In this document: piece by piece, positions 1-64,000 of the stretch
Position numbering within the stretch: position 1 is the stretch's first letter
How the letters are laid out: each line of letters begins with the position of its first letter
NCBI GenBank assembly: GCA_945890645.1
Contig: CAMDCV010000024.1
Span: 1-64,000, forward strand
Source of the DNA: Akkermansia muciniphila
GTDB lineage: Bacteria > Verrucomicrobiota > Verrucomicrobiia > Verrucomicrobiales > Akkermansiaceae
Direction: 5' to 3'
DNA: 64,000 nt
The notes under the pieces: model-generated
Database searches by the model: none
Told to the model about the DNA's origin: nothing
Seen by the model: only the letters and a program-made list of their open reading frames with translations
Position numbers and translations under genes: made by a program

Positions 1-174
1 AGCTGGGCGATGCCACCCAGCGCCCAAGCAAAGAAAGAGTATGCACACGAATCATTTCCATCAACGTCACCCAGGCCGCAGAGCCAGAAAAATCTAAATT
101 GCTCACTATGCTGAAATCGGTTTTAAACTTTTTCAGCAAGCCTTAATTATACCTCCTACATACAAAATTGCTTT
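1..174. other. Left-edge stretch without an assignable gene
   Basis: No gene can be assigned. On the minus strand one frame is open from about position 142 to the window edge and could be the N-terminal part of a divergent gene starting at a TTG or GTG codon. The peptide (about 47 residues in the window) has no family signature I recognise. On the plus strand no frame looks coding, and no clear ribosome-binding site precedes the ATG at 175. Confidence 0.2.
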
Positions 175-3100
175 ATGAAACCAAAATTCCACGGCACTTT
201 ATTATTGTCCTCCATCACTCTCGCACTTTTCGCCAGCTCCATTGCGCAGGCAGACACCTATTATTGGGACAATACGTCGCCCATCGAAGACGCTGGTTTC
301 GGCACTGCGGGTGGCACATGGGGCAGCGATGCCTTCTGGAGTGCGAGTAGCGCTGGGACTGACCTCACTGGAATTGTTAGCCCCCTGATCACTGACGACC
401 TCAACTTCGGCACAATGGCTGACATCCTCGGTACCGGTACTGTGACCGTCTCTGGCACGCAGAATGCCAATATGATTACATTCGGCCTCGGTTCTGGAGC
501 GATCAGTCTCTCCGGAGGAACGATCGATTTGGCTTCGACTGCTAGCATTAAAGTGGATAACACAGCCGATACCATCAGCTCAATTCTGACTGGTGCGGGT
601 ACTAGCCTTACCAAGACGGGTGTCGGCACACTCACTCTCTCCGGCATCAATACGTATGCAGGCGTGACCACCATCAGTGAGGGCACTCTGAAGCTCGGTA
701 ATCTCGCCGCACTGGGGGCGGGAACGGGCGCGGCCGATGGCACGATAATCAGCTTGGGTGCCACTCTTGACTTGGGCGGGGTCAGCATTCCTACCGCAAA
801 CGCGAATGCAGAACGCATTACGGTTTCAGGCAATGGCGTGGGAGGCAACGGAGCCATCATTAGTTCCTCCGTGCTCGGCACTCCCTTTAACGGCGTCCGC
901 TTCCTGACGCTGGCAGGAAATACGACTCTCGGTTTTTCCAATCGCTGGGATGTCGGACACAATACGGGCGCAGGTCCAAGCTCTTTGGTAGGCGCCGGAT
1001 ACACTCTCAATTTCCTTGGTACAGGACCAAACGCGCAGGCTAGCCTCAACAATTTGGGTGCCACCGACCTTGGCGATATAAACGTCAATCTTGGATCTGT
1101 CCCAGCCACCAACATCCTTTATTTGCAGGGCACCACGGATCTAGGCCGCCCAGACAATACGGCTACTATCACAGGAGGCTCGGTTCTCGAAATTTTCAAC
1201 ACGAATACGAACACGATTTTTGACAAAAAATTTGCCTTAAATAACGGGAGCATCAATGTCGGGAGAACTGCGACCTTGCCCGGAACCATAAGCCTCACGA
1301 CTGCAACGAATACGATCAACGCCAATGCGGCGACAGTTGCGAGCGGCATCATCTCCGGCACAGGAAGTCTGATTAAGGGCGGGGCGAACACCTTGACACT
1401 TTCTAATGCGAACACCTACTCGGGTTCAACCACCGTCACCAATGGCACGCTCAGCATCAATAGCATCGCAGATGTAAACGGCGGAGCCAGTGCTGTTGGT
1501 GCCCCGACCACACCAGTTGATGGCACGATCAGCTTCGGTACGGGCACCGGTGCCACCGCATTCACTTACACCGGAACAGGCCATACCTCCGACCGGGTGA
1601 TCAATCTCGCGGGTACTTCAGGCGGGGTCACTCTCACTCACTCTGGCTCTGGTTTGCTGAAATTCACCTCCGATTTCACAGCCACCGGCAATGGCGGCAA
1701 GACTCTTACACTTACTGGTAACAGCGCTGGCATCGGAGAAATCAGTGGCGCGATTGTCAACAACGGAACTGTAAGCACGCCAACACTTGCAACCGCCTTC
1801 GCGTCCAATGTCAGTACTATCACGCTCTCAGACGCGACTGGCATAACCGTTGGCTCTCGCATCGCGGGAACTGGCATAGCCGCCGCCGCAACAATCACTG
1901 CCATTAATACCAACACCAAAGTGGTAACTCTCAGCATCAATACAACTGCTGCAGGCACTGTTGGCCAAACAATTACCATCACCGCCAGCACCGGTGTCGC
2001 TAAGACGGGCACGGGTACATGGGTGCTTTCCGGCACCAACACCTATACCGGCACCACTTCCATAAATGGTGGAGGTCTATTACGTATCGACAATGCCGCT
2101 GCCATTCCTGGTGGCATCGGAGCCACTGGTGGCACGAGTTATCTGCTGATTAATGGCAATACAATCCTTGGTCTTGGTGGCACAGGACCGCAGCCAAACT
2201 TTAATCGCCCCCATGGTGTAAACCTGGTAAACGGATTTTATTTCCAGAGTAACGGAGGCTTTGCAGCTTTCGACCAAGATCGCACAGTAAATATCGGCGG
2301 TGCAAATGGCCAACAGACTTGGTTGAATGGTAAGACGATCATTCTGGGACACAGCACCTCCACTCATAAGGTGAAAATAACGAACCCCTTCAATATCACC
2401 ACTGTCACTCGCCCCCTTCAGGTGGAAAACGGCTCTGGTGCCGTAGATGGTGAGCTAAGTGGAGTGATCTCCCACAATGCTGGAGCCTTTGCTGGTGTTG
2501 ACAAGACGGGAACCGGCACTGTCGCGTTCACTGGCAACAGTACTTTTAGTGGTAGCCTTGTGGTCAGAGCAGGCACTGTGATTGTCAACAAAGTCACCAA
2601 CACCGGAACAGCCAGTCCAATCGGGCAAGGAACTTCCGGGTTCACACTGGCGGGCGGTACTTTTCAATATGCTCCGGTCGATGCCGTGGGCGGTGGGGCA
2701 GCTACAGTCAATCGTAACTTTGCCATCACCGCATCCAGTTCACTTGACGCATCTGGCACCGGTGCGTTGGTCTTGAATAACACTGGGGTCATTTCCCCTG
2801 ATGACTCTGGGCAAACGGGTTCATGGGCAGCCTCCGGTTCGGCGAACATTACTGGCCTCACCAGCACGGCGAATCTAGCAATTGGCATGCGGGTGACTGG
2901 TGCTGGCATCCCCGCGAATGCCACGATCTCGCAAATTCTCAGCGCTACCTCGGTTTCCTTGAACGCCAACACCACCGCCCTCGGGACAGCAGCACCGATC
3001 ACCTTCGGCTACCCCAGCGCCCGAACTCTAACGCTCACCGGCACCAACACCGACGCCAATACGATCGCCGGTATCCTGCAGGACTCATCGTCCATCAGCT

Positions 3101-3924
3101 CCGGCGCTCTCTCAATCGCCAAAACAGGCGTCGGCACCTGGGTGCTTTCCGGAGCCAACACCTACACCGGCACCACCGCCATCAACTCTGGCACATTATT
3201 CATCACCGGAGCCACCCAGGGCACAAGCGCTATCACTTTCGGTGGTGGCAAACTTGGCCTGAATATTGCAAATCCCGTCACCGCTACTAGCGCCACTGTC
3301 AATTTCACGGGACAACAAGTGCTCGTCACCGGCACCCCCACCCTGCCCAGCTACACCCTGCTCACCGCCAGCTCGATCACTGGAACTCCGACGCTTGCGG
3401 CCCCCGCTCCTGCCGGCTACGAACTGGAAGTATTCAATGGCAACGAACTACGACTCGTATCATCCAACACCTATGCCACTTGGATCGATGGCTTTTTCCC
3501 GGGTGAAACCAATCCCGCCATCATCGGCGCAGGCGCCGACCCCGACAATGACGGCATCGAAAACGCAGTCGAAATGGTCATAGGCGGCAACCCCGCCACC
3601 GGCAACGACCTCGCCTTGCTACCCACCATCGAGCTGGTCAGTGCCGATCCTGATGGTGACACCACGTTTTCTGACTACCTGCTATTCACCTATCGCCGCA
3701 CCGATCTTTCCGTCGATGCAGACGTCACCGCCGATTGTGAAATAGACACAGATCTCGTTGCCCCATGGACTCTCGCCTCCGAAGCCCCCGGCACAGTGAT
3801 CATAGAGGATAATAATTTCACCTTCACGCCACCCGCTGCAGCGAATACTGACCGCGTGCGCGTCTTTGTGCCAAAGGGTGTAAATACGAAACTCTTCGGC
3901 CGTCTCTACGTCGAAGTGCCTTGA
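175..3924 (+). CDS. Secreted protein with autotransporter-associated beta-strand repeats
   Basis: A 1249-residue exported surface protein. Residues 1-26 form a signal peptide (MKPK, hydrophobic core, cleavage near AQA). The body is Gly/Thr/Asn/Ser rich and carries at least five autotransporter-associated beta-strand repeats of the form TGVGTLTLSGxNTYxGxTTI-GTL, near residues 145, 405, 665, 825 and 1040, which predict a long beta-helix. Two copies of a different segment of about 55 residues (near 545-600 and 885-940, with SRIAGTGI and MRVTGAGIP) lie between them. The last 150 residues (from YATWIDG at 1100) form a distinct module with a calcium-loop-like DPDNDGIEN. No C-terminal autotransporter beta-barrel or PEP-CTERM motif is visible, so the route to the surface is unknown. 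Family membership is clear; adhesin or matrix function is inference. The ATG at 175 is chosen because it begins the signal peptide; the upstream in-frame region lacks one. Confidence 0.85.
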   Translation: MKPKFHGTLLLSSITLALFASSIAQADTYYWDNTSPIEDAGFGTAGGTWGSDAFWSASSAGTDLTGIVSPLITDDLNFGTMADILGTGTVTVSGTQNANMITFGLGSGAISLSGGTIDLASTASIKVDNTADTISSILTGAGTSLTKTGVGTLTLSGINTYAGVTTISEGTLKLGNLAALGAGTGAADGTIISLGATLDLGGVSIPTANANAERITVSGNGVGGNGAIISSSVLGTPFNGVRFLTLAGNTTLGFSNRWDVGHNTGAGPSSLVGAGYTLNFLGTGPNAQASLNNLGATDLGDINVNLGSVPATNILYLQGTTDLGRPDNTATITGGSVLEIFNTNTNTIFDKKFALNNGSINVGRTATLPGTISLTTATNTINANAATVASGIISGTGSLIKGGANTLTLSNANTYSGSTTVTNGTLSINSIADVNGGASAVGAPTTPVDGTISFGTGTGATAFTYTGTGHTSDRVINLAGTSGGVTLTHSGSGLLKFTSDFTATGNGGKTLTLTGNSAGIGEISGAIVNNGTVSTPTLATAFASNVSTITLSDATGITVGSRIAGTGIAAAATITAINTNTKVVTLSINTTAAGTVGQTITITASTGVAKTGTGTWVLSGTNTYTGTTSINGGGLLRIDNAAAIPGGIGATGGTSYLLINGNTILGLGGTGPQPNFNRPHGVNLVNGFYFQSNGGFAAFDQDRTVNIGGANGQQTWLNGKTIILGHSTSTHKVKITNPFNITTVTRPLQVENGSGAVDGELSGVISHNAGAFAGVDKTGTGTVAFTGNSTFSGSLVVRAGTVIVNKVTNTGTASPIGQGTSGFTLAGGTFQYAPVDAVGGGAATVNRNFAITASSSLDASGTGALVLNNTGVISPDDSGQTGSWAASGSANITGLTSTANLAIGMRVTGAGIPANATISQILSATSVSLNANTTALGTAAPITFGYPSARTLTLTGTNTDANTIAGILQDSSSISSGALSIAKTGVGTWVLSGANTYTGTTAINSGTLFITGATQGTSAITFGGGKLGLNIANPVTATSATVNFTGQQVLVTGTPTLPSYTLLTASSITGTPTLAAPAPAGYELEVFNGNELRLVSSNTYATWIDGFFPGETNPAIIGAGADPDNDGIENAVEMVIGGNPATGNDLALLPTIELVSADPDGDTTFSDYLLFTYRRTDLSVDADVTADCEIDTDLVAPWTLASEAPGTVIIEDNNFTFTPPAAANTDRVRVFVPKGVNTKLFGRLYVEVP

Positions 3925-3965
3925 TTTTCTTGGGGGTAACTCCTCCAAGCCTTAATCCTCATCAC

Positions 3966-4007
3966 CGGCGCGGCAGTTCAAATCCTGCCGCGCCGTTTTT
4001 GGTTTTT
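3966..4007 (+). terminator. Rho-independent terminator of the beta-strand-repeat gene
   Basis: A perfect 11-bp GC-rich stem (CGGCGCGGCAG at 3966-3976 and its complement at 3985-3995) with an 8-nt loop is followed by TTTTTGGTTTTT. It lies about 40 bp after the stop codon of the large secreted protein and is the clearest intrinsic terminator in the window. Confidence 0.85.
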
Positions 4008-4008
4008 A

Positions 4009-4116
4009 CGACAAAGCATGTGCCTCTACCGAAGGATCCGCTTTGGGAGGAGAGGAAAAATAGAGGACCATCATGCCAAGCAGATGGAGAATCACAGCGG
4101 CGCAGCCGAAATAGGG
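4009..4116 (-). pseudogene. Remnant of the 3' end of a small membrane-protein gene (copy A)
   Basis: In one minus-strand frame this stretch encodes about 36 residues containing YFGCAAVILHLLGMM and YFSSPPK, nearly the same as the C-terminus of the intact membrane protein at 8803-9363. The rest of the gene is missing. Upstream (in the minus direction) it abuts a long imperfect hairpin at 4114-4198. A second remnant in the same arrangement lies at 9464-9529. I infer a decayed partial duplicate carried with the hairpin unit. Confidence 0.55.
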
Positions 4117-4198
4117 ACAACGGGATTGCTGCCCCTTTGCACAAGCATGGCGAAGCGATTTCCTCATCCTCCGCAAAGGGAATGCAATCCCCTTCTCC
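4114..4198. repeat. Hairpin repeat element, copy A (imperfect arms)
   Basis: The arms are 4114-4138 and 4175-4198. They are inverted copies of one another with a few mismatches. The loop (CACAAGCATGGCGAAGCG and following bases) and the flanks match the second copy at 9528-9611 closely. The unit has no recognisable protein of its own. It may be a REP-like or miniature inverted-repeat element; no target-site duplication could be established. Confidence 0.6.
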
Positions 4199-4220
4199 AT
4201 AGCAGGGAAATCGACTCTGA

Positions 4221-7200
4221 TCATTGACTGGAAACTTTCAGACGGAAGAACCTCGGCGGCAAAGCCGGACCACCAGCAGACACCGGGACCGTGGCGGGGA
4301 ATGGCACACTTACCACTTCCAAAAGATCGGTATTTTCTCCCGTCAATCTCGTCGGTATTGCGCCACTTGCCGTCCACAAAGTAAGATCAGCGGAAAACTG
4401 CACGGTGTAGGAAAGCCCAGCGAGTTGGTAGTTTTTTCGTCGTGCGAAAACTGCACGATAGTTGGGGGCCTGGGCGGTGCCTGCATTTTCCAAAATTGGG
4501 ATACCAGCCGCAAAGACTGTGCCACCCACTCCATAGGAAAGTGGTGAGTGCAACGAGGATGTGGGATCCATGTCGAAAGCGAATTCGAGCAGGTTAGTTA
4601 GGCTGTCACCATCCGGGTTACTGTTCAGTGCGGTATCGGCAAACGTTCTGGCGAACGGTCCCTCGGCCCACTCGCTGTATAGGCTCTGGACGCCAAAAGT
4701 GGCGGAACCCGTGTGGCCCGAGCCATCGTTTACCGTAAAGGTAAGACTGGTGCCTGCCGTCATTGGCGTGATGATCACATCCGCGAGCACGCCAGACACA
4801 AAATTGGCCGAGGTTCCGGTGACGCCTGCTGTCCCGCCGAAGGAAACATTTCCGGTAAAAGAGGTAGCGGTTTCGTTAGCCGCATCCTGTGCCGTTATGG
4901 TGATGCCGGCGATCGGATGACCCACCAACGATTGCGAGGGCACGCCGCTGATGACAAAATGGTCCACCGGGCCAGGACCGATAGGGCCTATGGTGATGAC
5001 ACAATCATCGCCACTTGAACCCCACCCATCGTTGGCATCGAGGCGCAGAGTGTAAGTGCCCTCTTGTCTGAAAGTTGCCGTTGTCTGTGCCGACGAGTTG
5101 CTGGCAAACACCACTGGGGCGGGACCGTTCACCAAAGTCCATAGTCTGGTGAGTGGATTGCCCTCAGCGTCGTTAGTCGTACCATTCAGAGTGACAGTGA
5201 CGGAGGGCCTTGTCGGGGCTGCGGTTTTATAAGGATGGTCTATCGGCAGCTTTGCCGCCAATGCCCATTTGTGAGCGAGGTACCCTTCGACTTGCTGTTG
5301 GGTGGAGGCGTCTTCGGCACCGTTGGTGAAGATCCACTCGCTACTGTAACCTTGCCAGTTGCGATCAATCACAGCCCTGTTGTAACCCAAACCGAATACT
5401 TGTGTCCGGGCGGCGCTGGATTTGAATGCAAAGACAGATGCTCCGCAGGGCAGGACGTTTAGAGAGCTAAGTGTCGATCCGTTTTTGAAGGTGCCCGCAT
5501 CGTTGAAGTGGAAAGTGTCGAACAGATCACTGGTATTCACCCTGCCCATCACTCGGTATTGCCCAAAGTTGGATGGGACATCGCTGCCAGACAAGAGTGT
5601 GGAAAACACATCAAAGGAAGAATCCAGGCCATCCTTGTAATCGGTCACCACATATACGTTCTTGGCTGTAATCGACGGCGTCTCTAAACCGATCTTGCCC
5701 GTTGGACTCAGGTTTCCGATACTGGGTTTGTTGTTCACCATCGGATCACTGGCCAGATAGGCTGGCCGTTGGGCAGGCACCACCTGAGTGGCGTGGCGGT
5801 TGTTGCCACTTTTGTCGTTCCACTGGGAAACGGCATTGCTGACGACTGTGATGCTGGTCGCCTCCGCCGCGTCATACCACGCGATGGTCGGGATTTCCCC
5901 GGGTGTCCACAACGCCGTGCTGATGGCCATGTTTTGATCCGCTCCCGCATTCACCTGAGGAAGCGCATTCCAACGGGCATAAAGGGTTTGATTGGCTGTG
6001 ATGGCCACGTTGGAGCTACTGGTTACCTGGCTGCCACCGGAGATCGCAGTAAACCAACCGGTGAAGCTGTATCCACTGCGGGTGACGGCGGCGAGGTCGC
6101 CGTAGGTGGCGTTAGCGGTCACCGTCCTGCTGGCCGGGCTGGGAGCGTTACCGCCGTTGGCATTGAAGGTGACGGTATAGGTCGGCGGTGGGGTAAAGAC
6201 CACTTGATCGACCCACCCGGCATCCGAGGAAATAAAATACAAGGAAGATTGAGAATAGCGCCACTGGATGACATGGCTTCCCGCTGGTATGGTAACGGTT
6301 TTTTGCACCCAGTTCACTTCGCCGGATATTCTTCCCAGTGCTCCTGTTTGCTCGATTCCGTTGATGAAGAAGCTCAGGTAGTCCAGATTAGGATCAGGAT
6401 ACGAAGAAACTTTCCACCAGAAGCTGAGGGTTCCCGGCCCTGTGATTGTCGCTTCGAGAGTGCTGGATTGCGGCCTGCCGATCGCTCCGCTTCGAGCGGC
6501 ATCGATTCCGTCTTTAGTGATCGCGGATTGGGCGAACCAGTTCGCATTGCCACTGGTGCTCCAGACGATGCCAGGCGTGTCGAGCGCGACGGCCAAGGGA
6601 TTGACAACAATCGAAAACGGCAGCGCGCTCGTGTCCGTGTAAGCCGGATTCACCACACTGCTGATGCGGATCGCATAATCGTTCGCCGCTGGCAAGGAAG
6701 CGGAAACCGACCACGTGAACGAACCATCGTTGACCTCGTTGGCCGCCAAGACGCTGTGGAGCGAGCCACCCTTCAGAAGTTCGATGGAGACATTTCCCGC
6801 CACATTGGCTCCCCAGGTGATGTTGTAGGGAGACTCCCGGTAAAACACTTCACCGCCGTTGGGAGAAACAAGATTCACGAGATTCGGGATGTTCGCCGCG
6901 CCGGAGAGGAGCAAGCCGTAAGCCTGGGCGTCACCGCTGAGAGCCCCGGTGTAACTGACCACGGCCCGCCAATTGCCATTCTGTCCGGGTGTTGGAATAA
7001 GGACCTGCTCAACGTTGTCGGTTTGATTCACACCCGTGGTGGCGTTCTGGTTCATGGAAGCGACCGTCCATGTTCCCACAAAGGGCATGATAAAAGGAAA
7101 GTATTCCGAGCCGTTCGGTGCGATGAGTTTCAGATTGAGATTATTGACAAGGCAGGGAGTCCGCAAATCATGCGTGAAAGTGGAAGTGCCGGCGGGATCG

Positions 7201-8675
7201 GTCCAACACAGGGTCGCCTTCAAGGGAGATGACCCATCCCACTGGAATGAATAGGACCGGATGGTTGATGTGTTGGATACCTGGTCTTCGATCATCCGGG
7301 ATTTGCCAGGATTTGCCTTGTGGTCGATGACGAGATCCACCGCTCCCTTGGTATCAACAAGTCCCCACCCATATTTGTAATCAGGCCCCGGGTTGCCGAT
7401 GTCGGTGGCGGTGTGGATCAACAAGCCCTTGAGTGTGCTGGCGCGCATGGCGCTGTTGAAGCTGCGTTTGTATTGATCAACCACCAAGGCTGCCGAGCCC
7501 GCCGCATTCGGCGACGAAATACTGGTGCCGCTCAATGTTGTATAAATAGTATCCCCGGAGCTGCCTGTGGTGGCAAGAATGACGCCATTGGCCACGAGGT
7601 CAGGCTTGATGCGCCCGTCATCCGTGGGGCCTGTCGAGGAAAAATTGGTGAGAGTCGATTGGGACGGATCACGCAATCCCGAAGTCACGGCATCGTTGGC
7701 CGCTCCCACCGTGATGAGGTTTTTCGCGATCCCATAATGGGCGATCGTTTCAAAGCCATTCCGGTAGGTTCCATCTCCGGGCGGATGGATGGCCGGGTTA
7801 TAGGCAACGGTGCTTCCACCAACGATCACATTCGATCCGCTTGTCCGGTTGTCGTCACTATCGTTCCCCGCCGACCAAAAAGCGATGTAGTAGGGCGCAT
7901 TGTACATCAGACCGTCCAATAAATTGGCGGTGGAATCATAGCGGCCAAAATCCGGATCGACCGCATTCTGATCTGTTCCCGAACCGGTCCATTCATTGCC
8001 ATCCCAGCCATCGATGATGCCGTAACTGTGATTGGACAGGTACATGTGGGTGCCGAATTGGTTTGCTGCGGTGGCCGCGCGGCCGGTCATTTCACTCGTA
8101 TCGTTTGTCCAGTCGTAGGAATGGATAAAGACGTTGGTGGCCATTCCCTTGTGGGTGGCACTCACGCCACGTGCGCCGATCGTGCCTGCGATAGGTGTCG
8201 CGTGGGTTTGCAGAGTCGCACCATCCATGACGGTGACACGGTTTCCGGCAGCGAATTCCTGGTGGGTGGCTCGGACCGCTCCGTTGTCCCACACGCCCAC
8301 GATAAGGCCGGTGCCATCCAAGGAATAGGGCGAGGCTTGTACGAGGTTCGCGGCCGTGGAAATGGCGGCGTTTGCGTTGAGCGTCGTCAGATAGACCGGT
8401 TTGTCGCCCTCGAAATCAATGATTTCCCGGACACTTCCGTCCGCTTTCTCCGTGCGCATGAGCACACCGAGCGCCTTGGCTTTGGCGCGTGTTCCGGTCG
8501 CCCGGGCATCCTCAAGAGCCTTGATTCGAGCCACCGCCCGCGCTCGGCCCTCCGGGCGTTTCAGGTCATCTGCCTGATCCGCAAAGACATCGGTGATGGG
8601 CTCCGCGGCATGGGAGGAATCACTGAGTATTGCCAAGCCGAGGCAAAGAAGGAAGAAACGCAAGGACGTCATCAT
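4221..8675 (-). CDS. Secreted subtilisin-like (S8) protease with multiple adhesive domains
   Basis: A 1484-residue exported serine protease. Residues 1-23 are a signal peptide. The S8 catalytic triad is visible: Asp130 (GVWDNG), His158 (THATPIAG) and Ser385 (SGTSISSPNAAG), with the oxyanion Asn271 in SAGNDS. After the protease domain (about 115-455) come a beta-sandwich resembling the P-like domain of S8 proteases (460-590), a Kre9/KNH-like domain beginning SPNGGEVF (about 600-690), a jelly-roll-like segment with LSFWWKVSS (700-830), one InlB B-repeat (VTFNANGG to LYARW, about 835-905), a LamG-like region with WNDKSGNNRHATQ (920-1120), a PKD/REJ-like domain and an Ig-like domain. The last about 150 residues (from YSEWAEG at 1333, with NPDGDSLTNLLEF) resemble the C-terminal module of the protein at 175-3924. 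Likely role is extracellular or cell-surface protein degradation; substrate unknown. Confidence 0.88.
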   Translation of the reverse strand: MMTSLRFFLLCLGLAILSDSSHAAEPITDVFADQADDLKRPEGRARAVARIKALEDARATGTRAKAKALGVLMRTEKADGSVREIIDFEGDKPVYLTTLNANAAISTAANLVQASPYSLDGTGLIVGVWDNGAVRATHQEFAAGNRVTVMDGATLQTHATPIAGTIGARGVSATHKGMATNVFIHSYDWTNDTSEMTGRAATAANQFGTHMYLSNHSYGIIDGWDGNEWTGSGTDQNAVDPDFGRYDSTANLLDGLMYNAPYYIAFWSAGNDSDDNRTSGSNVIVGGSTVAYNPAIHPPGDGTYRNGFETIAHYGIAKNLITVGAANDAVTSGLRDPSQSTLTNFSSTGPTDDGRIKPDLVANGVILATTGSSGDTIYTTLSGTSISSPNAAGSAALVVDQYKRSFNSAMRASTLKGLLIHTATDIGNPGPDYKYGWGLVDTKGAVDLVIDHKANPGKSRMIEDQVSNTSTIRSYSFQWDGSSPLKATLCWTDPAGTSTFTHDLRTPCLVNNLNLKLIAPNGSEYFPFIMPFVGTWTVASMNQNATTGVNQTDNVEQVLIPTPGQNGNWRAVVSYTGALSGDAQAYGLLLSGAANIPNLVNLVSPNGGEVFYRESPYNITWGANVAGNVSIELLKGGSLHSVLAANEVNDGSFTWSVSASLPAANDYAIRISSVVNPAYTDTSALPFSIVVNPLAVALDTPGIVWSTSGNANWFAQSAITKDGIDAARSGAIGRPQSSTLEATITGPGTLSFWWKVSSYPDPNLDYLSFFINGIEQTGALGRISGEVNWVQKTVTIPAGSHVIQWRYSQSSLYFISSDAGWVDQVVFTPPPTYTVTFNANGGNAPSPASRTVTANATYGDLAAVTRSGYSFTGWFTAISGGSQVTSSSNVAITANQTLYARWNALPQVNAGADQNMAISTALWTPGEIPTIAWYDAAEATSITVVSNAVSQWNDKSGNNRHATQVVPAQRPAYLASDPMVNNKPSIGNLSPTGKIGLETPSITAKNVYVVTDYKDGLDSSFDVFSTLLSGSDVPSNFGQYRVMGRVNTSDLFDTFHFNDAGTFKNGSTLSSLNVLPCGASVFAFKSSAARTQVFGLGYNRAVIDRNWQGYSSEWIFTNGAEDASTQQQVEGYLAHKWALAAKLPIDHPYKTAAPTRPSVTVTLNGTTNDAEGNPLTRLWTLVNGPAPVVFASNSSAQTTATFRQEGTYTLRLDANDGWGSSGDDCVITIGPIGPGPVDHFVISGVPSQSLVGHPIAGITITAQDAANETATSFTGNVSFGGTAGVTGTSANFVSGVLADVIITPMTAGTSLTFTVNDGSGHTGSATFGVQSLYSEWAEGPFARTFADTALNSNPDGDSLTNLLEFAFDMDPTSSLHSPLSYGVGGTVFAAGIPILENAGTAQAPNYRAVFARRKNYQLAGLSYTVQFSADLTLWTASGAIPTRLTGENTDLLEVVSVPFPATVPVSAGGPALPPRFFRLKVSSQ

Positions 8676-8802
8676 GAGAGTATGCCAGAGGTCGAGATGG
8701 GGTTGTTTGAGGAGTTTGTTAAGACGCCATTGTGCGCACGTAACATAGCGATGCGAACCGCCATGGCAAGATCGTATTCATCGGTAGAAAAAAACCGCGG
8801 AC

Positions 8803-9363
8803 CTAGCCACCGTTTGCCTCTATCGGAAGATTCGATTTGGGAGGGGAGGAAAAATAGAGGAACATCATACCGAGAAGATGGAGAATCACAGCAACGCAGC
8901 CGAAGTAGAAGCCGCTGAGCCATGAGAGATGATGAGGCTGTATTATTTCTACTGTAAAGCTGATCATGAAAAATTCATGAGCGTGTTTTTGATAAAGGTA
9001 ACCCAGAAGAGAGTGCCATGAGACATACAAAAACATCCACAACCACCACAAAATTCGAGATTGAGAAAACATCCGGGCTAGAAAAATGGGAATGGTTGCA
9101 AACAATGCTAAAGAAATGATAATGGCATATTCAATAAATCCAGCGATCTTAACTGCCAAAGAAAAGGTGGGACATTGTTGTAGACTCATCGTGAAAGCTA
9201 ATGCTCTAGCTAAATACGCTAGAGAGTACTTTCTAGTTTCCTTCAAGTATCCAGCTTTGCTATACATCTCCCAGTCTTGAAACGCGCTCAGCACGCCCAC
9301 CAGTAGAGCCAATGCCAGTATGACTCTGGCGATGAACAGCTTCTTCTCGTAGTTCGTTTTCAT
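8803..9363 (-). CDS. Small multi-pass membrane protein, unknown function
   Basis: A 186-residue hydrophobic protein starting at MKTNYEKK. The frame is open for 29 more codons upstream, but the basic-then-hydrophobic start fits an inner-membrane protein better. About four membrane segments are visible (near 10-28, 75-100, 105-125 and 150-172), and the tail is YFSSPPKSNLPIEANGG. I do not recognise the family. Its interest lies in its C-terminal coding segment, which recurs as decayed remnants at 4009-4116 and 9464-9529 next to hairpin elements. No partner gene suggests a role. Confidence 0.55.
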   Translation of the reverse strand: MKTNYEKKLFIARVILALALLVGVLSAFQDWEMYSKAGYLKETRKYSLAYLARALAFTMSLQQCPTFSLAVKIAGFIEYAIIISLALFATIPIFLARMFSQSRILWWLWMFLYVSWHSLLGYLYQKHAHEFFMISFTVEIIQPHHLSWLSGFYFGCVAVILHLLGMMFLYFSSPPKSNLPIEANGG

Positions 9364-9463
9364 GGGGAGCACGATGACATGGCGTATTCGACGGAAATTT
9401 GCATGGAAACTTGTAAGAAGTTCCCACAGCAACGACTCATGGCGAGCCAAAAATTTTTATCTA

Positions 9464-9529
9464 TGTGGAAAGTAAGAGGGCGATTATGCTCAGGAGATGA
9501 AGAATCCCAGCGGCGCAGCCGCAATAGGG
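9464..9529 (-). pseudogene. Remnant of the membrane-protein 3' end (copy C)
   Basis: The minus strand encodes about 22 residues containing YCGCAAGILHLL, related to the C-terminus of the protein at 8803-9363 (YFGCVAVILHLLGMM). It then ends at a stop. It begins exactly where the perfect hairpin at 9528-9611 ends, as in copy A at 4.0-4.2 kb. Confidence 0.5.
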
Positions 9530-9611
9530 AGAAGGGGATTGCATCCCCTTTACACAAGCCTGGCGAAGCGATTTCCTCATCACTCGCAAAGGGGATGCAA
9601 TCCCCTTCTCC
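9528..9611. repeat. Perfect 24-bp inverted repeat element, copy C
   Basis: Left arm 9528-9551 (GGAGAAGGGGATTGCATCCC and four more bases) and right arm 9588-9611 are perfect inverted copies over 24 bp, with a 36-nt loop. The loop and outer flanks match the element at 4114-4198. It begins 10 bp after the purH stop codon and might stabilise or end that transcript, but no T-run follows it in either direction, so a simple intrinsic terminator is unlikely. Confidence 0.75.
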
Positions 9612-9620
9612 ATAACGTAA

Positions 9621-11162
9621 TCAATGCCTAAAATGCCTGTGGCCGGTGAAGACCATCGCGATGCCGGCGGCATCGGCGGCGGCGATCACTTCTTCATCGC
9701 GCATGGAGCCGCCGGGCTGGATGCAGGCGGTCACTCCGGCATCGATGGCAGTCTGCAGGCCATCGGCGAAGGGGAACATCGCATCGGAAGCGATGACGGA
9801 TCCTTTGAGGTCGAGACCGGCTTCTTTTGCTTTCCATACGGCAATGCGTGAGCTGTCGATGCGGCTCATTTGTCCGGCACCGATGCCGAGGGTGCGGTCG
9901 GAGGTAGCATAGACGATGGCATTCGATTTCACGTGTTTCACAATGCGCCAAGCGAATCGCATGGCACGCAATTCTTCCTGGGTGGGCGGGCGTTTAGTGA
10001 CAACTTTTTCTTCCAAGTGATCGAGCCCGAGCGCGGTGTGGTCGCGGTCCATGACCATGATGCCGCCGGGGCAGGAGCGGATGAGGGGATCGGTTTTTGC
10101 TTTGAGGTAGGCCTCGTTCATTTTCATGATGCGAAGATTTTTTTTCTTCTGCAACAAGGCGCGCGCTCCGGCTTCGAAGTCAGGCGCGATGATGACATCG
10201 GTGAAAATTTCGGAAATCACGCGGGCAAGCGCCTCGGTGAGCGGGCGGTTGACGACGATCACGCCACCAAAGGGAGCCTGACGGTCGGTTTCAAACGCTT
10301 TTTGCCAAGCCTCACGCAAGTCTTCGTCATCTTGACCGACGCCGCAGGGGTTGGTGTGCTTGAGAATGCCGACGGTGGGGCGGCGGAAATCGAGGATCAG
10401 ATCGGCAGCGGCCTCGATGTCGAGAATGTTGGTGTAGCTGAGTTCCTTACCTTGAATTTGCGTGAAGCAGGAGCCGAAATCGCCGTAGAGTGCGGCCTTT
10501 TGGTGCGGGTTATCGCCGTAGCGCAGTTCTTGATCGAGCGGTAGACTGACGGTGAGGTGGCTGCGCGTGCCATTTTTGCACTTGCCGAGGTAGTTGGTGA
10601 TGGCGGCATCGTACTGCGAGGTGCGGAGGAAAACTTTCACGGCCAATTCTTCGCGCAGCGGCAGGGTGGTATCGCCGCCATTTTCCGCCATTTGCTCGAG
10701 CACGCGCGGGTAGTCCTTCGGGTCGGTGATGACAGTCACGCTAGCGTAATTTTTCGAGGCACTGCGCAGCATGGATGGCCCGCCGATGTCGATGTTTTCG
10801 ATGGCCTCTTCCAAGGTCACGCCTTCGCGTGCGATGGTTTGTTCGAAGGGGTAAAGATTCACCACGACGAGATCGATGGTCGGGATGGCATGCTCGGCGG
10901 CTTGGGCTTGGTGCTCGGCATCGTCGCGTTTTTGGAGAAGACCACCGTGGACTTTCGGGTGGAGAGTTTTCACACGGCCTTCAAAAAGTTCAGGCGCTCC
11001 CGTGTAATCGGCCACATCGATGACGGGGAGTCCGGCATCGCGCAGGGACTTGGCCGTGCCGCCGGTGGAGAGCAGTTCGATGCCGAAGCTATGAAGACCT
11101 TGGGCAAATTCGATCAAGCCCGACTTGTCCGATACCGATAATAACGCGCGTTTGATGGCCAT
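9621..11162 (-). CDS. purH: Bifunctional AICAR formyltransferase / IMP cyclohydrolase
   Basis: Catalyses the last two steps of de novo purine synthesis: formylation of AICAR with 10-formyl-tetrahydrofolate, then ring closure to IMP. The protein is 513 residues, the normal length. The N-terminal IMP cyclohydrolase (MGS-like) domain starts [16 protein letters not shown] and includes LSTGGTAK. The C-terminal transformylase domain shows [24 protein letters not shown] and the terminal [11 protein letters not shown] and FTGHRHFRH. The frame continues 53 codons upstream of the chosen ATG (11162), but that part resembles neither PurH nor any domain, and the family begins at MAIKRALLS. It stands alone, convergent with nothing and followed by a hairpin repeat. 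Confidence 0.97.
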
Positions 11163-11507
11163 AAGTGAGGTGGTTGGGTGACAGCGGCGAGGTCGCTGCG
11201 GCGGGAGCGGAGTAGCCCACCGCAACCGAATCGGCAAGCCTCGATTTCGGTTCGGGGCATTTCCCTTTTGCAAGGTAATGCTAAAGAGGCAATTTTTAAC
11301 CACGAAAGGCACGAAATACACGAAAGGAAGGCATAAAGGCAGGATTGACGAATGATGAATGTTGATTTTTGATTTTTGATTTTTTGAAGCGGACTCTTGC
11401 CGATCTGGGGATCAGCGTTCCAAGGCTTGGAGGCGAGGACGCCTCCGCCACGAAAAAAATTCCGTTTCTGCTATTGCAAATCAATCTCAATAAGCTAGGG
11501 TCTGTCC
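11163..11507. other. Intergenic region between purH and feoA with short repeats
   Basis: No gene is supported. The stretch contains CACGAAAGGCACGAAATACA near 11300, a run of AT-rich short repeats (TTGATTTTTGATTTTTGATT near 11362), and a small palindrome GGAGGCGAGGACGCCTCC (11429-11446, 7-bp stem and 4-nt loop) followed by GCCACG. A close relative of that palindrome is at about 33175-33195. It must hold the divergent promoters for purH and feoA, but I could not identify convincing -35/-10 pairs. Confidence 0.5.
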
Positions 11508-11768
11508 GTGCCACAACAACTTAGCATCGCCCAGACCTTGGAGCAGGATTCGTTGATCTCGCTCGAACAGGCGAAGGTGGGCTGTGAATTTCACATCCGC
11601 TTCCTCAACGGCCCGGCCTGCGAACGGCTGCGGCAGATGGGATTTTGTGAGAGTATGCGGGTGAAAAAAATCACCGATGGGCGGAATCTGCTCTGCACGG
11701 TATGCGGCACAAAGATGGCGCTCTCGCGCGAACTCGCCCACCAAATCTTGGGACAAGCCACAGCCTAA
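11508..11768 (+). CDS. feoA: FeoA-family ferrous iron transport accessory protein
   Basis: An 86-residue SH3-like cytoplasmic protein that accompanies the ferrous-iron permease FeoB. The family pattern is visible in the core: FLNGPACERLRQMGF followed by VKKITDGRN and a C-terminal MALSRELAHQI. The start is GTG at 11508, preceded by only a weak purine stretch (TAGGG); no ATG lies suitably nearby. It ends 9 bp before feoB and the two are almost certainly cotranscribed with the small Cys-rich protein after feoB. The Cys pair CTVCG in the middle is unusual for FeoA and could bind metal; that is inference. Confidence 0.88.
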   Translation: MPQQLSIAQTLEQDSLISLEQAKVGCEFHIRFLNGPACERLRQMGFCESMRVKKITDGRNLLCTVCGTKMALSRELAHQILGQATA

Positions 11769-11777
11769 CCGATTCAG

Positions 11778-13673
11778 ATGACCCCTAACGCGATGGAAAC
11801 AGTAGCGCTGGCCGGCAATCCGAATGCGGGAAAAACTACGCTTTTTAATGCACTCACTGGTAGCAACCAGAAGGTCGGCAACTACTCAGGTGTCACGATC
11901 GCCAAAAAATCGGGTGAATTTTTCACGCCGCACGGTCGAAAAGTCCGCGTGCTCGATCTACCGGGCTGCTACGGCCTCACCGGAGATTCACCGGATCAAC
12001 AAATCGCCGCGCGCGTTCTGCGTGGGCAAGACCCGGACGAACCCGCTCCATCGATGATCGTCAATGTGGTGGATGCCTCGGCACTGGAACGGCATTTATT
12101 GCTGACGCTCGAACTGATCGAACTCGGCCACCCGATGGTACTGGCGCTGAACATGATCGACGTCGCCGAGCGCAATGGCATCCGCCTCAATCCGGCCTTG
12201 CTCGCGGAGCAACTGGGCATCGCGGTGGTGCCTCTGCAGGCGAATCATGGCAAGGGTCTAGTCGAGCTGAAACAATCCGTGCGCCATCCGCTGCCGAAGG
12301 CTGCCACTGCCGTGTGGTTGCAGACTGGCATGAGCGAGGAGGAAAAACAGCATGCGCGGGTGAAATACATTCAAGATACCTGCGCGATCGCAGCGCGCCG
12401 ACCCGATGCCGCGCAGGTGGCGTTTTCGGATCGAGTCGATCAATTTTTGCTGCATCCAATTCTCGGATGGCTAAGTTTTATCGCAGCAATGTTTGCGCTG
12501 TTCTGGACGATTTTCAGCATCTCGGAATATCCCATGGGATGGATCGAAGCGGGGCAAGGATTTCTGCAAGAATGGGTAGCCTCTGCAATGGCGCCGGGTG
12601 ATTTGAACGATCTGATCACGCAAGGCATTATTGGCGGGGTGGGCAGCGTGCTCGTTTTCCTGCCGCAGATCGTGATGTTGTTTTTTCTCATCGGTCTGCT
12701 GGAAAGTTCCGGCTACATGGCGCGCGCGGCGTACCTCATGGATGGACTGATGTCGCGTGTCGGCCTCTCAGGAAAAGCGTTCTTACCACTGCTGAGTTCG
12801 TATGCCTGCGCGATTCCCGGCATCATGGCAACGCGCACCATCGACTCGGCGAAGGAACGACTCGTGACAATTTTCGTCGCACCGTGGATGTCATGCTCCG
12901 CTCGTTTGCCGGTGTATTTGTTGTTAGTGCCGATGTTGTTGCATGAGCCCGAGGGCGGAAGTTTCCGCCAGGCGCTCGTGATGACGGCACTGTATGCGGT
13001 GGGCACACTCACTGCTTTTCTCGTCGCAAAATTGCTGCGCAAAAAACTCGGCCCCGATGAACAGAAACATCATTTCATGATCGAGTTGCCGCCGTATCAC
13101 AAGCCGCAGTGGTCATATATTTTCCGCCACGTGACGGATCGCGGCTGGGCCTTCGTGAAAAATGCGGGCACCATCATCCTCGCGATCTCCATCATTTTGT
13201 GGGCCCTGCAAACCTATCCAAAAAGCACCAGCGAAGACCCCGCCGAGCAACTCGCTCACAGCGCGATGGGACGAATCAGCAAAGCGATCGAGCCCGTGTT
13301 TCTCCCCATCGGCCACGATGGCAAAACCGGTGCGGCCATTCTCACCTCCTTCGCGGCGCGTGAGGTGTTTGTTTCTTCAATGGCGATCGTGCACCATGTG
13401 GAAGAAGATGAAGATGAGACCGTCACACGCACGAGCTTGCGCGAGAGCTTGCAACAAATCTCGTGGCCGGATGGACGTCCGATGTTCACTACGGCTTCCC
13501 TAATCAGCTTGTTGTTATTTTACATTTACGCGCTCCAGTGCCTACCAACCAGTGCAGTCGTCGCGCGCGAGACGGGCTCGTGGAAATGGGCGGTGGGACA
13601 ATTTATTTTCATGACTGCCTTCGCATGGGTCGCCGCCTGCGTCGCGTATCAAATCGGCACACGCTTCTCATGA
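11778..13673 (+). CDS. feoB: Ferrous iron permease FeoB
   Basis: An inner-membrane Fe(II) transporter with an N-terminal G-protein domain. GTPase motifs are clear: G1 GNPNAGKT (13-20), G2 Thr40 in SGVTIAKK, G3 DLPG (60-63), G4 NMID (125-128). The membrane part carries the two Gate regions (for example GSVLVFLPQIVMLFF, and SYACAIPGIMATRTI with the conserved Cys) and FAAREVFVSSMA. At 631 residues it is shorter than the about 770 of the E. coli protein, mostly through shorter linkers; nothing essential appears missing. A second ATG at codon 6 is an alternative start. It overlaps the next gene by ATGA. Confidence 0.96.
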   Translation: MTPNAMETVALAGNPNAGKTTLFNALTGSNQKVGNYSGVTIAKKSGEFFTPHGRKVRVLDLPGCYGLTGDSPDQQIAARVLRGQDPDEPAPSMIVNVVDASALERHLLLTLELIELGHPMVLALNMIDVAERNGIRLNPALLAEQLGIAVVPLQANHGKGLVELKQSVRHPLPKAATAVWLQTGMSEEEKQHARVKYIQDTCAIAARRPDAAQVAFSDRVDQFLLHPILGWLSFIAAMFALFWTIFSISEYPMGWIEAGQGFLQEWVASAMAPGDLNDLITQGIIGGVGSVLVFLPQIVMLFFLIGLLESSGYMARAAYLMDGLMSRVGLSGKAFLPLLSSYACAIPGIMATRTIDSAKERLVTIFVAPWMSCSARLPVYLLLVPMLLHEPEGGSFRQALVMTALYAVGTLTAFLVAKLLRKKLGPDEQKHHFMIELPPYHKPQWSYIFRHVTDRGWAFVKNAGTIILAISIILWALQTYPKSTSEDPAEQLAHSAMGRISKAIEPVFLPIGHDGKTGAAILTSFAAREVFVSSMAIVHHVEEDEDETVTRTSLRESLQQISWPDGRPMFTTASLISLLLFYIYALQCLPTSAVVARETGSWKWAVGQFIFMTAFAWVAACVAYQIGTRFS

Positions 13674-13831
13674 ACTCCTCCTACCAAGTTGCCATCGCCC
13701 TGCTAATTGTCGCTCTTGCCGTGATCTATCTCGTCTGGCTCGTAAAAAAATCTTCGTCGTCGAAAGGTTGCGGTGGCGGGTGTGATTGCCATCACAAAAA
13801 TCACTCAGCTGACGATCCGGAGCATTCGTAA
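13670..13831 (+). CDS. FeoB-associated Cys-rich membrane protein
   Basis: A 53-residue protein starting inside the feoB stop codon (ATGA overlap). One membrane helix (about residues 6-25) is followed by a short basic stretch and a cytosolic Cys/His-rich tail (KGCGGGCDCHHKNH). This arrangement is that of the FeoB-associated Cys-rich protein family (FeoC-position small proteins), thought to help iron handling at the permease. The coupling with feoB makes cotranslation likely. The exact role is not established. Confidence 0.85.
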   Translation: MNSSYQVAIALLIVALAVIYLVWLVKKSSSSKGCGGGCDCHHKNHSADDPEHS

Positions 13832-13897
13832 CAAAGGTTCTTACATTCGCGATTGCGGGCGAAACGTTGCTCTGCTATCAATCGAGCACTGCTTCAT

Positions 13898-14845
13898 ATG
13901 CAATCATCTCCGTCCATCCACCCAGCCGCCCGTATCTTTGCCCTTTTGGGCTGCGCCGTGGTGCTCTGTTTGTTTTTCCTCTACCTGCCAGGCTACGGTC
14001 CGGCACGGGCGCTTTCGTTGCTGCATACTTTATACGATAGCTGGAACGAAGAAACCCGCTACGAACATGGCGTGATGTTTCCCTTCATAATTATCGGACT
14101 TTTTGCTTATCAATGGAAAAATATCCGCGCTTCGGTGGGTAAAGGCGAGTGGCAGGGACTTGTGTTGCTCGGCTTTGGTTGCCTGTTGTATTTGGTAGCC
14201 TATCGCGTGATCCAATGGCGTGTAGGAGTAGGGGCTTTGCCATTCGTTGTTTCGGGATTGATCTGGTATTTGTGTGGCCGGAAAACATTTTTGCTCACCG
14301 TCTTTCCGGTGTTTTACCTATGGCTCAGCATCCCCATCCCCGATATCCAGCAAGCCACTGTTCCTCTCCAAAACATTTCTACCTCCATCGCGCAGTCCCT
14401 TTGCACATTATGCGGAGTCGACACCTACTCATCTGGCGCGACGATTTTTTCCACCAACAAACACTGGGAGCCGTTAGAAATTGATGAAGCATGCAGCGGC
14501 ATTCGCTCACTCATGGCATTACTTATGATTTCCTCGGCATGGGCCTACTCGGCGCGCATGAGCCTGTGGAAACGGGGGCTGCTTCTGATGTCAGCACTTC
14601 CCTTATCCATTCTCGGAAACGGCTTGCGCGTGGCGTCGATCTTTATCATCGCAGAATATGGCAACCAAGAGTTCGCGCGCAAGACTTGGCATGATCACTC
14701 GGGATTATTGCTCTTCTATCCGATTTCGCTCGTGTCAATGATGGGTCTCCATGCACTTCTCGAAGGCTGGCGGCCTTGGAAAAAACGTGCCATCAAGCGC
14801 ACCGTCGTGCGTCAACCTTCAGCCCTCCCCACCACGACTCCATGA
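13898..14845 (+). CDS. Exosortase (XrtA/EpsH-like family)
   Basis: A 315-residue polytopic inner-membrane transpeptidase-like protein expected to process PEP-CTERM-type sorting signals. The three invariant residues of the exosortase/archaeosortase family are present (numbering from MQSSPS): Cys199 in DEACSGIRSL, Arg244 in GNGLRVASI and His267 in WHDHSGLL. About eight hydrophobic segments are visible. I chose ATG 13898; an earlier TTG at 13853 would add 15 polar residues. It overlaps the following EpsI gene by ATGA, the usual exosortase-EpsI arrangement. No PEP-CTERM substrate is encoded in this window. Its position beside a polysaccharide locus matches the known exosortase-exopolysaccharide association. 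Confidence 0.93.
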   Translation: MQSSPSIHPAARIFALLGCAVVLCLFFLYLPGYGPARALSLLHTLYDSWNEETRYEHGVMFPFIIIGLFAYQWKNIRASVGKGEWQGLVLLGFGCLLYLVAYRVIQWRVGVGALPFVVSGLIWYLCGRKTFLLTVFPVFYLWLSIPIPDIQQATVPLQNISTSIAQSLCTLCGVDTYSSGATIFSTNKHWEPLEIDEACSGIRSLMALLMISSAWAYSARMSLWKRGLLLMSALPLSILGNGLRVASIFIIAEYGNQEFARKTWHDHSGLLLFYPISLVSMMGLHALLEGWRPWKKRAIKRTVVRQPSALPTTTP

Positions 14846-15600
14846 AACGCTATTACATGATGCCCTTTGTCCTAGCACTCGCACTGGGAATGATTTTCGT
14901 ATTGCCTCGTCGCGGAGATGTTTCTCTCACCTCTCTTTCGCGTAAGAACATCGACATGGAAAATAAAATCCCGCCACTCCATTTTGGCGATTGGATTGCA
15001 GAGCCGATTCCCCCCTCAGAAAAAGAAGTGGCAACGCTTCACGAAGACACCACTTTCATTAAAGGCACCTATACCACTTATGAAATGCCCATAATGATGA
15101 ACGCTTCAGGTCAACGGTTCAACTCGGTAATCAATCTTTCCATCGTTATCTCAGGCTTCGACATTAACAATTCGATCCACCGCCCAGAACGTTGCCTACG
15201 TGCCCAAGGGCATCTCGACATGCTCAGTTTGCCACAAGACTTTACTACTCCCGCCGGCCGCAATATTAAAGTGCAACGACTGACGAGTCTCTTCCCGCTC
15301 GCCCCCGAAGAAAAAGGTGATGAACCCTTTCCTATCGGTTTCATCAGCTACTACTACTTCGTCGGTCACAAACACCTCACCCACGATCACTGGAGTCGCA
15401 CGATGATCGACATGAAAGACCGGTTATTGTTAGGCACTGACCAACAATGGTCATTCGTCATGCTATCCATGCCTTACAATTTGGGCAAGGACCCTGCCGA
15501 AACCGAATTGCGTCAACAACAAGCAGATAAAAAAATCCGCCAGCTCTTGGGAGAACTGACGGATCAAATCGTAAACTGGGAAGAAATTTCTCTACCTTAA
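14842..15600 (+). CDS. EpsI family exosortase-associated protein
   Basis: A 252-residue protein with one N-terminal membrane anchor (MKRYYMMPFVLALALGMIFV) and an extracytoplasmic domain of the EpsI type, including ISGFDINNSIHRPERCL with the conserved Cys/His/Arg region and FVMLSMPYN near the end. In many bacteria this domain is fused to or follows an exosortase and is linked to exopolysaccharide production. Here it starts within the exosortase stop codon, so the two are translationally coupled. Its end lies 1 bp from the end of the converging minus-strand ligase gene; no terminator is seen between them. Confidence 0.88.
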   Translation: MKRYYMMPFVLALALGMIFVLPRRGDVSLTSLSRKNIDMENKIPPLHFGDWIAEPIPPSEKEVATLHEDTTFIKGTYTTYEMPIMMNASGQRFNSVINLSIVISGFDINNSIHRPERCLRAQGHLDMLSLPQDFTTPAGRNIKVQRLTSLFPLAPEEKGDEPFPIGFISYYYFVGHKHLTHDHWSRTMIDMKDRLLLGTDQQWSFVMLSMPYNLGKDPAETELRQQQADKKIRQLLGELTDQIVNWEEISLP

Positions 15601-15601
15601 T

Positions 15602-17500
15602 TTACTCTTCCTTGAACGGTTGAATGTTCGCTTTTTGCAAAAACGTGATACTTTTTTCGATCATGGATTTTACACTCGGGTCAGCCTCTTTAAAATAGGC
15701 AAGGGATTGAGATTTTGCCATCTCCTCCTTTGCTCGCATGAAAAGCACTAGCGCTTTCTCCGGCTCCCGCTCACGCCACACAACATTCGCTCTCGCCGCT
15801 AGATGCCTGGCAAAGAAATAGCGGGATCCATAATACATTTCCCGAGGCTCTAACACTTTCAGCACTTTTTCATAAAGTGGTTCCGCTTCTGCAAATCGCC
15901 CAACCGCATCATACATCAGCGCCAAGTTCAACGACTCAAGATAGCTGTCTGGGCATCGCATATGGGATAATTCCTGCCAAGCAATGGCTGATTCGAGTCG
16001 AGCTCTTTTCACCTCCAATGAATCATCGGCATTTTGGTTCATTTGCACCATTACCTTTGTCATCGCACTAATGACACGAAAATCCGGACGCACGGCAATC
16101 GCACGCTTGTAGCGCTCGACACGCTCCTGGGGACTCGCGCGTTTGAAATCCATACGCTGGTAAAGTGCCAACCATCCAGCCGCATCGCGCGCCGATACCA
16201 ATACCGCGGCTATCGCCAGCATTAAGCCGACAGCGCCGTAACGCCATGATATACGACTTTTTGGCGCTGCCGATTTTTCTCTGTGATCCAGCGCCCACGG
16301 TTGTCGCACCAGCCAGCCTACACAACAACCCATCAAGATCACGTCGGGTAAAACGTGGTAAACAAAACTGAAAAATGCCTGCACACCCATCGCAAAAAGT
16401 GCTGCCATCGCACCGAGAACAATACCCGGATTACCTTCCGAGTTTGCATCACTGATCGTAAGCAATGCCACACCACGAAATGTCACCATCACGAAGATCA
16501 ATAAAACGAGTACCATACCGACCAAGCCGTAATCAACGGCTGCCTGCAAATACTCATTGTGAACATACTGGATGTCACCGCCACCGACCCACAGCTCTTT
16601 GGGATTCCATTTTTCAAAGGAATCAAAAAAGTAAGACCTACTTCCCCCACCCCAAATGGGCTGTTCCTGAATCAAGTCCACTGCAATACTAGCAAATTCC
16701 AATCGACCGCTGTCTCCAGTATTGCGATTCGAAACTGCGCTTGAGCCCACGTGCCAAGCACCTGTAATCACCATCGGTGCCAGCACTGTAGCAACAATCA
16801 GAGCCACACCCGCCCAAGATGTCTTGCAACGCCATAAATTCGCTAGCCATCCGACCACCACTAGTGCTGAACCACAGCCTAACCCTAACCATGCGCCGCG
16901 AGAGTGCGCGAGGTAAATCCCAAAAAAACAAATCCCATACATCAATAGGCAGGCCAAACGTGTCCAACGCTTCATCCGCCCCGCGAGACCAAAGCCAAAA
17001 CTCAACATCCCTACACCTAACAAGAAATTGGCGAAATGATTGTAGTGGAGATACAAGCCACTCGGGAATTCCACAGTCGCGCGTTCACCATAGATCGGAT
17101 AAAAATTTGCATCCTGATAGGCTTGAACCATAGCAACAGCAACATTCGCAATAGCTATCACCCATAGGGCACCCAGCCATACAACGAAGGAATTCTTCAC
17201 TCCATTCGAAAGCGACCACCAAAATGCGAGCACCACTCCTGTTAACAGTAAAGCATCACTGCGAGCAAAATCCGCAATCGGAGAATAACACATGCGCACG
17301 GCATAATATATCACGGTGACAGCAATCAACCCTGTGACCCAGCCGATTTTCACGCTGGCATCCCGCCGCCACGTCCCCAGCGCAACAGCCACCGCCATCA
17401 ACAAAAGAGGAACTCCACAAGAATAGGGATCCATGCCGATCGCAAATAACCCGGCACCAAGGATGCCTAACAGAAAAAACACTAGGGAGAGGATATTCAT
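15602..17500 (-). CDS. O-antigen ligase/polymerase-like membrane protein with C-terminal helical-repeat region
   Basis: A 632-residue membrane protein. About 11-12 hydrophobic segments fill residues 1-430. The Wzy/WaaL-type signature region is present: LHYNHFANFLLGVGML, AHSRGAWLGLG with the periplasmic Arg, and VHNEYLQAAVDYGLVGMVLV. The last about 190 residues are soluble and alpha-helical with a TPR-like look (QERVERYKRAIAVRPDF, YDAVGRFAEAEPLYEKVL). Proteins of this type join or polymerise lipid-linked polysaccharide repeat units on the periplasmic side. It is the last gene of the large minus-strand locus, convergent with the exosortase operon. Whether it acts as polymerase or ligase cannot be told from sequence; a separate Wzy-like protein is at 40256-41848. 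Confidence 0.85.
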   Translation of the reverse strand: MNILSLVFFLLGILGAGLFAIGMDPYSCGVPLLLMAVAVALGTWRRDASVKIGWVTGLIAVTVIYYAVRMCYSPIADFARSDALLLTGVVLAFWWSLSNGVKNSFVVWLGALWVIAIANVAVAMVQAYQDANFYPIYGERATVEFPSGLYLHYNHFANFLLGVGMLSFGFGLAGRMKRWTRLACLLMYGICFFGIYLAHSRGAWLGLGCGSALVVVGWLANLWRCKTSWAGVALIVATVLAPMVITGAWHVGSSAVSNRNTGDSGRLEFASIAVDLIQEQPIWGGGSRSYFFDSFEKWNPKELWVGGGDIQYVHNEYLQAAVDYGLVGMVLVLLIFVMVTFRGVALLTISDANSEGNPGIVLGAMAALFAMGVQAFFSFVYHVLPDVILMGCCVGWLVRQPWALDHREKSAAPKSRISWRYGAVGLMLAIAAVLVSARDAAGWLALYQRMDFKRASPQERVERYKRAIAVRPDFRVISAMTKVMVQMNQNADDSLEVKRARLESAIAWQELSHMRCPDSYLESLNLALMYDAVGRFAEAEPLYEKVLKVLEPREMYYGSRYFFARHLAARANVVWREREPEKALVLFMRAKEEMAKSQSLAYFKEADPSVKSMIEKSITFLQKANIQPFKEE

Positions 17501-17606
17501 GGAGATATGGGTTTTTCCAAGCGTGAGAAAACTTTTCAGAGGAGTAATCAGGTGTAACGTTTTTTTACCTCAACATCAAGGAACAATACCCTTTCACCCA
17601 CCGATG

Positions 17607-18341
17607 CTAAGTCCACATCTTTTTGACAGGATGAACACGCCAAGCACCTTGGGCTTTCATCACCTCAAGATCGTCCTGGGATTTCGGGATCTCGGGAGCC
17701 ATGTAAGCATCCTGACCAGCAATTGGTCGCACGCGAAATCCTAAATGATGCGCAGCTGTGGGTAAAAATAGTTCCAGATAGATGCGCAACGGCGGATGCA
17801 AGGCCGCCACTGCGGCGAAGCATCGACTCGTCCAAAAGGAACCACAGCCCAGCATCGATAGGACTACATTCTTATCCTTCCTATGGGAAATCTCATGCCA
17901 ATACTGCACAAACTCCGCATCACGCAAGTGGTCCATGCAATGCGGTTGTGTCGTGTCATCGACACGCAACAAGCGATGTCCCAAAACATCACATTGCTCA
18001 CGCGCCATCAAATCCAACAAGCGCTGATTCAAATCGTTGACTACTGGTATTTCATCATATTCTGCCAGATGGACATGTGTAGCTGCCAAGTCCTTGACGC
18101 GAGGTAATACGGCTTGGAATACCCCCAAATAGCTTTGCCGCTCACGCGGATGATCCATGGTGCGCAAGAGCGGATCAGTGATTCGCACGACACGAGGATC
18201 CTGCAACTGCCACTCTGCATCAGGCCCACCGTAGGCAATAATAAAATCTTGCCGCGCATCAAGTCCGCCCCAATAGGAAAGCATTCGCTCCACCGCCTGC
18301 TGGGACTGATGCGTCAGCAAAATGGTGACGATTTTGGGCAT
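17607..18341 (-). CDS. Probable glycosyltransferase-like protein, unassigned family
   Basis: A 244-residue soluble protein. The N-terminal MPKIVTILLTHQSQQAVERM followed by FIIAYGGPDAEW looks like the nucleotide-binding half of a GT-A fold, and VHLAEYDEIPVV could hold an acidic metal-binding pair, but no canonical DxD is visible. The middle contains HRKDKNVVLSMLGCGSFW. It lies between the glycosyltransferase locus and its terminal ligase gene, which supports a role in polysaccharide synthesis. I do not recognise a specific family. Confidence 0.55.
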   Translation of the reverse strand: MPKIVTILLTHQSQQAVERMLSYWGGLDARQDFIIAYGGPDAEWQLQDPRVVRITDPLLRTMDHPRERQSYLGVFQAVLPRVKDLAATHVHLAEYDEIPVVNDLNQRLLDLMAREQCDVLGHRLLRVDDTTQPHCMDHLRDAEFVQYWHEISHRKDKNVVLSMLGCGSFWTSRCFAAVAALHPPLRIYLELFLPTAAHHLGFRVRPIAGQDAYMAPEIPKSQDDLEVMKAQGAWRVHPVKKMWT

Positions 18342-18348
18342 GACCTAT

Positions 18349-18606
18349 TTAGGAAGGCTCGTCGACGCGAGGAAAATCAGGCACCTGCGCACGCGTGAAT
18401 CCGACCGTGACACGCCAATATTTGACGCGTGACTGCGGCACGCATACCGGACGCAACGGTGATCCTTCATATCCAATCATGTGAATGCGACCGCCCAGAC
18501 TGAATATAAAAGCGCGACCTAACACAGTACCATCTTCCACATCTCGGATGTCGCTGCCGAATACACGCACCAAGCACATGCCGAACTGTCGAAAGAATTT
18601 TTTCAT
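18349..18606 (-). CDS. Small conserved hypothetical protein
   Basis: An 85-residue protein starting at MKKFFRQFGM; an upstream in-frame ATG would add six residues and overlap the preceding gene. It contains LVRVFGSDIRDVEDGTV and SLGGRIHMIGYEG, suggesting a small beta-rich fold, with no signal peptide or membrane helix. It sits between the initiating sugar transferase and the GT-like gene in the same direction and is probably cotranscribed. No function can be given. Confidence 0.5.
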   Translation of the reverse strand: MKKFFRQFGMCLVRVFGSDIRDVEDGTVLGRAFIFSLGGRIHMIGYEGSPLRPVCVPQSRVKYWRVTVGFTRAQVPDFPRVDEPS

Positions 18607-18613
18607 CGTACGT

Positions 18614-20044
18614 TCATTTCGCACCTTTAGCGAAAAGCACCGCGGGAATCGTTAGGGCTAACAGTTTTATGTCAAGCCAAAGTGACCAGTTATCAATATA
18701 TTTCAGATCGAGGTCCACCCACTCTTCAAAGCTGGTGATTTGATTTCGCCCACTCACTTGCCAAATGCAGGTTAGTCCTGGTCGGACACTCAGCTTGCGG
18801 CGATGCTCCGATCTCTCAATGTGAGGGAGTTCATACATGGCCATGGGTCGAGGTCCGACCAAGCTCATATCGCCCACCAAGACATTGATAAATTGCGGAA
18901 ATTCGTCGATCGAAAATTTGCGTAAAATGCGTCCGAAAGGAAAAATTCGCGGGTCGTTTTCCAATTTGAAAACGGGGCCACTCATTTGATTGCCTGCTTG
19001 CTGCTTCAGTTCCTCTAATTTTTTATCTGCATCAACAACCATGGTGCGAAATTTCCACATCCAAAAGGGTCTGCCATAACGCCCAGCTCTCTCTTGCCGA
19101 TAAAATACCGGACCAGGGCTTTGAATCTTGATCATAATGGCCACTACCAGCCAGATCGGCAACGATACAGCAATGGCGATGAAAGCGCCTACGCGGTCCA
19201 TCAAGCCCTTGCAAACCAACTCACAAGACAAATCGGGTGTCGATCGTAGCACCAGCATCGGATTGCCTTGGATCGAATCAAAGGAAGGACGCGCGACTTG
19301 GGTCTGCATGAAATTAGCAGATATCCATGCCTCGATCCCACGCACCTCACACATCTCCACCGCCGTCGCAATCTTATCAAACTCCGAATGCTTCGTTGCA
19401 AAAATTACCCGCTCCACGGCTGAATCATGCAACAGATTTTGAAACTCGTCCCATTTTCCACTCCCCAAATCATAGCGCCCCACAACATGCCAGCGGGTAA
19501 TTTCATCTTCTTCCAAACTTGCTAAAAATCGGTCAACTTCTTTCGGCTCACCTGCCATAACCACCGACTCGCGAATCTTCAAACGTCGGCTCTTATTCTG
19601 CCAATAGTTGCGCATGATGAGAAATCGCAACCACAACAAAGTTGCTATAATCACTGCCGCCAGAATCAATACGGCACGACTTGAAGGATTGATTTTGAAA
19701 AACAATGATAGCAAGCCCACAGCACTCACCATCACCGCAACCGCTGTCATGATTCGGGCAAATGCTCTCACCAACGACCCCCGCAGAGGATTGCGATAGA
19801 ACCCAATTACCTTGAGAACCAAGGGCGTGAGAGGAATGATAACGATGAGCAGAACTGAAATATCATCAATCGTTCCAATGTACTGTCTCAGGATGGAAAC
19901 CCCCAACGGGGCAAAAATGGTATTCAGCCCTTCCATCACCGGATCACGCACCAGATAAGCCAAAGCAAAGCCCAGCCATACCAGCGCCGCATCTGCGGCC
20001 TGCAATCCTTTAACATTAAAAGCTTGTTTTCTGGAACTAGACAT
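18614..20044 (-). CDS. Polyprenyl-phosphate sugar-1-phosphate transferase (initiating enzyme)
   Basis: A 476-residue inner-membrane enzyme that starts polysaccharide assembly by transferring a sugar-1-phosphate from a nucleotide sugar to undecaprenyl phosphate. Residues about 15-130 hold four membrane helices, 150-260 a Rossmann-like domain (VVMAGEPKEVDRF), and 275-475 the catalytic bacterial sugar transferase domain: KGLMDRVGAFIAIAV, SPGPVFYRQERAGRYGR, WKFRTMVVDAD, RKFSIDEFPQFINVL, MSLVGPRPM, RPGLTCIWQVSGRN. This is the WbaP/WcaJ/CpsE-type architecture. The sugar (Glc, Gal or other) cannot be told from sequence. It is the only initiating transferase in the locus. Confidence 0.93.
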   Translation of the reverse strand: MSSSRKQAFNVKGLQAADAALVWLGFALAYLVRDPVMEGLNTIFAPLGVSILRQYIGTIDDISVLLIVIIPLTPLVLKVIGFYRNPLRGSLVRAFARIMTAVAVMVSAVGLLSLFFKINPSSRAVLILAAVIIATLLWLRFLIMRNYWQNKSRRLKIRESVVMAGEPKEVDRFLASLEEDEITRWHVVGRYDLGSGKWDEFQNLLHDSAVERVIFATKHSEFDKIATAVEMCEVRGIEAWISANFMQTQVARPSFDSIQGNPMLVLRSTPDLSCELVCKGLMDRVGAFIAIAVSLPIWLVVAIMIKIQSPGPVFYRQERAGRYGRPFWMWKFRTMVVDADKKLEELKQQAGNQMSGPVFKLENDPRIFPFGRILRKFSIDEFPQFINVLVGDMSLVGPRPMAMYELPHIERSEHRRKLSVRPGLTCIWQVSGRNQITSFEEWVDLDLKYIDNWSLWLDIKLLALTIPAVLFAKGAK

Positions 20045-20088
20045 AAGACGAGCGGTTCATTGCCAAGAAATGATCACGTATGCAATCA

Positions 20089-21276
20089 TCATTCGCGAAA
20101 GTGTGAGGAAATTGCTTTCTCAAATGATTGCAACGCACGTGCCCCCTGAGATGCGGCACTGTAATAGCGGGAAAACTGATCGACAACCGCAGCAGGGATT
20201 CGAGCGACAGGAGCGGCCGAAAAATGCCGCAGTGCACGCACAAAATCTTGGCGATCGAGCGGATCAAAAGCACAACCTGTGCCATCTGTACAAAGATCGC
20301 TTGTTGCACCGTTATACACGGAATACAACTGTGGTAAGCCCGCCACTAATGTTTCTAAGGTTGCGAGCGGCCAATTGTCATCCACAGTGGGCAATACCGC
20401 CCAGTCGGCGGCAGCAAAATAGGGAGGCAGATCCTGCGGTTGCACGAAACCCGGCATGACCAAGTTGATTTGCGGATTGCGCGAAGCCCACTGCTCAAAC
20501 CACGCGCGTTCCTCTCCATCACCGAGTAACAAGAGAGTGAATTCACAATGACTATCTTCTTTCAACCACTGCTCCACTGCCTCTGCCAACAAAACAACGC
20601 CCTTGCGTGGACTCAGCGATCCAGAAAATAAAAGCACTTTGCCTCGCAATCCATGACGCTGCCGTATGGAATCGCGCTGGGGAAGAAAGTCTTCCACAGC
20701 CCGCCGCCAATCCGTGGTATCAATACCCGTCATCCCCTCATCCACGCAACTAGGATCAGCACCATAAGTCACCAACAAGGCCGTGGAGTCCGGGCCATTC
20801 GACCAAAAACGTGCGCATTGCGACACGATGCATTTTCTAACGAACTTTTTGAACCAACCCACGTGCCCTTCCGAGTGAATGGTTCCTTCCGATGCCAGTA
20901 TCACAGGAACATTATAAACCATCCCATAGAGCAAAGTCCAAAGCGTCTTGAAACCATATTCAATCGTCACTACGACATCTGGTTTCGTCTCACACAATTT
21001 AAAAAAAGTTTTCTCAGAAATTTGGAACTGCCGCTTCTCTTCATAGCCGACATCATCACGCGAGCGACGATACACAAAAGAGCGACAATTTTGCACGATG
21101 ATCGTCAAGTCACTGAGGTCTTCGGACAATTTCCAATTGCGATTGAATTCGCTCAAGGTATCCAACACTAGCGTGAACGGCGTAAGTTTCGCCGTTTCCT
21201 TGTAAAAACTGACACGATAGGGCGGCAACATGTTCGTCACCATTGTTGCCCGTATATTATGAGATTGTTTATTCAT
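20089..21276 (-). CDS. Glycosyltransferase, GT4 family
   Basis: A 395-residue GT-B fold enzyme predicted to transfer a sugar from a nucleotide donor to the growing lipid-linked chain in the cytoplasm. The C-terminal donor-binding half has LLFSGSLSPRKGVVLLAEAV, LLLLGDGEE, PGFVQPQDLPPYFAAADWAV and the conserved NWPLATLETLVAGLP (an E-x7-E-like motif with the first Glu replaced). The N-terminal half begins MNKQSHNIRATMVTNMLPPY. It is transcribed with GtrA and the two GT2 genes upstream. Donor and acceptor unknown. Confidence 0.88.
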   Translation of the reverse strand: MNKQSHNIRATMVTNMLPPYRVSFYKETAKLTPFTLVLDTLSEFNRNWKLSEDLSDLTIIVQNCRSFVYRRSRDDVGYEEKRQFQISEKTFFKLCETKPDVVVTIEYGFKTLWTLLYGMVYNVPVILASEGTIHSEGHVGWFKKFVRKCIVSQCARFWSNGPDSTALLVTYGADPSCVDEGMTGIDTTDWRRAVEDFLPQRDSIRQRHGLRGKVLLFSGSLSPRKGVVLLAEAVEQWLKEDSHCEFTLLLLGDGEERAWFEQWASRNPQINLVMPGFVQPQDLPPYFAAADWAVLPTVDDNWPLATLETLVAGLPQLYSVYNGATSDLCTDGTGCAFDPLDRQDFVRALRHFSAAPVARIPAAVVDQFSRYYSAASQGARALQSFEKAISSHFRE

Positions 21277-21285
21277 GTAGTAGTT

Positions 21286-21822
21286 CTAACCATGAAACAC
21301 GACAAGTTTGCGAAACGTGAAATTCACTGCAGTAGAAATCACGATCACTGCAATTTTAATCAAAAAATCGCCCCATGACGATTGAGTCATAAAATAATAC
21401 GCGCACATTTCTGCGGCGAAGATACTGAACAAAGCCGCCGTTGAAAATAAAATAAATTCTTTCCGTGGATGATGGCGCCCTGCCACGAATACCCATCGGC
21501 GATTGGTCGCATACGTGAAGGCATTCGTGGGCACGAATCCCACCGCGATTTCCACCAAATTCCAAAAGACTCGATGATCAGTGTAAGAAGCGTCAAAGAC
21601 ATTGATAGCAAGTACGCGAAATAAGGCACACACCCCCATAAAGATCACGACCGATAACACGCCAATCACCAAGTACTTGATCAACTGCCACGTGCCGGGA
21701 GCGTCAGGACGCATTACTTCTGAAAAGGCGCTTCGGATACCGCGCGCTCTCATATCATTCACGAGACCGTGAAGATCGCGGAGCATTAAAAAGGGAAAGC
21801 GGATCAGGGATGACATGCTCAT
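21286..21822 (-). CDS. GtrA-family membrane protein
   Basis: A 178-residue protein with four membrane helices and the GtrA pattern: LIKYLVIGVLSVVIFMGV, then ALFRVL, a central TNAFTYATNRRWVF, and a C-terminal AVNFTFRKLVVF. GtrA proteins are proposed to flip polyprenyl-linked monosaccharides made by GtrB-type GT2 enzymes. The two genes directly upstream (21819-22631 and 22628-23629) are such enzymes, and all three overlap by 4 bp, so a monosaccharide-modification module is likely. Confidence 0.87.
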   Translation of the reverse strand: MSMSSLIRFPFLMLRDLHGLVNDMRARGIRSAFSEVMRPDAPGTWQLIKYLVIGVLSVVIFMGVCALFRVLAINVFDASYTDHRVFWNLVEIAVGFVPTNAFTYATNRRWVFVAGRHHPRKEFILFSTAALFSIFAAEMCAYYFMTQSSWGDFLIKIAVIVISTAVNFTFRKLVVFHG

Positions 21823-22631
21823 TTTTTCTCTACATCATAGACACCTGTACACGTATCCCATAGCTGCTTAAAGACCGCGACCAAACCGCCTATGCCTTGA
21901 ATTTTCGTCGGCGTCTTGCCTTTCGCAGGATAGCTGCGAGATACCGGAATTTCACATACCTTATAACCAAGTGATACAGCATGGATGGCCAAATGATAAT
22001 GCAGTTGATAGCGATCAAAGCAGGGACGAAATACACCGATCCGTGGATCATTGATCAAACGCGCGCTATAGGCGCGAAAGCCATTTGTCGTATCCGTGTA
22101 GCGGAAGCCAGAAGCCAACGAAATCAAAGGCGCGTGTACTAAATTCACCGCCAAGTAGCGAGTCAATGGAGTGTTTTCATGATGCCCTCCGGGAATAAAT
22201 CGACTGCCCTGCACATGATCATAGCCTTGTTCCATAGCTTCCACCATTCGCGGAATGCCATCCAGTCCATCCTTGCCATTGCCATCGATCACGATGATCG
22301 CTTCATAGCCTTCAAACAACCCATAATCAAACGCCATACGCATTTGCGCACTCAATTTTCCGGGACCGCGTTTTACTAACAAAGCTTTGCCTCCGATCTC
22401 TTGCAGCAACGCAGCATCGAGTGATCCATCGGTGCTGCCGCCATCGGCCACGATGACATCCACAACATCGTTGTAGGCCGCCATCGCTTTCAATTGCTTG
22501 CGGATCTTTTCTCCTTCATTAATGACGAAAACACAAATCGCCCATCGACGTTGCCGTGGACGCTCATAAATGACTTCGTAGCGCGGACAAGCCACGTCGT
22601 CGCCGCGTAGTTGGATGTTGCTTGCGCTCAT
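21819..22631 (-). CDS. GT2-family glycosyltransferase (dolichyl-phosphate mannose synthase-like)
   Basis: A 270-residue GT-A enzyme. Features: ICVFVINEGEKIRKQLKAM, VIVADGGSTDGSL, IIVIDGNGKDGLDGIPRM where the usual DADG is replaced by DGNG, and NGFRAYS as in polyprenyl-phosphate sugar synthases. It lacks C-terminal membrane helices. The start overlaps the previous gene's stop (ATGA), and the end overlaps gtrA-like by 4 bp. It likely makes a polyprenyl-phosphate sugar for GtrA to flip; the sugar is unknown. Confidence 0.87.
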   Translation of the reverse strand: MSASNIQLRGDDVACPRYEVIYERPRQRRWAICVFVINEGEKIRKQLKAMAAYNDVVDVIVADGGSTDGSLDAALLQEIGGKALLVKRGPGKLSAQMRMAFDYGLFEGYEAIIVIDGNGKDGLDGIPRMVEAMEQGYDHVQGSRFIPGGHHENTPLTRYLAVNLVHAPLISLASGFRYTDTTNGFRAYSARLINDPRIGVFRPCFDRYQLHYHLAIHAVSLGYKVCEIPVSRSYPAKGKTPTKIQGIGGLVAVFKQLWDTCTGVYDVEKK

Positions 22632-23629
22632 GCTGGGCTCTCCTCCTTTGATTCTTTGACAATGCTCGACTGCACTGTGTCCTCCAGCAGCACCGAACTA
22701 TTCGATTCCTGCGCGATGAAATACAAGGGTCTGCTGCGAACCTCACCAAGAATCGTGCCAATATATTCGCTCATCACGGCAAGGATTAAACAGATGAAAA
22801 AGAACATGCCACTCAGTTGCAGTGACAATGTCGTCCAGCCAGATGCCACATTGGGTTTTACCAAATAGACTCGCAATACATATAAGGCGTAGAACAAATT
22901 CAAGATGGCACCTATCATCCCTGCCGCAGTCACCACCCGCAGGGGATGCCTCGTGTTTGCCGCTAACAAATCAATCGCGGTCGCGATCTCTTGCACAAAA
23001 GAACCACGCGAGGACATCACGCCACGCTCACTGCGTTGGTAAGGGAAAAATTCATGATGATAACCAAGGGTTAGGGTTAACACTCGCAAATATCGGCTTT
23101 GCATCCGCACCTGTAACAGCGCATTAACCGCCTGACGACTCATCACGCGAAAATCCTCCGCCCCTCGTTTGAGATCCACCCCCAAACGACGATTGCAATA
23201 GCGACGGAAAAAATTGCCAAATAACTCGCGAAGCCCTGTACGATTGCGAGGATTTTCCGCCACCGCATGGACGATGCCACCCATGCTTTGGCAACGCTCC
23301 ACCATTTGCGGTATGATCTCCACCGGATCGCAAGCGGGATCTAACGTCACCACATAGTCTCCGATGGAGGATTCGATACCTGCCGATAAAGCGGCATCAC
23401 GACCAAACGAACGAGAGAGTCTAAGATAGCGAATCTGTTGCATTTCTTTTAACAATGGTTCTACCGCAGACCGTGTCTGATCGATCGAACCATCATCAAT
23501 TAAAATGATTTCATAAAATCGAAAGGATGCCGTCATGGTGCGGGATAGATCACGCAAAAAATCTGACAAGATTTCACTGTCATTATCCAAGGGCACAACA
23601 ACGCTGATTACGGTATGCAGGTTCATCAT
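22628..23629 (-). CDS. GT2-family glycosyltransferase, GtrB-like with two C-terminal membrane helices
   Basis: A 333-residue enzyme. The GT-A domain shows ISVVVPLDNDSEILSDFL, IILIDDGSIDQTRSAV, LSRSFGRDAALSAGIE and VVTLDPACDPVEIIPQMV (the DxD-like region, modified to DPACD). RGAEDFRVMSRQAVNALL follows. Two membrane helices near residues 235-300 and MSEYIGTILGEVRSRP match bactoprenol glucosyltransferases (GtrB/ArnC type). It is coupled to the second GT2 gene and the GtrA gene. Confidence 0.88.
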   Translation of the reverse strand: MMNLHTVISVVVPLDNDSEILSDFLRDLSRTMTASFRFYEIILIDDGSIDQTRSAVEPLLKEMQQIRYLRLSRSFGRDAALSAGIESSIGDYVVTLDPACDPVEIIPQMVERCQSMGGIVHAVAENPRNRTGLRELFGNFFRRYCNRRLGVDLKRGAEDFRVMSRQAVNALLQVRMQSRYLRVLTLTLGYHHEFFPYQRSERGVMSSRGSFVQEIATAIDLLAANTRHPLRVVTAAGMIGAILNLFYALYVLRVYLVKPNVASGWTTLSLQLSGMFFFICLILAVMSEYIGTILGEVRSRPLYFIAQESNSSVLLEDTVQSSIVKESKEESPA

Positions 23630-23634
23630 AATTT

Positions 23635-24834
23635 TTACAATGCAATTTTTACAGGACTAGAAGACAATACGGCGTCGAGTTCATCCTCCACATCAAAGAT
23701 GTTGTCGATTTTTCCGCCCATGACGTGAATGACCTCGGGCAATGCCGGATCACGCCGAAACAATATCGGACGCCCGTCATCGACTTCGGTCTGCGGGAGC
23801 AAGGTTTTCACCTCCCAGATTGAATCAACATACTCCGCCTTGCTAAGTGCAGGAATGTAGCGTGCGGCATCCGTCACCATATACTGGTAGTGCGTATTTT
23901 TCACCAACTGACCAAATCTCTCATAGGGATCGCGCAGTACGGTTTCTGGTTTTTCAAACCATTGCAAATGGGGTGTATAGCGCACATGACTCAATGTTGT
24001 TAGGCCGCGAGAAGGATAAGGCATGAAGGAAAAAAATGGTCCACACATCATCGTCACAGAAAGGCCATCAAGTTCTTCCGGCAATCGAATCAACGCCATT
24101 TCCGCAAGTTCGTGCTTCAGCGGTATCACAGGTAAATGAGAACCCTGCGTCAACAAATTCAAGCCACTGTAGGTAGCGTTGATGACCAATTCCACTGGCC
24201 ATTCACTGCCGTCGCTTAAACCCGCCACCACTGTGCCGCGAATATCGCGCTGAGCACTGACGACTCGAGTGCCATAGCGAATCGGTATCCCTGACTCCTC
24301 CAAGTCCCGCCGACACCGCTCACGCAACAACGCGCAGTCAAACGCACATTCTTGTGCGATCCACACGGACTCAGTGAGATTCGTATCAAACATTGCCGCA
24401 ATTTTATCCGGTGCCGCTTTGAGCGGAGCACCGATGCGCTGCATAAACACTTCAAACTGGCTTGCCGTCACTTTCGAGAACAAGCGACTCACCCCATACA
24501 CTTTCGTAAATTGATCGACGATCGCCTCGCGATACACACGACGGAACCGCTCATAATTGTAACGGGAACGATAGGCCGTAATCAGACTGCGCGGGTAGTG
24601 ATAGCCCCCGTGCACCCGTGCCTGGTTGACCTGCGAGGCGCGAGTAAGCAATTCATTTTCCGACTCCACCACCATAGGACGCAACCCACGCCGCTGCAGC
24701 ATCAAGGCTATGCTACAGCCAAAAAACCCACCGCCGGCGATGACTACGTTAGGAAAATGCGTGGTGCTTGAAGAGGAGACCATGAGTAACGAGACAGTAA
24801 AAGTCAAAAACCAAAACTTGATAGCCGTATTCAT
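23635..24834 (-). CDS. FAD-dependent oxidoreductase (DAO superfamily)
   Basis: A 399-residue protein with an N-terminal FAD-binding Rossmann motif (VVIAGGGFFGCSIALMLQRRG) followed by VVESENELLTRASQVNQARVHGGYHYPRS, a pattern of the D-amino-acid oxidase/glycine oxidase superfamily. The C-terminal MGGKIDNIFDVEDELD would close the FAD site. The first 17 residues before MVSSSS are hydrophobic; the start may instead be the ATG at 24783, giving a soluble enzyme as is usual. It is 5 bp from the GT2 gene downstream. A role in oxidising a sugar or amine in the polysaccharide pathway is inference. Confidence 0.8.
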   Translation of the reverse strand: MNTAIKFWFLTFTVSLLMVSSSSTTHFPNVVIAGGGFFGCSIALMLQRRGLRPMVVESENELLTRASQVNQARVHGGYHYPRSLITAYRSRYNYERFRRVYREAIVDQFTKVYGVSRLFSKVTASQFEVFMQRIGAPLKAAPDKIAAMFDTNLTESVWIAQECAFDCALLRERCRRDLEESGIPIRYGTRVVSAQRDIRGTVVAGLSDGSEWPVELVINATYSGLNLLTQGSHLPVIPLKHELAEMALIRLPEELDGLSVTMMCGPFFSFMPYPSRGLTTLSHVRYTPHLQWFEKPETVLRDPYERFGQLVKNTHYQYMVTDAARYIPALSKAEYVDSIWEVKTLLPQTEVDDGRPILFRRDPALPEVIHVMGGKIDNIFDVEDELDAVLSSSPVKIAL

Positions 24835-24965
24835 ACCAGCTATGCAACTAGAAACAGAAAAATCGAGAAAATAGGTGGCAAGTGTTCACTTTCGAAGAAC
24901 TTAGCGACTTCAAAGACAGTTAGAATCAGATCTAAGCGCTAAACTCAAAACATGACTGAGAAAAA

Positions 24966-26378
24966 TTATACTTGAGGTGATGAATTACCGGTTTTCTTTT
25001 TCTGACGGTAGAATTCCGCTATTGTGATCAAAGCAAAAGGGACGAAGAAAAGATACCAAAGCACATAATTCATGTGCGTATGCGCGTGACTGTGCGCTTT
25101 GGCCATGATGAACCAACTGACCGGCGCTGCGAATGAAAGCGTAAGAGTCGCGAAATAACAGAAAGGCAAACGAAATGCAGCATAAAACGATACTGTTATA
25201 ATAGTAATCAAAAAAAGTTTATTTAGTATAAAAGGCAACAATCGTAATATTACTCCGAAATTTTCAGATTCCATCAATGATTGCCACTGAAAATTTTTGA
25301 TATGATTAGCGATTAATCTTGTTTTTTTGTTATCGCTATCACTAACTCGCAGTAAACTTAACCACGGAATCATATCTTCATTGTGAAGATATTTTACAAA
25401 TACCGATAAATAGCTCGCTTCCAAAGATTTGCGAATAATTTCTTCTCCTCCCATTAATCTCTCCGGGGTTTCATTAGGGTCTGATGAAGAGACGATTCTC
25501 TTTGCGACTTCATCCGGCGAACCAGATGCCGTGCGCTTGTTGATGATGTTTACGATCACAGAAGAAGAATCATACCCAGATTTTTTCAAACTACTCGAAT
25601 GCATCGCAATAGCTATAAGAAATGCCGCAATAGAAGTGATAAAAACAGCACCAGTGCGCAATAGAATTTTGGGGTAGGAATCGGATGTCTTAATTCCAAG
25701 AAAGACCATCGGGATCAACGATGCTAGAACAATCGTAGTAATATACTCGTACCCACAAAGGAATTTGAGTAGAAATGCAAAAAACATACAAATTGTCATG
25801 ATGAACATCCATTTTTTACCTTGGTTTAACTTGGGAGCTAATACAAAAGTAACAAGCATGGGCAAAAACCAAGTGAATGTGACCCAATACAAATTGTTCG
25901 AAAAAATGATTACCCACGGACCAGTCAAAAGCACCAAAAAAAACACCCCAGCGGCAAGCCGAGAGATGTGACGTCTAATGGAATAGGCAAGACCGACTAT
26001 TACACAGGCAAGTAAGAAGGAACTCAACATTTTCAGGGCCTTGAGACTGAATCCACATTGATTGACTAGAAAGTTGAAGACACGAATTTGTAGACCATAC
26101 TGAGCCGTATACTCAATGAAATGACCACTTCTGTTGTTCATTTCGTATAGTTCATGCGCATTCAGATAATTATACTTTCCAATTTCCGGCCTAGTGTAGT
26201 GACCAAGTCGTGGAGTGGAACTATTGGCCAACATTCCATCGAGAACTAACTGTTCACTTATTAATTCAAAAGTTTGAAAGCGTTCATTATCAACTGCTTT
26301 TGTCATATTAAAGTAATAAGATCCATACAACAAAAAAACACCAATCAAAATGGTAATACTGTGTTTACAAACATTCAT
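24966..26378 (-). CDS. Multi-pass membrane protein, possible GT-C-type transferase
   Basis: A 470-residue protein with about 10-12 hydrophobic segments. It begins with a membrane segment, followed by a long extracytoplasmic loop (residues about 25-105, with RLGHYTRPEIGKYNYLNAHE), as in GT-C glycosyltransferases or polymerases, but no family motif could be assigned. The coding sequence is markedly AT-rich compared with the genes on either side. Its position in the polysaccharide locus suggests a role in glycan assembly; this is inference. Confidence 0.6.
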   Translation of the reverse strand: MNVCKHSITILIGVFLLYGSYYFNMTKAVDNERFQTFELISEQLVLDGMLANSSTPRLGHYTRPEIGKYNYLNAHELYEMNNRSGHFIEYTAQYGLQIRVFNFLVNQCGFSLKALKMLSSFLLACVIVGLAYSIRRHISRLAAGVFFLVLLTGPWVIIFSNNLYWVTFTWFLPMLVTFVLAPKLNQGKKWMFIMTICMFFAFLLKFLCGYEYITTIVLASLIPMVFLGIKTSDSYPKILLRTGAVFITSIAAFLIAIAMHSSSLKKSGYDSSSVIVNIINKRTASGSPDEVAKRIVSSSDPNETPERLMGGEEIIRKSLEASYLSVFVKYLHNEDMIPWLSLLRVSDSDNKKTRLIANHIKNFQWQSLMESENFGVILRLLPFILNKLFLITIITVSFYAAFRLPFCYFATLTLSFAAPVSWFIMAKAHSHAHTHMNYVLWYLFFVPFALITIAEFYRQKKKTGNSSPQV

Positions 26379-26551
26379 GATGTATAAAATCTAGAAAAAA
26401 TAAAACTTTATCGTCTTTTCCAATGCGGGTTGGCTACTTGTATTAATCCGGCTATGAATTTCGTCAGTTGTGACGCCATATTTCGTCGCTTCTATCGCGG
26501 ACTTAGCAAAACGTTTTGATCAATATCGCTTTTCACGTTTCAAATAGTCAT

Positions 26552-27391
26552 TCAATGATTCCCGTAAATATGAGCCACTTCCTCAATCGCTTTTTTCACT
26601 GCTTGCTTCACATCATCCTGCATCCGCATTTCAATCGCTACAGCGCCTTTATAATCGATCTCCTTCAAAACATTTGCCAAACGAGCGTGCACCTCATGCG
26701 GTACTTGCCAGTCCATCAAGTTAGGCTGGCTCGCATGGGCATGTGCCAGCAGTCCACCAGCCTCGCGCAGCACCGGTTCGAAAACCTCCCCGCTCAAGGC
26801 GAGACCACCCGCATCCACATGCAATCGAAATCCGGACGAATTCACCGCCTCAACTAATTCCACTGCTTGCTCTAAAGTCGTGCAGAAATCAGCCCCATAG
26901 GCTTCGGGGTTTGCCTCCATCACCAAACAGGATCCTGCTTTCGCGCAAGCATCCCCCACCTCACGAAAGAAAGGAACCGCTTGCGCCAACGCCTGCTCAT
27001 GCGACAATTCACCTTTCAACCGATTCTTCGGTGAACCAAATACCATGGGCCCTGCGCCGCACCATCCCGCCACACGCCCCACCGCGATCAGCCACTCTTT
27101 CATACGCGCCCTTGCCTCTTCACTTTCAAATAACGCCACCCCTTCCGCACCGAACAATAATGCTTGAAACGATCCAATCGAAAAGCCACGTTCACGATAC
27201 CATTCCGCTTTCTGTCTTATATCGTTTTCATTGGCAAAAATAGGATTGCCGAATGTGCGCAACGGCGCAATTTCAATACAGGTAAGACCAGCCGCGCGGA
27301 GTTCGGACAACATCTCGTCCTCTTGATCTGGCGGCCAAGCAATGTGAGAGAGCGCGAGTTTTTTGTGGGAATGTAAGTTTGAATTTGTCAT
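26552..27391 (-). CDS. Sugar phosphate isomerase/epimerase-like TIM-barrel protein
   Basis: A 279-residue protein of the xylose-isomerase-like TIM-barrel (AP endonuclease 2) superfamily. Visible features: LSHIAWPPDQEDEMLSELR, AAGLTCIEIAPLRTFG, CLVMEANPEAYGADFCTTLE, RLHVDAGGLALSGE and GAVAIEMRMQ at the end, giving the acidic and His metal ligands expected. The substrate is probably a sugar or related polyol. The start codon overlaps the stop of the upstream membrane-protein gene (ATGA), so the two are coupled. Confidence 0.8.
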   Translation of the reverse strand: MTNSNLHSHKKLALSHIAWPPDQEDEMLSELRAAGLTCIEIAPLRTFGNPIFANENDIRQKAEWYRERGFSIGSFQALLFGAEGVALFESEEARARMKEWLIAVGRVAGWCGAGPMVFGSPKNRLKGELSHEQALAQAVPFFREVGDACAKAGSCLVMEANPEAYGADFCTTLEQAVELVEAVNSSGFRLHVDAGGLALSGEVFEPVLREAGGLLAHAHASQPNLMDWQVPHEVHARLANVLKEIDYKGAVAIEMRMQDDVKQAVKKAIEEVAHIYGNH

Positions 27392-28977
27392 GGCTTTACG
27401 TAGCGAAAAATTTTTAGTTCATCGAGCACGAGATCATTTTTCTGATAAGCGCCGATCTTGATCGTCGAATTGTAGATGGGTTTATACGAAGCGATTTCCT
27501 CCCATACTAAAGGATCCGTGTATTGGGGATGTCGCGGCCACGGCATAATGTCGTAGGGACGAGCGGGAGTCATTCCCATAGGCACCATGATTAATAGATC
27601 TCCCTCACTCATCGAGTCCATCACCTCGCTCTCATACGCCTGTCGTCGCTCATAGCTGGCGTAATTCGGAAAAGTCGAAAATCGGATTCTTGCCCGCACC
27701 TCTGGCTCTTGCATCAATGCCGCCTCCCACAAGCTCAAAGGGATCACCACCTTGCCCTTCGTTTGTGCCAACGCCGAGTCCAGAATAATCTCTGCCTGCT
27801 TGCGAGGCGAGTGCGGTGGTGATTGGACATACGCAGATGCCACTAGCAACAGTGGCAGAGTACAAAAAATCACCATCAAGACTGATGTCACACGCACCCC
27901 CGTCCTCAGTTTGCTACCCTGGTATTGGATCACAAAAACTTGCGCTGCCCACAAACCCAGAAATGGCGTCATCAAGGCCGCATGACCCACGTTCGGATGG
28001 CCACCAGCAATCAAATAAGCAAAACCTAAACCGATCAAGCTGCTCGACGCGAACAAACAAAACAGCTCTTTTCCGCGAACTTTCTTTTGCCAAAGCGCAA
28101 GCAAAGAATAGAGCAGTAACACCGATACCGGCCATACATAAAAAACGTTATTCGGCGAAAGAAACATGTTTTTCAACACACCGATCATGTTCATTTTCAC
28201 CTCTTGCATCGTCCGCACCGTATTCATCAACTGCGCATACGTATTCTCATTCGATGCGTAATACCAAATCAGACAAAGCACACCACCCAGACAAGGAAGC
28301 ACCCAGCGCGCAAACAACGATGCCCACGACTCTTTCATGAAAATCCTGCCCTGCGCCACTCCCAGCACCGCCACCCAACACCCTGCTGCCACAGCAAGGG
28401 GATGCATCAGGGGACAAACAAACAATGCAGTGATCGAAACAATTTTTCGCCACCACGGCCAAGCATGCTGTGTCCATAACGGTTCCGCCGCCAACCACAA
28501 AAAAAGCGCTCCCACTGTCTCCGGACGATACAAGAACGCCATACTACAAAACCAACCCTTTTGCAGGAGAATCGTCGCAAAAGCCAATAGCGAAGCACCA
28601 ACGGAAGCATAGTGACGATAGATGTACAGAGCGACGAGCACTCCAGTCAAAGCTCGCACCCCATGCAAAAAAAGTGCATCTCCCATCGGAGAAAAGGATA
28701 AGAATCCCGTAAACCAAGAACGCAACAAGGGCCAACCAAACCAATGATAGCCCCACCGATCTCCATACCCCTCGAAATTCCCTACAAATGGCCAACTCAA
28801 GTGACCGGCGTTGCCACCAAACGACGCCCCAATGCTTTGAAATCCATCAGGGTGAATCAACGGTGTCGCATACCAGCCCACCCACATCGAAAGTAAAATC
28901 CATGCCAACGAGAAAAGGATGAACGTGCTATTGTATAACAAAGCTTTGTTGTCAGGAGGCATATAGTTGCAGTACAA
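27388..28977 (-). CDS. GT-C-like multi-pass membrane protein (paralogue 1)
   Basis: A 529-residue protein with about 11 membrane helices. The first extracytoplasmic loop carries HPDGFQSIGASF and GYGDRWGYHWFGWPLL, and the motif FLYRPETVGALFLWL follows. The loop Asp/Glu residues and topology resemble GT-C enzymes using polyprenyl-phosphate sugars. The gene at 29036-30556 encodes a divergent paralogue with DSWQSIGP, GYERTWGHHWPGWP and MMRPEPLGSLLFF at equivalent places. A second in-frame ATG five codons in is an alternative start. Function within the locus is inferred. Confidence 0.65.
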   Translation of the reverse strand: MYCNYMPPDNKALLYNSTFILFSLAWILLSMWVGWYATPLIHPDGFQSIGASFGGNAGHLSWPFVGNFEGYGDRWGYHWFGWPLLRSWFTGFLSFSPMGDALFLHGVRALTGVLVALYIYRHYASVGASLLAFATILLQKGWFCSMAFLYRPETVGALFLWLAAEPLWTQHAWPWWRKIVSITALFVCPLMHPLAVAAGCWVAVLGVAQGRIFMKESWASLFARWVLPCLGGVLCLIWYYASNENTYAQLMNTVRTMQEVKMNMIGVLKNMFLSPNNVFYVWPVSVLLLYSLLALWQKKVRGKELFCLFASSSLIGLGFAYLIAGGHPNVGHAALMTPFLGLWAAQVFVIQYQGSKLRTGVRVTSVLMVIFCTLPLLLVASAYVQSPPHSPRKQAEIILDSALAQTKGKVVIPLSLWEAALMQEPEVRARIRFSTFPNYASYERRQAYESEVMDSMSEGDLLIMVPMGMTPARPYDIMPWPRHPQYTDPLVWEEIASYKPIYNSTIKIGAYQKNDLVLDELKIFRYVKP

Positions 28978-29035
28978 TGCTTGTTGGTTAAATATTAGCG
29001 ATAGACACTAATATCATACAAAAATCAATCTGTGC

Positions 29036-30556
29036 TTATTTCTTGCGTAGAGTTGCCGTGTCGCGAATCTCTATGACATGATAAGTGATTTTTTTTGATT
29101 TCTGAATTACTTCAAACTCTTCTATGATTACACCTATCTCGTAGGGATTCACGGATGTTAATCGAGCAAATGATTCAGGCATAAAAAAGTTACTCCCACC
29201 ACTTTGCAAGGACACATCCAATACAATACGATCGCCGACCGCTGCATGTGAAAAGACTTCTTTTTCGTAAAGAAGTCTGTAATCGGGATGCGCGACATTG
29301 GGAAATGTGTATAACACACAGTTTTGAAAATTTGAATTCGCAGCGCTTTCCCAAAGCGAGACGGATATATACGTTTGGTGATCTCCCTTCTGGCTATTGA
29401 GAAAATGACCTAGTTTCGACCTATTGTCCTCAACTCCATTCATCGCCAATCTAGCAATTCGATTGAAATGAAATGCCAAACTACCCACGAACAGGGGCAT
29501 GAGAATACCCGCAAGAACTACACCTTTCCTCACTGGCATGATTGTGTAAATAACGACCAATGCCATTAACGCAGCAGGGAAAATTGTTATTAAATGAAGT
29601 CTGTTAGGGTTTTCGGTAATAAAGGAAAATAAAACACAAATGATTGGCGCCGATGCCCACAAATAAAAACGCCGATGATTGATGCGTTTAACAATCAAAC
29701 ATCCAGCGGCAACGATAATCGTCAAAAAGGTGAAACTTATGGCGTAGCCGGTAACATCCTGAAAGTAACATGCGCTCAGAGATTTAAATAGTGAATGATA
29801 CGAAAGCTTTTGCGCCATCAAATTTTGCTTAATGTGACTAAAACGACTTTGGTCACCCACAAACCATACTACCAGACCGCCACAACCGATAATCCAACCG
29901 ACAAGCATATTTTTAAAATAGACCCATCTATTGTCGTTTTTCATTTCCTTTAATGATAATCGATTCATGAGAATGAAACAGACTATGAGAGAAAAAACGG
30001 CAACTGCAGACAAAATATGAAGAAACGGAGAAAACGCACTCAGTAGTAAAAGTGTAATGCTTCTAGCTCGTGATGGATTTGTCTCAATAAAGAGAAACGC
30101 AAGGATGAAAAATAATAGCGACCCAAGAGGCTCTGGTCTCATCATCGACAGCGCGACATTTGTATCAGGAAATAACAATATAATTCCCGCCATCGCACAA
30201 GCAGCGAACTTGCCACAGACATTCCATGATTTTAGATAAAAAATGAATGCGCATAATAATGTGATCAATGCAGAAATTGTGAATACTACTTTCGAATCAA
30301 ATTTAACCCATGAAGTGAAAAAACTCATAAACATTGGCCAACCAGGCCAATGATGCCCCCAGGTCCGTTCATAACCATCGAAATCCCCCAAATACAGCCC
30401 TCTGAGATCCAAGGGCCACCTTGACTCCACACAAGGGCCAATGCTCTGCCACGAATCGGAGATCACAGGTCCCGTCAACCATGCGGACCACACCATCCAT
30501 ATCAATGTAATGACTATAATAAGGCATGAAGCCAAGTATGTAACTTTTTTTGCCAT
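29036..30556 (-). CDS. GT-C-like multi-pass membrane protein (paralogue 2)
   Basis: A 506-residue protein with about 11 membrane helices, paralogous to the protein at 27388-28977 (shared DSWQSIGP-type loop, YERTWGHHWPGWPM, RPEPLGSLLFF). Its DNA is clearly more AT-rich than that of its paralogue, so the two probably did not arise by recent tandem duplication here. A GT-C-type sugar transferase or related polyprenyl-linked enzyme is the best guess; no catalytic residues can be named with confidence. Confidence 0.65.
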   Translation of the reverse strand: MAKKVTYLASCLIIVITLIWMVWSAWLTGPVISDSWQSIGPCVESRWPLDLRGLYLGDFDGYERTWGHHWPGWPMFMSFFTSWVKFDSKVVFTISALITLLCAFIFYLKSWNVCGKFAACAMAGIILLFPDTNVALSMMRPEPLGSLLFFILAFLFIETNPSRARSITLLLLSAFSPFLHILSAVAVFSLIVCFILMNRLSLKEMKNDNRWVYFKNMLVGWIIGCGGLVVWFVGDQSRFSHIKQNLMAQKLSYHSLFKSLSACYFQDVTGYAISFTFLTIIVAAGCLIVKRINHRRFYLWASAPIICVLFSFITENPNRLHLITIFPAALMALVVIYTIMPVRKGVVLAGILMPLFVGSLAFHFNRIARLAMNGVEDNRSKLGHFLNSQKGDHQTYISVSLWESAANSNFQNCVLYTFPNVAHPDYRLLYEKEVFSHAAVGDRIVLDVSLQSGGSNFFMPESFARLTSVNPYEIGVIIEEFEVIQKSKKITYHVIEIRDTATLRKK

Positions 30557-30608
30557 GTGTAGTTTACAGTACTCTATGACTCCCGGCGCAAGATTGGTAG
30601 AAATATTC

Positions 30609-31370
30609 CTATTTCATATGGGAGAGTAAATTCCCGAGTTGCGATAATACTGTATTTTTAGAATACAGATATCCTGTATGACCCTCCCATATGCCCGCAT
30701 GGATCGAGCGCATATCATAACCGGCTGGTGCAGGGCCAGTACCGCCGAGAACTTTCCCCGGGAAAAATTGGTCTCGAATTTCAGACGTAGCGATCGGCTC
30801 AGCTGATACATTCAGCAGGGCAATCTCCGCTTGCCAAACCTTGTCTATGTCAGCCGATAATTGTCGCGTATCATAGTACTGAAAAACGCCATCGGGGTGA
30901 ACTTTCTCAAGTCCATTGTCATTCATCATGTCGTAGATCACGTTTTTCTTAAGCCCTGGACCAAATAGACCGGGCAGACGCAGCACAGCGACATTGGCAA
31001 ATTGTTCACGCACCCACTCCTCTACCAACAAGCGATGCAATCCATACGGATGATGCCCTTCTTTATTGATGAGTGAATTTTCATCCACATCACGCGGAGT
31101 TGGATACACATCAATAGAGGATATCAAAGTAAAGCGCTGTGCTTTCACCTCGGATAAGGCATCGAGCAAGCGCTGGATGCCAGCCATGTCTTCCTCGGGA
31201 TGTAAGTTCGCCCACCACTTCATCGCCTGCACGCCTGCGCATATGACGTGATCAAATTCCTGACCACGAATCTCGTCAATATTCGTGGAACGATAGCGAT
31301 GGCTGGGCTGAATTTCTTGATTCAACGTAGCGCCCACAAATCCGGTGTATCCAATCAGTGCTGTTTTCAT
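30609..31370 (-). CDS. NAD-dependent epimerase/dehydratase-like SDR with altered active site
   Basis: A 253-residue extended short-chain dehydrogenase-like protein. The nucleotide-binding start is MKTALIGYTGFVGATL (GxxGxxG form), LISSIDVYPTPRD gives the Ser region, and the active-site Tyr lies in HHPYGLHRLL. The Lys expected four residues after Tyr109 is Arg113, so the YxxxK motif is YxxxR. VLRLPGLFGPGLKKNVIYDM follows as usual. It could be an enzyme with Arg substituting for Lys or a non-catalytic relative. It likely acts on a nucleotide sugar. Confidence 0.78.
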   Translation of the reverse strand: MKTALIGYTGFVGATLNQEIQPSHRYRSTNIDEIRGQEFDHVICAGVQAMKWWANLHPEEDMAGIQRLLDALSEVKAQRFTLISSIDVYPTPRDVDENSLINKEGHHPYGLHRLLVEEWVREQFANVAVLRLPGLFGPGLKKNVIYDMMNDNGLEKVHPDGVFQYYDTRQLSADIDKVWQAEIALLNVSAEPIATSEIRDQFFPGKVLGGTGPAPAGYDMRSIHAGIWEGHTGYLYSKNTVLSQLGNLLSHMK

Positions 31371-31389
31371 ATTGCTAAAGTATTATTTT

Positions 31390-32133
31390 TTATTTCGTTA
31401 GGGTCTTTATTTTTCTGATCATTATGCAGTCGGTCTCCACTAGGTCAGGAAAATTACCAGAATTATTCGGTGCAAAAGCACTCATCTGGAAACCACAATC
31501 TTCATACAATTTCAGTGCTTCCTTATAGTCGGTTGAATGATCATAGAGCTTCATGACTGCAAGTTCGCTTTGTAATCCAAGAAAATGAGATAGGGCTGGG
31601 CCTGCGTGAGAGACAATTGCCACGTCAAAACCTTGCGTGTCCATCTTTAAAAAGGGCCGCTTAAATCGATATTTTTTGCTGAGCCTTTCATAAGCTGAAG
31701 TCAAGGTCTCTGTTTTCACTTGTATTGCTTCCATTACAGCATTACCCGTTTTGAATGCGTCGATTTCATCATGTTTAGGCTTACTCAATGAACTAAATTG
31801 AGAGTCATTCATCACATGGAAAGTTTGATAGCCATCCGATGTTGAGACGGCCATTTCCTCTACGATCCACATATCATCGTCCTGTGCTTTTTTCCTAGCA
31901 ACTGCAGCCGCCGCAGGATTGGGTTCAAACGAGATGATCAAACCATTGTACCCAACTTCTCTTCTTAACATCGTGGCATACTGGCCGTTATTTGCTCCTA
32001 TATCAAATACACAATCGACCTCTAAATGGCTAAGCAATCGTTTTAGATGCTCCTGTTCGTAATATTTGTACAAGTGTCTTTTGTCAATTATTTTAAGATT
32101 ACATATTTTGTTAATTATTTTTTTAAATAACAT
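31390..32133 (-). CDS. FkbM-family methyltransferase
   Basis: A 247-residue SAM-dependent methyltransferase of the FkbM family. SAM motif I is FDIGANNGQYATMLRRE, followed by ISFEPNPAAAAVARKKA, then FLKMDTQGFDVAIVSHAG, a typical FkbM segment. The C-terminal part includes ELAVMKLYDHSTDYKEALKL. Such enzymes commonly O-methylate sugars of surface glycans. The gene is AT-rich relative to its neighbours. Confidence 0.87.
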   Translation of the reverse strand: MLFKKIINKICNLKIIDKRHLYKYYEQEHLKRLLSHLEVDCVFDIGANNGQYATMLRREVGYNGLIISFEPNPAAAAVARKKAQDDDMWIVEEMAVSTSDGYQTFHVMNDSQFSSLSKPKHDEIDAFKTGNAVMEAIQVKTETLTSAYERLSKKYRFKRPFLKMDTQGFDVAIVSHAGPALSHFLGLQSELAVMKLYDHSTDYKEALKLYEDCGFQMSAFAPNNSGNFPDLVETDCIMIRKIKTLTK

Positions 32134-32151
32134 AATACATATGGATTAAAA

Positions 32152-33030
32152 TTATTTCATAGTTTGTTCGACATCATTAACAAAATTTAAAATAGTGGAG
32201 AGAACTTGCGCTGCAGATTGGGGAGCTAAATGAACACTGTCAGTGAAAGCCAGAGATTGACGTGGGATTTGTTTTTCCAGATCGATGCAAATCACAGGAA
32301 ATCGTTTCGCCAATTCAGCGATTGTGGTTTTCATCAAAATTGTTTCCCTCTCTTTCCTGCCGCTCGCTGGATAAGTTGCGATCAGAATTTTTACTCCGCG
32401 CTGTTGCAACTGTTCAATGGTCGACACATAGTCATCAAATCGTTTTTTTTCAGCTACTGTGAACTGATTGAACGAATCGCTATCGTTGGGAACGATTTTG
32501 TCCGGCATTACGGCAAATGCCTCACCGGTCAGGACTTTGGGCCGTCGGAGCAATTGAGCGTAGAGCATGCCACTGGGGCGGGCTGATGCGCCTAACAATG
32601 GCTGACGAGCGCCCACATCAAACCACGGACCTTGTGCGCCTTTAATGATCAAAGTATCGCCGAAGCCAGCACCAACGAACAGAGTATTCGCCTCAATCAC
32701 CAGCCATTGCGACGTGTCAATTTCGCCCATGGCCATGAGACGCATACCGTCTAACGCCGATCCGCCATCAGATCCCAAATTCGCAATGCTCCGGTTGCCT
32801 GCCTCGCGTCCGGGCAACCTACCTGTGATGGACGAACCGGCCAGCGCAATCTTAGCCGGAGGAGAAGCAGCAGTTTGGAAGCGACTCATCGTACTAAAAT
32901 AATTCGATTCGCTTTTACCTGTGCCCCAATTGAGTCCATGGTACAATAGCGCCTGCACCGCAAAGCAAACGGCTAAGGATCCAAACATGCCTCGTAGAAA
33001 CGGAGATAATGAGGTATCAGAATTATTCAT
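32152..33030 (-). CDS. Membrane-anchored SGNH-hydrolase-like protein, partner of MBOAT
   Basis: A 292-residue protein from the ATG at 33030; the frame is open 55 codons further upstream, but that part is translated from a repeat tract and does not look like protein. One N-terminal membrane anchor (about 11-30) precedes an SGNH-type domain: GSSITGR (Ser67) as block I, NLGSDGGSALDG, IEANTLF as block III, and DSVH near residues 264-267 for the Asp/His pair. It sits immediately downstream of the MBOAT gene, the arrangement known for alginate (AlgI/AlgJ/AlgX) and DltB/DltD systems, where the SGNH protein places or moves acyl groups. Function in glycan O-acylation is inferred. Confidence 0.72.
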   Translation of the reverse strand: MNNSDTSLSPFLRGMFGSLAVCFAVQALLYHGLNWGTGKSESNYFSTMSRFQTAASPPAKIALAGSSITGRLPGREAGNRSIANLGSDGGSALDGMRLMAMGEIDTSQWLVIEANTLFVGAGFGDTLIIKGAQGPWFDVGARQPLLGASARPSGMLYAQLLRRPKVLTGEAFAVMPDKIVPNDSDSFNQFTVAEKKRFDDYVSTIEQLQQRGVKILIATYPASGRKERETILMKTTIAELAKRFPVICIDLEKQIPRQSLAFTDSVHLAPQSAAQVLSTILNFVNDVEQTMK

Positions 33031-33050
33031 GACATATATTGCATAAAGAC

Positions 33051-33131
33051 AGTGAGGAGGGAGAGACGAGCTAGGAGACTCGAGATGGATGCAAAGTGCG
33101 GAGAGGCGTGTATGGAGCTGTATGAGTGAGC
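33051..33131 (+). repeat. Degenerate GAG/CGAG repeat tract (third cassette copy)
   Basis: A purine-rich irregular tract on the plus strand with GAGGAGGGAGAGACGAGCTA, GGAGACTCGAGATGG and GGAGAGGCG. It has the same word style as the tracts at 38385-38480 and 40088-40135 but is more decayed. It lies upstream of the SGNH gene start, and on its other side is a remnant of the four-helix-bundle gene tail (33126-33161). Confidence 0.5.
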
Positions 33132-33161
33132 TTTTAAGTTTTTGTGAAAGGCGAAAGTTAG
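33126..33161 (-). pseudogene. Tail remnant of a four-helix-bundle gene
   Basis: The minus strand reads TFAFHKNLKAH, matching the C-terminal TFAFRNTLKAD of the four-helix-bundle gene at 38517-38882 (the shared DNA is GAAAGGCGAAAGT). Only about 12 codons remain. It is followed, in the same direction, by a degenerate repeat tract, as the fuller copy is. Confidence 0.4.
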
Positions 33162-33167
33162 TTACGC

Positions 33168-33200
33168 AGGCTGGGTGGCGAGACGCCTCCGCCACGACTC
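33168..33200. repeat. Short GCCTCCGCCACG repeat
   Basis: The stretch GGCTGGGTGGCGAGACGCCT followed by CCGCCACG resembles GGCTTGGAGGCGAGGACGCC-TCCGCCACG at 11425-11452. The earlier copy forms a 7-bp palindrome; here mismatches weaken it. It is probably a dispersed intergenic repeat of this genome. Confidence 0.45.
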
Positions 33201-33259
33201 AAAGCTCGCATTTCCCTGCCTTACAGCTCGTTTCTCTCTACGCGAGCCTCCTTGCTACA

Positions 33260-34720
33260 TCAAAATTGGAAATAGATAAAGCCCTGAGGCGGGCCGGAAT
33301 TCGTCAGCAGTAGGAATAGCATACAACCATAAAGAACCGACTCCGTCAACGATCCGCGGAAGCGATTGAACGAATCACTGCGATGCTCGCGCCACCACCC
33401 AAAACCGTGATAAATTACCACAGCGGCACCAAAAACCACCGCGCTAAAGACTGCGGGGCCTACGATTCGACCAGGTATGAGTAGCTCTTGGAAGAAATAG
33501 CCAATCTGATTCATATCTGGCATCAAGAACGTTAACCAAAGGAATGTCACGGCATGGAACGTGTAAAACCAGCTGGCAATGGCGCGGATCGGCGAGAGGG
33601 CTTTATGGTTCTCTTTGCTGCGCTTTCTTGTGCAGTAGCGCTCGATCCCTAACAGAATGCCATGCAAAGTACCCCACAGCGCAAATTTCCACTCGGCCCC
33701 ATGCCACAGTCCACCCAAGAACATCACCAAAAACAAATTAATGTAGGTCCGCATCTCCCCTTTGCGATTTCCGCCGAGAGGAATGTAAAGGTAATCGCGC
33801 AACCAAGCTGACAGTGACATGTGCCAACGCCGCCAAAACTCGGTGATACTCGTCGAAAGATACGGGAAATCAAAGTTGATCGGGAATTTGTAGCCGAATA
33901 AAGCAGCGAGTCCTATAGCGATCAGAGAGTAACCCGCAAAGTCTGCGAAAATCTGCATGGAGTAACCATAGAGAAGTAACATCAAATCAATAGGGCCGAG
34001 TTCGTTTAGCCAAGGCTTGGTCAATGTCGCGGTCTGCTCCGCCAAATTATCAGCGACCACCATCTTGAGGAAAAATCCGATGATGAGAGATCGAATCACA
34101 AGCGCCCAAGGAATATCAGCCCAGTTCTTCGCTGCAATCTGTGGCCAGAACTGCTTTGCTTTGACAATCGGACCCGCGACCAACTGCGGAAAGAACAATA
34201 AATAAAATCCGATATCTCTTACGCCTTTCGCAAATCGCCCGCCTCGCGACATCATCGCATCACCTTCGCGCGTTACTTCTCCACGCGCCACATCTACAAT
34301 CATGCTGATACCGTGGAAAGTGTAAAACGAAATACCAATGGGCAGAGGAATCTCCTGAATCGCTTTCACCCAGTTATCAGGAATCAATGGAATCATTCCC
34401 GCGAAAAACGGCAAGTATTTGAAAATTCCCAAGAGTGCCAAATTGAGAATGACCGCCAGTCGCACCCAATGCTGCACCCGCAACTCATCCCCCTGCACTT
34501 TGTATAATATGATACGTGCCGTTGCGATGCTATTGCCGACACAGGAAACCGCCAACAGCCCCAGTAATTTCGGATCTTCCCAACCGTAAAACACGACACT
34601 CGCAATCAAGGCCACCATCACTTGCCAGGCCTTGCCATGACGCCCCGCAGACCACGGCGCATAATACAATATCAGCGTCACCAACAACAGTAATAGAAAT
34701 TCCCAAGAATTGAATAACAT
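33260..34720 (-). CDS. MBOAT-family O-acyltransferase (AlgI-like)
   Basis: A 486-residue inner-membrane acyltransferase with about 11 membrane segments. The MBOAT signature is clear: FFPQLVAGPIVK, ADFAGYSLIAIGLAALFGY, EFWRRWHMSLSAWLRDYLYI with His300, and LGGLWHGAEWKFALWG with the catalytic His340. It begins MLFNSWEFLLLLL as AlgI relatives do. It is expected to carry an acyl (probably acetyl) group across the membrane to modify the polysaccharide, together with the SGNH protein encoded next to it. The acyl donor and target sugar are not known. Confidence 0.93.
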   Translation of the reverse strand: MLFNSWEFLLLLLVTLILYYAPWSAGRHGKAWQVMVALIASVVFYGWEDPKLLGLLAVSCVGNSIATARIILYKVQGDELRVQHWVRLAVILNLALLGIFKYLPFFAGMIPLIPDNWVKAIQEIPLPIGISFYTFHGISMIVDVARGEVTREGDAMMSRGGRFAKGVRDIGFYLLFFPQLVAGPIVKAKQFWPQIAAKNWADIPWALVIRSLIIGFFLKMVVADNLAEQTATLTKPWLNELGPIDLMLLLYGYSMQIFADFAGYSLIAIGLAALFGYKFPINFDFPYLSTSITEFWRRWHMSLSAWLRDYLYIPLGGNRKGEMRTYINLFLVMFLGGLWHGAEWKFALWGTLHGILLGIERYCTRKRSKENHKALSPIRAIASWFYTFHAVTFLWLTFLMPDMNQIGYFFQELLIPGRIVGPAVFSAVVFGAAVVIYHGFGWWREHRSDSFNRFRGSLTESVLYGCMLFLLLTNSGPPQGFIYFQF

Positions 34721-34761
34721 ACAAATGAAAAATTACTTCCCTATGAGATTTAGCACGAGTG

Positions 34762-35820
34762 TCACTTTACTGCTAGATTAGGCTTCAAAAAATTAATAAA
34801 TGTGGTGATTTTCGCCCTTGCGAAAGGCTCCAAATACAAGGTAATTAAATATGCGATTACCGTAAGAATGAAAAACGGAATGATCGGCAGAAGTATATCA
34901 GGAATTATCGTGAACCTATTTATTTTAACTATCATTGATATTAAAGCTCCCTCATGGATGAGATACAAAGGATAACTAATAAACCCGAAAAATACTAGAA
35001 AACGACTAGCGAATACAGATTTAAGTTTATCAAAATAAATGGCAGAAAGAAATACAATTAATACAATAGAAGCAGCCCATGCGGAGTCGACATAATTGTG
35101 ATAAGCAGAAATGCACGCAATCCCTATAATAACAGCCATAATCAAATATATTATCTTTTTTTCTACAAAATAAAAATACGAAAGTGCTCCGCAGGCAAAC
35201 CATCCAAAACTCGAGATGCCCAATGACTCGCACATTTCGATTGTCCATGAATATTCTGGCATGATCTTAGTTTTCATAACTTTCAAAATACAGTAGATGA
35301 AAAACATTCCAGAGATCCCGGCAACAGCTTTTTTAGCATTTGAATAAAAGTATAAAAGACCGAATATGATATAAAATTTTACTTCAATATACAAAGTCCA
35401 GAATGGATTCTCAAGAGATGCAACATTTACATCAAGTAACTTATTAATCCAAACTGGATCCAAAAAAGTTAGCCCAGGAATGGCATCTTTTAAAGCAGGA
35501 ACTCCATTAGGTCGCTCTGAAAAATAGAGACCTGTGCTGAAAACTATTATTGTAGCAATTAGCATCGCCGGAAAGAGTCGAATCCACCTTTTGTATAAAA
35601 ATTGCGAAAACGATGTGCTCTTTTCTAACGTCATTAATATGACGAATCCGGAAATCAGGAAAAACAACTGAACACCCAAAAAACCTTGGGAAAATATTGG
35701 GGTAGAAGTGTATTTTGTGCCATAAGGAACTATTGTTGTAAACCGAGCGTATGCATGAAATCCAATAACTAATAATATGGCTAGCCCTCTAAACCCATCT
35801 AAAAATTTTACTCTTTGCAT
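34762..35820 (-). CDS. Acyltransferase family 3 (OafA-like)
   Basis: A 352-residue polytopic membrane acyltransferase. The family start is present: FLDGFRGLAILLVIGFHAYARF, with Arg11 and His22 in the expected places; about ten membrane helices follow. Typical features include GFLGVQLFFLISGFVILMT and FLVFFGFISYPLYLIHEGAL near the end. No periplasmic SGNH domain is fused. Such enzymes O-acetylate sugars of surface polysaccharides. The gene is very AT-rich compared with the MBOAT gene beside it. Confidence 0.92.
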   Translation of the reverse strand: MQRVKFLDGFRGLAILLVIGFHAYARFTTIVPYGTKYTSTPIFSQGFLGVQLFFLISGFVILMTLEKSTSFSQFLYKRWIRLFPAMLIATIIVFSTGLYFSERPNGVPALKDAIPGLTFLDPVWINKLLDVNVASLENPFWTLYIEVKFYIIFGLLYFYSNAKKAVAGISGMFFIYCILKVMKTKIMPEYSWTIEMCESLGISSFGWFACGALSYFYFVEKKIIYLIMAVIIGIACISAYHNYVDSAWAASIVLIVFLSAIYFDKLKSVFASRFLVFFGFISYPLYLIHEGALISMIVKINRFTIIPDILLPIIPFFILTVIAYLITLYLEPFARAKITTFINFLKPNLAVK

Positions 35821-35944
35821 TTGAATTTTATGCTAATGTATAAGCTAGGATCACGCTTATCAATAGCACGGTCGTGATACTGAATAAGTCTTGATATCTC
35901 AAGTATAATACTGTTTTTTCTGTCAAGACTGTGGCGAGTTGTAG

Positions 35945-36018
35945 ATATTGTAGTCATTATTTTAGTGCTAGTTCGCCGCCATTGTCCCATTGGATATGAG
36001 CACCACCAATGGAATATA
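35945..36018 (-). pseudogene. Possible insertion-sequence transposase remnant
   Basis: Within a gene-free 210-bp AT-rich stretch, the minus strand encodes GAHIQWDNGGELALK and then a stop. The HIQxDNGGE pattern resembles the second catalytic Asp region of DDE transposases with an rve domain (IQTDNGxEF). No terminal repeats or further transposase sequence are visible, so this is at most a short relic and may be chance. Confidence 0.25.
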
Positions 36019-36032
36019 CCGTGTGAATCATT

Positions 36033-37220
36033 TTAGTGACGATTCATTACTTTGCGATATGTAGGGATGATTAGCTTGGCAATCGCATTCCAAGATTTTT
36101 CGCCATTGTGGTAAACAGCGTTTATAGCTTCGCTGGCTTGCGTTTCGCCCAACTCACCTCTCATGACCCGTTGCATTGCAGTGGCGAGCGCGCCGGGATT
36201 ATTAGGCTCTACTACAAAACCAGTTTCGCCTTCCTCGACTACTAGGGGCAGAGCTCCCACATTTGTTACAATCACCGGCTTATTGAAGGCGTATGCCGAC
36301 ATGACTACACCGCTTTGTGTTGCATCGCGATAAGGACATACCACAATTTTTGCACCTTGTATAAGATTGGCTAATTCTTCGCCGGGAATAAAGCGATTGA
36401 GAATGAGCAAATTCTTTTCTGGGATCGCATACGTATTAAGATCAAACCCAAATGAGCCTGACCCAGCTACAGTAAGTGTAGCTTCAGGATAAAGTTTTAA
36501 CAACAAAGCAAATGATTCGAGTAACAAATCAACCCCTTTGTACGGCTGAATACGTCCGAAAAATAGAAAGTCGCAATTCTGTGGCGATTTTTTTTTCTGT
36601 AAAACTGACAGATATTCATATGGCCCCAAACTAGAGTTAAGTATTCTACTAGGATGCATATGTCTGTCTTCAGCGTATGCACAATTCATCAAATTATTGT
36701 ATAGCAAATGATATTTTATTAATTTAACATTCATCCATTGATATAATTTCGCGCTTAAGGTTTTTGTATGATGTTCCTCACCACTATGCGGAAATGGGTC
36801 ATGAATACTTATCAAAGTTATACGTCGCCATAAAAACAAATAGAAATGATTAAAGTAAATCTGATTATTAAAATGAATCACATCAGGCTTCAACTTTTTC
36901 ACAAAGTGAACAAGCTTCCATTGAAGCATGAGATTGCTAGTCGAGAGAGGATTATTTGATGTGCGGTTGATCACAAATGTGCGTTCATTATGCAACATAG
37001 GGTTGAATTCTTCCATTTCTGGAAATTCACTCATAGGAATGACATCGGAATTTGACGGTGCGTGTGAAAGATTTAATGCTGTAGCTTTAAACAATTTTGG
37101 ATACAAGTCGAATAAGTAATAAGCATCCGCTTGCTGGCTTAAAGCACGCACAAATGACAAGTCCATGTCAAGAAATGCCGGACCAGAAATATACAAAACT
37201 TTTAAGCGTTTCGTGCTCAT
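36033..37220 (-). CDS. Glycosyltransferase, GT4 family
   Basis: A 395-residue GT-B enzyme starting at MSTKRLKVLYISGPA (an upstream in-frame ATG adds 14 hydrophobic residues and is less likely). C-terminal features: FLFFGRIQPYKGVDLLLESF, LTVAGSGSFG, IPGEELANLIQGAKIVVCPY and SGVVMSAYAFNKPVIVTNVG with EEGETGFVV. These define the donor-binding half of the GT4 family. AT-rich, like the acyltransferase gene before it. Specificity unknown. Confidence 0.9.
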   Translation of the reverse strand: MSTKRLKVLYISGPAFLDMDLSFVRALSQQADAYYLFDLYPKLFKATALNLSHAPSNSDVIPMSEFPEMEEFNPMLHNERTFVINRTSNNPLSTSNLMLQWKLVHFVKKLKPDVIHFNNQIYFNHFYLFLWRRITLISIHDPFPHSGEEHHTKTLSAKLYQWMNVKLIKYHLLYNNLMNCAYAEDRHMHPSRILNSSLGPYEYLSVLQKKKSPQNCDFLFFGRIQPYKGVDLLLESFALLLKLYPEATLTVAGSGSFGFDLNTYAIPEKNLLILNRFIPGEELANLIQGAKIVVCPYRDATQSGVVMSAYAFNKPVIVTNVGALPLVVEEGETGFVVEPNNPGALATAMQRVMRGELGETQASEAINAVYHNGEKSWNAIAKLIIPTYRKVMNRH

Positions 37221-37289
37221 AAAATTGAATAGTCGTAAAAATGAAAGACAAATTGTTAGCATTAGCCAACAGATTGTCTTACCAATTTC

Positions 37290-38384
37290 TTATAATTTAA
37301 ACGAATGAAATAACTGCGGCTTTGTACTGCGTGTCTTTTCATAAACACTGCGATACGCTTTACCAACGACTTCCCAAGAAAATTTTTCTAATGCTTCCAT
37401 TCTAGCTGATTTTAGATTCTCATCTTGCTCATCGGTCCTTGGCGGTAGCCACTTGTGCAGACTTTGATTCCAAGCATCGAAATCACCAGCATCCATCAGC
37501 TCTCCATTCCATCCCGCTGTTACTAATTCTGGCATCGAGCTTTTCGGCTGTGCCAAGATCGGGATTCCCATGGCGATCGCCTCAATCATCCCCAAGGAAA
37601 GACCTTCTCGTTCTGAGGGAAAGACCAGAACTCCTGCTTTCGCCATCACCGCCCGTGCCATGGAACGCTCCATATTACCCAACCAGAGAATATTGGGTGT
37701 CGCAGTAAATTGATCGGCATAGATTTCCCCATCGCCGGGCAAGACTCCTCCGAGTGCGACAAAAGTTATGGACGGATTCGCCTTCGCCAGATTGACAAAA
37801 ATTTGAGGGTTTTTCCGCGACTCTACCACCGCTAACCACAGAGGATAACCGGATTTAAGTGCTGCGACCTCGTCCGGTAGCTTGACCTCGTCAATTTTGC
37901 CCGGATCGTAGAGATGGGGATCAAAACCGTTAGGTATCACACCCAAAAAACGGTCTGGATAGCGATTCCTGATATCGGCGGAGACCGCTTCGCTCACTGC
38001 GACAAACCGATCGGCAATTCTCAGAAATCTTCCATACCGAAGTTGATCGATGGCATACTTCAAATCATATTCTAAATTTAACGTGGTGAGGAATTTCGTA
38101 TGGCCTATGCCACGAATTTTCGAGATTAGCGAAGCCAGGTAATTCCCTCTACTGTAGGATGCGGTGTGAACGATATCGAATCGATCCAACAGAATGGCCG
38201 ATGGTTTGCGCAAACGCAGATTCGGTAGCTTCCAAAATTCGCCCCCCATTCGCCGATCTTCCTCAGTTTGTGGATTGGAGAATGAATGAAACTCAATATC
38301 GGGATTATACTGAACACAAGCACGTTGCAATGTGCTGATCGGATTACGCCAGCGATCAAGACTGATGGGCAGGAGGATTTTCAT
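37290..38384 (-). CDS. Glycosyltransferase, GT4 family (paralogue of 39026-40087)
   Basis: A 364-residue GT-B enzyme beginning MKILLPISLDRWRNPISTLQ. Donor-half motifs: PLWLAVVESRKNPQIFVNLA, LWLGNMERSMARAVMAKAGV and FPSEREGLSLGMIEAIAMGI (E-x7-E). It is a clear paralogue of the protein at 39026-40087 (MRILLPITLDRWRNPIATL). Its ATG follows directly on a degenerate repeat tract (38385-38480), so its promoter or leader lies within that tract if it has its own. Donor and acceptor unknown. Confidence 0.9.
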   Translation of the reverse strand: MKILLPISLDRWRNPISTLQRACVQYNPDIEFHSFSNPQTEEDRRMGGEFWKLPNLRLRKPSAILLDRFDIVHTASYSRGNYLASLISKIRGIGHTKFLTTLNLEYDLKYAIDQLRYGRFLRIADRFVAVSEAVSADIRNRYPDRFLGVIPNGFDPHLYDPGKIDEVKLPDEVAALKSGYPLWLAVVESRKNPQIFVNLAKANPSITFVALGGVLPGDGEIYADQFTATPNILWLGNMERSMARAVMAKAGVLVFPSEREGLSLGMIEAIAMGIPILAQPKSSMPELVTAGWNGELMDAGDFDAWNQSLHKWLPPRTDEQDENLKSARMEALEKFSWEVVGKAYRSVYEKTRSTKPQLFHSFKL

Positions 38385-38480
38385 CGGGAGCAGGGAGCTA
38401 TGAGGTGCGAGACGCGAGAAACGAGCTAGCAGACGCGAGGTGCGAGGCGCGAGCTAGATGACAGGAGCTAGGAGCCCTGA
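38385..38480 (+). repeat. Degenerate GAGACGCGAG repeat tract (downstream flank of cassette B)
   Basis: A purine-rich plus-strand tract of about 95 bp made of irregular short words: GGGAGCAGGGAGCTATGAGG, TGCGAGACGCGAGAAACGAG, CTAGCAGACGCGAGGTGCGA and GGCGCGAGCTAG. There is no fixed period or spacer, so it is not a CRISPR array. It lies between the four-helix-bundle pseudogene and the start codon of a glycosyltransferase gene. The tract at 38923-39025 on the other side of the pseudogene is built from the complementary words. Confidence 0.75.
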
Positions 38481-38516
38481 GTAAGAAGAAGTGAAAGCGG
38501 AATACGACTCACTAGC

Positions 38517-38882
38517 TTAGTCTGCTTTGAGAGTGTTACGAAAGGCGAAAGTCATTTTGCTTAATTCGATTAATTCCACCAAAATTTCAGAAGGCCGATC
38601 TGAGACAATTTTATGATTATGAAACACCAACAACATGCTGGCGACTTCAAAAATGGATCGTCTGGAGATGTTAAGAAAATGAGCAAAGTCTTTATCCGAG
38701 CAGCTACCTGAACCTTCTGCCATATTGTTCTAAACGCTGAGCATAGCCGCTCGAAGCTGTTCGCTGAAACGAAATTTTTTCTGTAGCTCGATGGTATCAG
38801 CCAACTCAAATACCGGACCCGAAATCTCAACAGCCCGCTGCCAAATCGCCATATCCTCAAATCGAAATCTGTCGTTTTTCAT
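38517..38882 (-). pseudogene. Four-helix-bundle protein (23S rRNA-intervening-sequence/Avd-like), interrupted by an amber codon
   Basis: One reading frame of 122 codons encodes a typical four-helix-bundle protein: FRFEDMAIWQRAVEISGPVF, then KKFRFSEQLRAAMLSV, a stop, then NNMAEGSGSCSDKDFAHFLN and ISRRSIFEVASML. The family has Ser (SVSNNIAEG-like) where codon 51 is TAG (38732-38730), so a single C-to-A change of a TCG codon would explain it. The frame is unbroken otherwise, so the loss is recent or the stop is suppressed or is an assembly error. The downstream part could start at the ATG at 38723. Relatives include 23S rRNA intervening-sequence proteins and Avd of diversity-generating retroelements; no reverse transcriptase is in this window. 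It is flanked on both sides by degenerate repeat tracts. Confidence 0.85.
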
Positions 38883-38922
38883 AATCGAAAATTATCTTAA
38901 TCAGTAGCTATAATGTTAAATT

Positions 38923-39025
38923 TCCTCATCCTCACGCTTCCCGCTCCTGCCTTCCTGCTCCTGCCTTCCCGCTCGCGTCTCTATGCTCGCGTCTCCAAGC
39001 TTTCCCCTGCTCGCTTCTCGCGACT
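38923..39025 (+). repeat. Degenerate CTCGCGTCTC repeat tract (upstream flank of cassette B)
   Basis: A pyrimidine-rich plus-strand tract of about 100 bp: CCCGCTCCTGCCTTCCTGCT, CCTGCCTTCCCGCTCGCGTC, TCTATGCTCGCGTCTCCAAG. Its words are the complement of those at 38385-38480, so the two tracts are inverted about the four-helix-bundle gene. It shares TCGCGTCTCcATGCTCGCGT with the tract at 40188-40262, with one difference. It begins right at the stop codon of the glycosyltransferase gene at 39026. Confidence 0.75.
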
Positions 39026-40087
39026 TCACCCAAAGAGCTGCTGGTAGATTTTTCCGTATTGCCGTCCGATGCTCGACCATGAGTAGTGGTTTACGATTCC
39101 GGGGCGTATTTGCGTTATGAATTCTTGGCGTTGCTGTGCATCGCGCGAAAGATATTTTCTCATGCTAGCGATCCAAGCCTCGATGTCATTGATGTCGTGC
39201 ATGTTGCCATTTACATCAGCGGCAATCAGTTCCGGCATCGAACTTTTCGGCTGACCAATGACTGGCAATCCCATGCCAAGAGCTTCAATCACCGACAAGG
39301 CGAGCCCCTCACGCTCTGAGGGAAATAGAAATACCCCGGCATGACGCAATAAGGCGCGGATGCAACGTCGATCCACATGACCTAGCCATTTGAGATTGGG
39401 CAAGGAATGCATCATTGGCTCAAAATGTTTTCCGTCAGGATGCACATAACCCGCCGCAGCAAAAATCACATCCGGCTGGCGGCGTGCAAGCTCCACAATA
39501 AATTCGGGGTGCTTTCGCGGTTCTAGCGCACCTACGTAAAGGGCAAAGGAGCCGGGCTCGAGCACGCGAACTGTTTCTGGCAAGACTTCTTCATCGCCGA
39601 TCTCGGGATCGAAATAATCAGGATCAAACCCATTCGGAATCACTTGTAAAAACCTGTCAGCGCAACGTTTGGAGACACCGGCGCCCGCTGCCTTGCTAAC
39701 GGAAACAAAACCATCGGCCAAGCGCTCGGCGATTTGCAGCAATCGCCAATCTTTGCCATCCGCAGGCCCGACTTCCAGGTTAATCGTACTTAAGTATCGG
39801 CATTTGCCACCACTTCGCGCTTTAGCTGCGACAACTGCTGCTTGATTGTGAAGAGTGATAGAGGCGGTGTGAACGCCATCAAATCGAGTGAATACTAGGC
39901 GCGATTGTGAGCTTTTGACTATGTTGGGCAATGCCCAGAACGCTTTCGCCAACTCTCCATCCTCTGAACTAAGAGGCCCAGAGTACGAGTGAAATTCCAC
40001 TTCCGGGTTTGCTTCGACGCAGGCACGCAGCAAAGTAGCGATCGGATTACGCCAGCGGTCAAGCGTGATAGGAAGGAGAATGCGCAT
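39026..40087 (-). CDS. Glycosyltransferase, GT4 family (paralogue of 37290-38384)
   Basis: A 353-residue GT-B enzyme beginning MRILLPITLDRWRNPIATLL. Motifs: FALYVGALEPRKHPEFIVEL, LKWLGHVDRRCIRALLRHAG and FPSEREGLALSVIEALGMGL, with IGQPKSSMPELIAADVNG. It is closely related to the protein at 37290-38384. Both genes start immediately after a degenerate repeat tract, and a four-helix-bundle cassette lies between them, so duplication by recombination between tracts is plausible. Confidence 0.9.
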   Translation of the reverse strand: MRILLPITLDRWRNPIATLLRACVEANPEVEFHSYSGPLSSEDGELAKAFWALPNIVKSSQSRLVFTRFDGVHTASITLHNQAAVVAAKARSGGKCRYLSTINLEVGPADGKDWRLLQIAERLADGFVSVSKAAGAGVSKRCADRFLQVIPNGFDPDYFDPEIGDEEVLPETVRVLEPGSFALYVGALEPRKHPEFIVELARRQPDVIFAAAGYVHPDGKHFEPMMHSLPNLKWLGHVDRRCIRALLRHAGVFLFPSEREGLALSVIEALGMGLPVIGQPKSSMPELIAADVNGNMHDINDIEAWIASMRKYLSRDAQQRQEFITQIRPGIVNHYSWSSIGRQYGKIYQQLFG

Positions 40088-40135
40088 GGGGAGTTAAGCA
40101 GGGAGCGCTGAGACGCGAGACGCTAGCTAGAGGCT
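40088..40135 (+). repeat. Degenerate GAGACGCGAG tract (cassette A, left)
   Basis: Purine-rich words AAGCAGGGAGCGCTGAGACG and CGAGACGCTAGCTAGAGG, matching the style of the tract at 38385-38480. It lies directly upstream of the start codon of the glycosyltransferase at 39026-40087 and faces the complementary tract at 40188-40262 across about 50 bp of unique sequence in which I found no four-helix-bundle sequence. Confidence 0.65.
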
Positions 40136-40187
40136 AAACGAAGGAAATCGGGGAATCTGAAAGGGGAGACTTGCTATAAGGACTAGA

Positions 40188-40262
40188 AGCTCGTTTCCGC
40201 TTGCTCACACCTCCGAGTTCAAAGTTCGCGTCTCCATGCTCGCGTCTCCCTGCTCTCACTGC
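40188..40262 (+). repeat. Degenerate CTCGCGTCTC tract (cassette A, right)
   Basis: Pyrimidine-rich words CTCGTTTCCGCTTGCTCACA, GTTCGCGTCTCCATGCTCGC and GTCTCCCTGCTCTCACTGCC. The middle is nearly identical to part of the tract at 38923-39025. It runs up to and into the last codons of the polymerase gene that ends at 40256, whose final residues (ALAHASSVGMSGQ) may be encoded by invading repeat sequence. Confidence 0.65.
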
Positions 40263-41848
40263 CCGCTCATCCCCACGCTTGAGGCGTGAGCGAGTGCAGG
40301 ATAGCCTGTGGGCGAGGCATCCACTGCTTTGGTTTGCCTTTCTTTTTTCCGTTCTCGCATCGCTTGTTGGTAGGTCGCGAAAGGAATCGCGAGCCACAAG
40401 GCGAAGAAGAAGTTCTGCGGGAAGTTGTGGAAGGTAGCGCCGTGACCCAAGCCGCCCACCATAATTCCGGAGGCAAACGCCAAACATAATCGGGTATTTT
40501 TGAACGCTTGCGAATTTTTATCCAACGAATACATGTATTTGAATAATTTCACGAGCAAAACTCCCCCAATCATAAAAATTATGGCTAATGGCACGTAGCC
40601 GAATTTAATTAATGCATCAATGATCGCATCATGCCCCCAATGGAATCCTGCATTGGATGTATTTTTCACACTGATATCACTCGCAGCAAAGCCAAATGGT
40701 TGCCAAATTTTCGGTTCTTGGGTTAAGTTGGCCCATCCTCGGACACGGTCTTGTGCCGTTCCCATGATGATCGCTCGTTTCAACGTGGAGTCATTGGAAA
40801 CTAATCCAATTGTTTTGTTCAAACCAACCTCAATTTCTCCCAACCAATTGTTTTTAACCGCCGTGGGTGCAAGTGCCACAATTGTTAAAAACCCGAAAAC
40901 AGCGATAAAAACTCCAGAATAGGCACGAAATCTTGATCCGAGAAAAACGAATGCAAGCAGCGAGCCCAAACCGCTCACCCAACCTGTTCGAATGATGGTA
41001 AAGTAGGAAGCCACAATAAATAAGGGAATCAGCAGCCATTTGCCCAATCGAGCAAAGAATGTGGGAGGATTATTGCCCGGCTTAAGCGACACAAAACAAT
41101 ACAGCAGGTAAATCGAAAACATGGTAGAGGCAGTACCAGCTCCATTAAAAGTGGAGAAACAACGAAACTCTCCACCGACGGATTCAACCAAGTTTTTCGC
41201 TTCAATGGTCAGGCCCGACATCAAATAATCATATTCGAATTGAGCATAACCGAATTTTTTCTGCCAAAATGTGTAAATTACCGCGGGGATAATGGTTATG
41301 AAAGAGAAATGCAGGAGTTTCCGCCGGTCTTCATCCGTTTGAAACAATGTCGGGATGACGAAAAACAAAAAGGCATAAAAGCCTTGATTCACAATCGCGC
41401 TTAATCGCCCAAGACCGCCACCACCTTCACTGGTTAATGTGCCCAGAACCGAAATTACTACCATAAGGACGGAAACAATGAGTGCGTAAACAAGATCCTT
41501 CGTGATTTTTTTTCTTCCCACAGTGTATGCCAAAAAAACGGAGGTAACACAGCCTGCGATCAGCAAAGGAGGAGCCGCCAATACGTAAGCCACGTCAATC
41601 ATCGTAGGATTGCCGCCGATCACCATCATCCGTTTGAATACGTCAATGTATACCGTCATGAACAGCATGACGTAAATCGATTGTTTGGGATGGGTCAGCC
41701 CATAAACAAAGGAACCAATGGCAACAAACATGTAGAGCTGGCCCAGTGAACTCGTGCGAGCATTCAATACCTCGATCAAGATGTACAGACCCATCGATAT
41801 CCCGAAGAGGATCGTCACTATCGCTTTGAAGTTAATGCTGCCTGTCAC
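40256..41848 (-). CDS. Wzy-like polysaccharide polymerase / O-antigen ligase-family membrane protein
   Basis: A 530-residue protein with about 11-12 membrane segments. It shows the general Wzy/WaaL pattern: a cluster of short helices, FTIIRTGWVSGLGSLLAFVF with a loop Arg, a long periplasmic loop (about residues 345-410) with MGTAQDRVRGW and GFHWGHDAIIDALIKFGYVP, then two or three helices. It probably polymerises flipped repeat units in the periplasm. The last about 25 residues after KERQTKAVDA look unlike the rest and overlap the edge of a repeat tract. A second ligase-like gene ends the locus at 15602-17500. Confidence 0.78.
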   Translation of the reverse strand: MTGSINFKAIVTILFGISMGLYILIEVLNARTSSLGQLYMFVAIGSFVYGLTHPKQSIYVMLFMTVYIDVFKRMMVIGGNPTMIDVAYVLAAPPLLIAGCVTSVFLAYTVGRKKITKDLVYALIVSVLMVVISVLGTLTSEGGGGLGRLSAIVNQGFYAFLFFVIPTLFQTDEDRRKLLHFSFITIIPAVIYTFWQKKFGYAQFEYDYLMSGLTIEAKNLVESVGGEFRCFSTFNGAGTASTMFSIYLLYCFVSLKPGNNPPTFFARLGKWLLIPLFIVASYFTIIRTGWVSGLGSLLAFVFLGSRFRAYSGVFIAVFGFLTIVALAPTAVKNNWLGEIEVGLNKTIGLVSNDSTLKRAIIMGTAQDRVRGWANLTQEPKIWQPFGFAASDISVKNTSNAGFHWGHDAIIDALIKFGYVPLAIIFMIGGVLLVKLFKYMYSLDKNSQAFKNTRLCLAFASGIMVGGLGHGATFHNFPQNFFFALWLAIPFATYQQAMRERKKERQTKAVDASPTGYPALAHASSVGMSGQ

Positions 41849-41925
41849 TTCGAGAAGTATTTACTGTTGAATGAATTCGTCAAGTCTGGATTGCTGTGAT
41901 TGCACCAGCTTGCTTCACAAAACCG

Positions 41926-43257
41926 TCACATTTTGCATTTGCCTGCGGATTGCAGCGAGCCCCCATCGTAAGAAAGTATTGTTTTCACAACCTTACGGAT
42001 GAATTTTTGCCCATTGCTTGGCAACGACTCCCAGCCATTCCAAATCGCACGCTGAACCATCAAACGCAAGCGTTTGGAACCTTTTGCCATGCTGCCATCG
42101 ACCCAAAACTCCCACCAAGAGTAGACGGGAAAACGTAGGTTATTTGGCAGTATGAATGGCTGTGGTTGCTGACCGATCTGACGACACCAAGCTTCTACAA
42201 CTTTTTCAGGTGAACCGTGTTCCGTGTAGTGTTTTAGGGCTGATGCCGACATGGTTCTCCAAAGTTCAGGGTTTTCGCGCAATCGGCGCACGGCTGCCAC
42301 AAAAGCAGCACCACGATTTTCCACGATGTAGCCCGTATCGCCATCGAATACATGCTCAGGAATACCGCTGGGCATGTATGTTACTATGGGCACCAGTCCT
42401 GCGGCCATTCCTTCCATTAAAGAAATCGGATTTCCTTCAAAATCGCTCATCAGCACAATCACATGCGCCGCAGGCATCATCGCCAGCACCTCGGGTAAGA
42501 GCAGCGCGCCAGTCAGCGTTACGCGGTCGCCCCCCGCGGTGGTTTGCAACACATCCTCTACCTGTTTACGATCCGGCCCATCTCCCACCATTGTAGCAAT
42601 AACTCCCGGCACTTCATCACAAGCAGCGCAAAACGCTTTTGCGATATCCACCACTCGTTTGGGAAATTGACAAAAGCGACCCACGTAGAGCAGATGCAAA
42701 TCGCCGTGATTCCACGTTGACTTCACACCTGCATGCGGCGCGCCACAATGAATGTTTTCCACGCTAACTCGGTGATGCAATAACGGTTCCAGCTTTTGCT
42801 TTAAAAATTGCGAGACGGTCACGACGACATCTACCGCAGGCTTCTCACCCGATAGTACGAAAGCATCAATCAATTTATAATAATACGGGTCATCGGAATG
42901 CACCATCATGGCACTGCGAATTCCCACTTCACGAAGATTGCCTGCCGCCATGAGAGCCGCTGGAACGCCGTGTGCAATAAAGAGTCCTGGTAAGCACTCT
43001 CTCGCCTGCTCCATGAACCATTGAGTATCCGCGCGCATGTTGGAAATGCGTCGAACCGCCATCGGGATTGCGGCCTCTTGCAACAAGCGTACAACGACTG
43101 CACTTTCGTCCGAATTGGCTCGCAAGAGCACGGCCACTCTCACCTCGACTCCAGAATCACGAAGCCACAGCAGCAATCGATACGCCCACGTATCAGGACC
43201 ACTAATCCCGATGCCGAGGACTTCAAGAGCCAACAATACGGATTTATGAGGCATCAT
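41926..43257 (-). CDS. Glycosyltransferase, GT4 family (tandem paralogue 1)
   Basis: A 443-residue GT-B enzyme. It begins MMPHKSVLLALEVLGIGISG and shows LHLLYVGRFCQFPKRVVDIA, ATMVGDGPDRKQVEDVL, LLPEVLAMMPAAHVIVLMSD and FEGNPISLMEGMAAGLVP (E-x7-E). It overlaps its tandem paralogue at 43254-44573 by 4 bp (ATGA) and is homologous along the whole length. The C-terminal extension with WWEFWVDGSMAKGSKRLRL is shared by the pair. Confidence 0.9.
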   Translation of the reverse strand: MMPHKSVLLALEVLGIGISGPDTWAYRLLLWLRDSGVEVRVAVLLRANSDESAVVVRLLQEAAIPMAVRRISNMRADTQWFMEQARECLPGLFIAHGVPAALMAAGNLREVGIRSAMMVHSDDPYYYKLIDAFVLSGEKPAVDVVVTVSQFLKQKLEPLLHHRVSVENIHCGAPHAGVKSTWNHGDLHLLYVGRFCQFPKRVVDIAKAFCAACDEVPGVIATMVGDGPDRKQVEDVLQTTAGGDRVTLTGALLLPEVLAMMPAAHVIVLMSDFEGNPISLMEGMAAGLVPIVTYMPSGIPEHVFDGDTGYIVENRGAAFVAAVRRLRENPELWRTMSASALKHYTEHGSPEKVVEAWCRQIGQQPQPFILPNNLRFPVYSWWEFWVDGSMAKGSKRLRLMVQRAIWNGWESLPSNGQKFIRKVVKTILSYDGGSLQSAGKCKM

Positions 43258-44573
43258 GTGGCTGGTGACTTTGTCCTAACGAGTGCAAGCAAGCGCTTTG
43301 CAAAAGAACGTGCTCGCGAGCGCCAGCGCTCTGGCAGTTTCCCCCATGTGATCCATATCCACTTTTGGAGTATCAACCGATAACTTGCGATGCCCGTTGC
43401 CATACTGCGATCCACCCAAAAATCTACCCAAGAGCTCACGGGTAAATGCAAATCTTTTGGCACGGTGAATGGCGCAGGACTATCACCGATTTGCTCGACC
43501 CAGAAATCGACAATTTTTTCTGGAGAGAACCCTTGTAGGTAATGAGCGTGCGCTGCCGCAGACATCTGCCGCCATAGTGTGCGATCTTCTCGCAATTGGC
43601 GTATCGCTTCTACAAAAGCCTCGCTACGATCCGCTACAATCAGGCCCGTTTCGCCATCCAAGACCAGTTCCGGGATGCCGCTGCGTATCGGCGTCACCAC
43701 CGGCACCAGACCCGCCGCCATTCCCTCCATCAAGGAAATCGGTATGCCCTCGAAATCACTGAGCAGCACCATCACATGCGCTGCTGGCAAGATTTTCAGC
43801 ACTTCTGGTGAGGGCAATCCACCCACAAATTCCACCTTTTTTCCCCCATCTCGCGTACGCAAGATTTGTTCTACCTCGCCGCGATCCGCGCCATCCCCCA
43901 CCATCCGTGCGCGCACACCGGGAATCCGTTCACAGGCGAGGCACAGGGCTTTTGCCACTTCATCGGCACGCTTCTGAAACAAACTCATCCGCCCCACATA
44001 GAGCAGTTGTAGATCGCCATCGTCCCACTGCGCCGTCGCCTGCGCGCGGGGAGCGCCGTAGGCGATGCGCACCATTTTCACCCGGCCTTCCAGCGTAGGC
44101 TTGAGTTTCTCATGCAGAAATGCGGAGACCGGCACCAACACATCCACCGCTGCTTGCTCCGGTGCGATCACAAATGCGTCGATCAATTTGTAATAATACG
44201 GATCATCCGAATGAATGACCATCGCGCTACGGATGCCAACTTTCCGCAGGTTCATCGCCGCATAAAGGGCAGCCGGATAATAGTTCGCGATGAACAACCC
44301 CGGGCGGAATGCAGCCACCTGCGCCATGAACCACTCGGTGTCCGCGCGCATGTTCACACTGCGCGTCATCATGATGGGCACTTGGGCTTGCTTCAAGAGC
44401 AGGACAAGATCGGTGTTCTCATCCGCGATTTCATCAAGGAGCACCGCCGCTCGCGCATCAATCCCCGCGGAGCGCAACCAGGTGAGCAAGCGCAAGGCCC
44501 AGGAGTCCGGGCCATTAATGCTAGGACCGGCAATTTTGACTGCCAGCAATACCGCTTGTGAAAATTCCATCAT
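43254..44573 (-). CDS. Glycosyltransferase, GT4 family (tandem paralogue 2)
   Basis: A 439-residue GT-B enzyme. The frame is open upstream to 44645, but that would overlap the preceding GT2 gene; the start at MMEFSQAVLLAVKIAGPSIN aligns with the start of its paralogue (MMPHKSVLLALEVLG). Motifs: LQLLYVGRMSLFQKRADEVA, ARMVGDGADRGEVEQIL and FEGIPISLMEGMAAGLVPVV. The tandem pair most likely adds two related sugars, or one has drifted in specificity. Confidence 0.9.
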   Translation of the reverse strand: MMEFSQAVLLAVKIAGPSINGPDSWALRLLTWLRSAGIDARAAVLLDEIADENTDLVLLLKQAQVPIMMTRSVNMRADTEWFMAQVAAFRPGLFIANYYPAALYAAMNLRKVGIRSAMVIHSDDPYYYKLIDAFVIAPEQAAVDVLVPVSAFLHEKLKPTLEGRVKMVRIAYGAPRAQATAQWDDGDLQLLYVGRMSLFQKRADEVAKALCLACERIPGVRARMVGDGADRGEVEQILRTRDGGKKVEFVGGLPSPEVLKILPAAHVMVLLSDFEGIPISLMEGMAAGLVPVVTPIRSGIPELVLDGETGLIVADRSEAFVEAIRQLREDRTLWRQMSAAAHAHYLQGFSPEKIVDFWVEQIGDSPAPFTVPKDLHLPVSSWVDFWVDRSMATGIASYRLILQKWIWITWGKLPERWRSRARSFAKRLLALVRTKSPAT

Positions 44574-44608
44574 ATTTGAGCATGCTCGGCGGCATGATAC
44601 TTTCTCCT

Positions 44609-45574
44609 TCACTTCTTCTGCATCGCCAAACGCAGTGAAAGCCACAGGCGGGAAGCCCAGCGATAGAGAGCCATCGCATGCAAGGTGTGAATCAAGTATG
44701 CAATATAATTGAGGGGATGATTTGGCCTGCTCGCTATGGCAGCTCGAAAATACTGACCTGATTTCTGGCGGTTATTTAATGCTGCCGCATTACCCAATCG
44801 ACGATAACATAGAGATACTTGTTTTTTTATTTCATTCGGAAACATTTGTTTACGCATGAGATTTTTCTCTAAACATTGAATGATACCCAATAAAGTTTTA
44901 TCCATATTTGAGGTGGCATTTGCCGCATGGCGCCGGTACAATACAGTAGACTTTTGTGTGAAATGAAATTTGATTCCTTGGCTAAATGCAAGCAGCCAGA
45001 GATCCCAGTCTTCTCCAATAGTGAGTTGCTCATCAAATCCACCTAACTGATGAAACAAATTACGTCTCATCAAAATAGCACTAGGTACGATATTATTGCG
45101 AAAAAATAAATTTTTAGGGAATCCATTGATCTCTGATTTTTCCAAGTAAAAGCTACCAATAATATTATCAACACTTTCCTCAAACACTTCGACACCAGAA
45201 ACTATTATCTCTGCTCCTGATTCTTTTGCATTTTGCATCAAGCAAGCTAAGTGATCATTACTCCACAAATCATCAGAGTCCACAAACGCTATCCATTCGC
45301 AGCCAGCCGCCTGAACACCCGCGTTGCGTGTTGATGATACTCCGCCGTTATCTTTGGTCAGCAGATGCCATCCCTTGCGACTTTGAATAAAGCGACTCAC
45401 TACAGCTGCCGTGCCATCTTTAGAGCCATCATTCACAATCCACACTTCTGCAGCTGGCAAGGTTTGTGCGGCGATAGACAACAAGGTTTCCTCAATCAAT
45501 GCTTCGCAATTGTACGCAGGTACGACAACCGCGATATTTGGGGAAGAAGGATTCATTGCAGTGCTTACGCTCAT
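44609..45574 (-). CDS. Glycosyltransferase, GT2 family
   Basis: A 321-residue GT-A enzyme: IAVVVPAYNCEALIEETLLS, VWIVNDGSKDGTAAVVSRFI, DNGGVSSTRNAGVQAAGCEW and IAFVDSDDLWSNDHL (DxD). The acceptor-side GEDWDLWLLAFSQG follows. It has no membrane helices, so it acts in the cytoplasm on nucleotide-sugar donors. A start at the ATG seven codons in is possible. Confidence 0.92.
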   Translation of the reverse strand: MSVSTAMNPSSPNIAVVVPAYNCEALIEETLLSIAAQTLPAAEVWIVNDGSKDGTAAVVSRFIQSRKGWHLLTKDNGGVSSTRNAGVQAAGCEWIAFVDSDDLWSNDHLACLMQNAKESGAEIIVSGVEVFEESVDNIIGSFYLEKSEINGFPKNLFFRNNIVPSAILMRRNLFHQLGGFDEQLTIGEDWDLWLLAFSQGIKFHFTQKSTVLYRRHAANATSNMDKTLLGIIQCLEKNLMRKQMFPNEIKKQVSLCYRRLGNAAALNNRQKSGQYFRAAIASRPNHPLNYIAYLIHTLHAMALYRWASRLWLSLRLAMQKK

Positions 45575-45595
45575 GAATTTATCACCGGAAATACA

Positions 45596-46417
45596 CTACT
45601 CAGAAGCGTTTGTTGCTGTGGAGGGAAACAGTGCATCAAAGTCACCGCGCTCGATCACATCGAGCTTTGTTTTACGCGAAGCATTGATCAATTTACGACC
45701 GGACTCAGCGTATACCAGACTTGCTTGCTGAAAGGCATTCCTCTGCAATTCGACTTTGGGAACATTCATTTTTTCCCCAGGCTTGTAGTAGTTTTTGATG
45801 AAATGATTCCCCTCATTTTTGCTTTCGGCTAACTGCCCTTCATTACCGTGCTCATCAAGCAACACATAATTCTCATAGTTGAAATCAATTCCAACAAGAA
45901 TCACTTCTGCAAATCCCATGTAATAGGCGATCTGCAGTTGATCGTAAATGACTGTAGCTCCGCCCGGCGCGATCCCCTCCACCAGATTTTTTGAGAATGC
46001 AACAATAGAAGGATCTTCTCCTTTGTGCACAGGTATCGTGTGTAACCACAACACACCGTGCTCTGTTCCCAATTGCTCTTTGGTATACTTAGGGCAAATT
46101 ATAATAGATGGAACGTTGAAAATTTCCTCCTTGTAGGTCTCCGCCACCACACAATCCGATACCGTGTAATACGTAGGCCGCCATGTGGTTTCGGCGAATG
46201 CCTTAAAAACTTGGTTGCATCCGAAGGTTACGCAATTTTTCAAGCGTTCCAAATCCTCCATCCGCAGACTGGGCCCCATACCCACCAATACACATCGCTC
46301 TCCCTTATGCCTGTCTTTCAAGCTCAGAATCTTGATGTCATTGTACTTCGTGGGAATTCCCTGCGCACGGAACCAATTTCTGACTTTTCGCAAAGGGTGG
46401 GTGATGAGTGATTTCAT
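45596..46417 (-). CDS. DUF115 / MptE-like protein (GxGPSL family)
   Basis: A 273-residue protein starting at MKSLITHPLRKVRNWFRAQG. The family pattern is ERCVLVGMGPSLRMEDLERL, TFGCNQVFKAF, YTVSDCVVAE, then APGGATVIYDQLQIAYYMGF and EVILVGIDFNYE. The fold is shared by archaeal 6-hydroxymethylpterin pyrophosphokinase MptE, flagellin glycosylation Maf proteins and GT42 sialyltransferases. In a polysaccharide locus next to NeuA/NeuB a glycosyltransferase-like role with a CMP-nonulosonate donor is attractive but is inference. The N-terminus of the NeuB fusion at 48241-49794 has a related domain. Confidence 0.78.
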   Translation of the reverse strand: MKSLITHPLRKVRNWFRAQGIPTKYNDIKILSLKDRHKGERCVLVGMGPSLRMEDLERLKNCVTFGCNQVFKAFAETTWRPTYYTVSDCVVAETYKEEIFNVPSIIICPKYTKEQLGTEHGVLWLHTIPVHKGEDPSIVAFSKNLVEGIAPGGATVIYDQLQIAYYMGFAEVILVGIDFNYENYVLLDEHGNEGQLAESKNEGNHFIKNYYKPGEKMNVPKVELQRNAFQQASLVYAESGRKLINASRKTKLDVIERGDFDALFPSTATNASE

Positions 46418-46471
46418 AACAAATTCATACGTGCCTGGAAGCGTTAGATCCACCATTTCAGCCGAAGTAAT

Positions 46472-47482
46472 CTAGGCTACACCACGTGATCGCAAAAAAG
46501 CGGCAATCACGCGAGGCCACTCCACGATCGCGCGATTTTTGCATCCCAATTGGCGGGAAATGCGTTGGTTGGCAGCAACGGCTTTCGTGTTGCCCAAGGC
46601 GGCAAACTTTTTTTTCTGATTGTATGCGATCAAGGCCACCCGTCGCAGAAATGGCGTCTCTTCAAATTCTGGACATTGCTCTGTGAGCATCGCGCCGAAG
46701 CGCAGACAATCGATTAGATTCTCACCGGTCTGCGCGAGCCGCCCTGTGTCATTACCATCGAACGCGCGGTAATACGCCAGCACCTGATTGAGGCTGAGCA
46801 ATTGACTCAGACGGGCGATGCGTGCCCACATTTCCCAGTCCGCCACATGCACCAAGCGCGTATCAAAACCGCCGTGCGTTTCATAAAAGCGACGTCGCAC
46901 CACAACGGTCGGCGTCATGATAGGATTATGCCCGAGAAGAGAGCGAACCGAGCCATTTGCTTTTTCCCAATCCTCCAAGCGATCTGACAGCAGTGCGACT
47001 TCACCCTCAGCCGTAACAATCAATCCCCTTGTGCTTACCGCATCCACTTGCGGATACAGCTGTATCGCTTTGCGCACCGATTCATAAAATCCAGGAGCCA
47101 CCCAGTCATCCCCATGGAGGATGTGCACCCATTCTCCTTGGCTGCGCTCGATACAAGTATTGAAATTTGCCGTGGCACCACTGTTTTTTTCTTTGCGATA
47201 AAAAGCCACCCGACCCTTGCCAACCTCACGCACTACTTGCTCAGGGTCATCCAGCGTAGAGCAATCATCCACCACCTCGATCTGCATCAGTTCCGGACCC
47301 GGGTCCTGCGCCAGAACGCTTTCTAGCGTTTGTTTCAGGTAGCGAGCACAATTAAATGTGGGAATCATCACGGACCACAGCGGTCTTTTTTCACTCTGCG
47401 TGAGCGGAGCAACGGACGGAGGTTGAGCACAAGGATCAAACTGTGGATCAAATATGCGGAACGCTCGATGCTTCGCTTTCAT
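46472..47482 (-). CDS. Glycosyltransferase, GT2 family
   Basis: A 336-residue GT-A enzyme: WSVMIPTFNCARYLKQTLES, IEVVDDCSTLDDPEQVVREV, KNSGATANFNTCIERSQGEW and VHILHGDDWVAPGFYESV (DxD as GDD). It resembles cytoplasmic transferases of capsule and O-antigen loci. It lies between the nonulosonate genes and the MptE-like gene. Confidence 0.92.
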   Translation of the reverse strand: MKAKHRAFRIFDPQFDPCAQPPSVAPLTQSEKRPLWSVMIPTFNCARYLKQTLESVLAQDPGPELMQIEVVDDCSTLDDPEQVVREVGKGRVAFYRKEKNSGATANFNTCIERSQGEWVHILHGDDWVAPGFYESVRKAIQLYPQVDAVSTRGLIVTAEGEVALLSDRLEDWEKANGSVRSLLGHNPIMTPTVVVRRRFYETHGGFDTRLVHVADWEMWARIARLSQLLSLNQVLAYYRAFDGNDTGRLAQTGENLIDCLRFGAMLTEQCPEFEETPFLRRVALIAYNQKKKFAALGNTKAVAANQRISRQLGCKNRAIVEWPRVIAAFLRSRGVA

Positions 47483-47566
47483 TTAAGAAGAATATAATTT
47501 TTGTGCGCGGTATACGGAGCGGGTATCCTATGCGCGCATGACCCGCTCGAATTTTCTAACTCCCAA

Positions 47567-48244
47567 TCACGGGGAAGACTTCATCGCCTGTTTCGTTTGA
47601 TAAAGATACTCTGCGATTTGGAAGTCCAAGTCCGTGTCTATATCCGTGCTTTCCATATCATCCAATTTGAGGAAATAGGGCGCATGGCCAAGAATATCAC
47701 TTCGCTCGATGATCGTTTTCCTGGGCAAAACCGAAGCAACGTGATTCAGTTTAACGATATCAGGCAAATCCTGAGAGCGAGGTTTGTTAGCAGGATCATA
47801 GTTCAGCGCCTTGCCATTCCAATAGAGGAAGTCTTTCACATCGGAGACAGTGGTCACCGAGTCATACTGCTCATCCAAGCCGTGATAACAGCGGATCGCA
47901 TTCGAGTATGTAACTTCGTCAGCCAGAGGATTCGTCGCGTGAACAAACAACACAACATCGCAAACAAGATTTTCCGCGATGTTTGCATAAACCGCGCTCA
48001 TCGGGATTTCATTCGTGGCAAACATCTGCTCACGCAGACATGTTTCCACACCGAGTTGCTCGGCTACTTTCAACATTTCAGGATCATTGGAATTGACACA
48101 AACCCCGTCGAGCCCGGGAGTTTTCAGTAATTGTGTGATCTTTAATTCCAGCAGCGAACTGCCAGCGAAGGGCTTCAGATTTTTGTTTTTGACCCTAAGT
48201 GATCCGCTGCGTACGGGAATGACGGCTTTGATGATAGGTTTCAT
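47567..48244 (-). CDS. neuA: CMP-nonulosonate cytidylyltransferase (NeuA-like)
   Basis: A 225-residue enzyme activating a nonulosonic (sialic-type) acid with CTP. The N-terminal family motif is VIPVRSGSLRVKNKNLKPFA; then VFANEIP-like region FATNEIPMSAVYANIAENL, VVLFVHATNPLADEVTYSNA and SVTTVSDVKDFLYWNGK. The ATG at 48244 overlaps the stop of the neuB-like gene (ATGA), confirming the start over an upstream in-frame ATG. The exact acid (Neu5Ac, KDN, legionaminic, 8-amino-KDO or other) cannot be set by sequence alone. Confidence 0.87.
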   Translation of the reverse strand: MKPIIKAVIPVRSGSLRVKNKNLKPFAGSSLLELKITQLLKTPGLDGVCVNSNDPEMLKVAEQLGVETCLREQMFATNEIPMSAVYANIAENLVCDVVLFVHATNPLADEVTYSNAIRCYHGLDEQYDSVTTVSDVKDFLYWNGKALNYDPANKPRSQDLPDIVKLNHVASVLPRKTIIERSDILGHAPYFLKLDDMESTDIDTDLDFQIAEYLYQTKQAMKSSP

Positions 48245-49794
48245 GAATTTTGTTTCACCGCGTATTTGTGATGCTCGCAAGAGAGCACCGTTTTTGCTTC
48301 ACTGCCGGTGATTTCCTCGGCGATTCGGATATCGTTGACAAAAGCGCTAAATTCGGAGCTTTGGAGATCAATGGCGACTTTATCAAAATGTACCCAGTCC
48401 ACATCGCCGAGCTTCACATGCTTTTCGACCATTTTCGCACCGCAGGCCACCGCCATCATGCAACCCAGAGAACCGAGATCGTGGCTGGAATAGCCAGGAA
48501 TGACTTTGGCAATGCTCTGATGGATCTTTTCGTAGGCTCTCACCACGGCGACGTTGCAAGCATTGCGCGGCGTGGGATATGCAGAAATACAATGAAGCAG
48601 ATAGATGACTTCGTTTTGGCTGAAGGTGCTCAAGACGTAATCAACATATTCCTGTTCCGTGTAGCCGGTGGATACGACGATCGCTCCTTGATAGGTTTCC
48701 GCCAGCTCGGCATGGAAATTGCGATGATTGGAAATCGTCGAGGGAACCTTCAACAAGCGAGGTCGGTATTTTGAGATCGAATGATAGGATTCGATGTCGA
48801 GAATGGTGGAAAACCATTCAATCTCAAATTTTTTGCACGTATCATCGAGCAATTGAAAGAGTTCCGCATTCATCTCCACACCGCGGCGATAGTCGCCGAG
48901 AGTCTTGCCGAAGGGTGACCAATAATAGCTGGCCAATTGCTCTGCTGTATAGAAGCGATCCACATCACGTTTTTGCACCTTAATCAAGTCCGCTCCTGCC
49001 TCTTTGGAGCGCTCAATCATTTCTACCAAACGCTCCGCGCTGCCCAAATGATTATTCGTGAATTCGGCCACCACCAGAACCCGATCCGGTGCGGCCAAGT
49101 TAATTTTTGCAAAGCCTGCCGTTGATTCCGATCCACAAACTTGGCGGCTGAATTCCGCCGGACTCAGTGCGCTAAAGTCTTTGTTGCCTACGTGCAGAAG
49201 TTGGAGTCGCTGACCATCCGCAAAGTAGTGGAGAAACTGACGAAACGAGTGCTCTTGTGAGAGCACGATCGCCTCGCGATCTCCCTGCGCCGCGCCGGAG
49301 TAATCCTGACCGACTTTTTTCGCGGTACCACCCGATTGCACAGAAAAATCAAATCCGAGAAAGTATACACGACTGGGTGATTTTCTTGCATTCGCAATTT
49401 TCAATGCCACTTTAACCGCATTCAGAAGGACAAAACTCTCGTCATAAAATGTGTCATTTTCTAATTGTGGAATCAGTAGATCAATATGGTCCAGTTCCTG
49501 CGGCAAAGGGGGCAGAACCACATGTGGCACACTTGACGGCAGCTCTGTTCCTGCCAAGTAAAAGGCAGATTTGAAGCCGTCATCCTGAAGGCTCTGCTTG
49601 ACCCATGGGGCGCTAAAGATCGTCAGATCCCCTGCTTTGATGCGCTCGGAATCATTCAGATTGATCACGAACCCAGGTGGGAGCGTGGAACAATCGATGC
49701 CATCCAAACTTGGACCTTTTCCAATGACAAAAATATTATCGCTGTTCGATCTTGAAGCGATACTTTTGATGAGCTGATAGATACTCTCCTGCAT
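48241..49794 (-). CDS. Fusion: GT42/DUF115-like domain with NeuB-type nonulosonate synthase, no SAF domain
   Basis: A 517-residue fusion. Residues 1-about 215 resemble the GxGPSL fold of GT42 sialyltransferases and DUF115: NIFVIGKGPSLDGIDCSTLP (21-40), INLNDSERIKAGDL, ESFVLLNAVKVALKIA and SRVYFLGFDFSVQSGG. Residues about 236-517 are a NeuB TIM barrel: VVAEFTNNHLGSAERLVEMI, LIKVQKRDVDRFY, FSTILDIESY, HCISAYPTPRNACNV, GYSSHDLGSLGCMMAV and CGAKMVEKHVKLGDVDWVHF. NeuB condenses phosphoenolpyruvate with a hexosamine-type aldose to make a nonulosonic acid. The C-terminal SAF (antifreeze-like) domain that normally closes the active site of the partner subunit is absent; the protein ends right after the barrel. 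Its start overlaps the IMPase-like gene by 59 bp and its stop overlaps neuA. Confidence 0.87.
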   Translation of the reverse strand: MQESIYQLIKSIASRSNSDNIFVIGKGPSLDGIDCSTLPPGFVINLNDSERIKAGDLTIFSAPWVKQSLQDDGFKSAFYLAGTELPSSVPHVVLPPLPQELDHIDLLIPQLENDTFYDESFVLLNAVKVALKIANARKSPSRVYFLGFDFSVQSGGTAKKVGQDYSGAAQGDREAIVLSQEHSFRQFLHYFADGQRLQLLHVGNKDFSALSPAEFSRQVCGSESTAGFAKINLAAPDRVLVVAEFTNNHLGSAERLVEMIERSKEAGADLIKVQKRDVDRFYTAEQLASYYWSPFGKTLGDYRRGVEMNAELFQLLDDTCKKFEIEWFSTILDIESYHSISKYRPRLLKVPSTISNHRNFHAELAETYQGAIVVSTGYTEQEYVDYVLSTFSQNEVIYLLHCISAYPTPRNACNVAVVRAYEKIHQSIAKVIPGYSSHDLGSLGCMMAVACGAKMVEKHVKLGDVDWVHFDKVAIDLQSSEFSAFVNDIRIAEEITGSEAKTVLSCEHHKYAVKQNS

Positions 49795-50425
49795 AAGTTT
49801 TTCCTTCTACGGTTACATTAAGATTTTGTTCCAGAGCCAGATTCAGGCCTGCAAGGATATCCCAACTTTGGGCACCCTTGGGATTCTCAAACGAGAAAAA
49901 TGAACCACGGATCACGTTCAGCATGTTGCAAACGCAACAACCGATGATGCGGTATTCGTAGCCTGTGGTGGAAGCGATGATTTGTTCCTTGCTGAGGGAG
50001 GAAGAAAGCGCACGGATACGTGATTGATGGCGGGTCAAGGTGTCACCGCTCTGCAACCAAAGGTTCATCTCTGGCAAACCAAGCAATGAGGCTACATGGC
50101 GGCCATTCTGATAGCATGAAATCGACACGCCCCACTCCATTAGTCCCGAGGTGAAATTTTCCGTGCCATCAATCGGATCGATCACAATCACCATCTGCTC
50201 AGGTGCGGGCTCCGTTTCATTGAGGCTAATTTCCTCCGAGACGATAAAGGGATTCACAAAAGCCTCGTGTGCAGCTTCCAGAATCACCTTTTGCGCCAAG
50301 AGATCGCCTTGGGTGACGTAACTCCCATCGGGCTTTTGTGTTTTGGTGGCTCGCAAGGCAAGGATGTCCGCCAGATATTTCTGGCCGAGACTCTCTTTGA
50401 TCACATCGAAAAAGGGAAAGGTCAT
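49736..50425 (-). CDS. Inositol monophosphatase-family phosphatase
   Basis: A 229-residue metal-dependent phosphatase of the FIG/IMPase/CysQ superfamily. Motifs: FIVSEEISLNE (metal-binding Glu), IVIDPIDGTENFTSG (the DPIDGT core) and GAQSWDILAGLNLALEQN (the WD-x-AG motif). It is a little short for the family (usual about 260). It overlaps the neuB-fusion gene by 59 bp and is next to neuA, so it may dephosphorylate a phosphorylated nonulosonate intermediate, but a house-keeping CysQ-like role cannot be excluded. Confidence 0.83.
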   Translation of the reverse strand: MTFPFFDVIKESLGQKYLADILALRATKTQKPDGSYVTQGDLLAQKVILEAAHEAFVNPFIVSEEISLNETEPAPEQMVIVIDPIDGTENFTSGLMEWGVSISCYQNGRHVASLLGLPEMNLWLQSGDTLTRHQSRIRALSSSLSKEQIIASTTGYEYRIIGCCVCNMLNVIRGSFFSFENPKGAQSWDILAGLNLALEQNLNVTVEGKTYAGEYLSAHQKYRFKIEQR

Positions 50426-50450
50426 ACAGAAAAGAAATAAAGTGAATGGG

Positions 50451-51911
50451 TCATGGGCTGATGGAGGCGGGTGATTTGATAAATTTTCGCTTCAACAGCA
50501 TCTTGACGTCGTTGATCATAGGACGCTGCAGAAACAAAGAAAATCCAATGTATGCGAGCCCACCGACGATCACGGAGGAGAGCAGATTGACCCACGGAAT
50601 CGAAAGCGGGCATTGATGCTGAAACAATTTGACAGAGATGACCATTCCCAAGGAACTGATCAGGGATGGCATCAAGTCCTTGAGCTGCGGGAACAAGCCA
50701 AAGCCGGTATTTCTTTTCGTCAGGTAGGTATTCAAAGAGAGCGCGATCAATGATGACAGTAAAACCGCCCACGCCACTTCATGAATGCCATAGCCAGAGG
50801 CGATGATGATCAATGTGATCGCCATGCTTTTTTTCGCCACTTCTAAGAGCAGGAAACTGGCTCCTTTGCCTAGAGAGGAAAGAAGGCTCAGATTCAGCAC
50901 CTGCATGGGAAAGTAGCTCGCGGCGATACAGAGGATGACCAAAATCGGTGCGGCTTCCGCCCAAGGTGCCCCGTATATCACATGAACAAGAGGCTCTGCA
51001 ACCACGGCGATACCCAGCATGGCGGGAAGATTCAGGCACATGACTCCACGCTGGGCCGTGCGAAAAGCACGTAGCAATTTTTCCGGCTCGTTCTGGCACT
51101 GGGCAAAGACCGGAAACGCCACGCGGTTGACCACCTGGGTAAGGGCGTTTGTCGCCATGTTTTGCGTCGTAAATGCGCGATTGTAGATGCCCAGATCATA
51201 CACACCGATTCTGCGGCCGATCAGAACACTGTAGGCCCTGTCATGACAGATGCTGATCAGGTTGGTGAGAAAAATGTAGCCGCCGAACGAGAACAATTCC
51301 TGAAAGGATTTTTTGCGGAAGCAGAAGAGCGGTCGCCAATCCGACAGGATCCATGTCAGAGCCGTCTGCATCAGCCCCATGACCACTGTTTGCCCCACGA
51401 GCGCCCACACGCCCCATCCGTAGCAGGCCATGATGACGCCACCGATCACAGAAACAATCAAGGACGCGGAATTGATCGTGAAAGAGACCCGCATGTTTAA
51501 GTGCTTCGCAAACAAGGCGTGTTGCAGGGAATTGCAGGCGGAGAGGATGAAAACAAAAACGAGGGCGTAGGTGAGTTGCTGAAGGATGTCCTTTTGATAG
51601 AAATCCGCAATCCACGGAGCTGCCAACGCAATTACGGCCCCCATCACCAGGCTGATGAAAATATTGAACCAGAATACCGTGCTCTCATCCTCGCGTGTGG
51701 TGTCTTTTTTCTGAATGACAGCCACGGTCAGGCCACCGTTCATGAAGACGGTGGCCACCCCCATGAACAAGGAAAGCAGAGCCACGGTACCGAAGTCCTC
51801 GGGAGTCACCAAGCGCGCCATCACCACCGAAAAAGCGAAGTTGAAAAAGACTTGGAGAATCTGTTCCAGCACACTCCAACTCACCGCATAACTAGCTTTA
51901 TTTTGCAGCAT
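50451..51911 (-). CDS. Polysaccharide flippase (Wzx/WzxC-like)
   Basis: A 486-residue membrane protein with about 14 membrane helices, MOP superfamily. It begins MLQNKASYAVSWSVLEQILQ, VVMARLVTPEDFGTVALLSL, FMGVATVFMNGGLTVAVIQK, the start characteristic of the WzxC/PST group. It would flip lipid-linked repeat units to the periplasmic side. A second flippase gene lies directly upstream (51951-53324). Confidence 0.92.
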   Translation of the reverse strand: MLQNKASYAVSWSVLEQILQVFFNFAFSVVMARLVTPEDFGTVALLSLFMGVATVFMNGGLTVAVIQKKDTTREDESTVFWFNIFISLVMGAVIALAAPWIADFYQKDILQQLTYALVFVFILSACNSLQHALFAKHLNMRVSFTINSASLIVSVIGGVIMACYGWGVWALVGQTVVMGLMQTALTWILSDWRPLFCFRKKSFQELFSFGGYIFLTNLISICHDRAYSVLIGRRIGVYDLGIYNRAFTTQNMATNALTQVVNRVAFPVFAQCQNEPEKLLRAFRTAQRGVMCLNLPAMLGIAVVAEPLVHVIYGAPWAEAAPILVILCIAASYFPMQVLNLSLLSSLGKGASFLLLEVAKKSMAITLIIIASGYGIHEVAWAVLLSSLIALSLNTYLTKRNTGFGLFPQLKDLMPSLISSLGMVISVKLFQHQCPLSIPWVNLLSSVIVGGLAYIGFSLFLQRPMINDVKMLLKRKFIKSPASISP

Positions 51912-51950
51912 CTGATAGATTTATCCTCCAGTAAATGGATGGGGATTTTT

Positions 51951-53324
51951 TTATCGCACTTGCGAATGAAGGGAAGAACCAGCAACCCTTAAGCCTTGCA
52001 TGCCCCTAACTACGGGAAACCAGTTATTCCAAGAAAGTTGAACAAGTCCCTGGACTAAGATGATGCCCAGTAGACCCCAGGTGCCAACAACGAGCCAAGA
52101 GAGTGTCACGATCGCCAGACCCGAGAGGATGGCTGGCCAGACGAATGGATTTTTGTTTTCTGTAAGTACCAATCCGGTATATTGAGAGTGATGTTGCTCT
52201 AAACACAAAATGAGAGAAAGTAGCAGAAATAATGGTTTGGCCAGCAAGGGAGTTTGAGTGTCGATGAAAGCGAGCAACGAATTGCCCACAAAAGAAACGA
52301 CTAAAAGAGCCATTGCGCCCAATACTAAACCGCCATACAGCCTCGTAGTAAAGACGTGGCGAATCTGCGCAAAATCTCTCTCAACGCGCAATCGACCAAT
52401 CAGAGGCATCGATAAACCGACAGGAACCATGGCAATTTGAAGGATCATATTGATGAGATTCAGCGAAAGGCCAAAACTACCGGTTTCTTCGAGTCCTAGT
52501 TTAGCAGAGCAGATTAGAGTATTGCTGCGAAGGGTGAGATAAGCGCCGATCATCACGAGACCCTGTCGCCATGCCATCGGCCACAATCGATTCAGCACCT
52601 GGTTGCGCTCATGAGTGGAGACCTCATACTCAAAAGCAGCCTTCGCATTGCGCTTGAGAACGCGTTGTGACGTGAGGCGAATGATTAAAAACCCCACGAG
52701 TGCGCTTATTCCATAGGACCATAAACCTAAGCCACCGAGCAAGCCACCAGCTAATAACAAAATCCCCACCAGTTGCGATGAGATTTGAATGAGCGTGACG
52801 CTTTTTACGGAACCGATACCATACAAGATGTCCGTCCAATAGGTCGTAAAAAAGGAGTAGGAAGTCGCTAACGCAAACAAGCACCAACAGCCAATATTTG
52901 AGGAAGGGAGATCCGCATTGCGGATGATCGGCAATAGAAACCACGTGCCGACAAATAACAATAAAACGGCGAGCAATGAGCCGATGAGGCGATACCAAAT
53001 CTGAACGGCTGCGATTAACTGCCGGAGTAATCGCCAATTCGGTTCTCCCAAGCCCGCCGATTCTGCCACACCGGATGCTTGAAATTCCTTGGCGCCCCCC
53101 ATGGCATAAGCGGCGTTGCGAATCGTTGCGTGGGAAAATCCACAATCAAAAAGCGCAACCACACTGGTGATCCCGAGGAACGTATAATAAAGCCCGAGCT
53201 CCGCTGAGGAAAGAACGCGCAGGGCAATGGGGAGGGTGATAATTCCGCTACCAATACGCAATGCCACACCAACCATGGCCCACAGTGAGGCGTTTTGCAG
53301 AATGGATTTGATGCGAAGATGCAA
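51951..53324 (-). CDS. Polysaccharide flippase (second Wzx-like)
   Basis: A 457-residue membrane protein with about 12-14 helices, MOP superfamily. It begins MHLRIKSILQNASLWAMVGV, ALRVLSSAELGLYYTFLGIT, VALFDCGFSHATIRNAAYAM, which fits O-antigen flippases. It has little sequence similarity to the flippase at 50451-51911. Two flippases suggest two different substrates or a locus assembled from two sources. Confidence 0.9.
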   Translation of the reverse strand: MHLRIKSILQNASLWAMVGVALRIGSGIITLPIALRVLSSAELGLYYTFLGITSVVALFDCGFSHATIRNAAYAMGGAKEFQASGVAESAGLGEPNWRLLRQLIAAVQIWYRLIGSLLAVLLLFVGTWFLLPIIRNADLPSSNIGCWCLFALATSYSFFTTYWTDILYGIGSVKSVTLIQISSQLVGILLLAGGLLGGLGLWSYGISALVGFLIIRLTSQRVLKRNAKAAFEYEVSTHERNQVLNRLWPMAWRQGLVMIGAYLTLRSNTLICSAKLGLEETGSFGLSLNLINMILQIAMVPVGLSMPLIGRLRVERDFAQIRHVFTTRLYGGLVLGAMALLVVSFVGNSLLAFIDTQTPLLAKPLFLLLSLILCLEQHHSQYTGLVLTENKNPFVWPAILSGLAIVTLSWLVVGTWGLLGIILVQGLVQLSWNNWFPVVRGMQGLRVAGSSLHSQVR

Positions 53325-53327
53325 GAT

Positions 53328-54263
53328 CTATTTCACCTGAGGTTTGATCCAAGTTGACCAGTCAAAATTCTCCGCACCATTCTTATCTGTAATGAATTCG
53401 ATGTTTTTGGCTGATTTGAACTGAATATCCACCGGGAAAACCTCTTTGGTAGGTCCAGAAATTTGCTTCCGGAAAACTTCTCCACCATCCGCTTTAATGA
53501 TGAAAATCACATCTCCGCTGTTTGGCAACCAAAGACCGCAACGCAATTGCGAAACGGATTGCTTAAAATTGTATTCGAAACGGCTGGAGGCATGTGCATA
53601 GACGATTTCCTCCAACTGCTTTGCGTCAAGCCGCAGATCGGGATGGCCTTTGAATTCAACACCATTGATCAACTGCCGCTCATTCCACTTCGGCTTCATC
53701 TCCCACAGGTTGATCCACTGACCGAGATTTTGCTGATCGCCAACCTGCAATGATTCACGCGCCGCTAAGATCGCCGCATCCTTCGCAAGGTCGTCTTTCA
53801 TCTTCTGCGCTAGCTTTGCTTGTTCGATTTTGCCCGCTTTGGTTAGATCAACAATTTGAGTCGCTAACAATTTGTCCATTTTATCGACCACTTCATTGAG
53901 TTGGACCGCATGTTCTTTGTGAACTTTTTCGCGGGCCTCCACATATTTCGTGCGAAGGGACTTTAACTCAGAAGTGGCATTTTCTCCCAGAACTTCAGGT
54001 GGCCAAACGTCTTTGCCCATGACATCGATTTCATATTGCGCCTGTAACACCAACTCCAGTTGCCCCGTTGTCTGTAGTTGTTTTTTCAACCGATCCAAGG
54101 CACTCAGATATCCTTCCGTGAGCGCTTCAACTTTCGCATCACGGTTGGTATTGATTTGATCGTATTTCGTCATGAATGACCGATGCAGACTATCCAAGTC
54201 TTGAGCGATGGCACAAGTCATGCAAACAACGAGCATGATGGCGTGACTTACGATTGTTTTCAT
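53328..54263 (-). CDS. Secreted coiled-coil protein with NPCBM-like C-terminal domain
   Basis: A 311-residue protein starting at MKTIVSHAIMLVVCMTCAIA, a signal peptide; the upstream in-frame ATG adds 15 residues that break the signal. Residues about 25-190 are helical and charged (RSFMTKYDQINTNRDAKVEA, LSALDRLKKQLQTTGQLELV, LAQKMKDDLAKDAA), a form common in planctomycete and verrucomicrobial secreted proteins. The C-terminal part (about 210-311), ending IEFITDKNGAENFDWSTWIK, resembles an NPCBM-type carbohydrate-binding module. It lies within the polysaccharide locus and may bind the glycan; function not known. Confidence 0.7.
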   Translation of the reverse strand: MKTIVSHAIMLVVCMTCAIAQDLDSLHRSFMTKYDQINTNRDAKVEALTEGYLSALDRLKKQLQTTGQLELVLQAQYEIDVMGKDVWPPEVLGENATSELKSLRTKYVEAREKVHKEHAVQLNEVVDKMDKLLATQIVDLTKAGKIEQAKLAQKMKDDLAKDAAILAARESLQVGDQQNLGQWINLWEMKPKWNERQLINGVEFKGHPDLRLDAKQLEEIVYAHASSRFEYNFKQSVSQLRCGLWLPNSGDVIFIIKADGGEVFRKQISGPTKEVFPVDIQFKSAKNIEFITDKNGAENFDWSTWIKPQVK

Positions 54264-54393
54264 TGGATCAGGAATTGTTACTGTGAAAACTTGCAGGACT
54301 TTTCGCAAGCTGTCAAGCGGGGCTATGGTGACCTGCTATTGCCAATCTGCGATGCTGCCCTGAAGCAGAAGCGGCTGCGCCATTGTAAGGAAT

Positions 54394-55581
54394 TCAGAGA
54401 AAGCTTTTGATCGCAGCGATCACTTCATCAAGTTGAGCCGGTGCAAGCTCCGCATAGATGGGAATACTGAGGACTTCGGTGGCGAGACGATGGGCGACTT
54501 CGCAATCGCTGCGGCTCGCAGCGGGCAGTGAGGCAAAGCATTCTTGCTGGTCCATCGTGAGAGGATAATAGACTTCGCAGCCGATTCCCTTTTCTTGCAG
54601 ATGCGCTTTCAGAGCATCGCGTTGGCCCTCGCCGATGACTCGCAGTGTGTATTGATTCCAGATGTGATCGTTGTGTGCGTAAGGAACGGGAAGAACAATT
54701 TTAGCCGATGTCTCAGCAAGCCATTCGATTTGGCGCGCGGCACATTGGCAGTGCGCGGGATCTGCGATGACGATGCCGGGGATTTGCGCTAGGTGCTCGG
54801 AATAGTAAGCGGCATTGTTTTGGCGACCGCGAGTGTAGGTATTGTAGGGCTCTAACTTGACTCGTAGCAGAGCGGCTTGGAGCGTATCCATGCGGAAATT
54901 ACCACCGACCACTGAGTGAAAATACTTCGGCTGCATGCCGTGGTTGCGCATCATGCGCGCTTTTTCCGCGAGTGTGTCGTCATTGGTGACAAGCAGTCCG
55001 CCATCACCGAAACCGCCGAGATTTTTTGAAGGGAAAAAACTATAGGCTCCATAGTGTCCGATGCTACCGCAGGGATTCCCTTTGTAGCGGGCCCCGATGG
55101 CTTGAGCGCAATCTTCAATCATCCACAGTTGATGTTCATCGGCAAGTGCCTGGATGGCGTCCATGTCGGCACTTTGACCGAACAAATGCACGGGCATGAT
55201 CGCCTTGGTGCGGGGAGTGATTTTGGCGGCGACTTTTTCCGCATCAATGTTGAAACAGATGGGGCAAACGTCAACGAACACGGGTGTGGCACCCACACGA
55301 GCGACTGAACCCGCCGTGGCAAAAAATGTAAAAGTCGGCAAAATGACTTCATCGCCTGCGCCAAGTCCGAGTGCCATCAGCGCCATGACAAGAGCGTCAG
55401 TACCTGAACTGCAAGCAATCGAATGTTTCACTCTTAGCATAGCGGAACATTCTTGCTCAAAAGCCAACACGTCTGGCCCCATGATGAATTGACCTGACGA
55501 TAGAACACGTGAGAAAGCCTCCACTAACTTTGTCTCAAGCGGAAGGTTTTGTGCGTTTACGTCGAGAAGAGGGACGGGCAT
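54394..55581 (-). CDS. DegT/DnrJ/EryC1/StrS-family sugar aminotransferase
   Basis: A 395-residue PLP-dependent enzyme starting at MPVPLLDVNAQNLPLETKL. Family motifs: SGQFIMGPDVLAFEQECSAM, CSSGTDALVMALMALGLGAG, DEVILPTFTFFATAGSVARV, MPVHLFGQSADM, WMIEDCAQAIGARYKG and SFFPSKNLGGFGDGG with the PLP-binding Lys. Such enzymes aminate a 3- or 4-keto nucleotide sugar. The keto-sugar donor would be made by a dehydratase not seen in this window. Confidence 0.93.
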   Translation of the reverse strand: MPVPLLDVNAQNLPLETKLVEAFSRVLSSGQFIMGPDVLAFEQECSAMLRVKHSIACSSGTDALVMALMALGLGAGDEVILPTFTFFATAGSVARVGATPVFVDVCPICFNIDAEKVAAKITPRTKAIMPVHLFGQSADMDAIQALADEHQLWMIEDCAQAIGARYKGNPCGSIGHYGAYSFFPSKNLGGFGDGGLLVTNDDTLAEKARMMRNHGMQPKYFHSVVGGNFRMDTLQAALLRVKLEPYNTYTRGRQNNAAYYSEHLAQIPGIVIADPAHCQCAARQIEWLAETSAKIVLPVPYAHNDHIWNQYTLRVIGEGQRDALKAHLQEKGIGCEVYYPLTMDQQECFASLPAASRSDCEVAHRLATEVLSIPIYAELAPAQLDEVIAAIKSFL

Positions 55582-55630
55582 GAGGTCGGAAGTAAGAAGG
55601 ACGCTATTGCATGACAAAAATCTCTGCCTT

Positions 55631-56446
55631 TTAGTGCTTGTCGCGCATCGGAAATGTTTGCAGGTCGCTCTGTTGGCAGATTGCCGACCAAAGAAAGCGA
55701 GGGTTGTTTTTCAAATACCGTTTCGCGAGGCGTTTGGGATTGGTGAGGAGTCGATAGAACCACTCCAGCCCGGATCCTCGCAACCAGCGCGGTGCTTCAG
55801 GCACTAACCCTGCCTGGAAATCAAAAGCGGCACCTACGCCGAAAAACAAGATGCCATGATCGAGAGAAGTCAATCGGTCCGCATATTTGGCGAGAAAGCC
55901 GGCCATGAAGCGCTCTTGTTTGGGAGTGCTTAAACCGACCCAGAAACAATGCGGCCTTGTTTCAAGAATTTGCGCCAGTAACTCTTCTTCTTCGGCATCC
56001 GTGAGCGGCCGAAAAGGAGGAGTGATGGTGCCGACGATGGCAATGTCGTCATGGCGTTCGCGCAATTTTTGCGCCAGCACCTCGACCACGCCATCGCCGC
56101 CGCCCCACAGAAAGTGGCGTCGTTTTTCTTTCAAACCCTGTGCCATGAATGTCGGCATGAATTCGGGGCCGCATACCTGAGTCATATGATCGTATCCTTG
56201 CCAGCGCCCCATCCAAACCATCGGAATGCCATCAGGAATACTGAGGAAACTGCGGTTGTGAATTACCTGCAAGGCTAAATCGTCTTGGGATTCCATAACG
56301 CCATGAACGCCGGTAACTGTAACATAGCCAACAGTGCCCGGGCGATTCAGTGCAGTATGCACCTCCTGCAAAGCAGACGCCATGTTCACGGTATGAATAC
56401 CGACACCGAGAACATTAGCGCGCGGGATGGATGAGGTAGCAAGCAT
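55631..56446 (-). CDS. Glycosyltransferase, WecG/TagA/CpsF family (GT26)
   Basis: A 271-residue glycosyltransferase of the WecG/TagA group. Features: IPRANVLGVGIHTVNMASAL, GVHGVMESQDD, FLSIPDGIPMVWMGRWQG, RRHFLWGGGDGVVEVLAQKL, VGTITPPFRPLTDAEEEELL and FWVGLSTPKQERFMAGFLAK. These enzymes usually add the second sugar (ManNAc(A) or related) to the lipid-linked first sugar. Confidence 0.93.
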   Translation of the reverse strand: MLATSSIPRANVLGVGIHTVNMASALQEVHTALNRPGTVGYVTVTGVHGVMESQDDLALQVIHNRSFLSIPDGIPMVWMGRWQGYDHMTQVCGPEFMPTFMAQGLKEKRRHFLWGGGDGVVEVLAQKLRERHDDIAIVGTITPPFRPLTDAEEEELLAQILETRPHCFWVGLSTPKQERFMAGFLAKYADRLTSLDHGILFFGVGAAFDFQAGLVPEAPRWLRGSGLEWFYRLLTNPKRLAKRYLKNNPRFLWSAICQQSDLQTFPMRDKH

Positions 56447-56473
56447 AACGATTAGAAGTCAGACGGATGATTT

Positions 56474-57466
56474 TTATTGAATCACGATCTCGCCGCGTTT
56501 GCGCTTTTCGTATTGTTCCTTGATCCACCAATAGGTGGTTTCAAGACCGGTTTTCAAATCAATGCCTGGCTCCCAACCGAGCACTTCTTTGATCAGTGTA
56601 TTGTCGGAGTTGCGACCGCGCACCCCTTGTGGTGCATCGAGTTTGTACTTGCGCTTCATTTCCACACCGGCGATGCGCTCGATGATGCTAAGCGTTTCAT
56701 TGATGGAAACCAACTCACTACGGCCAAGGTTGAGAGGATCCGAGTAGCTCGATGCCATCAATTTATCGATGCCCGTGACACAGTCGTCGATATACATGAA
56801 CGAGCGGGTTTGCTCGCCATCGCCCCAGATTTCCACTTCCATGGTACCTTCGTCGAGAGCTTGGATCACCTTACGGCAGAGTGCTGCCGGTGCTTTTTCC
56901 CGACCGCCGTCCCAAGTGCCTTTCGGACCATAGACGTTGTGAAAACGGAAAACGCGAATGTTCATGCCAAAGTCTTGCTCGAAATGTTTGCAGAGACGTT
57001 CCGAAAACAATTTTTCCCAGCCATAGCCGTCCTCGGGCATCGCGGGATAAGCGTCCGATTCTTTCAACGCTACCACAGCGGCATCCTCTTGACGGTAGTC
57101 GGGATACGCGCAGGCGGAGGATGAGTAGAAGTATTGTTTAGCACCGCAATCTTTGGCGGCCATCAGCAGGTGTGTGCTGAGCAAAACACTCAACATGCAC
57201 AGGGCTTTGTTTTTCGTGATGAATCCCATGCCACCCATGTTGCAGGCGAGATTGTAGACTTCGTCACACCCTTCGGCAACTTTGTAACAGTTCGCTTTTT
57301 CCTCAAGGTCGAGAACATGATTCTCCGCTTGGGGATGCAATTGATACCACTTATCGAGTGGTTTGATATCGGCCACCACGACTTGGTAACCACGACTCAG
57401 GAGAACTCGTGCGAGTTCGCCCCCGATGAATCCGCCGCCGCCGGCGACAAGTATTTTTTTGCTCAT
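56474..57466 (-). CDS. gme: GDP-mannose 3,5-epimerase-like SDR
   Basis: A 330-residue extended SDR that closely follows plant GDP-D-mannose 3,5-epimerase, which makes GDP-L-galactose. Matches include NLACNMGGMGFITKNKAL, FYSSSACAYPDY with Cys119, DGYGWEKLFSERLCKHF with Tyr148/Lys152, GTWDGGREKAPAALCRK with Lys191, EIWGDGEQTRSFMYIDDCV and GVRGRNSDNTLIKEVLGW. Cys and Lys are the acid/base pair described for the plant enzyme. The NAD-binding motif is GGGGFIG. The similarity to the plant enzyme is read by eye, so identity with the plant reaction is likely but not proven; a related GDP- or UDP-sugar epimerase is the alternative. Confidence 0.85.
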   Translation of the reverse strand: MSKKILVAGGGGFIGGELARVLLSRGYQVVVADIKPLDKWYQLHPQAENHVLDLEEKANCYKVAEGCDEVYNLACNMGGMGFITKNKALCMLSVLLSTHLLMAAKDCGAKQYFYSSSACAYPDYRQEDAAVVALKESDAYPAMPEDGYGWEKLFSERLCKHFEQDFGMNIRVFRFHNVYGPKGTWDGGREKAPAALCRKVIQALDEGTMEVEIWGDGEQTRSFMYIDDCVTGIDKLMASSYSDPLNLGRSELVSINETLSIIERIAGVEMKRKYKLDAPQGVRGRNSDNTLIKEVLGWEPGIDLKTGLETTYWWIKEQYEKRKRGEIVIQ

Positions 57467-57523
57467 ATGTTAATTGGTTTGATGAATGTTGGTGAATTGA
57501 TACGTAAAAAATTTCGGTATAGT

Positions 57524-58627
57524 TTATGACAAGCACGCTTTGCGAAGAATGCTTACAACATGATCACGGTGTTTTTCAAACGTGAATTTTTCTTGGTAGA
57601 GAAGTTTTGCATTGCCGCCCATCGTTGACAAGAGATCGGGCGAATCGATGAATTGCTGGATGCACTGTTGCAACTGAGGGATGTCGCGCGGGTTATGCAA
57701 CAAGCCGGTGACGTTTTCTTCCACGATGGAAGGGATCCCACGCCAACGCGATGAAATCACTGGCAGTCCGCTCGCCATTGCTTCGAGAAGAACCAAAGGG
57801 AAATTTTCTGAGCTATAATACGACGGAAACACAAACAAATCTGATTGGGCGTAAGCACGCCATTTATCATCACCATATAGGGCACCGGGATCCGGCAATT
57901 GTAAGGTTTCGGAAGATTGGATTTCAGAAACAAGGTCTCGGAATTTTTGTTCCGTCGCTTCATCGGGCCATTTGCCCACAAATTGCAGGCGAATCTTAGC
58001 GCTGGAAGATGATGTAATTCGTTGACAGGCTTCTAACAAATCGAAGACGCCTTTGTCCTCGTAAAGATTTCCAAGAAACAAAATCCGCAAGAAATCCGAA
58101 GGTTCTCTTGCGCCTTCGGGTGCGTCGATATTGAGACCATTGGGAACTTCAAACACTTCTGCGGCACCAAAATCCAATCCAGGAACCGCAACGTGTTGGG
58201 AAAGTGTCAAGGCCCATGCGCCACGACCATAAATCCATCTCCCGAGAATTTGCCGCCAACGACTTGAAGCAAGATAATCATTCAAGCCGCCAGAGTGATA
58301 ATGCAGTATAGTGCGACGAAAGAGCAATCGGCAACAACCTAAGAAAATCACATCGCGCACGAATGGAACGAAAGCCGCGCTGCCAGGGGTGTAGTACAAC
58401 ACCTGTGCTTTGCTGCGAAATTTTAATTGCCAGCAGCGAGCGACTAAGCCGACCAAGCCGAAAATTTTCCCGATCGACGCACGACCAACCTCCTGCAAAT
58501 TTTTACTCGAACGAATTTCCAGCAGATGCTTAACAACCGGCTGCAAATCACCATCGAATAAAGCGCGTGTGGCCAACGAAGCGCCGTGCACCGGTGGTGG
58601 CACCACACCGGCGAGGAGTACGTTCAT
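57524..58627 (-). CDS. Glycosyltransferase, GT4 family
   Basis: A 367-residue GT-B enzyme from MNVLLAGVVPPPVHGASLAT; an in-frame ATG 15 bases earlier (58642) is an alternative. Motifs: LRILFLGNLYEDKGVFDLLE, LQFVGKWPDEATEQ, FVFPSYYSSENFPLVLLEAM (E-x7-E) and SGLPVISSRWRGIPSIVEEN. It lies between the GDP-mannose epimerase-like and UDP-glucose dehydrogenase genes. Specificity unknown. Confidence 0.9.
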   Translation of the reverse strand: MNVLLAGVVPPPVHGASLATRALFDGDLQPVVKHLLEIRSSKNLQEVGRASIGKIFGLVGLVARCWQLKFRSKAQVLYYTPGSAAFVPFVRDVIFLGCCRLLFRRTILHYHSGGLNDYLASSRWRQILGRWIYGRGAWALTLSQHVAVPGLDFGAAEVFEVPNGLNIDAPEGAREPSDFLRILFLGNLYEDKGVFDLLEACQRITSSSSAKIRLQFVGKWPDEATEQKFRDLVSEIQSSETLQLPDPGALYGDDKWRAYAQSDLFVFPSYYSSENFPLVLLEAMASGLPVISSRWRGIPSIVEENVTGLLHNPRDIPQLQQCIQQFIDSPDLLSTMGGNAKLLYQEKFTFEKHRDHVVSILRKACLS

Positions 58628-58667
58628 GTTAGGCGGCGGCATGAATTCGATTTAATGGAGCCAGGAT

Positions 58668-60050
58668 TTAGCCCTGACCGATGCAATACAATTCAAATCC
58701 AATCTCACGCAGCTTTGGGGCAGGAAGGATGCTGCGACCGTCGAAAGCGAAGGCGGGCTTATACATCCGCTGGTAAATTGCAGCAAAATCCAGATCACGA
58801 AATTCATCCCACTCGGTCAGCACAACAAGTGCATGAGCTTTGTCGAGCGCGGTGGTCGCGTCTTCTGCGAAGTGCAGATGGGCCGCAAGCAAATGCTCAG
58901 GCACACCGACATAGGCAAGATCGGCGAGAATCGTTTTTTGTGGCACTTTGGGGTCGTAGATGCAGACATGTGCATTCTCCATTAACAAATCCCGCACCAC
59001 ATAAATCGCAGCTGACTCACGGGTATCATTGGTGTCTTTCTTGAATGCGAAACCAAGCACGCCGATTTTTTTGCCCGATACGGTGTTGAATAATGTTTGA
59101 ACAATTTTTTGAGAAAAACGCGATTTCTGCCAATCGTTCATGCGGATGACCTCATTCCAATAACGCGCCACTTCGGGCAATCCGAAATGCTCGCAGAGAT
59201 AAACCAAGTTGAGAATGTCCTTCTGAAAACACGAGCCACCAAAGCCTACAGAGGATTTGAGGAATTTAGCGCCGATCCGTGAATCGTAGCCAATGGCACG
59301 GCTGACTTCCTCAACATTAGCACCGGTTTTTTCACAAAGGGCGGAAATGGAGTTGATGGAGGAAATCCGTTGAGCGAGGAAAGCATTCGCCACCAACTTC
59401 GATAATTCCGAAGACCATGTATTTGTGGTGATGATGCGTTCGCGCGGAATCCAATGAGCGTATACTTGCACGAGGCTTTCGATCGCGGCGAGTCCCTCTG
59501 GCGTCTGCTCGCCACCGATGAGAATGCGGTCGGGATTTTCCATGTCTGTCACCGCAGTTCCCTCGGCGAGGAATTCTGGATTCGATAGCACTTGGAATTG
59601 TCCACTCTGCGAGTTTGATTGAAGGATCGTACGCATGGCCTCAGCGGTGCGGACGGGAATCGTCGATTTTTCAACAACGATGGTCGACCCCTTGGCTTCT
59701 TCCGCAATCATGCGCGCCGCAGACTCTACATAGCAAAGGTCTGCGGCACGACCCGCACCAGCGCCATACGTTTTGGTTGGAGTGCCCACGGCTACGAAAA
59801 TCATGTCCGCTTCACTAATCGTTTTACGCACTTCCGTGCTGAAAAACAAATTGCGATCGCGGCATCCGTTTACGAGATCGAGCAAACCCGGTTCGTACAC
59901 CGGTAGGTCTTGCGAATTCCAAGCAGCAATGCGCGCTTCATTGAGATCGACAACGGTGACAGTGATCTCTGGACATTTCGCAGCGATCATTGCCATGGTA
60001 GGACCACCAACGTAGCCAGCTCCTATGCAACAAATTTTAGTAATTTTCAT
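58668..60050 (-). CDS. ugd: UDP-glucose 6-dehydrogenase (animal/plant-like type)
   Basis: A 460-residue enzyme that oxidises UDP-glucose to UDP-glucuronate with two NAD. The sequence follows animal UGDH closely: [137 protein letters not shown] with the catalytic Cys274, and [14 protein letters not shown]. Its product feeds UDP-xylose synthase encoded next to it. The eukaryote-like form occurs in several bacterial phyla, so recent transfer is not required. Confidence 0.95.
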
Positions 60051-60095
60051 AAACGAATGTTGGGGAAATTATCAGTTAAATTATACGGTTCTGTC

Positions 60096-61037
60096 TTACG
60101 AAACGAAATTCCGGAAATACGCAATCGTCTCACGAATGCCGTCATCAAATGCTACCACTGGCTCCCAGCCTAACAATTCTTTTGCTAAACGAATGTCGGG
60201 CTTGCGGACTTTCGGGTCATCGGGCGGCAGTGGTTTTTCATCGAGCACTAAGGGAATTTCAAAATGACGGGAGACCGCTTCTGCAAATTGGCGGATTGTC
60301 ATCTCGTGTGGGTTGCCGCAATTCACGGGCAAATGGTATTCGCTCTGCGCCAGTTTCCAGATGCCGGCGACAAGGTCGGACACGTAACAAAACGAGCGAG
60401 TTTGCGAACCATCCCCAAACACCGTCATCGGCTCGCCGCGAAGCGCTTGACCAATGAAAGCAGGTACCACACGACCATCATCGAGGCGCATGCGTGGACC
60501 GTAAGTGTTAAAAATACGGACGATTTTCGTATCGAGCCCATGGGCACGGTGATAGGCCATGGTGGCCGCCTCGGCGTAGCGTTTCGCCTCATCATAACAA
60601 CTGCGCACGCCGATGGAATTGACATTGCCCCAGTAGGTCTCAGGCTGTGGATGAATCTCTGGGTCTCCATAGACCTCCGAGGTGGAGGCGACCAAGAACG
60701 TCGCGCCCTTTTGCAAGGCTAAGTCTAGCGCATTGTGAGTCGCATAAGAACCAGCTTTGAGGGTCTCGATGGGAATTTGCACATAATCAATCGGGCTCGC
60801 GGGAGAAGCCATGTGAAAAACATAATCGACAGGTTCTTCGATCGAAAAGGGGATGGAGACGTCCTGCTCGATAAAAGTGAAATTCGGATTGTCCTGCAAA
60901 TGCGCAAGATTTCGTGCATGCCCCGTGACAAAGTTATCCAAAGCGATGACCCGCAAGCCATCAGCCAAGAGAAGATCGATCAGATGTGAGGGAACAAATC
61001 CGGCACCGCCGGTAACTACTGCTGTTTTATGATTCAT
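60096..61037 (-). CDS. uxs: UDP-glucuronate decarboxylase (UDP-xylose synthase), SDR
   Basis: A 313-residue SDR predicted to decarboxylate UDP-glucuronate to UDP-xylose. Matches to the UXS family: [60 protein letters not shown] with the YxxxK motif, [20 protein letters not shown] and [20 protein letters not shown]. The glycine-rich NAD motif is [11 protein letters not shown], with Pro in place of the last Gly of GxxGxxG. It overlaps the glf-like gene by ATGA and lies next to ugd, so the UDP-Glc to UDP-Xyl route is complete here. Confidence 0.92.
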
Positions 61038-62218
61038 GGTGATAATTCGGGAGTGGATTGATAGCGCTGTGTGAGTTTTTCTGCTTCATTCAGAGCCATG
61101 CCAGTGACTTGGTCCATGTTGTAATAACGATAGGTGCCGAGTCGACCAATGAAGGAGACGTTTGTTTCCTGCTCCGCCAGGCGCTTGTAGCGGGAGTAGA
61201 GTTCGGAAGTTGCATCGGTGGGGACGGGGTAAAATGGTTCTTTGCCTGGCCCCCAATCTTCGGGAAATTCTCGAACGATGGTAGTGACATCAATTTGCTG
61301 ACCGGTCGCATGTTTGATTTCCACCGTGCGCGTGAACGGCACTTCGAGGTCAGGATAATTTACCTGCATGGCGGGTTGCCAGTAGCCTGCTTTTTCAGAA
61401 ATCGGCAAACGTGCGGCAAGTTCCTCGCCGGAGTAAGTTTCGTGTTCAAAGCGCAGAGAACGATACGGTAGCGATCCATAACAATGATCATAGTAGGCAT
61501 CGATCGGTCCTGTGAAAATCAAGTGTCGGTAATCCCAGTGCTGCTTTTCCTCCGCATAGTCCACTCCGAGCCGCAATTGCAGATTCGGCGAATGAGCGAC
61601 TATGTTTTCGAACAGAGCAGTGTAACCTTTCGCGGGCATCGCTTGAAATGTATCGGTGAGATAACGATCATCGCGGTTCAGTCGTATCGGAATGCGACCG
61701 CAAACGGAAGCCTGCAACTCACGCGGGTGGCGCTTCCACTGCTTCAGAGTGTAGGGCTCGAAAAATGTGCGATATAGATCCCACCCGACTTGACTGATGA
61801 TCACCTCCTCAGAATTTTGAGGGTGTTCAATCGGTACTTTTTGGGCGTCGAGATAGTCTTGCCACTCCAGTTCGTTGGATTCTCGTCCTAGCCATTCTTC
61901 GAACGTGTTCAAGTTGATCGGAAAACTCCAGTAGCGGTCTTGGGTGAAGCTTTTCACCTGGTAGGAAACGGGATGCCACTCGGTGAACTGGGAGAGATAA
62001 TCGACGATGCGCGCGGAATTTGTACGGAAATAGTGGGGACCGTAGGGGTGAATGAGCACTCCTGCCTCATCGTAGCAGTCATAGGCATTTCCTCCGATGT
62101 GCTCTCGTTTATCAATGACCACACAGGAAAAACCTGCTTGGGTTAATCTCTCGGCGGCCACCAATCCGGAAAAGCCAGCACCTACAATGAAAAAATCAAC
62201 TTTTTGCGATGTCGCCAT
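61034..62218 (-). CDS. glf: UDP-galactopyranose mutase
   Basis: A 394-residue FAD enzyme that converts UDP-galactopyranose to UDP-galactofuranose. Motifs: [112 protein letters not shown] and [20 protein letters not shown]. All conserved FAD and substrate regions are present at the usual length. It is the first gene of the minus-strand locus and implies that galactofuranose occurs in the glycan. Confidence 0.95.
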
Positions 62219-62344
62219 TAGGAGAAAAAAGGGAATTAAAAGAATTTAGACGCTGCCGCCCTTGGTCGTATGCCGCGTTTTGCGGCAAAACCTTACGCTT
62301 CAAAAACAGGATATGAATGCTGCAACACTGATGTTACAAGGGAC

Positions 62345-62364
62345 ACTTGCGTCCACACGCAAGT
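62345..62364. promoter_or_regulatory. Perfect 8-bp palindrome, possible operator
   Basis: ACTTGCGT (62345-62352) and ACGCAAGT (62357-62364) are inverted copies separated by CCAC. It lies about 185 bp before the methyltransferase start and 125 bp before the glf start (on the other strand). It could bind a dimeric regulator or form a small hairpin in RNA. No second copy was noticed. Confidence 0.3.
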
Positions 62365-62394
62365 TAGCCAACGGCCACTTTTGTTCAAGAAAAA

Positions 62395-62523
62395 ATGAAC
62401 AAAACTCTGCAACGATTTAGTAAATTCATGAAAATGCGCTCTCGTATCGAGGGATTGACTGAGGAGAAAATTAGGGTTTTGCGCGCCCGACGCCATACAT
62501 GGGCGCTTGACAGTGTACAATAG
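62395..62523 (+). CDS. Possible small protein upstream of the methyltransferase
   Basis: A 42-codon open frame (starting MNKTLQRFSKFMKMRSRIEG, continuing LTEEKIRVLRARRHTW) ends 24 bp before the methyltransferase start and is preceded by AAGAAAAA. It is basic and could be helical. There is no family match I recognise and a frame of this length may arise by chance. Confidence 0.2.
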   Translation: MNKTLQRFSKFMKMRSRIEGLTEEKIRVLRARRHTWALDSVQ

Positions 62524-62547
62524 ATCTTCCTCAATCTCACACGTCAC

Positions 62548-63810
62548 ATGCCGCGCTCATCCACTCAAATCAAGAAATTTCACGAGGAGATGCGAAGCTT
62601 TGCCGATTTCGGCACACCCACTACGATCCTACAAAAACCATGGCAAGGCCGGGAATTACCCGTTTATGTCAATGAATTCTGGACCGCCAAACAACGTGCC
62701 GCCCACTCACTGCACGAAGTTTCCTACCGCGCCTGCTTCAAGCCACAACTGCCACGATTTTTCATCGAACGCTTCACCGCACCCGGCGAAAAAGTCTATG
62801 ATCCATTCATGGGACGCGGGACGACGCTATTGGAAAGCGCGTTTCTGGACCGCATTCCTGTCGGCTGCGATGTCAATCCCCTCTCCGCTCTCCTTTGCCT
62901 GCCGCGATTGCACTCTGTCGACCTGAAAGCCATCGCTAAACGATTGGAGGAAATCGATCTCTCCAAAGCCAGCGAGATCCGCGAGGATTTGTCGGTGTTT
63001 TATCATCCCGATACCCTGCGCGAACTCTGCGCGCTACGAGAGTATTTTTTGCAACGCGAAACAGCAGATACGCTCGATGCCACGGACGCTTGGATCCGCA
63101 TGGTCGCCACCAATCGCCTCACCGGACATTCCCCGGGGTTTTTCTCGGTCTATACCTTGCCGCCCAATCAAGCCGTTTCCATCGCATCGCAAATCCGCAT
63201 CAATGAGAAACGCCAGCAAACACCAACAGCGCGCGATATCCGTAAGATCATCCTAAAAAAATCCGCCTCGCTTCTCAAAGACCTCACGCCGGAGGAAAAG
63301 AAAAATTTAAACCATGTCGGCAAAAAAGCACAGTGCCTCACTGCTAACAGCGCCGCCACTCATGCCATCGCCAGCAAGAGTATTTCACTGGTTGTCACCT
63401 CGCCGCCGTTTCTCGACATCGTGCAATACGATCAGGACAATTGGCTGCGTTGCTGGTTCAATGGCATCGACTCCAAAGCCGTGCCGATCTGGCAACTGCG
63501 CCATGCCGATGCTTGGCAACAGGCTATGAGCTCTGTGTTTGTCGAGTTGCAACGCATACTCGTGGACGGTGGTATTGTCGCCTTTGAAGTCGGCGAAGTG
63601 CGCCATGGGAAAATTCTGTTAGAAGACCTGGTTCTCCCCGCGGCAGTCGCCAGCGGTCTACAGCCGATCGCCCTTTTGATCAACGACCAAGAATTTACCA
63701 AAACTTCCAACTGCTGGGGCGTGGACAACACCAGCAAAGGCACCAACACCAACCGAATTGTGATCTTGCAAAAATCCGTTGCTCCCGAGCAGCTTTCGCT
63801 CTTGCTGTGA
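62548..63810 (+). CDS. Site-specific DNA methyltransferase (N4-cytosine/N6-adenine amino type)
   Basis: A 420-residue SAM-dependent DNA methyltransferase. The SAM-binding motif I is DPFMGRGTTLLESAF (near 88-102), followed by IPVGCDVNPLSALLC; the catalytic motif IV is VTSPPFLDIVQYDQDNW (near 286-302). The order I then IV with about 190 residues between is like the alpha-type arrangement, and TSPPF is of the N4mC/N6mA class. SRACFKPQL-like VSYRACFKPQLPRFFIERFT precedes motif I. No restriction endonuclease gene is next to it in the window, so it may be orphan or part of a system beyond the right edge. Target sequence unknown. Confidence 0.87.
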   Translation: MPRSSTQIKKFHEEMRSFADFGTPTTILQKPWQGRELPVYVNEFWTAKQRAAHSLHEVSYRACFKPQLPRFFIERFTAPGEKVYDPFMGRGTTLLESAFLDRIPVGCDVNPLSALLCLPRLHSVDLKAIAKRLEEIDLSKASEIREDLSVFYHPDTLRELCALREYFLQRETADTLDATDAWIRMVATNRLTGHSPGFFSVYTLPPNQAVSIASQIRINEKRQQTPTARDIRKIILKKSASLLKDLTPEEKKNLNHVGKKAQCLTANSAATHAIASKSISLVVTSPPFLDIVQYDQDNWLRCWFNGIDSKAVPIWQLRHADAWQQAMSSVFVELQRILVDGGIVAFEVGEVRHGKILLEDLVLPAAVASGLQPIALLINDQEFTKTSNCWGVDNTSKGTNTNRIVILQKSVAPEQLSLLL

Positions 63811-63838
63811 TCCTCACGATCGGATTGAATCCGGCATT

Positions 63839-64000
63839 ATGAAACGCATTCTTGCCCTTGGACTTTTCTTTTTGTCTCTCCCGCTTCACGCGATCGAATG
63901 GCAAACTTTGAAAAGCACCACCTATCCCGGCACGATTCGTCACTATGCCTTCCATCGCACGCCGAAACTCGATGCCAAAACTCCTGCGGCATTGATGGTG
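63839..64000 (+). CDS. Secreted protein, N-terminal part, cut by window end
   Basis: The first 54 codons of a gene running past the window: a signal peptide MKRILALGLFFLSLPLHA, then IEWQTLKSTTYPGTIRHYAF and KTPAALMV. The YPGTxRxYxxxxP-PAALMV shape resembles the start of secreted esterases of the enterochelin-esterase/alpha-beta hydrolase type, but too little is present for an assignment. The start ATG is 28 bp after the methyltransferase stop. Confidence 0.6.
   Translation, partial: MKRILALGLFFLSLPLHAIEWQTLKSTTYPGTIRHYAFHRTPKLDAKTPAALMV

Follow-up and report, generated by a model that had tools for sequence, protein, structure and literature searches.

What a small four-helix-bundle gene has to do with the tracts of short words that enclose it is the question raised by this locus of Akkermansia muciniphila, which lies in a window of 64,000 nucleotides, the whole stretch of DNA analysed here. 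The gene belongs to the S23 family. S23 proteins and the GxxExxY proteins, which were found in a similar setting, are common in bacteria and have, to our knowledge, no known function; nor do we know of a catalytic role for S23.

The S23 unit of the window

The S23 gene (PF05635) extends from 38517 to 38882 on the minus strand and comprises 121 codons from ATG to TAA, with the ends read from the sequence. It matches the PF05635 profile at 38550–38858 on the same strand with 78.4 bits, which exceeds the curated cut-off of 33.8 and places the gene in the S23/IVP family. One TAG lies inside the match. This in-frame codon (38730–38732) directly precedes NNMAEG, the counterpart of the SNIAEG motif in relatives, and replaces a variable residue that is Pro, Ser or Met there. 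Because of this codon, the S23 copy of the window is probably broken, barring a misread base. The unit was found between two protein ORFs (37290–38384 and 39026–40087) and not in 23S rRNA. Both ORFs lie on the minus strand, codirectional with the S23 gene, and look like glycosyltransferases as judged by eye. Two further S23 genes are present in the genome of the window, each inside inverted tracts with other words.

The arm downstream of the gene (38394–38476) consists of NNNNGAG-type heptamers on the plus strand, their complement being on the sense strand, and the arm upstream (38926–39025) carries NNNNGAG-type heptamers on the minus, or sense, strand and is less regular. On the plus strand, the left tract is thus of the GAGACGCGAG type and the right tract is its complement. 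The flanks share 28 inverted 7-mers against a mean of 8.5, which is more than in all 200 dinucleotide shuffles (L002). Positions 38425–38473 pair with 38941–39000 with a score of 24, the second rank among inverted 60-nt pairs in a scan of the 64 kb; the other pairs scoring at least 19 are located at 9525 (25), 12460 (20), 25589 (19) and 40088 (19), the last being a hairpin. The preliminary description, in which a four-helix-bundle gene is flanked by complementary word tracts, was thereby confirmed as a PF05635 gene with inverted tracts. An ORF between complementary arms is also a feature of the intervening sequences (IVSs) of rRNA. The sense RNA of the unit is predicted to fold with the arms paired around the gene, at −220.6 kcal/mol compared with −193.9 ± 4.7 for 20 shuffles (z −5.6), none of which was as good.

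The tracts had been described as lacking a fixed unit length. This has to be revised, as the unit is a degenerate heptamer with peaks at lags 7 and 14. The self-identity of the left tract is 0.53 at lag 7 and 0.52 at lag 14, with other lags at 0.17–0.34, and its letters read GTGCGAG ACGCGAG AAACGAG CTAGCAG ACGCGAG GTGCGAG GCGCGAG. The right tract reaches 0.43 at lag 7, 0.60 at lag 14 and 0.43 at lag 10, the rest being 0.27–0.34. When the window was scanned at lag 7 in 42-nt stretches with a threshold of 0.6, only the left tract (38382–38476) and a stretch at 11331–11395 were flagged, and the right tract stayed below the threshold. A CRISPR array or a plain fixed tandem repeat was rejected, since the degenerate 7-mers are contiguous and have no spacers. 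An ordinary terminator was rejected as well, because a gene of about 360 bp lies between the arms, which also show the 7-nt period.

The next gap of the gene run holds a hairpin without a gene (40088–40256, no strand assigned) with words as in the S23 unit; GAGACGCGAG occurs in it at 40110 (+) and 40239 (−). It folds with z −3.4, with none of 200 shuffles as good, and scores 17–25 against the arms of the S23 unit; its own identity is 0.41 at lag 7 and 0.40 at lag 14. Wide dispersal of GAGACGCGAG in the genome of the window (G000) was rejected, with 14 matches compared with 10 for reversed controls, and five of the 14 belong to the two window units. Eight further places in seven regions were inspected. 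By eye, five of them resemble single word tracts (L436, the second place of L437, L438, L439 and L440), and the other three have no such look (the first place of L437, L441 and L442). The best inverted partner at these places scores 15 (L438), the others 8–11. G000 contains one clear inverted doublet, inside the window, and single tracts. As a separate observation, the stretch flagged at 11331–11395 is a TGATTTT heptad tract that resembles a stretch in L436 (G000:C61) near 190–250, which reads GATTGACGAATGA...TGTTGAT... and adjoins a GAGACGCGAG tract on another contig. The genome may thus harbour a further dispersed family of words.

Arm matching, period and anchor at other loci

The arms of S23 units match each other in more than half of the loci tested, and their words differ between units. 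In a genus and family sample, 35 of 55 S23 loci have more inverted shared 7-mers in their flanks than all 200 dinucleotide shuffles, and five of 55 do so in the direct orientation (one of 56 loci was dropped for a flank under 150). The S23 protein of G020, a genome of the window's family, is identical to a protein of Persicirhabdus sediminis, in line with a placement in Verrucomicrobiota, probably Akkermansiaceae. In named genomes from many phyla, the numbers are 40 of 75 inverted and eight of 75 direct, five of 80 having been dropped for short flanks. When the arms were aligned with gaps, 92 of 157 loci reached the lowest p value that 100 shuffles allow, and 83 of the 92 have a purine-rich upstream arm; nine of 166 loci, the window gene among them, had been dropped for a short flank, an N or a protein under 80 aa. 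The loci are the best-scoring search matches rather than a random draw and include many orthologues, and between 36 and 47% of them fail the arm test across the three samples. Offset controls taken 2.8 or 4 kb away on the same contigs passed in four of 242 cases. PIN-toxin genes from the same family of genomes passed in none of 27 cases, with two in the direct orientation (L369, L372 and L380 of 30 were skipped). Chance or a generic effect of small genes was rejected on the basis of these controls and of the offset controls for the GxxExxY genes given below. That the flanks of other S23 genes should carry such tracts, and that protein and tracts form one unit, had both been proposed from the window alone; the three samples uphold the first, and arm matching at S23 loci but not at offsets or PIN genes speaks for the second.

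A 7-nt period with an R-G anchor recurs around S23 genes across phyla. The consensus word of the arms is a degenerate heptamer, NNNN-R-G-N, in which NNNN is common to both arms and differs between units. In 233 units found with the profile, lag 7 gives an identity of 0.416 in the upstream and 0.427 in the downstream arms, and lag 14 one of 0.385 and 0.395; lag 8 gives 0.297 and 0.300, and most other lags about 0.27. Control stretches 630–700 nt upstream show the 3-nt coding period only, and the 7-nt period was obtained again with 90 representatives that share less than 55% protein identity. A strong 7-nt window, present in 122 upstream and 109 downstream arms of the 233 units, was used for phase alignment. 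Read on the upstream strand, or on the downstream arm after reverse complementation, the alignment yields one and the same consensus: the first four positions are almost free, the fifth is A or G, the sixth is G, and the seventh is mostly T, A or G in upstream arms and mostly T, A or C in downstream arms. Its information amounts to 2.17 bits upstream (column-permuted 1.76 ± 0.03) and 2.03 bits downstream (1.72 ± 0.07). In 67 named units outside Verrucomicrobia, sorted by record titles, the anchor was found in 33 of 36 and 27 of 38 heptad windows, and none of 300 permutations reached the observed score; since the matrix had been learned on the full set of 233 units, to which the named ones belong, this is not a clean hold-out.

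S23 was rejected as common phage or plasmid cargo. With one S23 protein as the query and E 1e-5, none of 50,697 phage records and 20 of 72,556 plasmid records matched, and 16 of these 20 are cyanobacterial. Ten cyanobacterial plasmid units were inspected, six of which (L325, L327, L328, L329, L331 and L333) have a 35-nt window of lag-7 identity of at least 0.75 on both sides; by eye, the two tracts of L328 are codirectional, not inverted. The remaining four (L330, L332, L326 and L334) are weak, one-sided or lack the 7-nt period. Among L325, L328 and L334, a Nostoc plasmid carries S23 antisense between nrdB and nrdA, a gap also used in Verrucomicrobia, and the two further units sit among CRISPR-associated genes.

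Some S23 genes depart from the simple layout. In L007, the frame appears to extend into the tract downstream of it, so that the protein would end in a Ser/Pro-rich tail. L026, L027 and L030, and also L012 and L020, encode a relative of about 250–280 aa (TIGR04258, with the suffix four helix bundle, in L030), with GATCNGAC-type words upstream and, by eye, inside the coding sequence too. In G115, two S23 matches lie adjacent in frames of 250–261 codons (C12, C37, C74 and C77), as if the S23 domain had been duplicated inside one gene.

GxxExxY genes (PDDEXK_3) have the same layout as S23 units, with words of about 9 nt. The arm test was passed by 24 of 29 family loci (two direct; L243 of 30 was dropped), against none of 58 offset controls, and by 20 of 26 phylum loci (three direct). 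From the phylum sample of 29, L345 and L351 were omitted by hand, L345 without good reason, and L352 was skipped. In both the GxxExxY and the PIN tests, the upstream flank begins at the profile match and not at the start codon. The copy in G006 (L255) misses the shuffle floor with p 0.02. The word period is broader and weaker than that of S23: over the 29 loci, the identity is 0.320 and 0.337 at lag 9 and 0.299 and 0.313 at lag 8, compared with 0.268 and 0.278 when shuffled. The copies of G000 and G001 match TIGR04256, and PF13366 matches were also found.

GxxExxY genes with their words may constitute a parallel system able to use the same gaps. In the nrdB-nrdA gap, where 30 of the 52 places found were tabulated, an S23 match is present in 10 of 30 loci (L211 and L212 being fragments and L198 short), and four genomes (G000, G001, G004 and G006) have a GxxExxY gene with inverted words alongside. 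In G001 and G006, an S23-type arm is still present beside it. In the nuo operon, S23 and GxxExxY genes each occupy a gap of their own, and there can be as many as five of them (L285, L286 and L287). Three S23 genes and two GxxExxY genes were found in this operon in G057, where word tracts are visible by eye; G001 has one of the former and two of the latter, and G016 has three S23 genes.

Inheritance of the gene and dispersal of the arms

About even chances are given to the reading that an S23 gene and matched heptad arms, (NNNN-R-G-N)n, form a widespread unit in which the arms are copied in trans and the gene is stationary, with the window holding one copy. The likeness of the arms within a unit suggests a process that keeps both arms alike, and matched arms would act as a hairpin, either in a transcript or in single-stranded DNA.

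The S23 gene is under purifying selection, with a dN/dS of 0.07–0.22 in nine of 10 orthologue pairs, the tenth being saturated. S23 identity follows host-protein identity at two sites, with a rho of 0.70 at metK-ahcY and 0.80 at nrdB-nrdA (seven loci and 21 non-independent pairs per site), and the genes therefore look mainly vertical, inherited in place. Among the copies compared in 15 genomes, the highest identity of an S23 pair within a genome is about 57%. Arm similarity between units at sites classed as different rises with protein identity: it was found in 0.65 of 40 pairs at 70% or more, 0.092 of 468 at 55–70%, 0.014 of 3171 at 45–55% and 0.008 of 22,890 below. As a test of the co-movement of gene and words this is weak, since several top pairs are one site that the neighbour test missed.

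The strongest competitor, although rather unlikely, is a unit that works in RNA only, in the manner of an IVS: the arms would pair in the operon transcript, RNase III would free the S23 piece and any spread would be incidental. The IVS of Coxiella, as described in PMC4990558, has an S23 ORF and arms that are complementary to each other; its 5' arm carries GACAGAT heptamers in tandem, in two or three sets depending on the strain, and the RNase III site is located at the first repeat. It thus resembles the units described here in the family of its protein, in an ORF inside complementary arms and in tandem heptamers that vary between strains; GACAGAT, put in phase as TGACAGA, even fits NNNNAGA. 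IVSs lie in rRNA helices. The units described here are located between protein-coding genes, their words change from place to place, and their arm tracts also occur without the gene. S23 genes are most often sense-oriented in an operon gap. Relative to the neighbours, 97 loci are ++, 22 +−, 16 −+ and 13 −−, in 148 of 164 loci, the 16 without both neighbours assigned having been left out. The ratio of 97 to 13 and the folding of the window unit favour RNA pairing, and a sense bias is also expected of any native operon gene. However, no excess of G.U was found between the arms (168 observed against 182 expected, with A.C at 221 against 194; plain counts, uncorrected for base composition, are 142 and 237). 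There is thus no sign of selection for pairing in the sense RNA, and the arms are as likely to be corrected or copied as DNA. The RNA-only explanation also leaves unexplained the 46–60 matches of one arm word in two genomes.

That word is TTTTCAG, which makes up the arms of the S23 unit that G037 carries between nrdB and nrdA. At metK-ahcY, where 30 of 60 places were tabulated and one was cut by a contig edge, seven of 30 loci have S23, with AAGAC-type words. Arms without the gene were found in this gap in G004 (both arms), G019 (both arms, with TTTTCAG) and G037 (one TTTTCAG arm), and several other loci are empty or hold a different hairpin or short tracts of GATC words. At the metK-ahcY, nrdB-nrdA and nuo sites, the sharing of words and the identity of the genes were partly judged by eye. 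A comparison of strains at identical sites had been proposed for the whole unit, and its presence indeed turned out to be polymorphic at metK-ahcY and nrdB-nrdA. Short GATCAGACTGATC-type tracts without a gene were also observed in the metK-ahcY gap of four genomes (L172, L175, L177 and L192).

With up to two mismatches, and with the arms of the S23 unit itself included, TTTTCAG has 60 matches at 50 places in G019 and 46 at 42 places in G037. Other sisters have six (G029), two (G059), one (G052) and none (G045), and the reversed pattern has no match in all six genomes. The suggestion that the tracts are tied to S23 genes stands in one respect, as they are rare at offsets and absent from PIN genes, and is partly contradicted in another, as word tracts also occur without the gene. 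Thirty of the dispersed loci were searched for a significant inverted partner within 150 nt. It was found in five (L401, L407, L411, L412 and L413); L415 is the S23 unit, and the remainder are single arms by this test. Since so few have a partner, the dispersed single arms may be remnants of hairpins or something else. Four gene-less hairpins fold with z −4.1 to −5.8.

A comparable arrangement is known from REPINs, which are short extragenic inverted repeats capable of forming hairpins, accompanied by a single-copy, vertically kept RAYT gene; REPIN singlets are regarded as decaying remnants (both in the parts available of PMC3116915 and PMC8049555). By analogy, the arm tracts would be copied in trans as REPINs are by RAYT, with the S23 gene as the stationary partner. 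The two systems are alike in extragenic, hairpin-capable inverted repeats beside a vertically kept gene. They differ in that S23 or GxxExxY, and not a Y1 transposase, is enclosed here, the words are degenerate and unit-specific, and most dispersed copies observed consist of one arm. A transposase unrelated to S23, such as RAYT itself, might also spread the arm tracts, in which case S23 genes would be passengers. The spread of arm words in two genomes without copies of the gene agrees with this, as does the fact that we know of no catalytic role for S23, but the regular association between heptads and S23 in different phyla would need a reason, and the proposal is considered improbable.

Replication slippage, by which an intergenic insert would accumulate tandem words, with the arms made alike by quasipalindrome correction and no reader protein at all, could account for the perfect heptamer runs of some arms (L092, L110 and L328) and for a word order that is often alike within a unit. 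It is nevertheless a decidedly poor candidate, given the PIN genes (0/27), the offset controls (4/242 and 0/58) and the recurrence of the 7-nt period and R-G anchor around S23 across phyla. That the cassette is copied by way of RNA or a primed template, on the model of diversity-generating retroelements, is scarcely credible despite the fold family common to S23 and Avd, because the S23 gene tracks the host and has no recent duplicates among the copies compared, and the preliminary description noted no reverse transcriptase in the window.

Related repeats and a possible reader

S23 and the Avd protein of diversity-generating retroelements share a four-helix fold family, which is the only link of the window gene to these elements. 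Heptamer repeats are known from several bacteria. STRR (STRR1) are heptamer repeats of cyanobacteria, and repeats of this kind also occur in an intron of Nostoc. TAACTGA heptamers were reported in Beggiatoaceae and others (PMC4679880, seen in part), a text in which neither 'S23' nor 'four helix' occurs. On the other strand, TAACTGA reads TATCAGT and fits NNNNAGT, and a Vibrio unit in the present collection (L117) has AGTTATC runs adjoining S23. GGGAATC of Xanthomonas and GGGGA(C/T)T of Nostoc are heptamer repeats as well, the former including 70 and 75 inverted pairs (PMC4692102, available part); GGGAATC fits the arm consensus only with G at the R position. These repeats share with the arms their 7-nt length and intergenic location and differ in being presented, in the available text, as repeats without a named S23 gene. 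In the literature covered, outside which lie preprints and most subscription papers, no publication was found that links S23 or GxxExxY to such arms, the rRNA of Coxiella aside.

The arms are alike within a unit, the words drift, and the spacing and R-G persist, which suggests a reader of spacing and anchor; S23 would be a candidate for this reader. An S23-family protein of Xanthomonas is a toroidal homopentamer (PMC4990558, available part), and solved relatives of S23 include 2gsc (XCC0516) and 2rld. The fixed R-G at every seventh nucleotide would then be the contact that a ring-shaped S23 reads, with one subunit per word. TRAP reads spaced NAG triplets, and S23 might read R-G in a similar way.

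On a wider view, S23 with heptad arms may be one ancient class that covers the 23S rRNA IVSs, STRR, TAACTGA and GGGAATC. In this class, a pentameric ring would read R-G and the other bases would drift jointly in both arms, GxxExxY would be a second, independent system, and in both, the tracts would spread in trans and the gene would stay. This is put forward tentatively, at somewhat less than even chances.

Heptamer repeats of bacteria were previously noted without a partner, and the period, the anchor and the matching of arms would link them to S23. A link of S23 and GxxExxY to repeats would give both the proteins and the repeats a testable role. A repeat system in which the sequence drifts while the spacing and one dinucleotide remain constant suggests a ring protein as the reader, and the role of the 23S rRNA intervening-sequence protein, an old question, would become directly testable.
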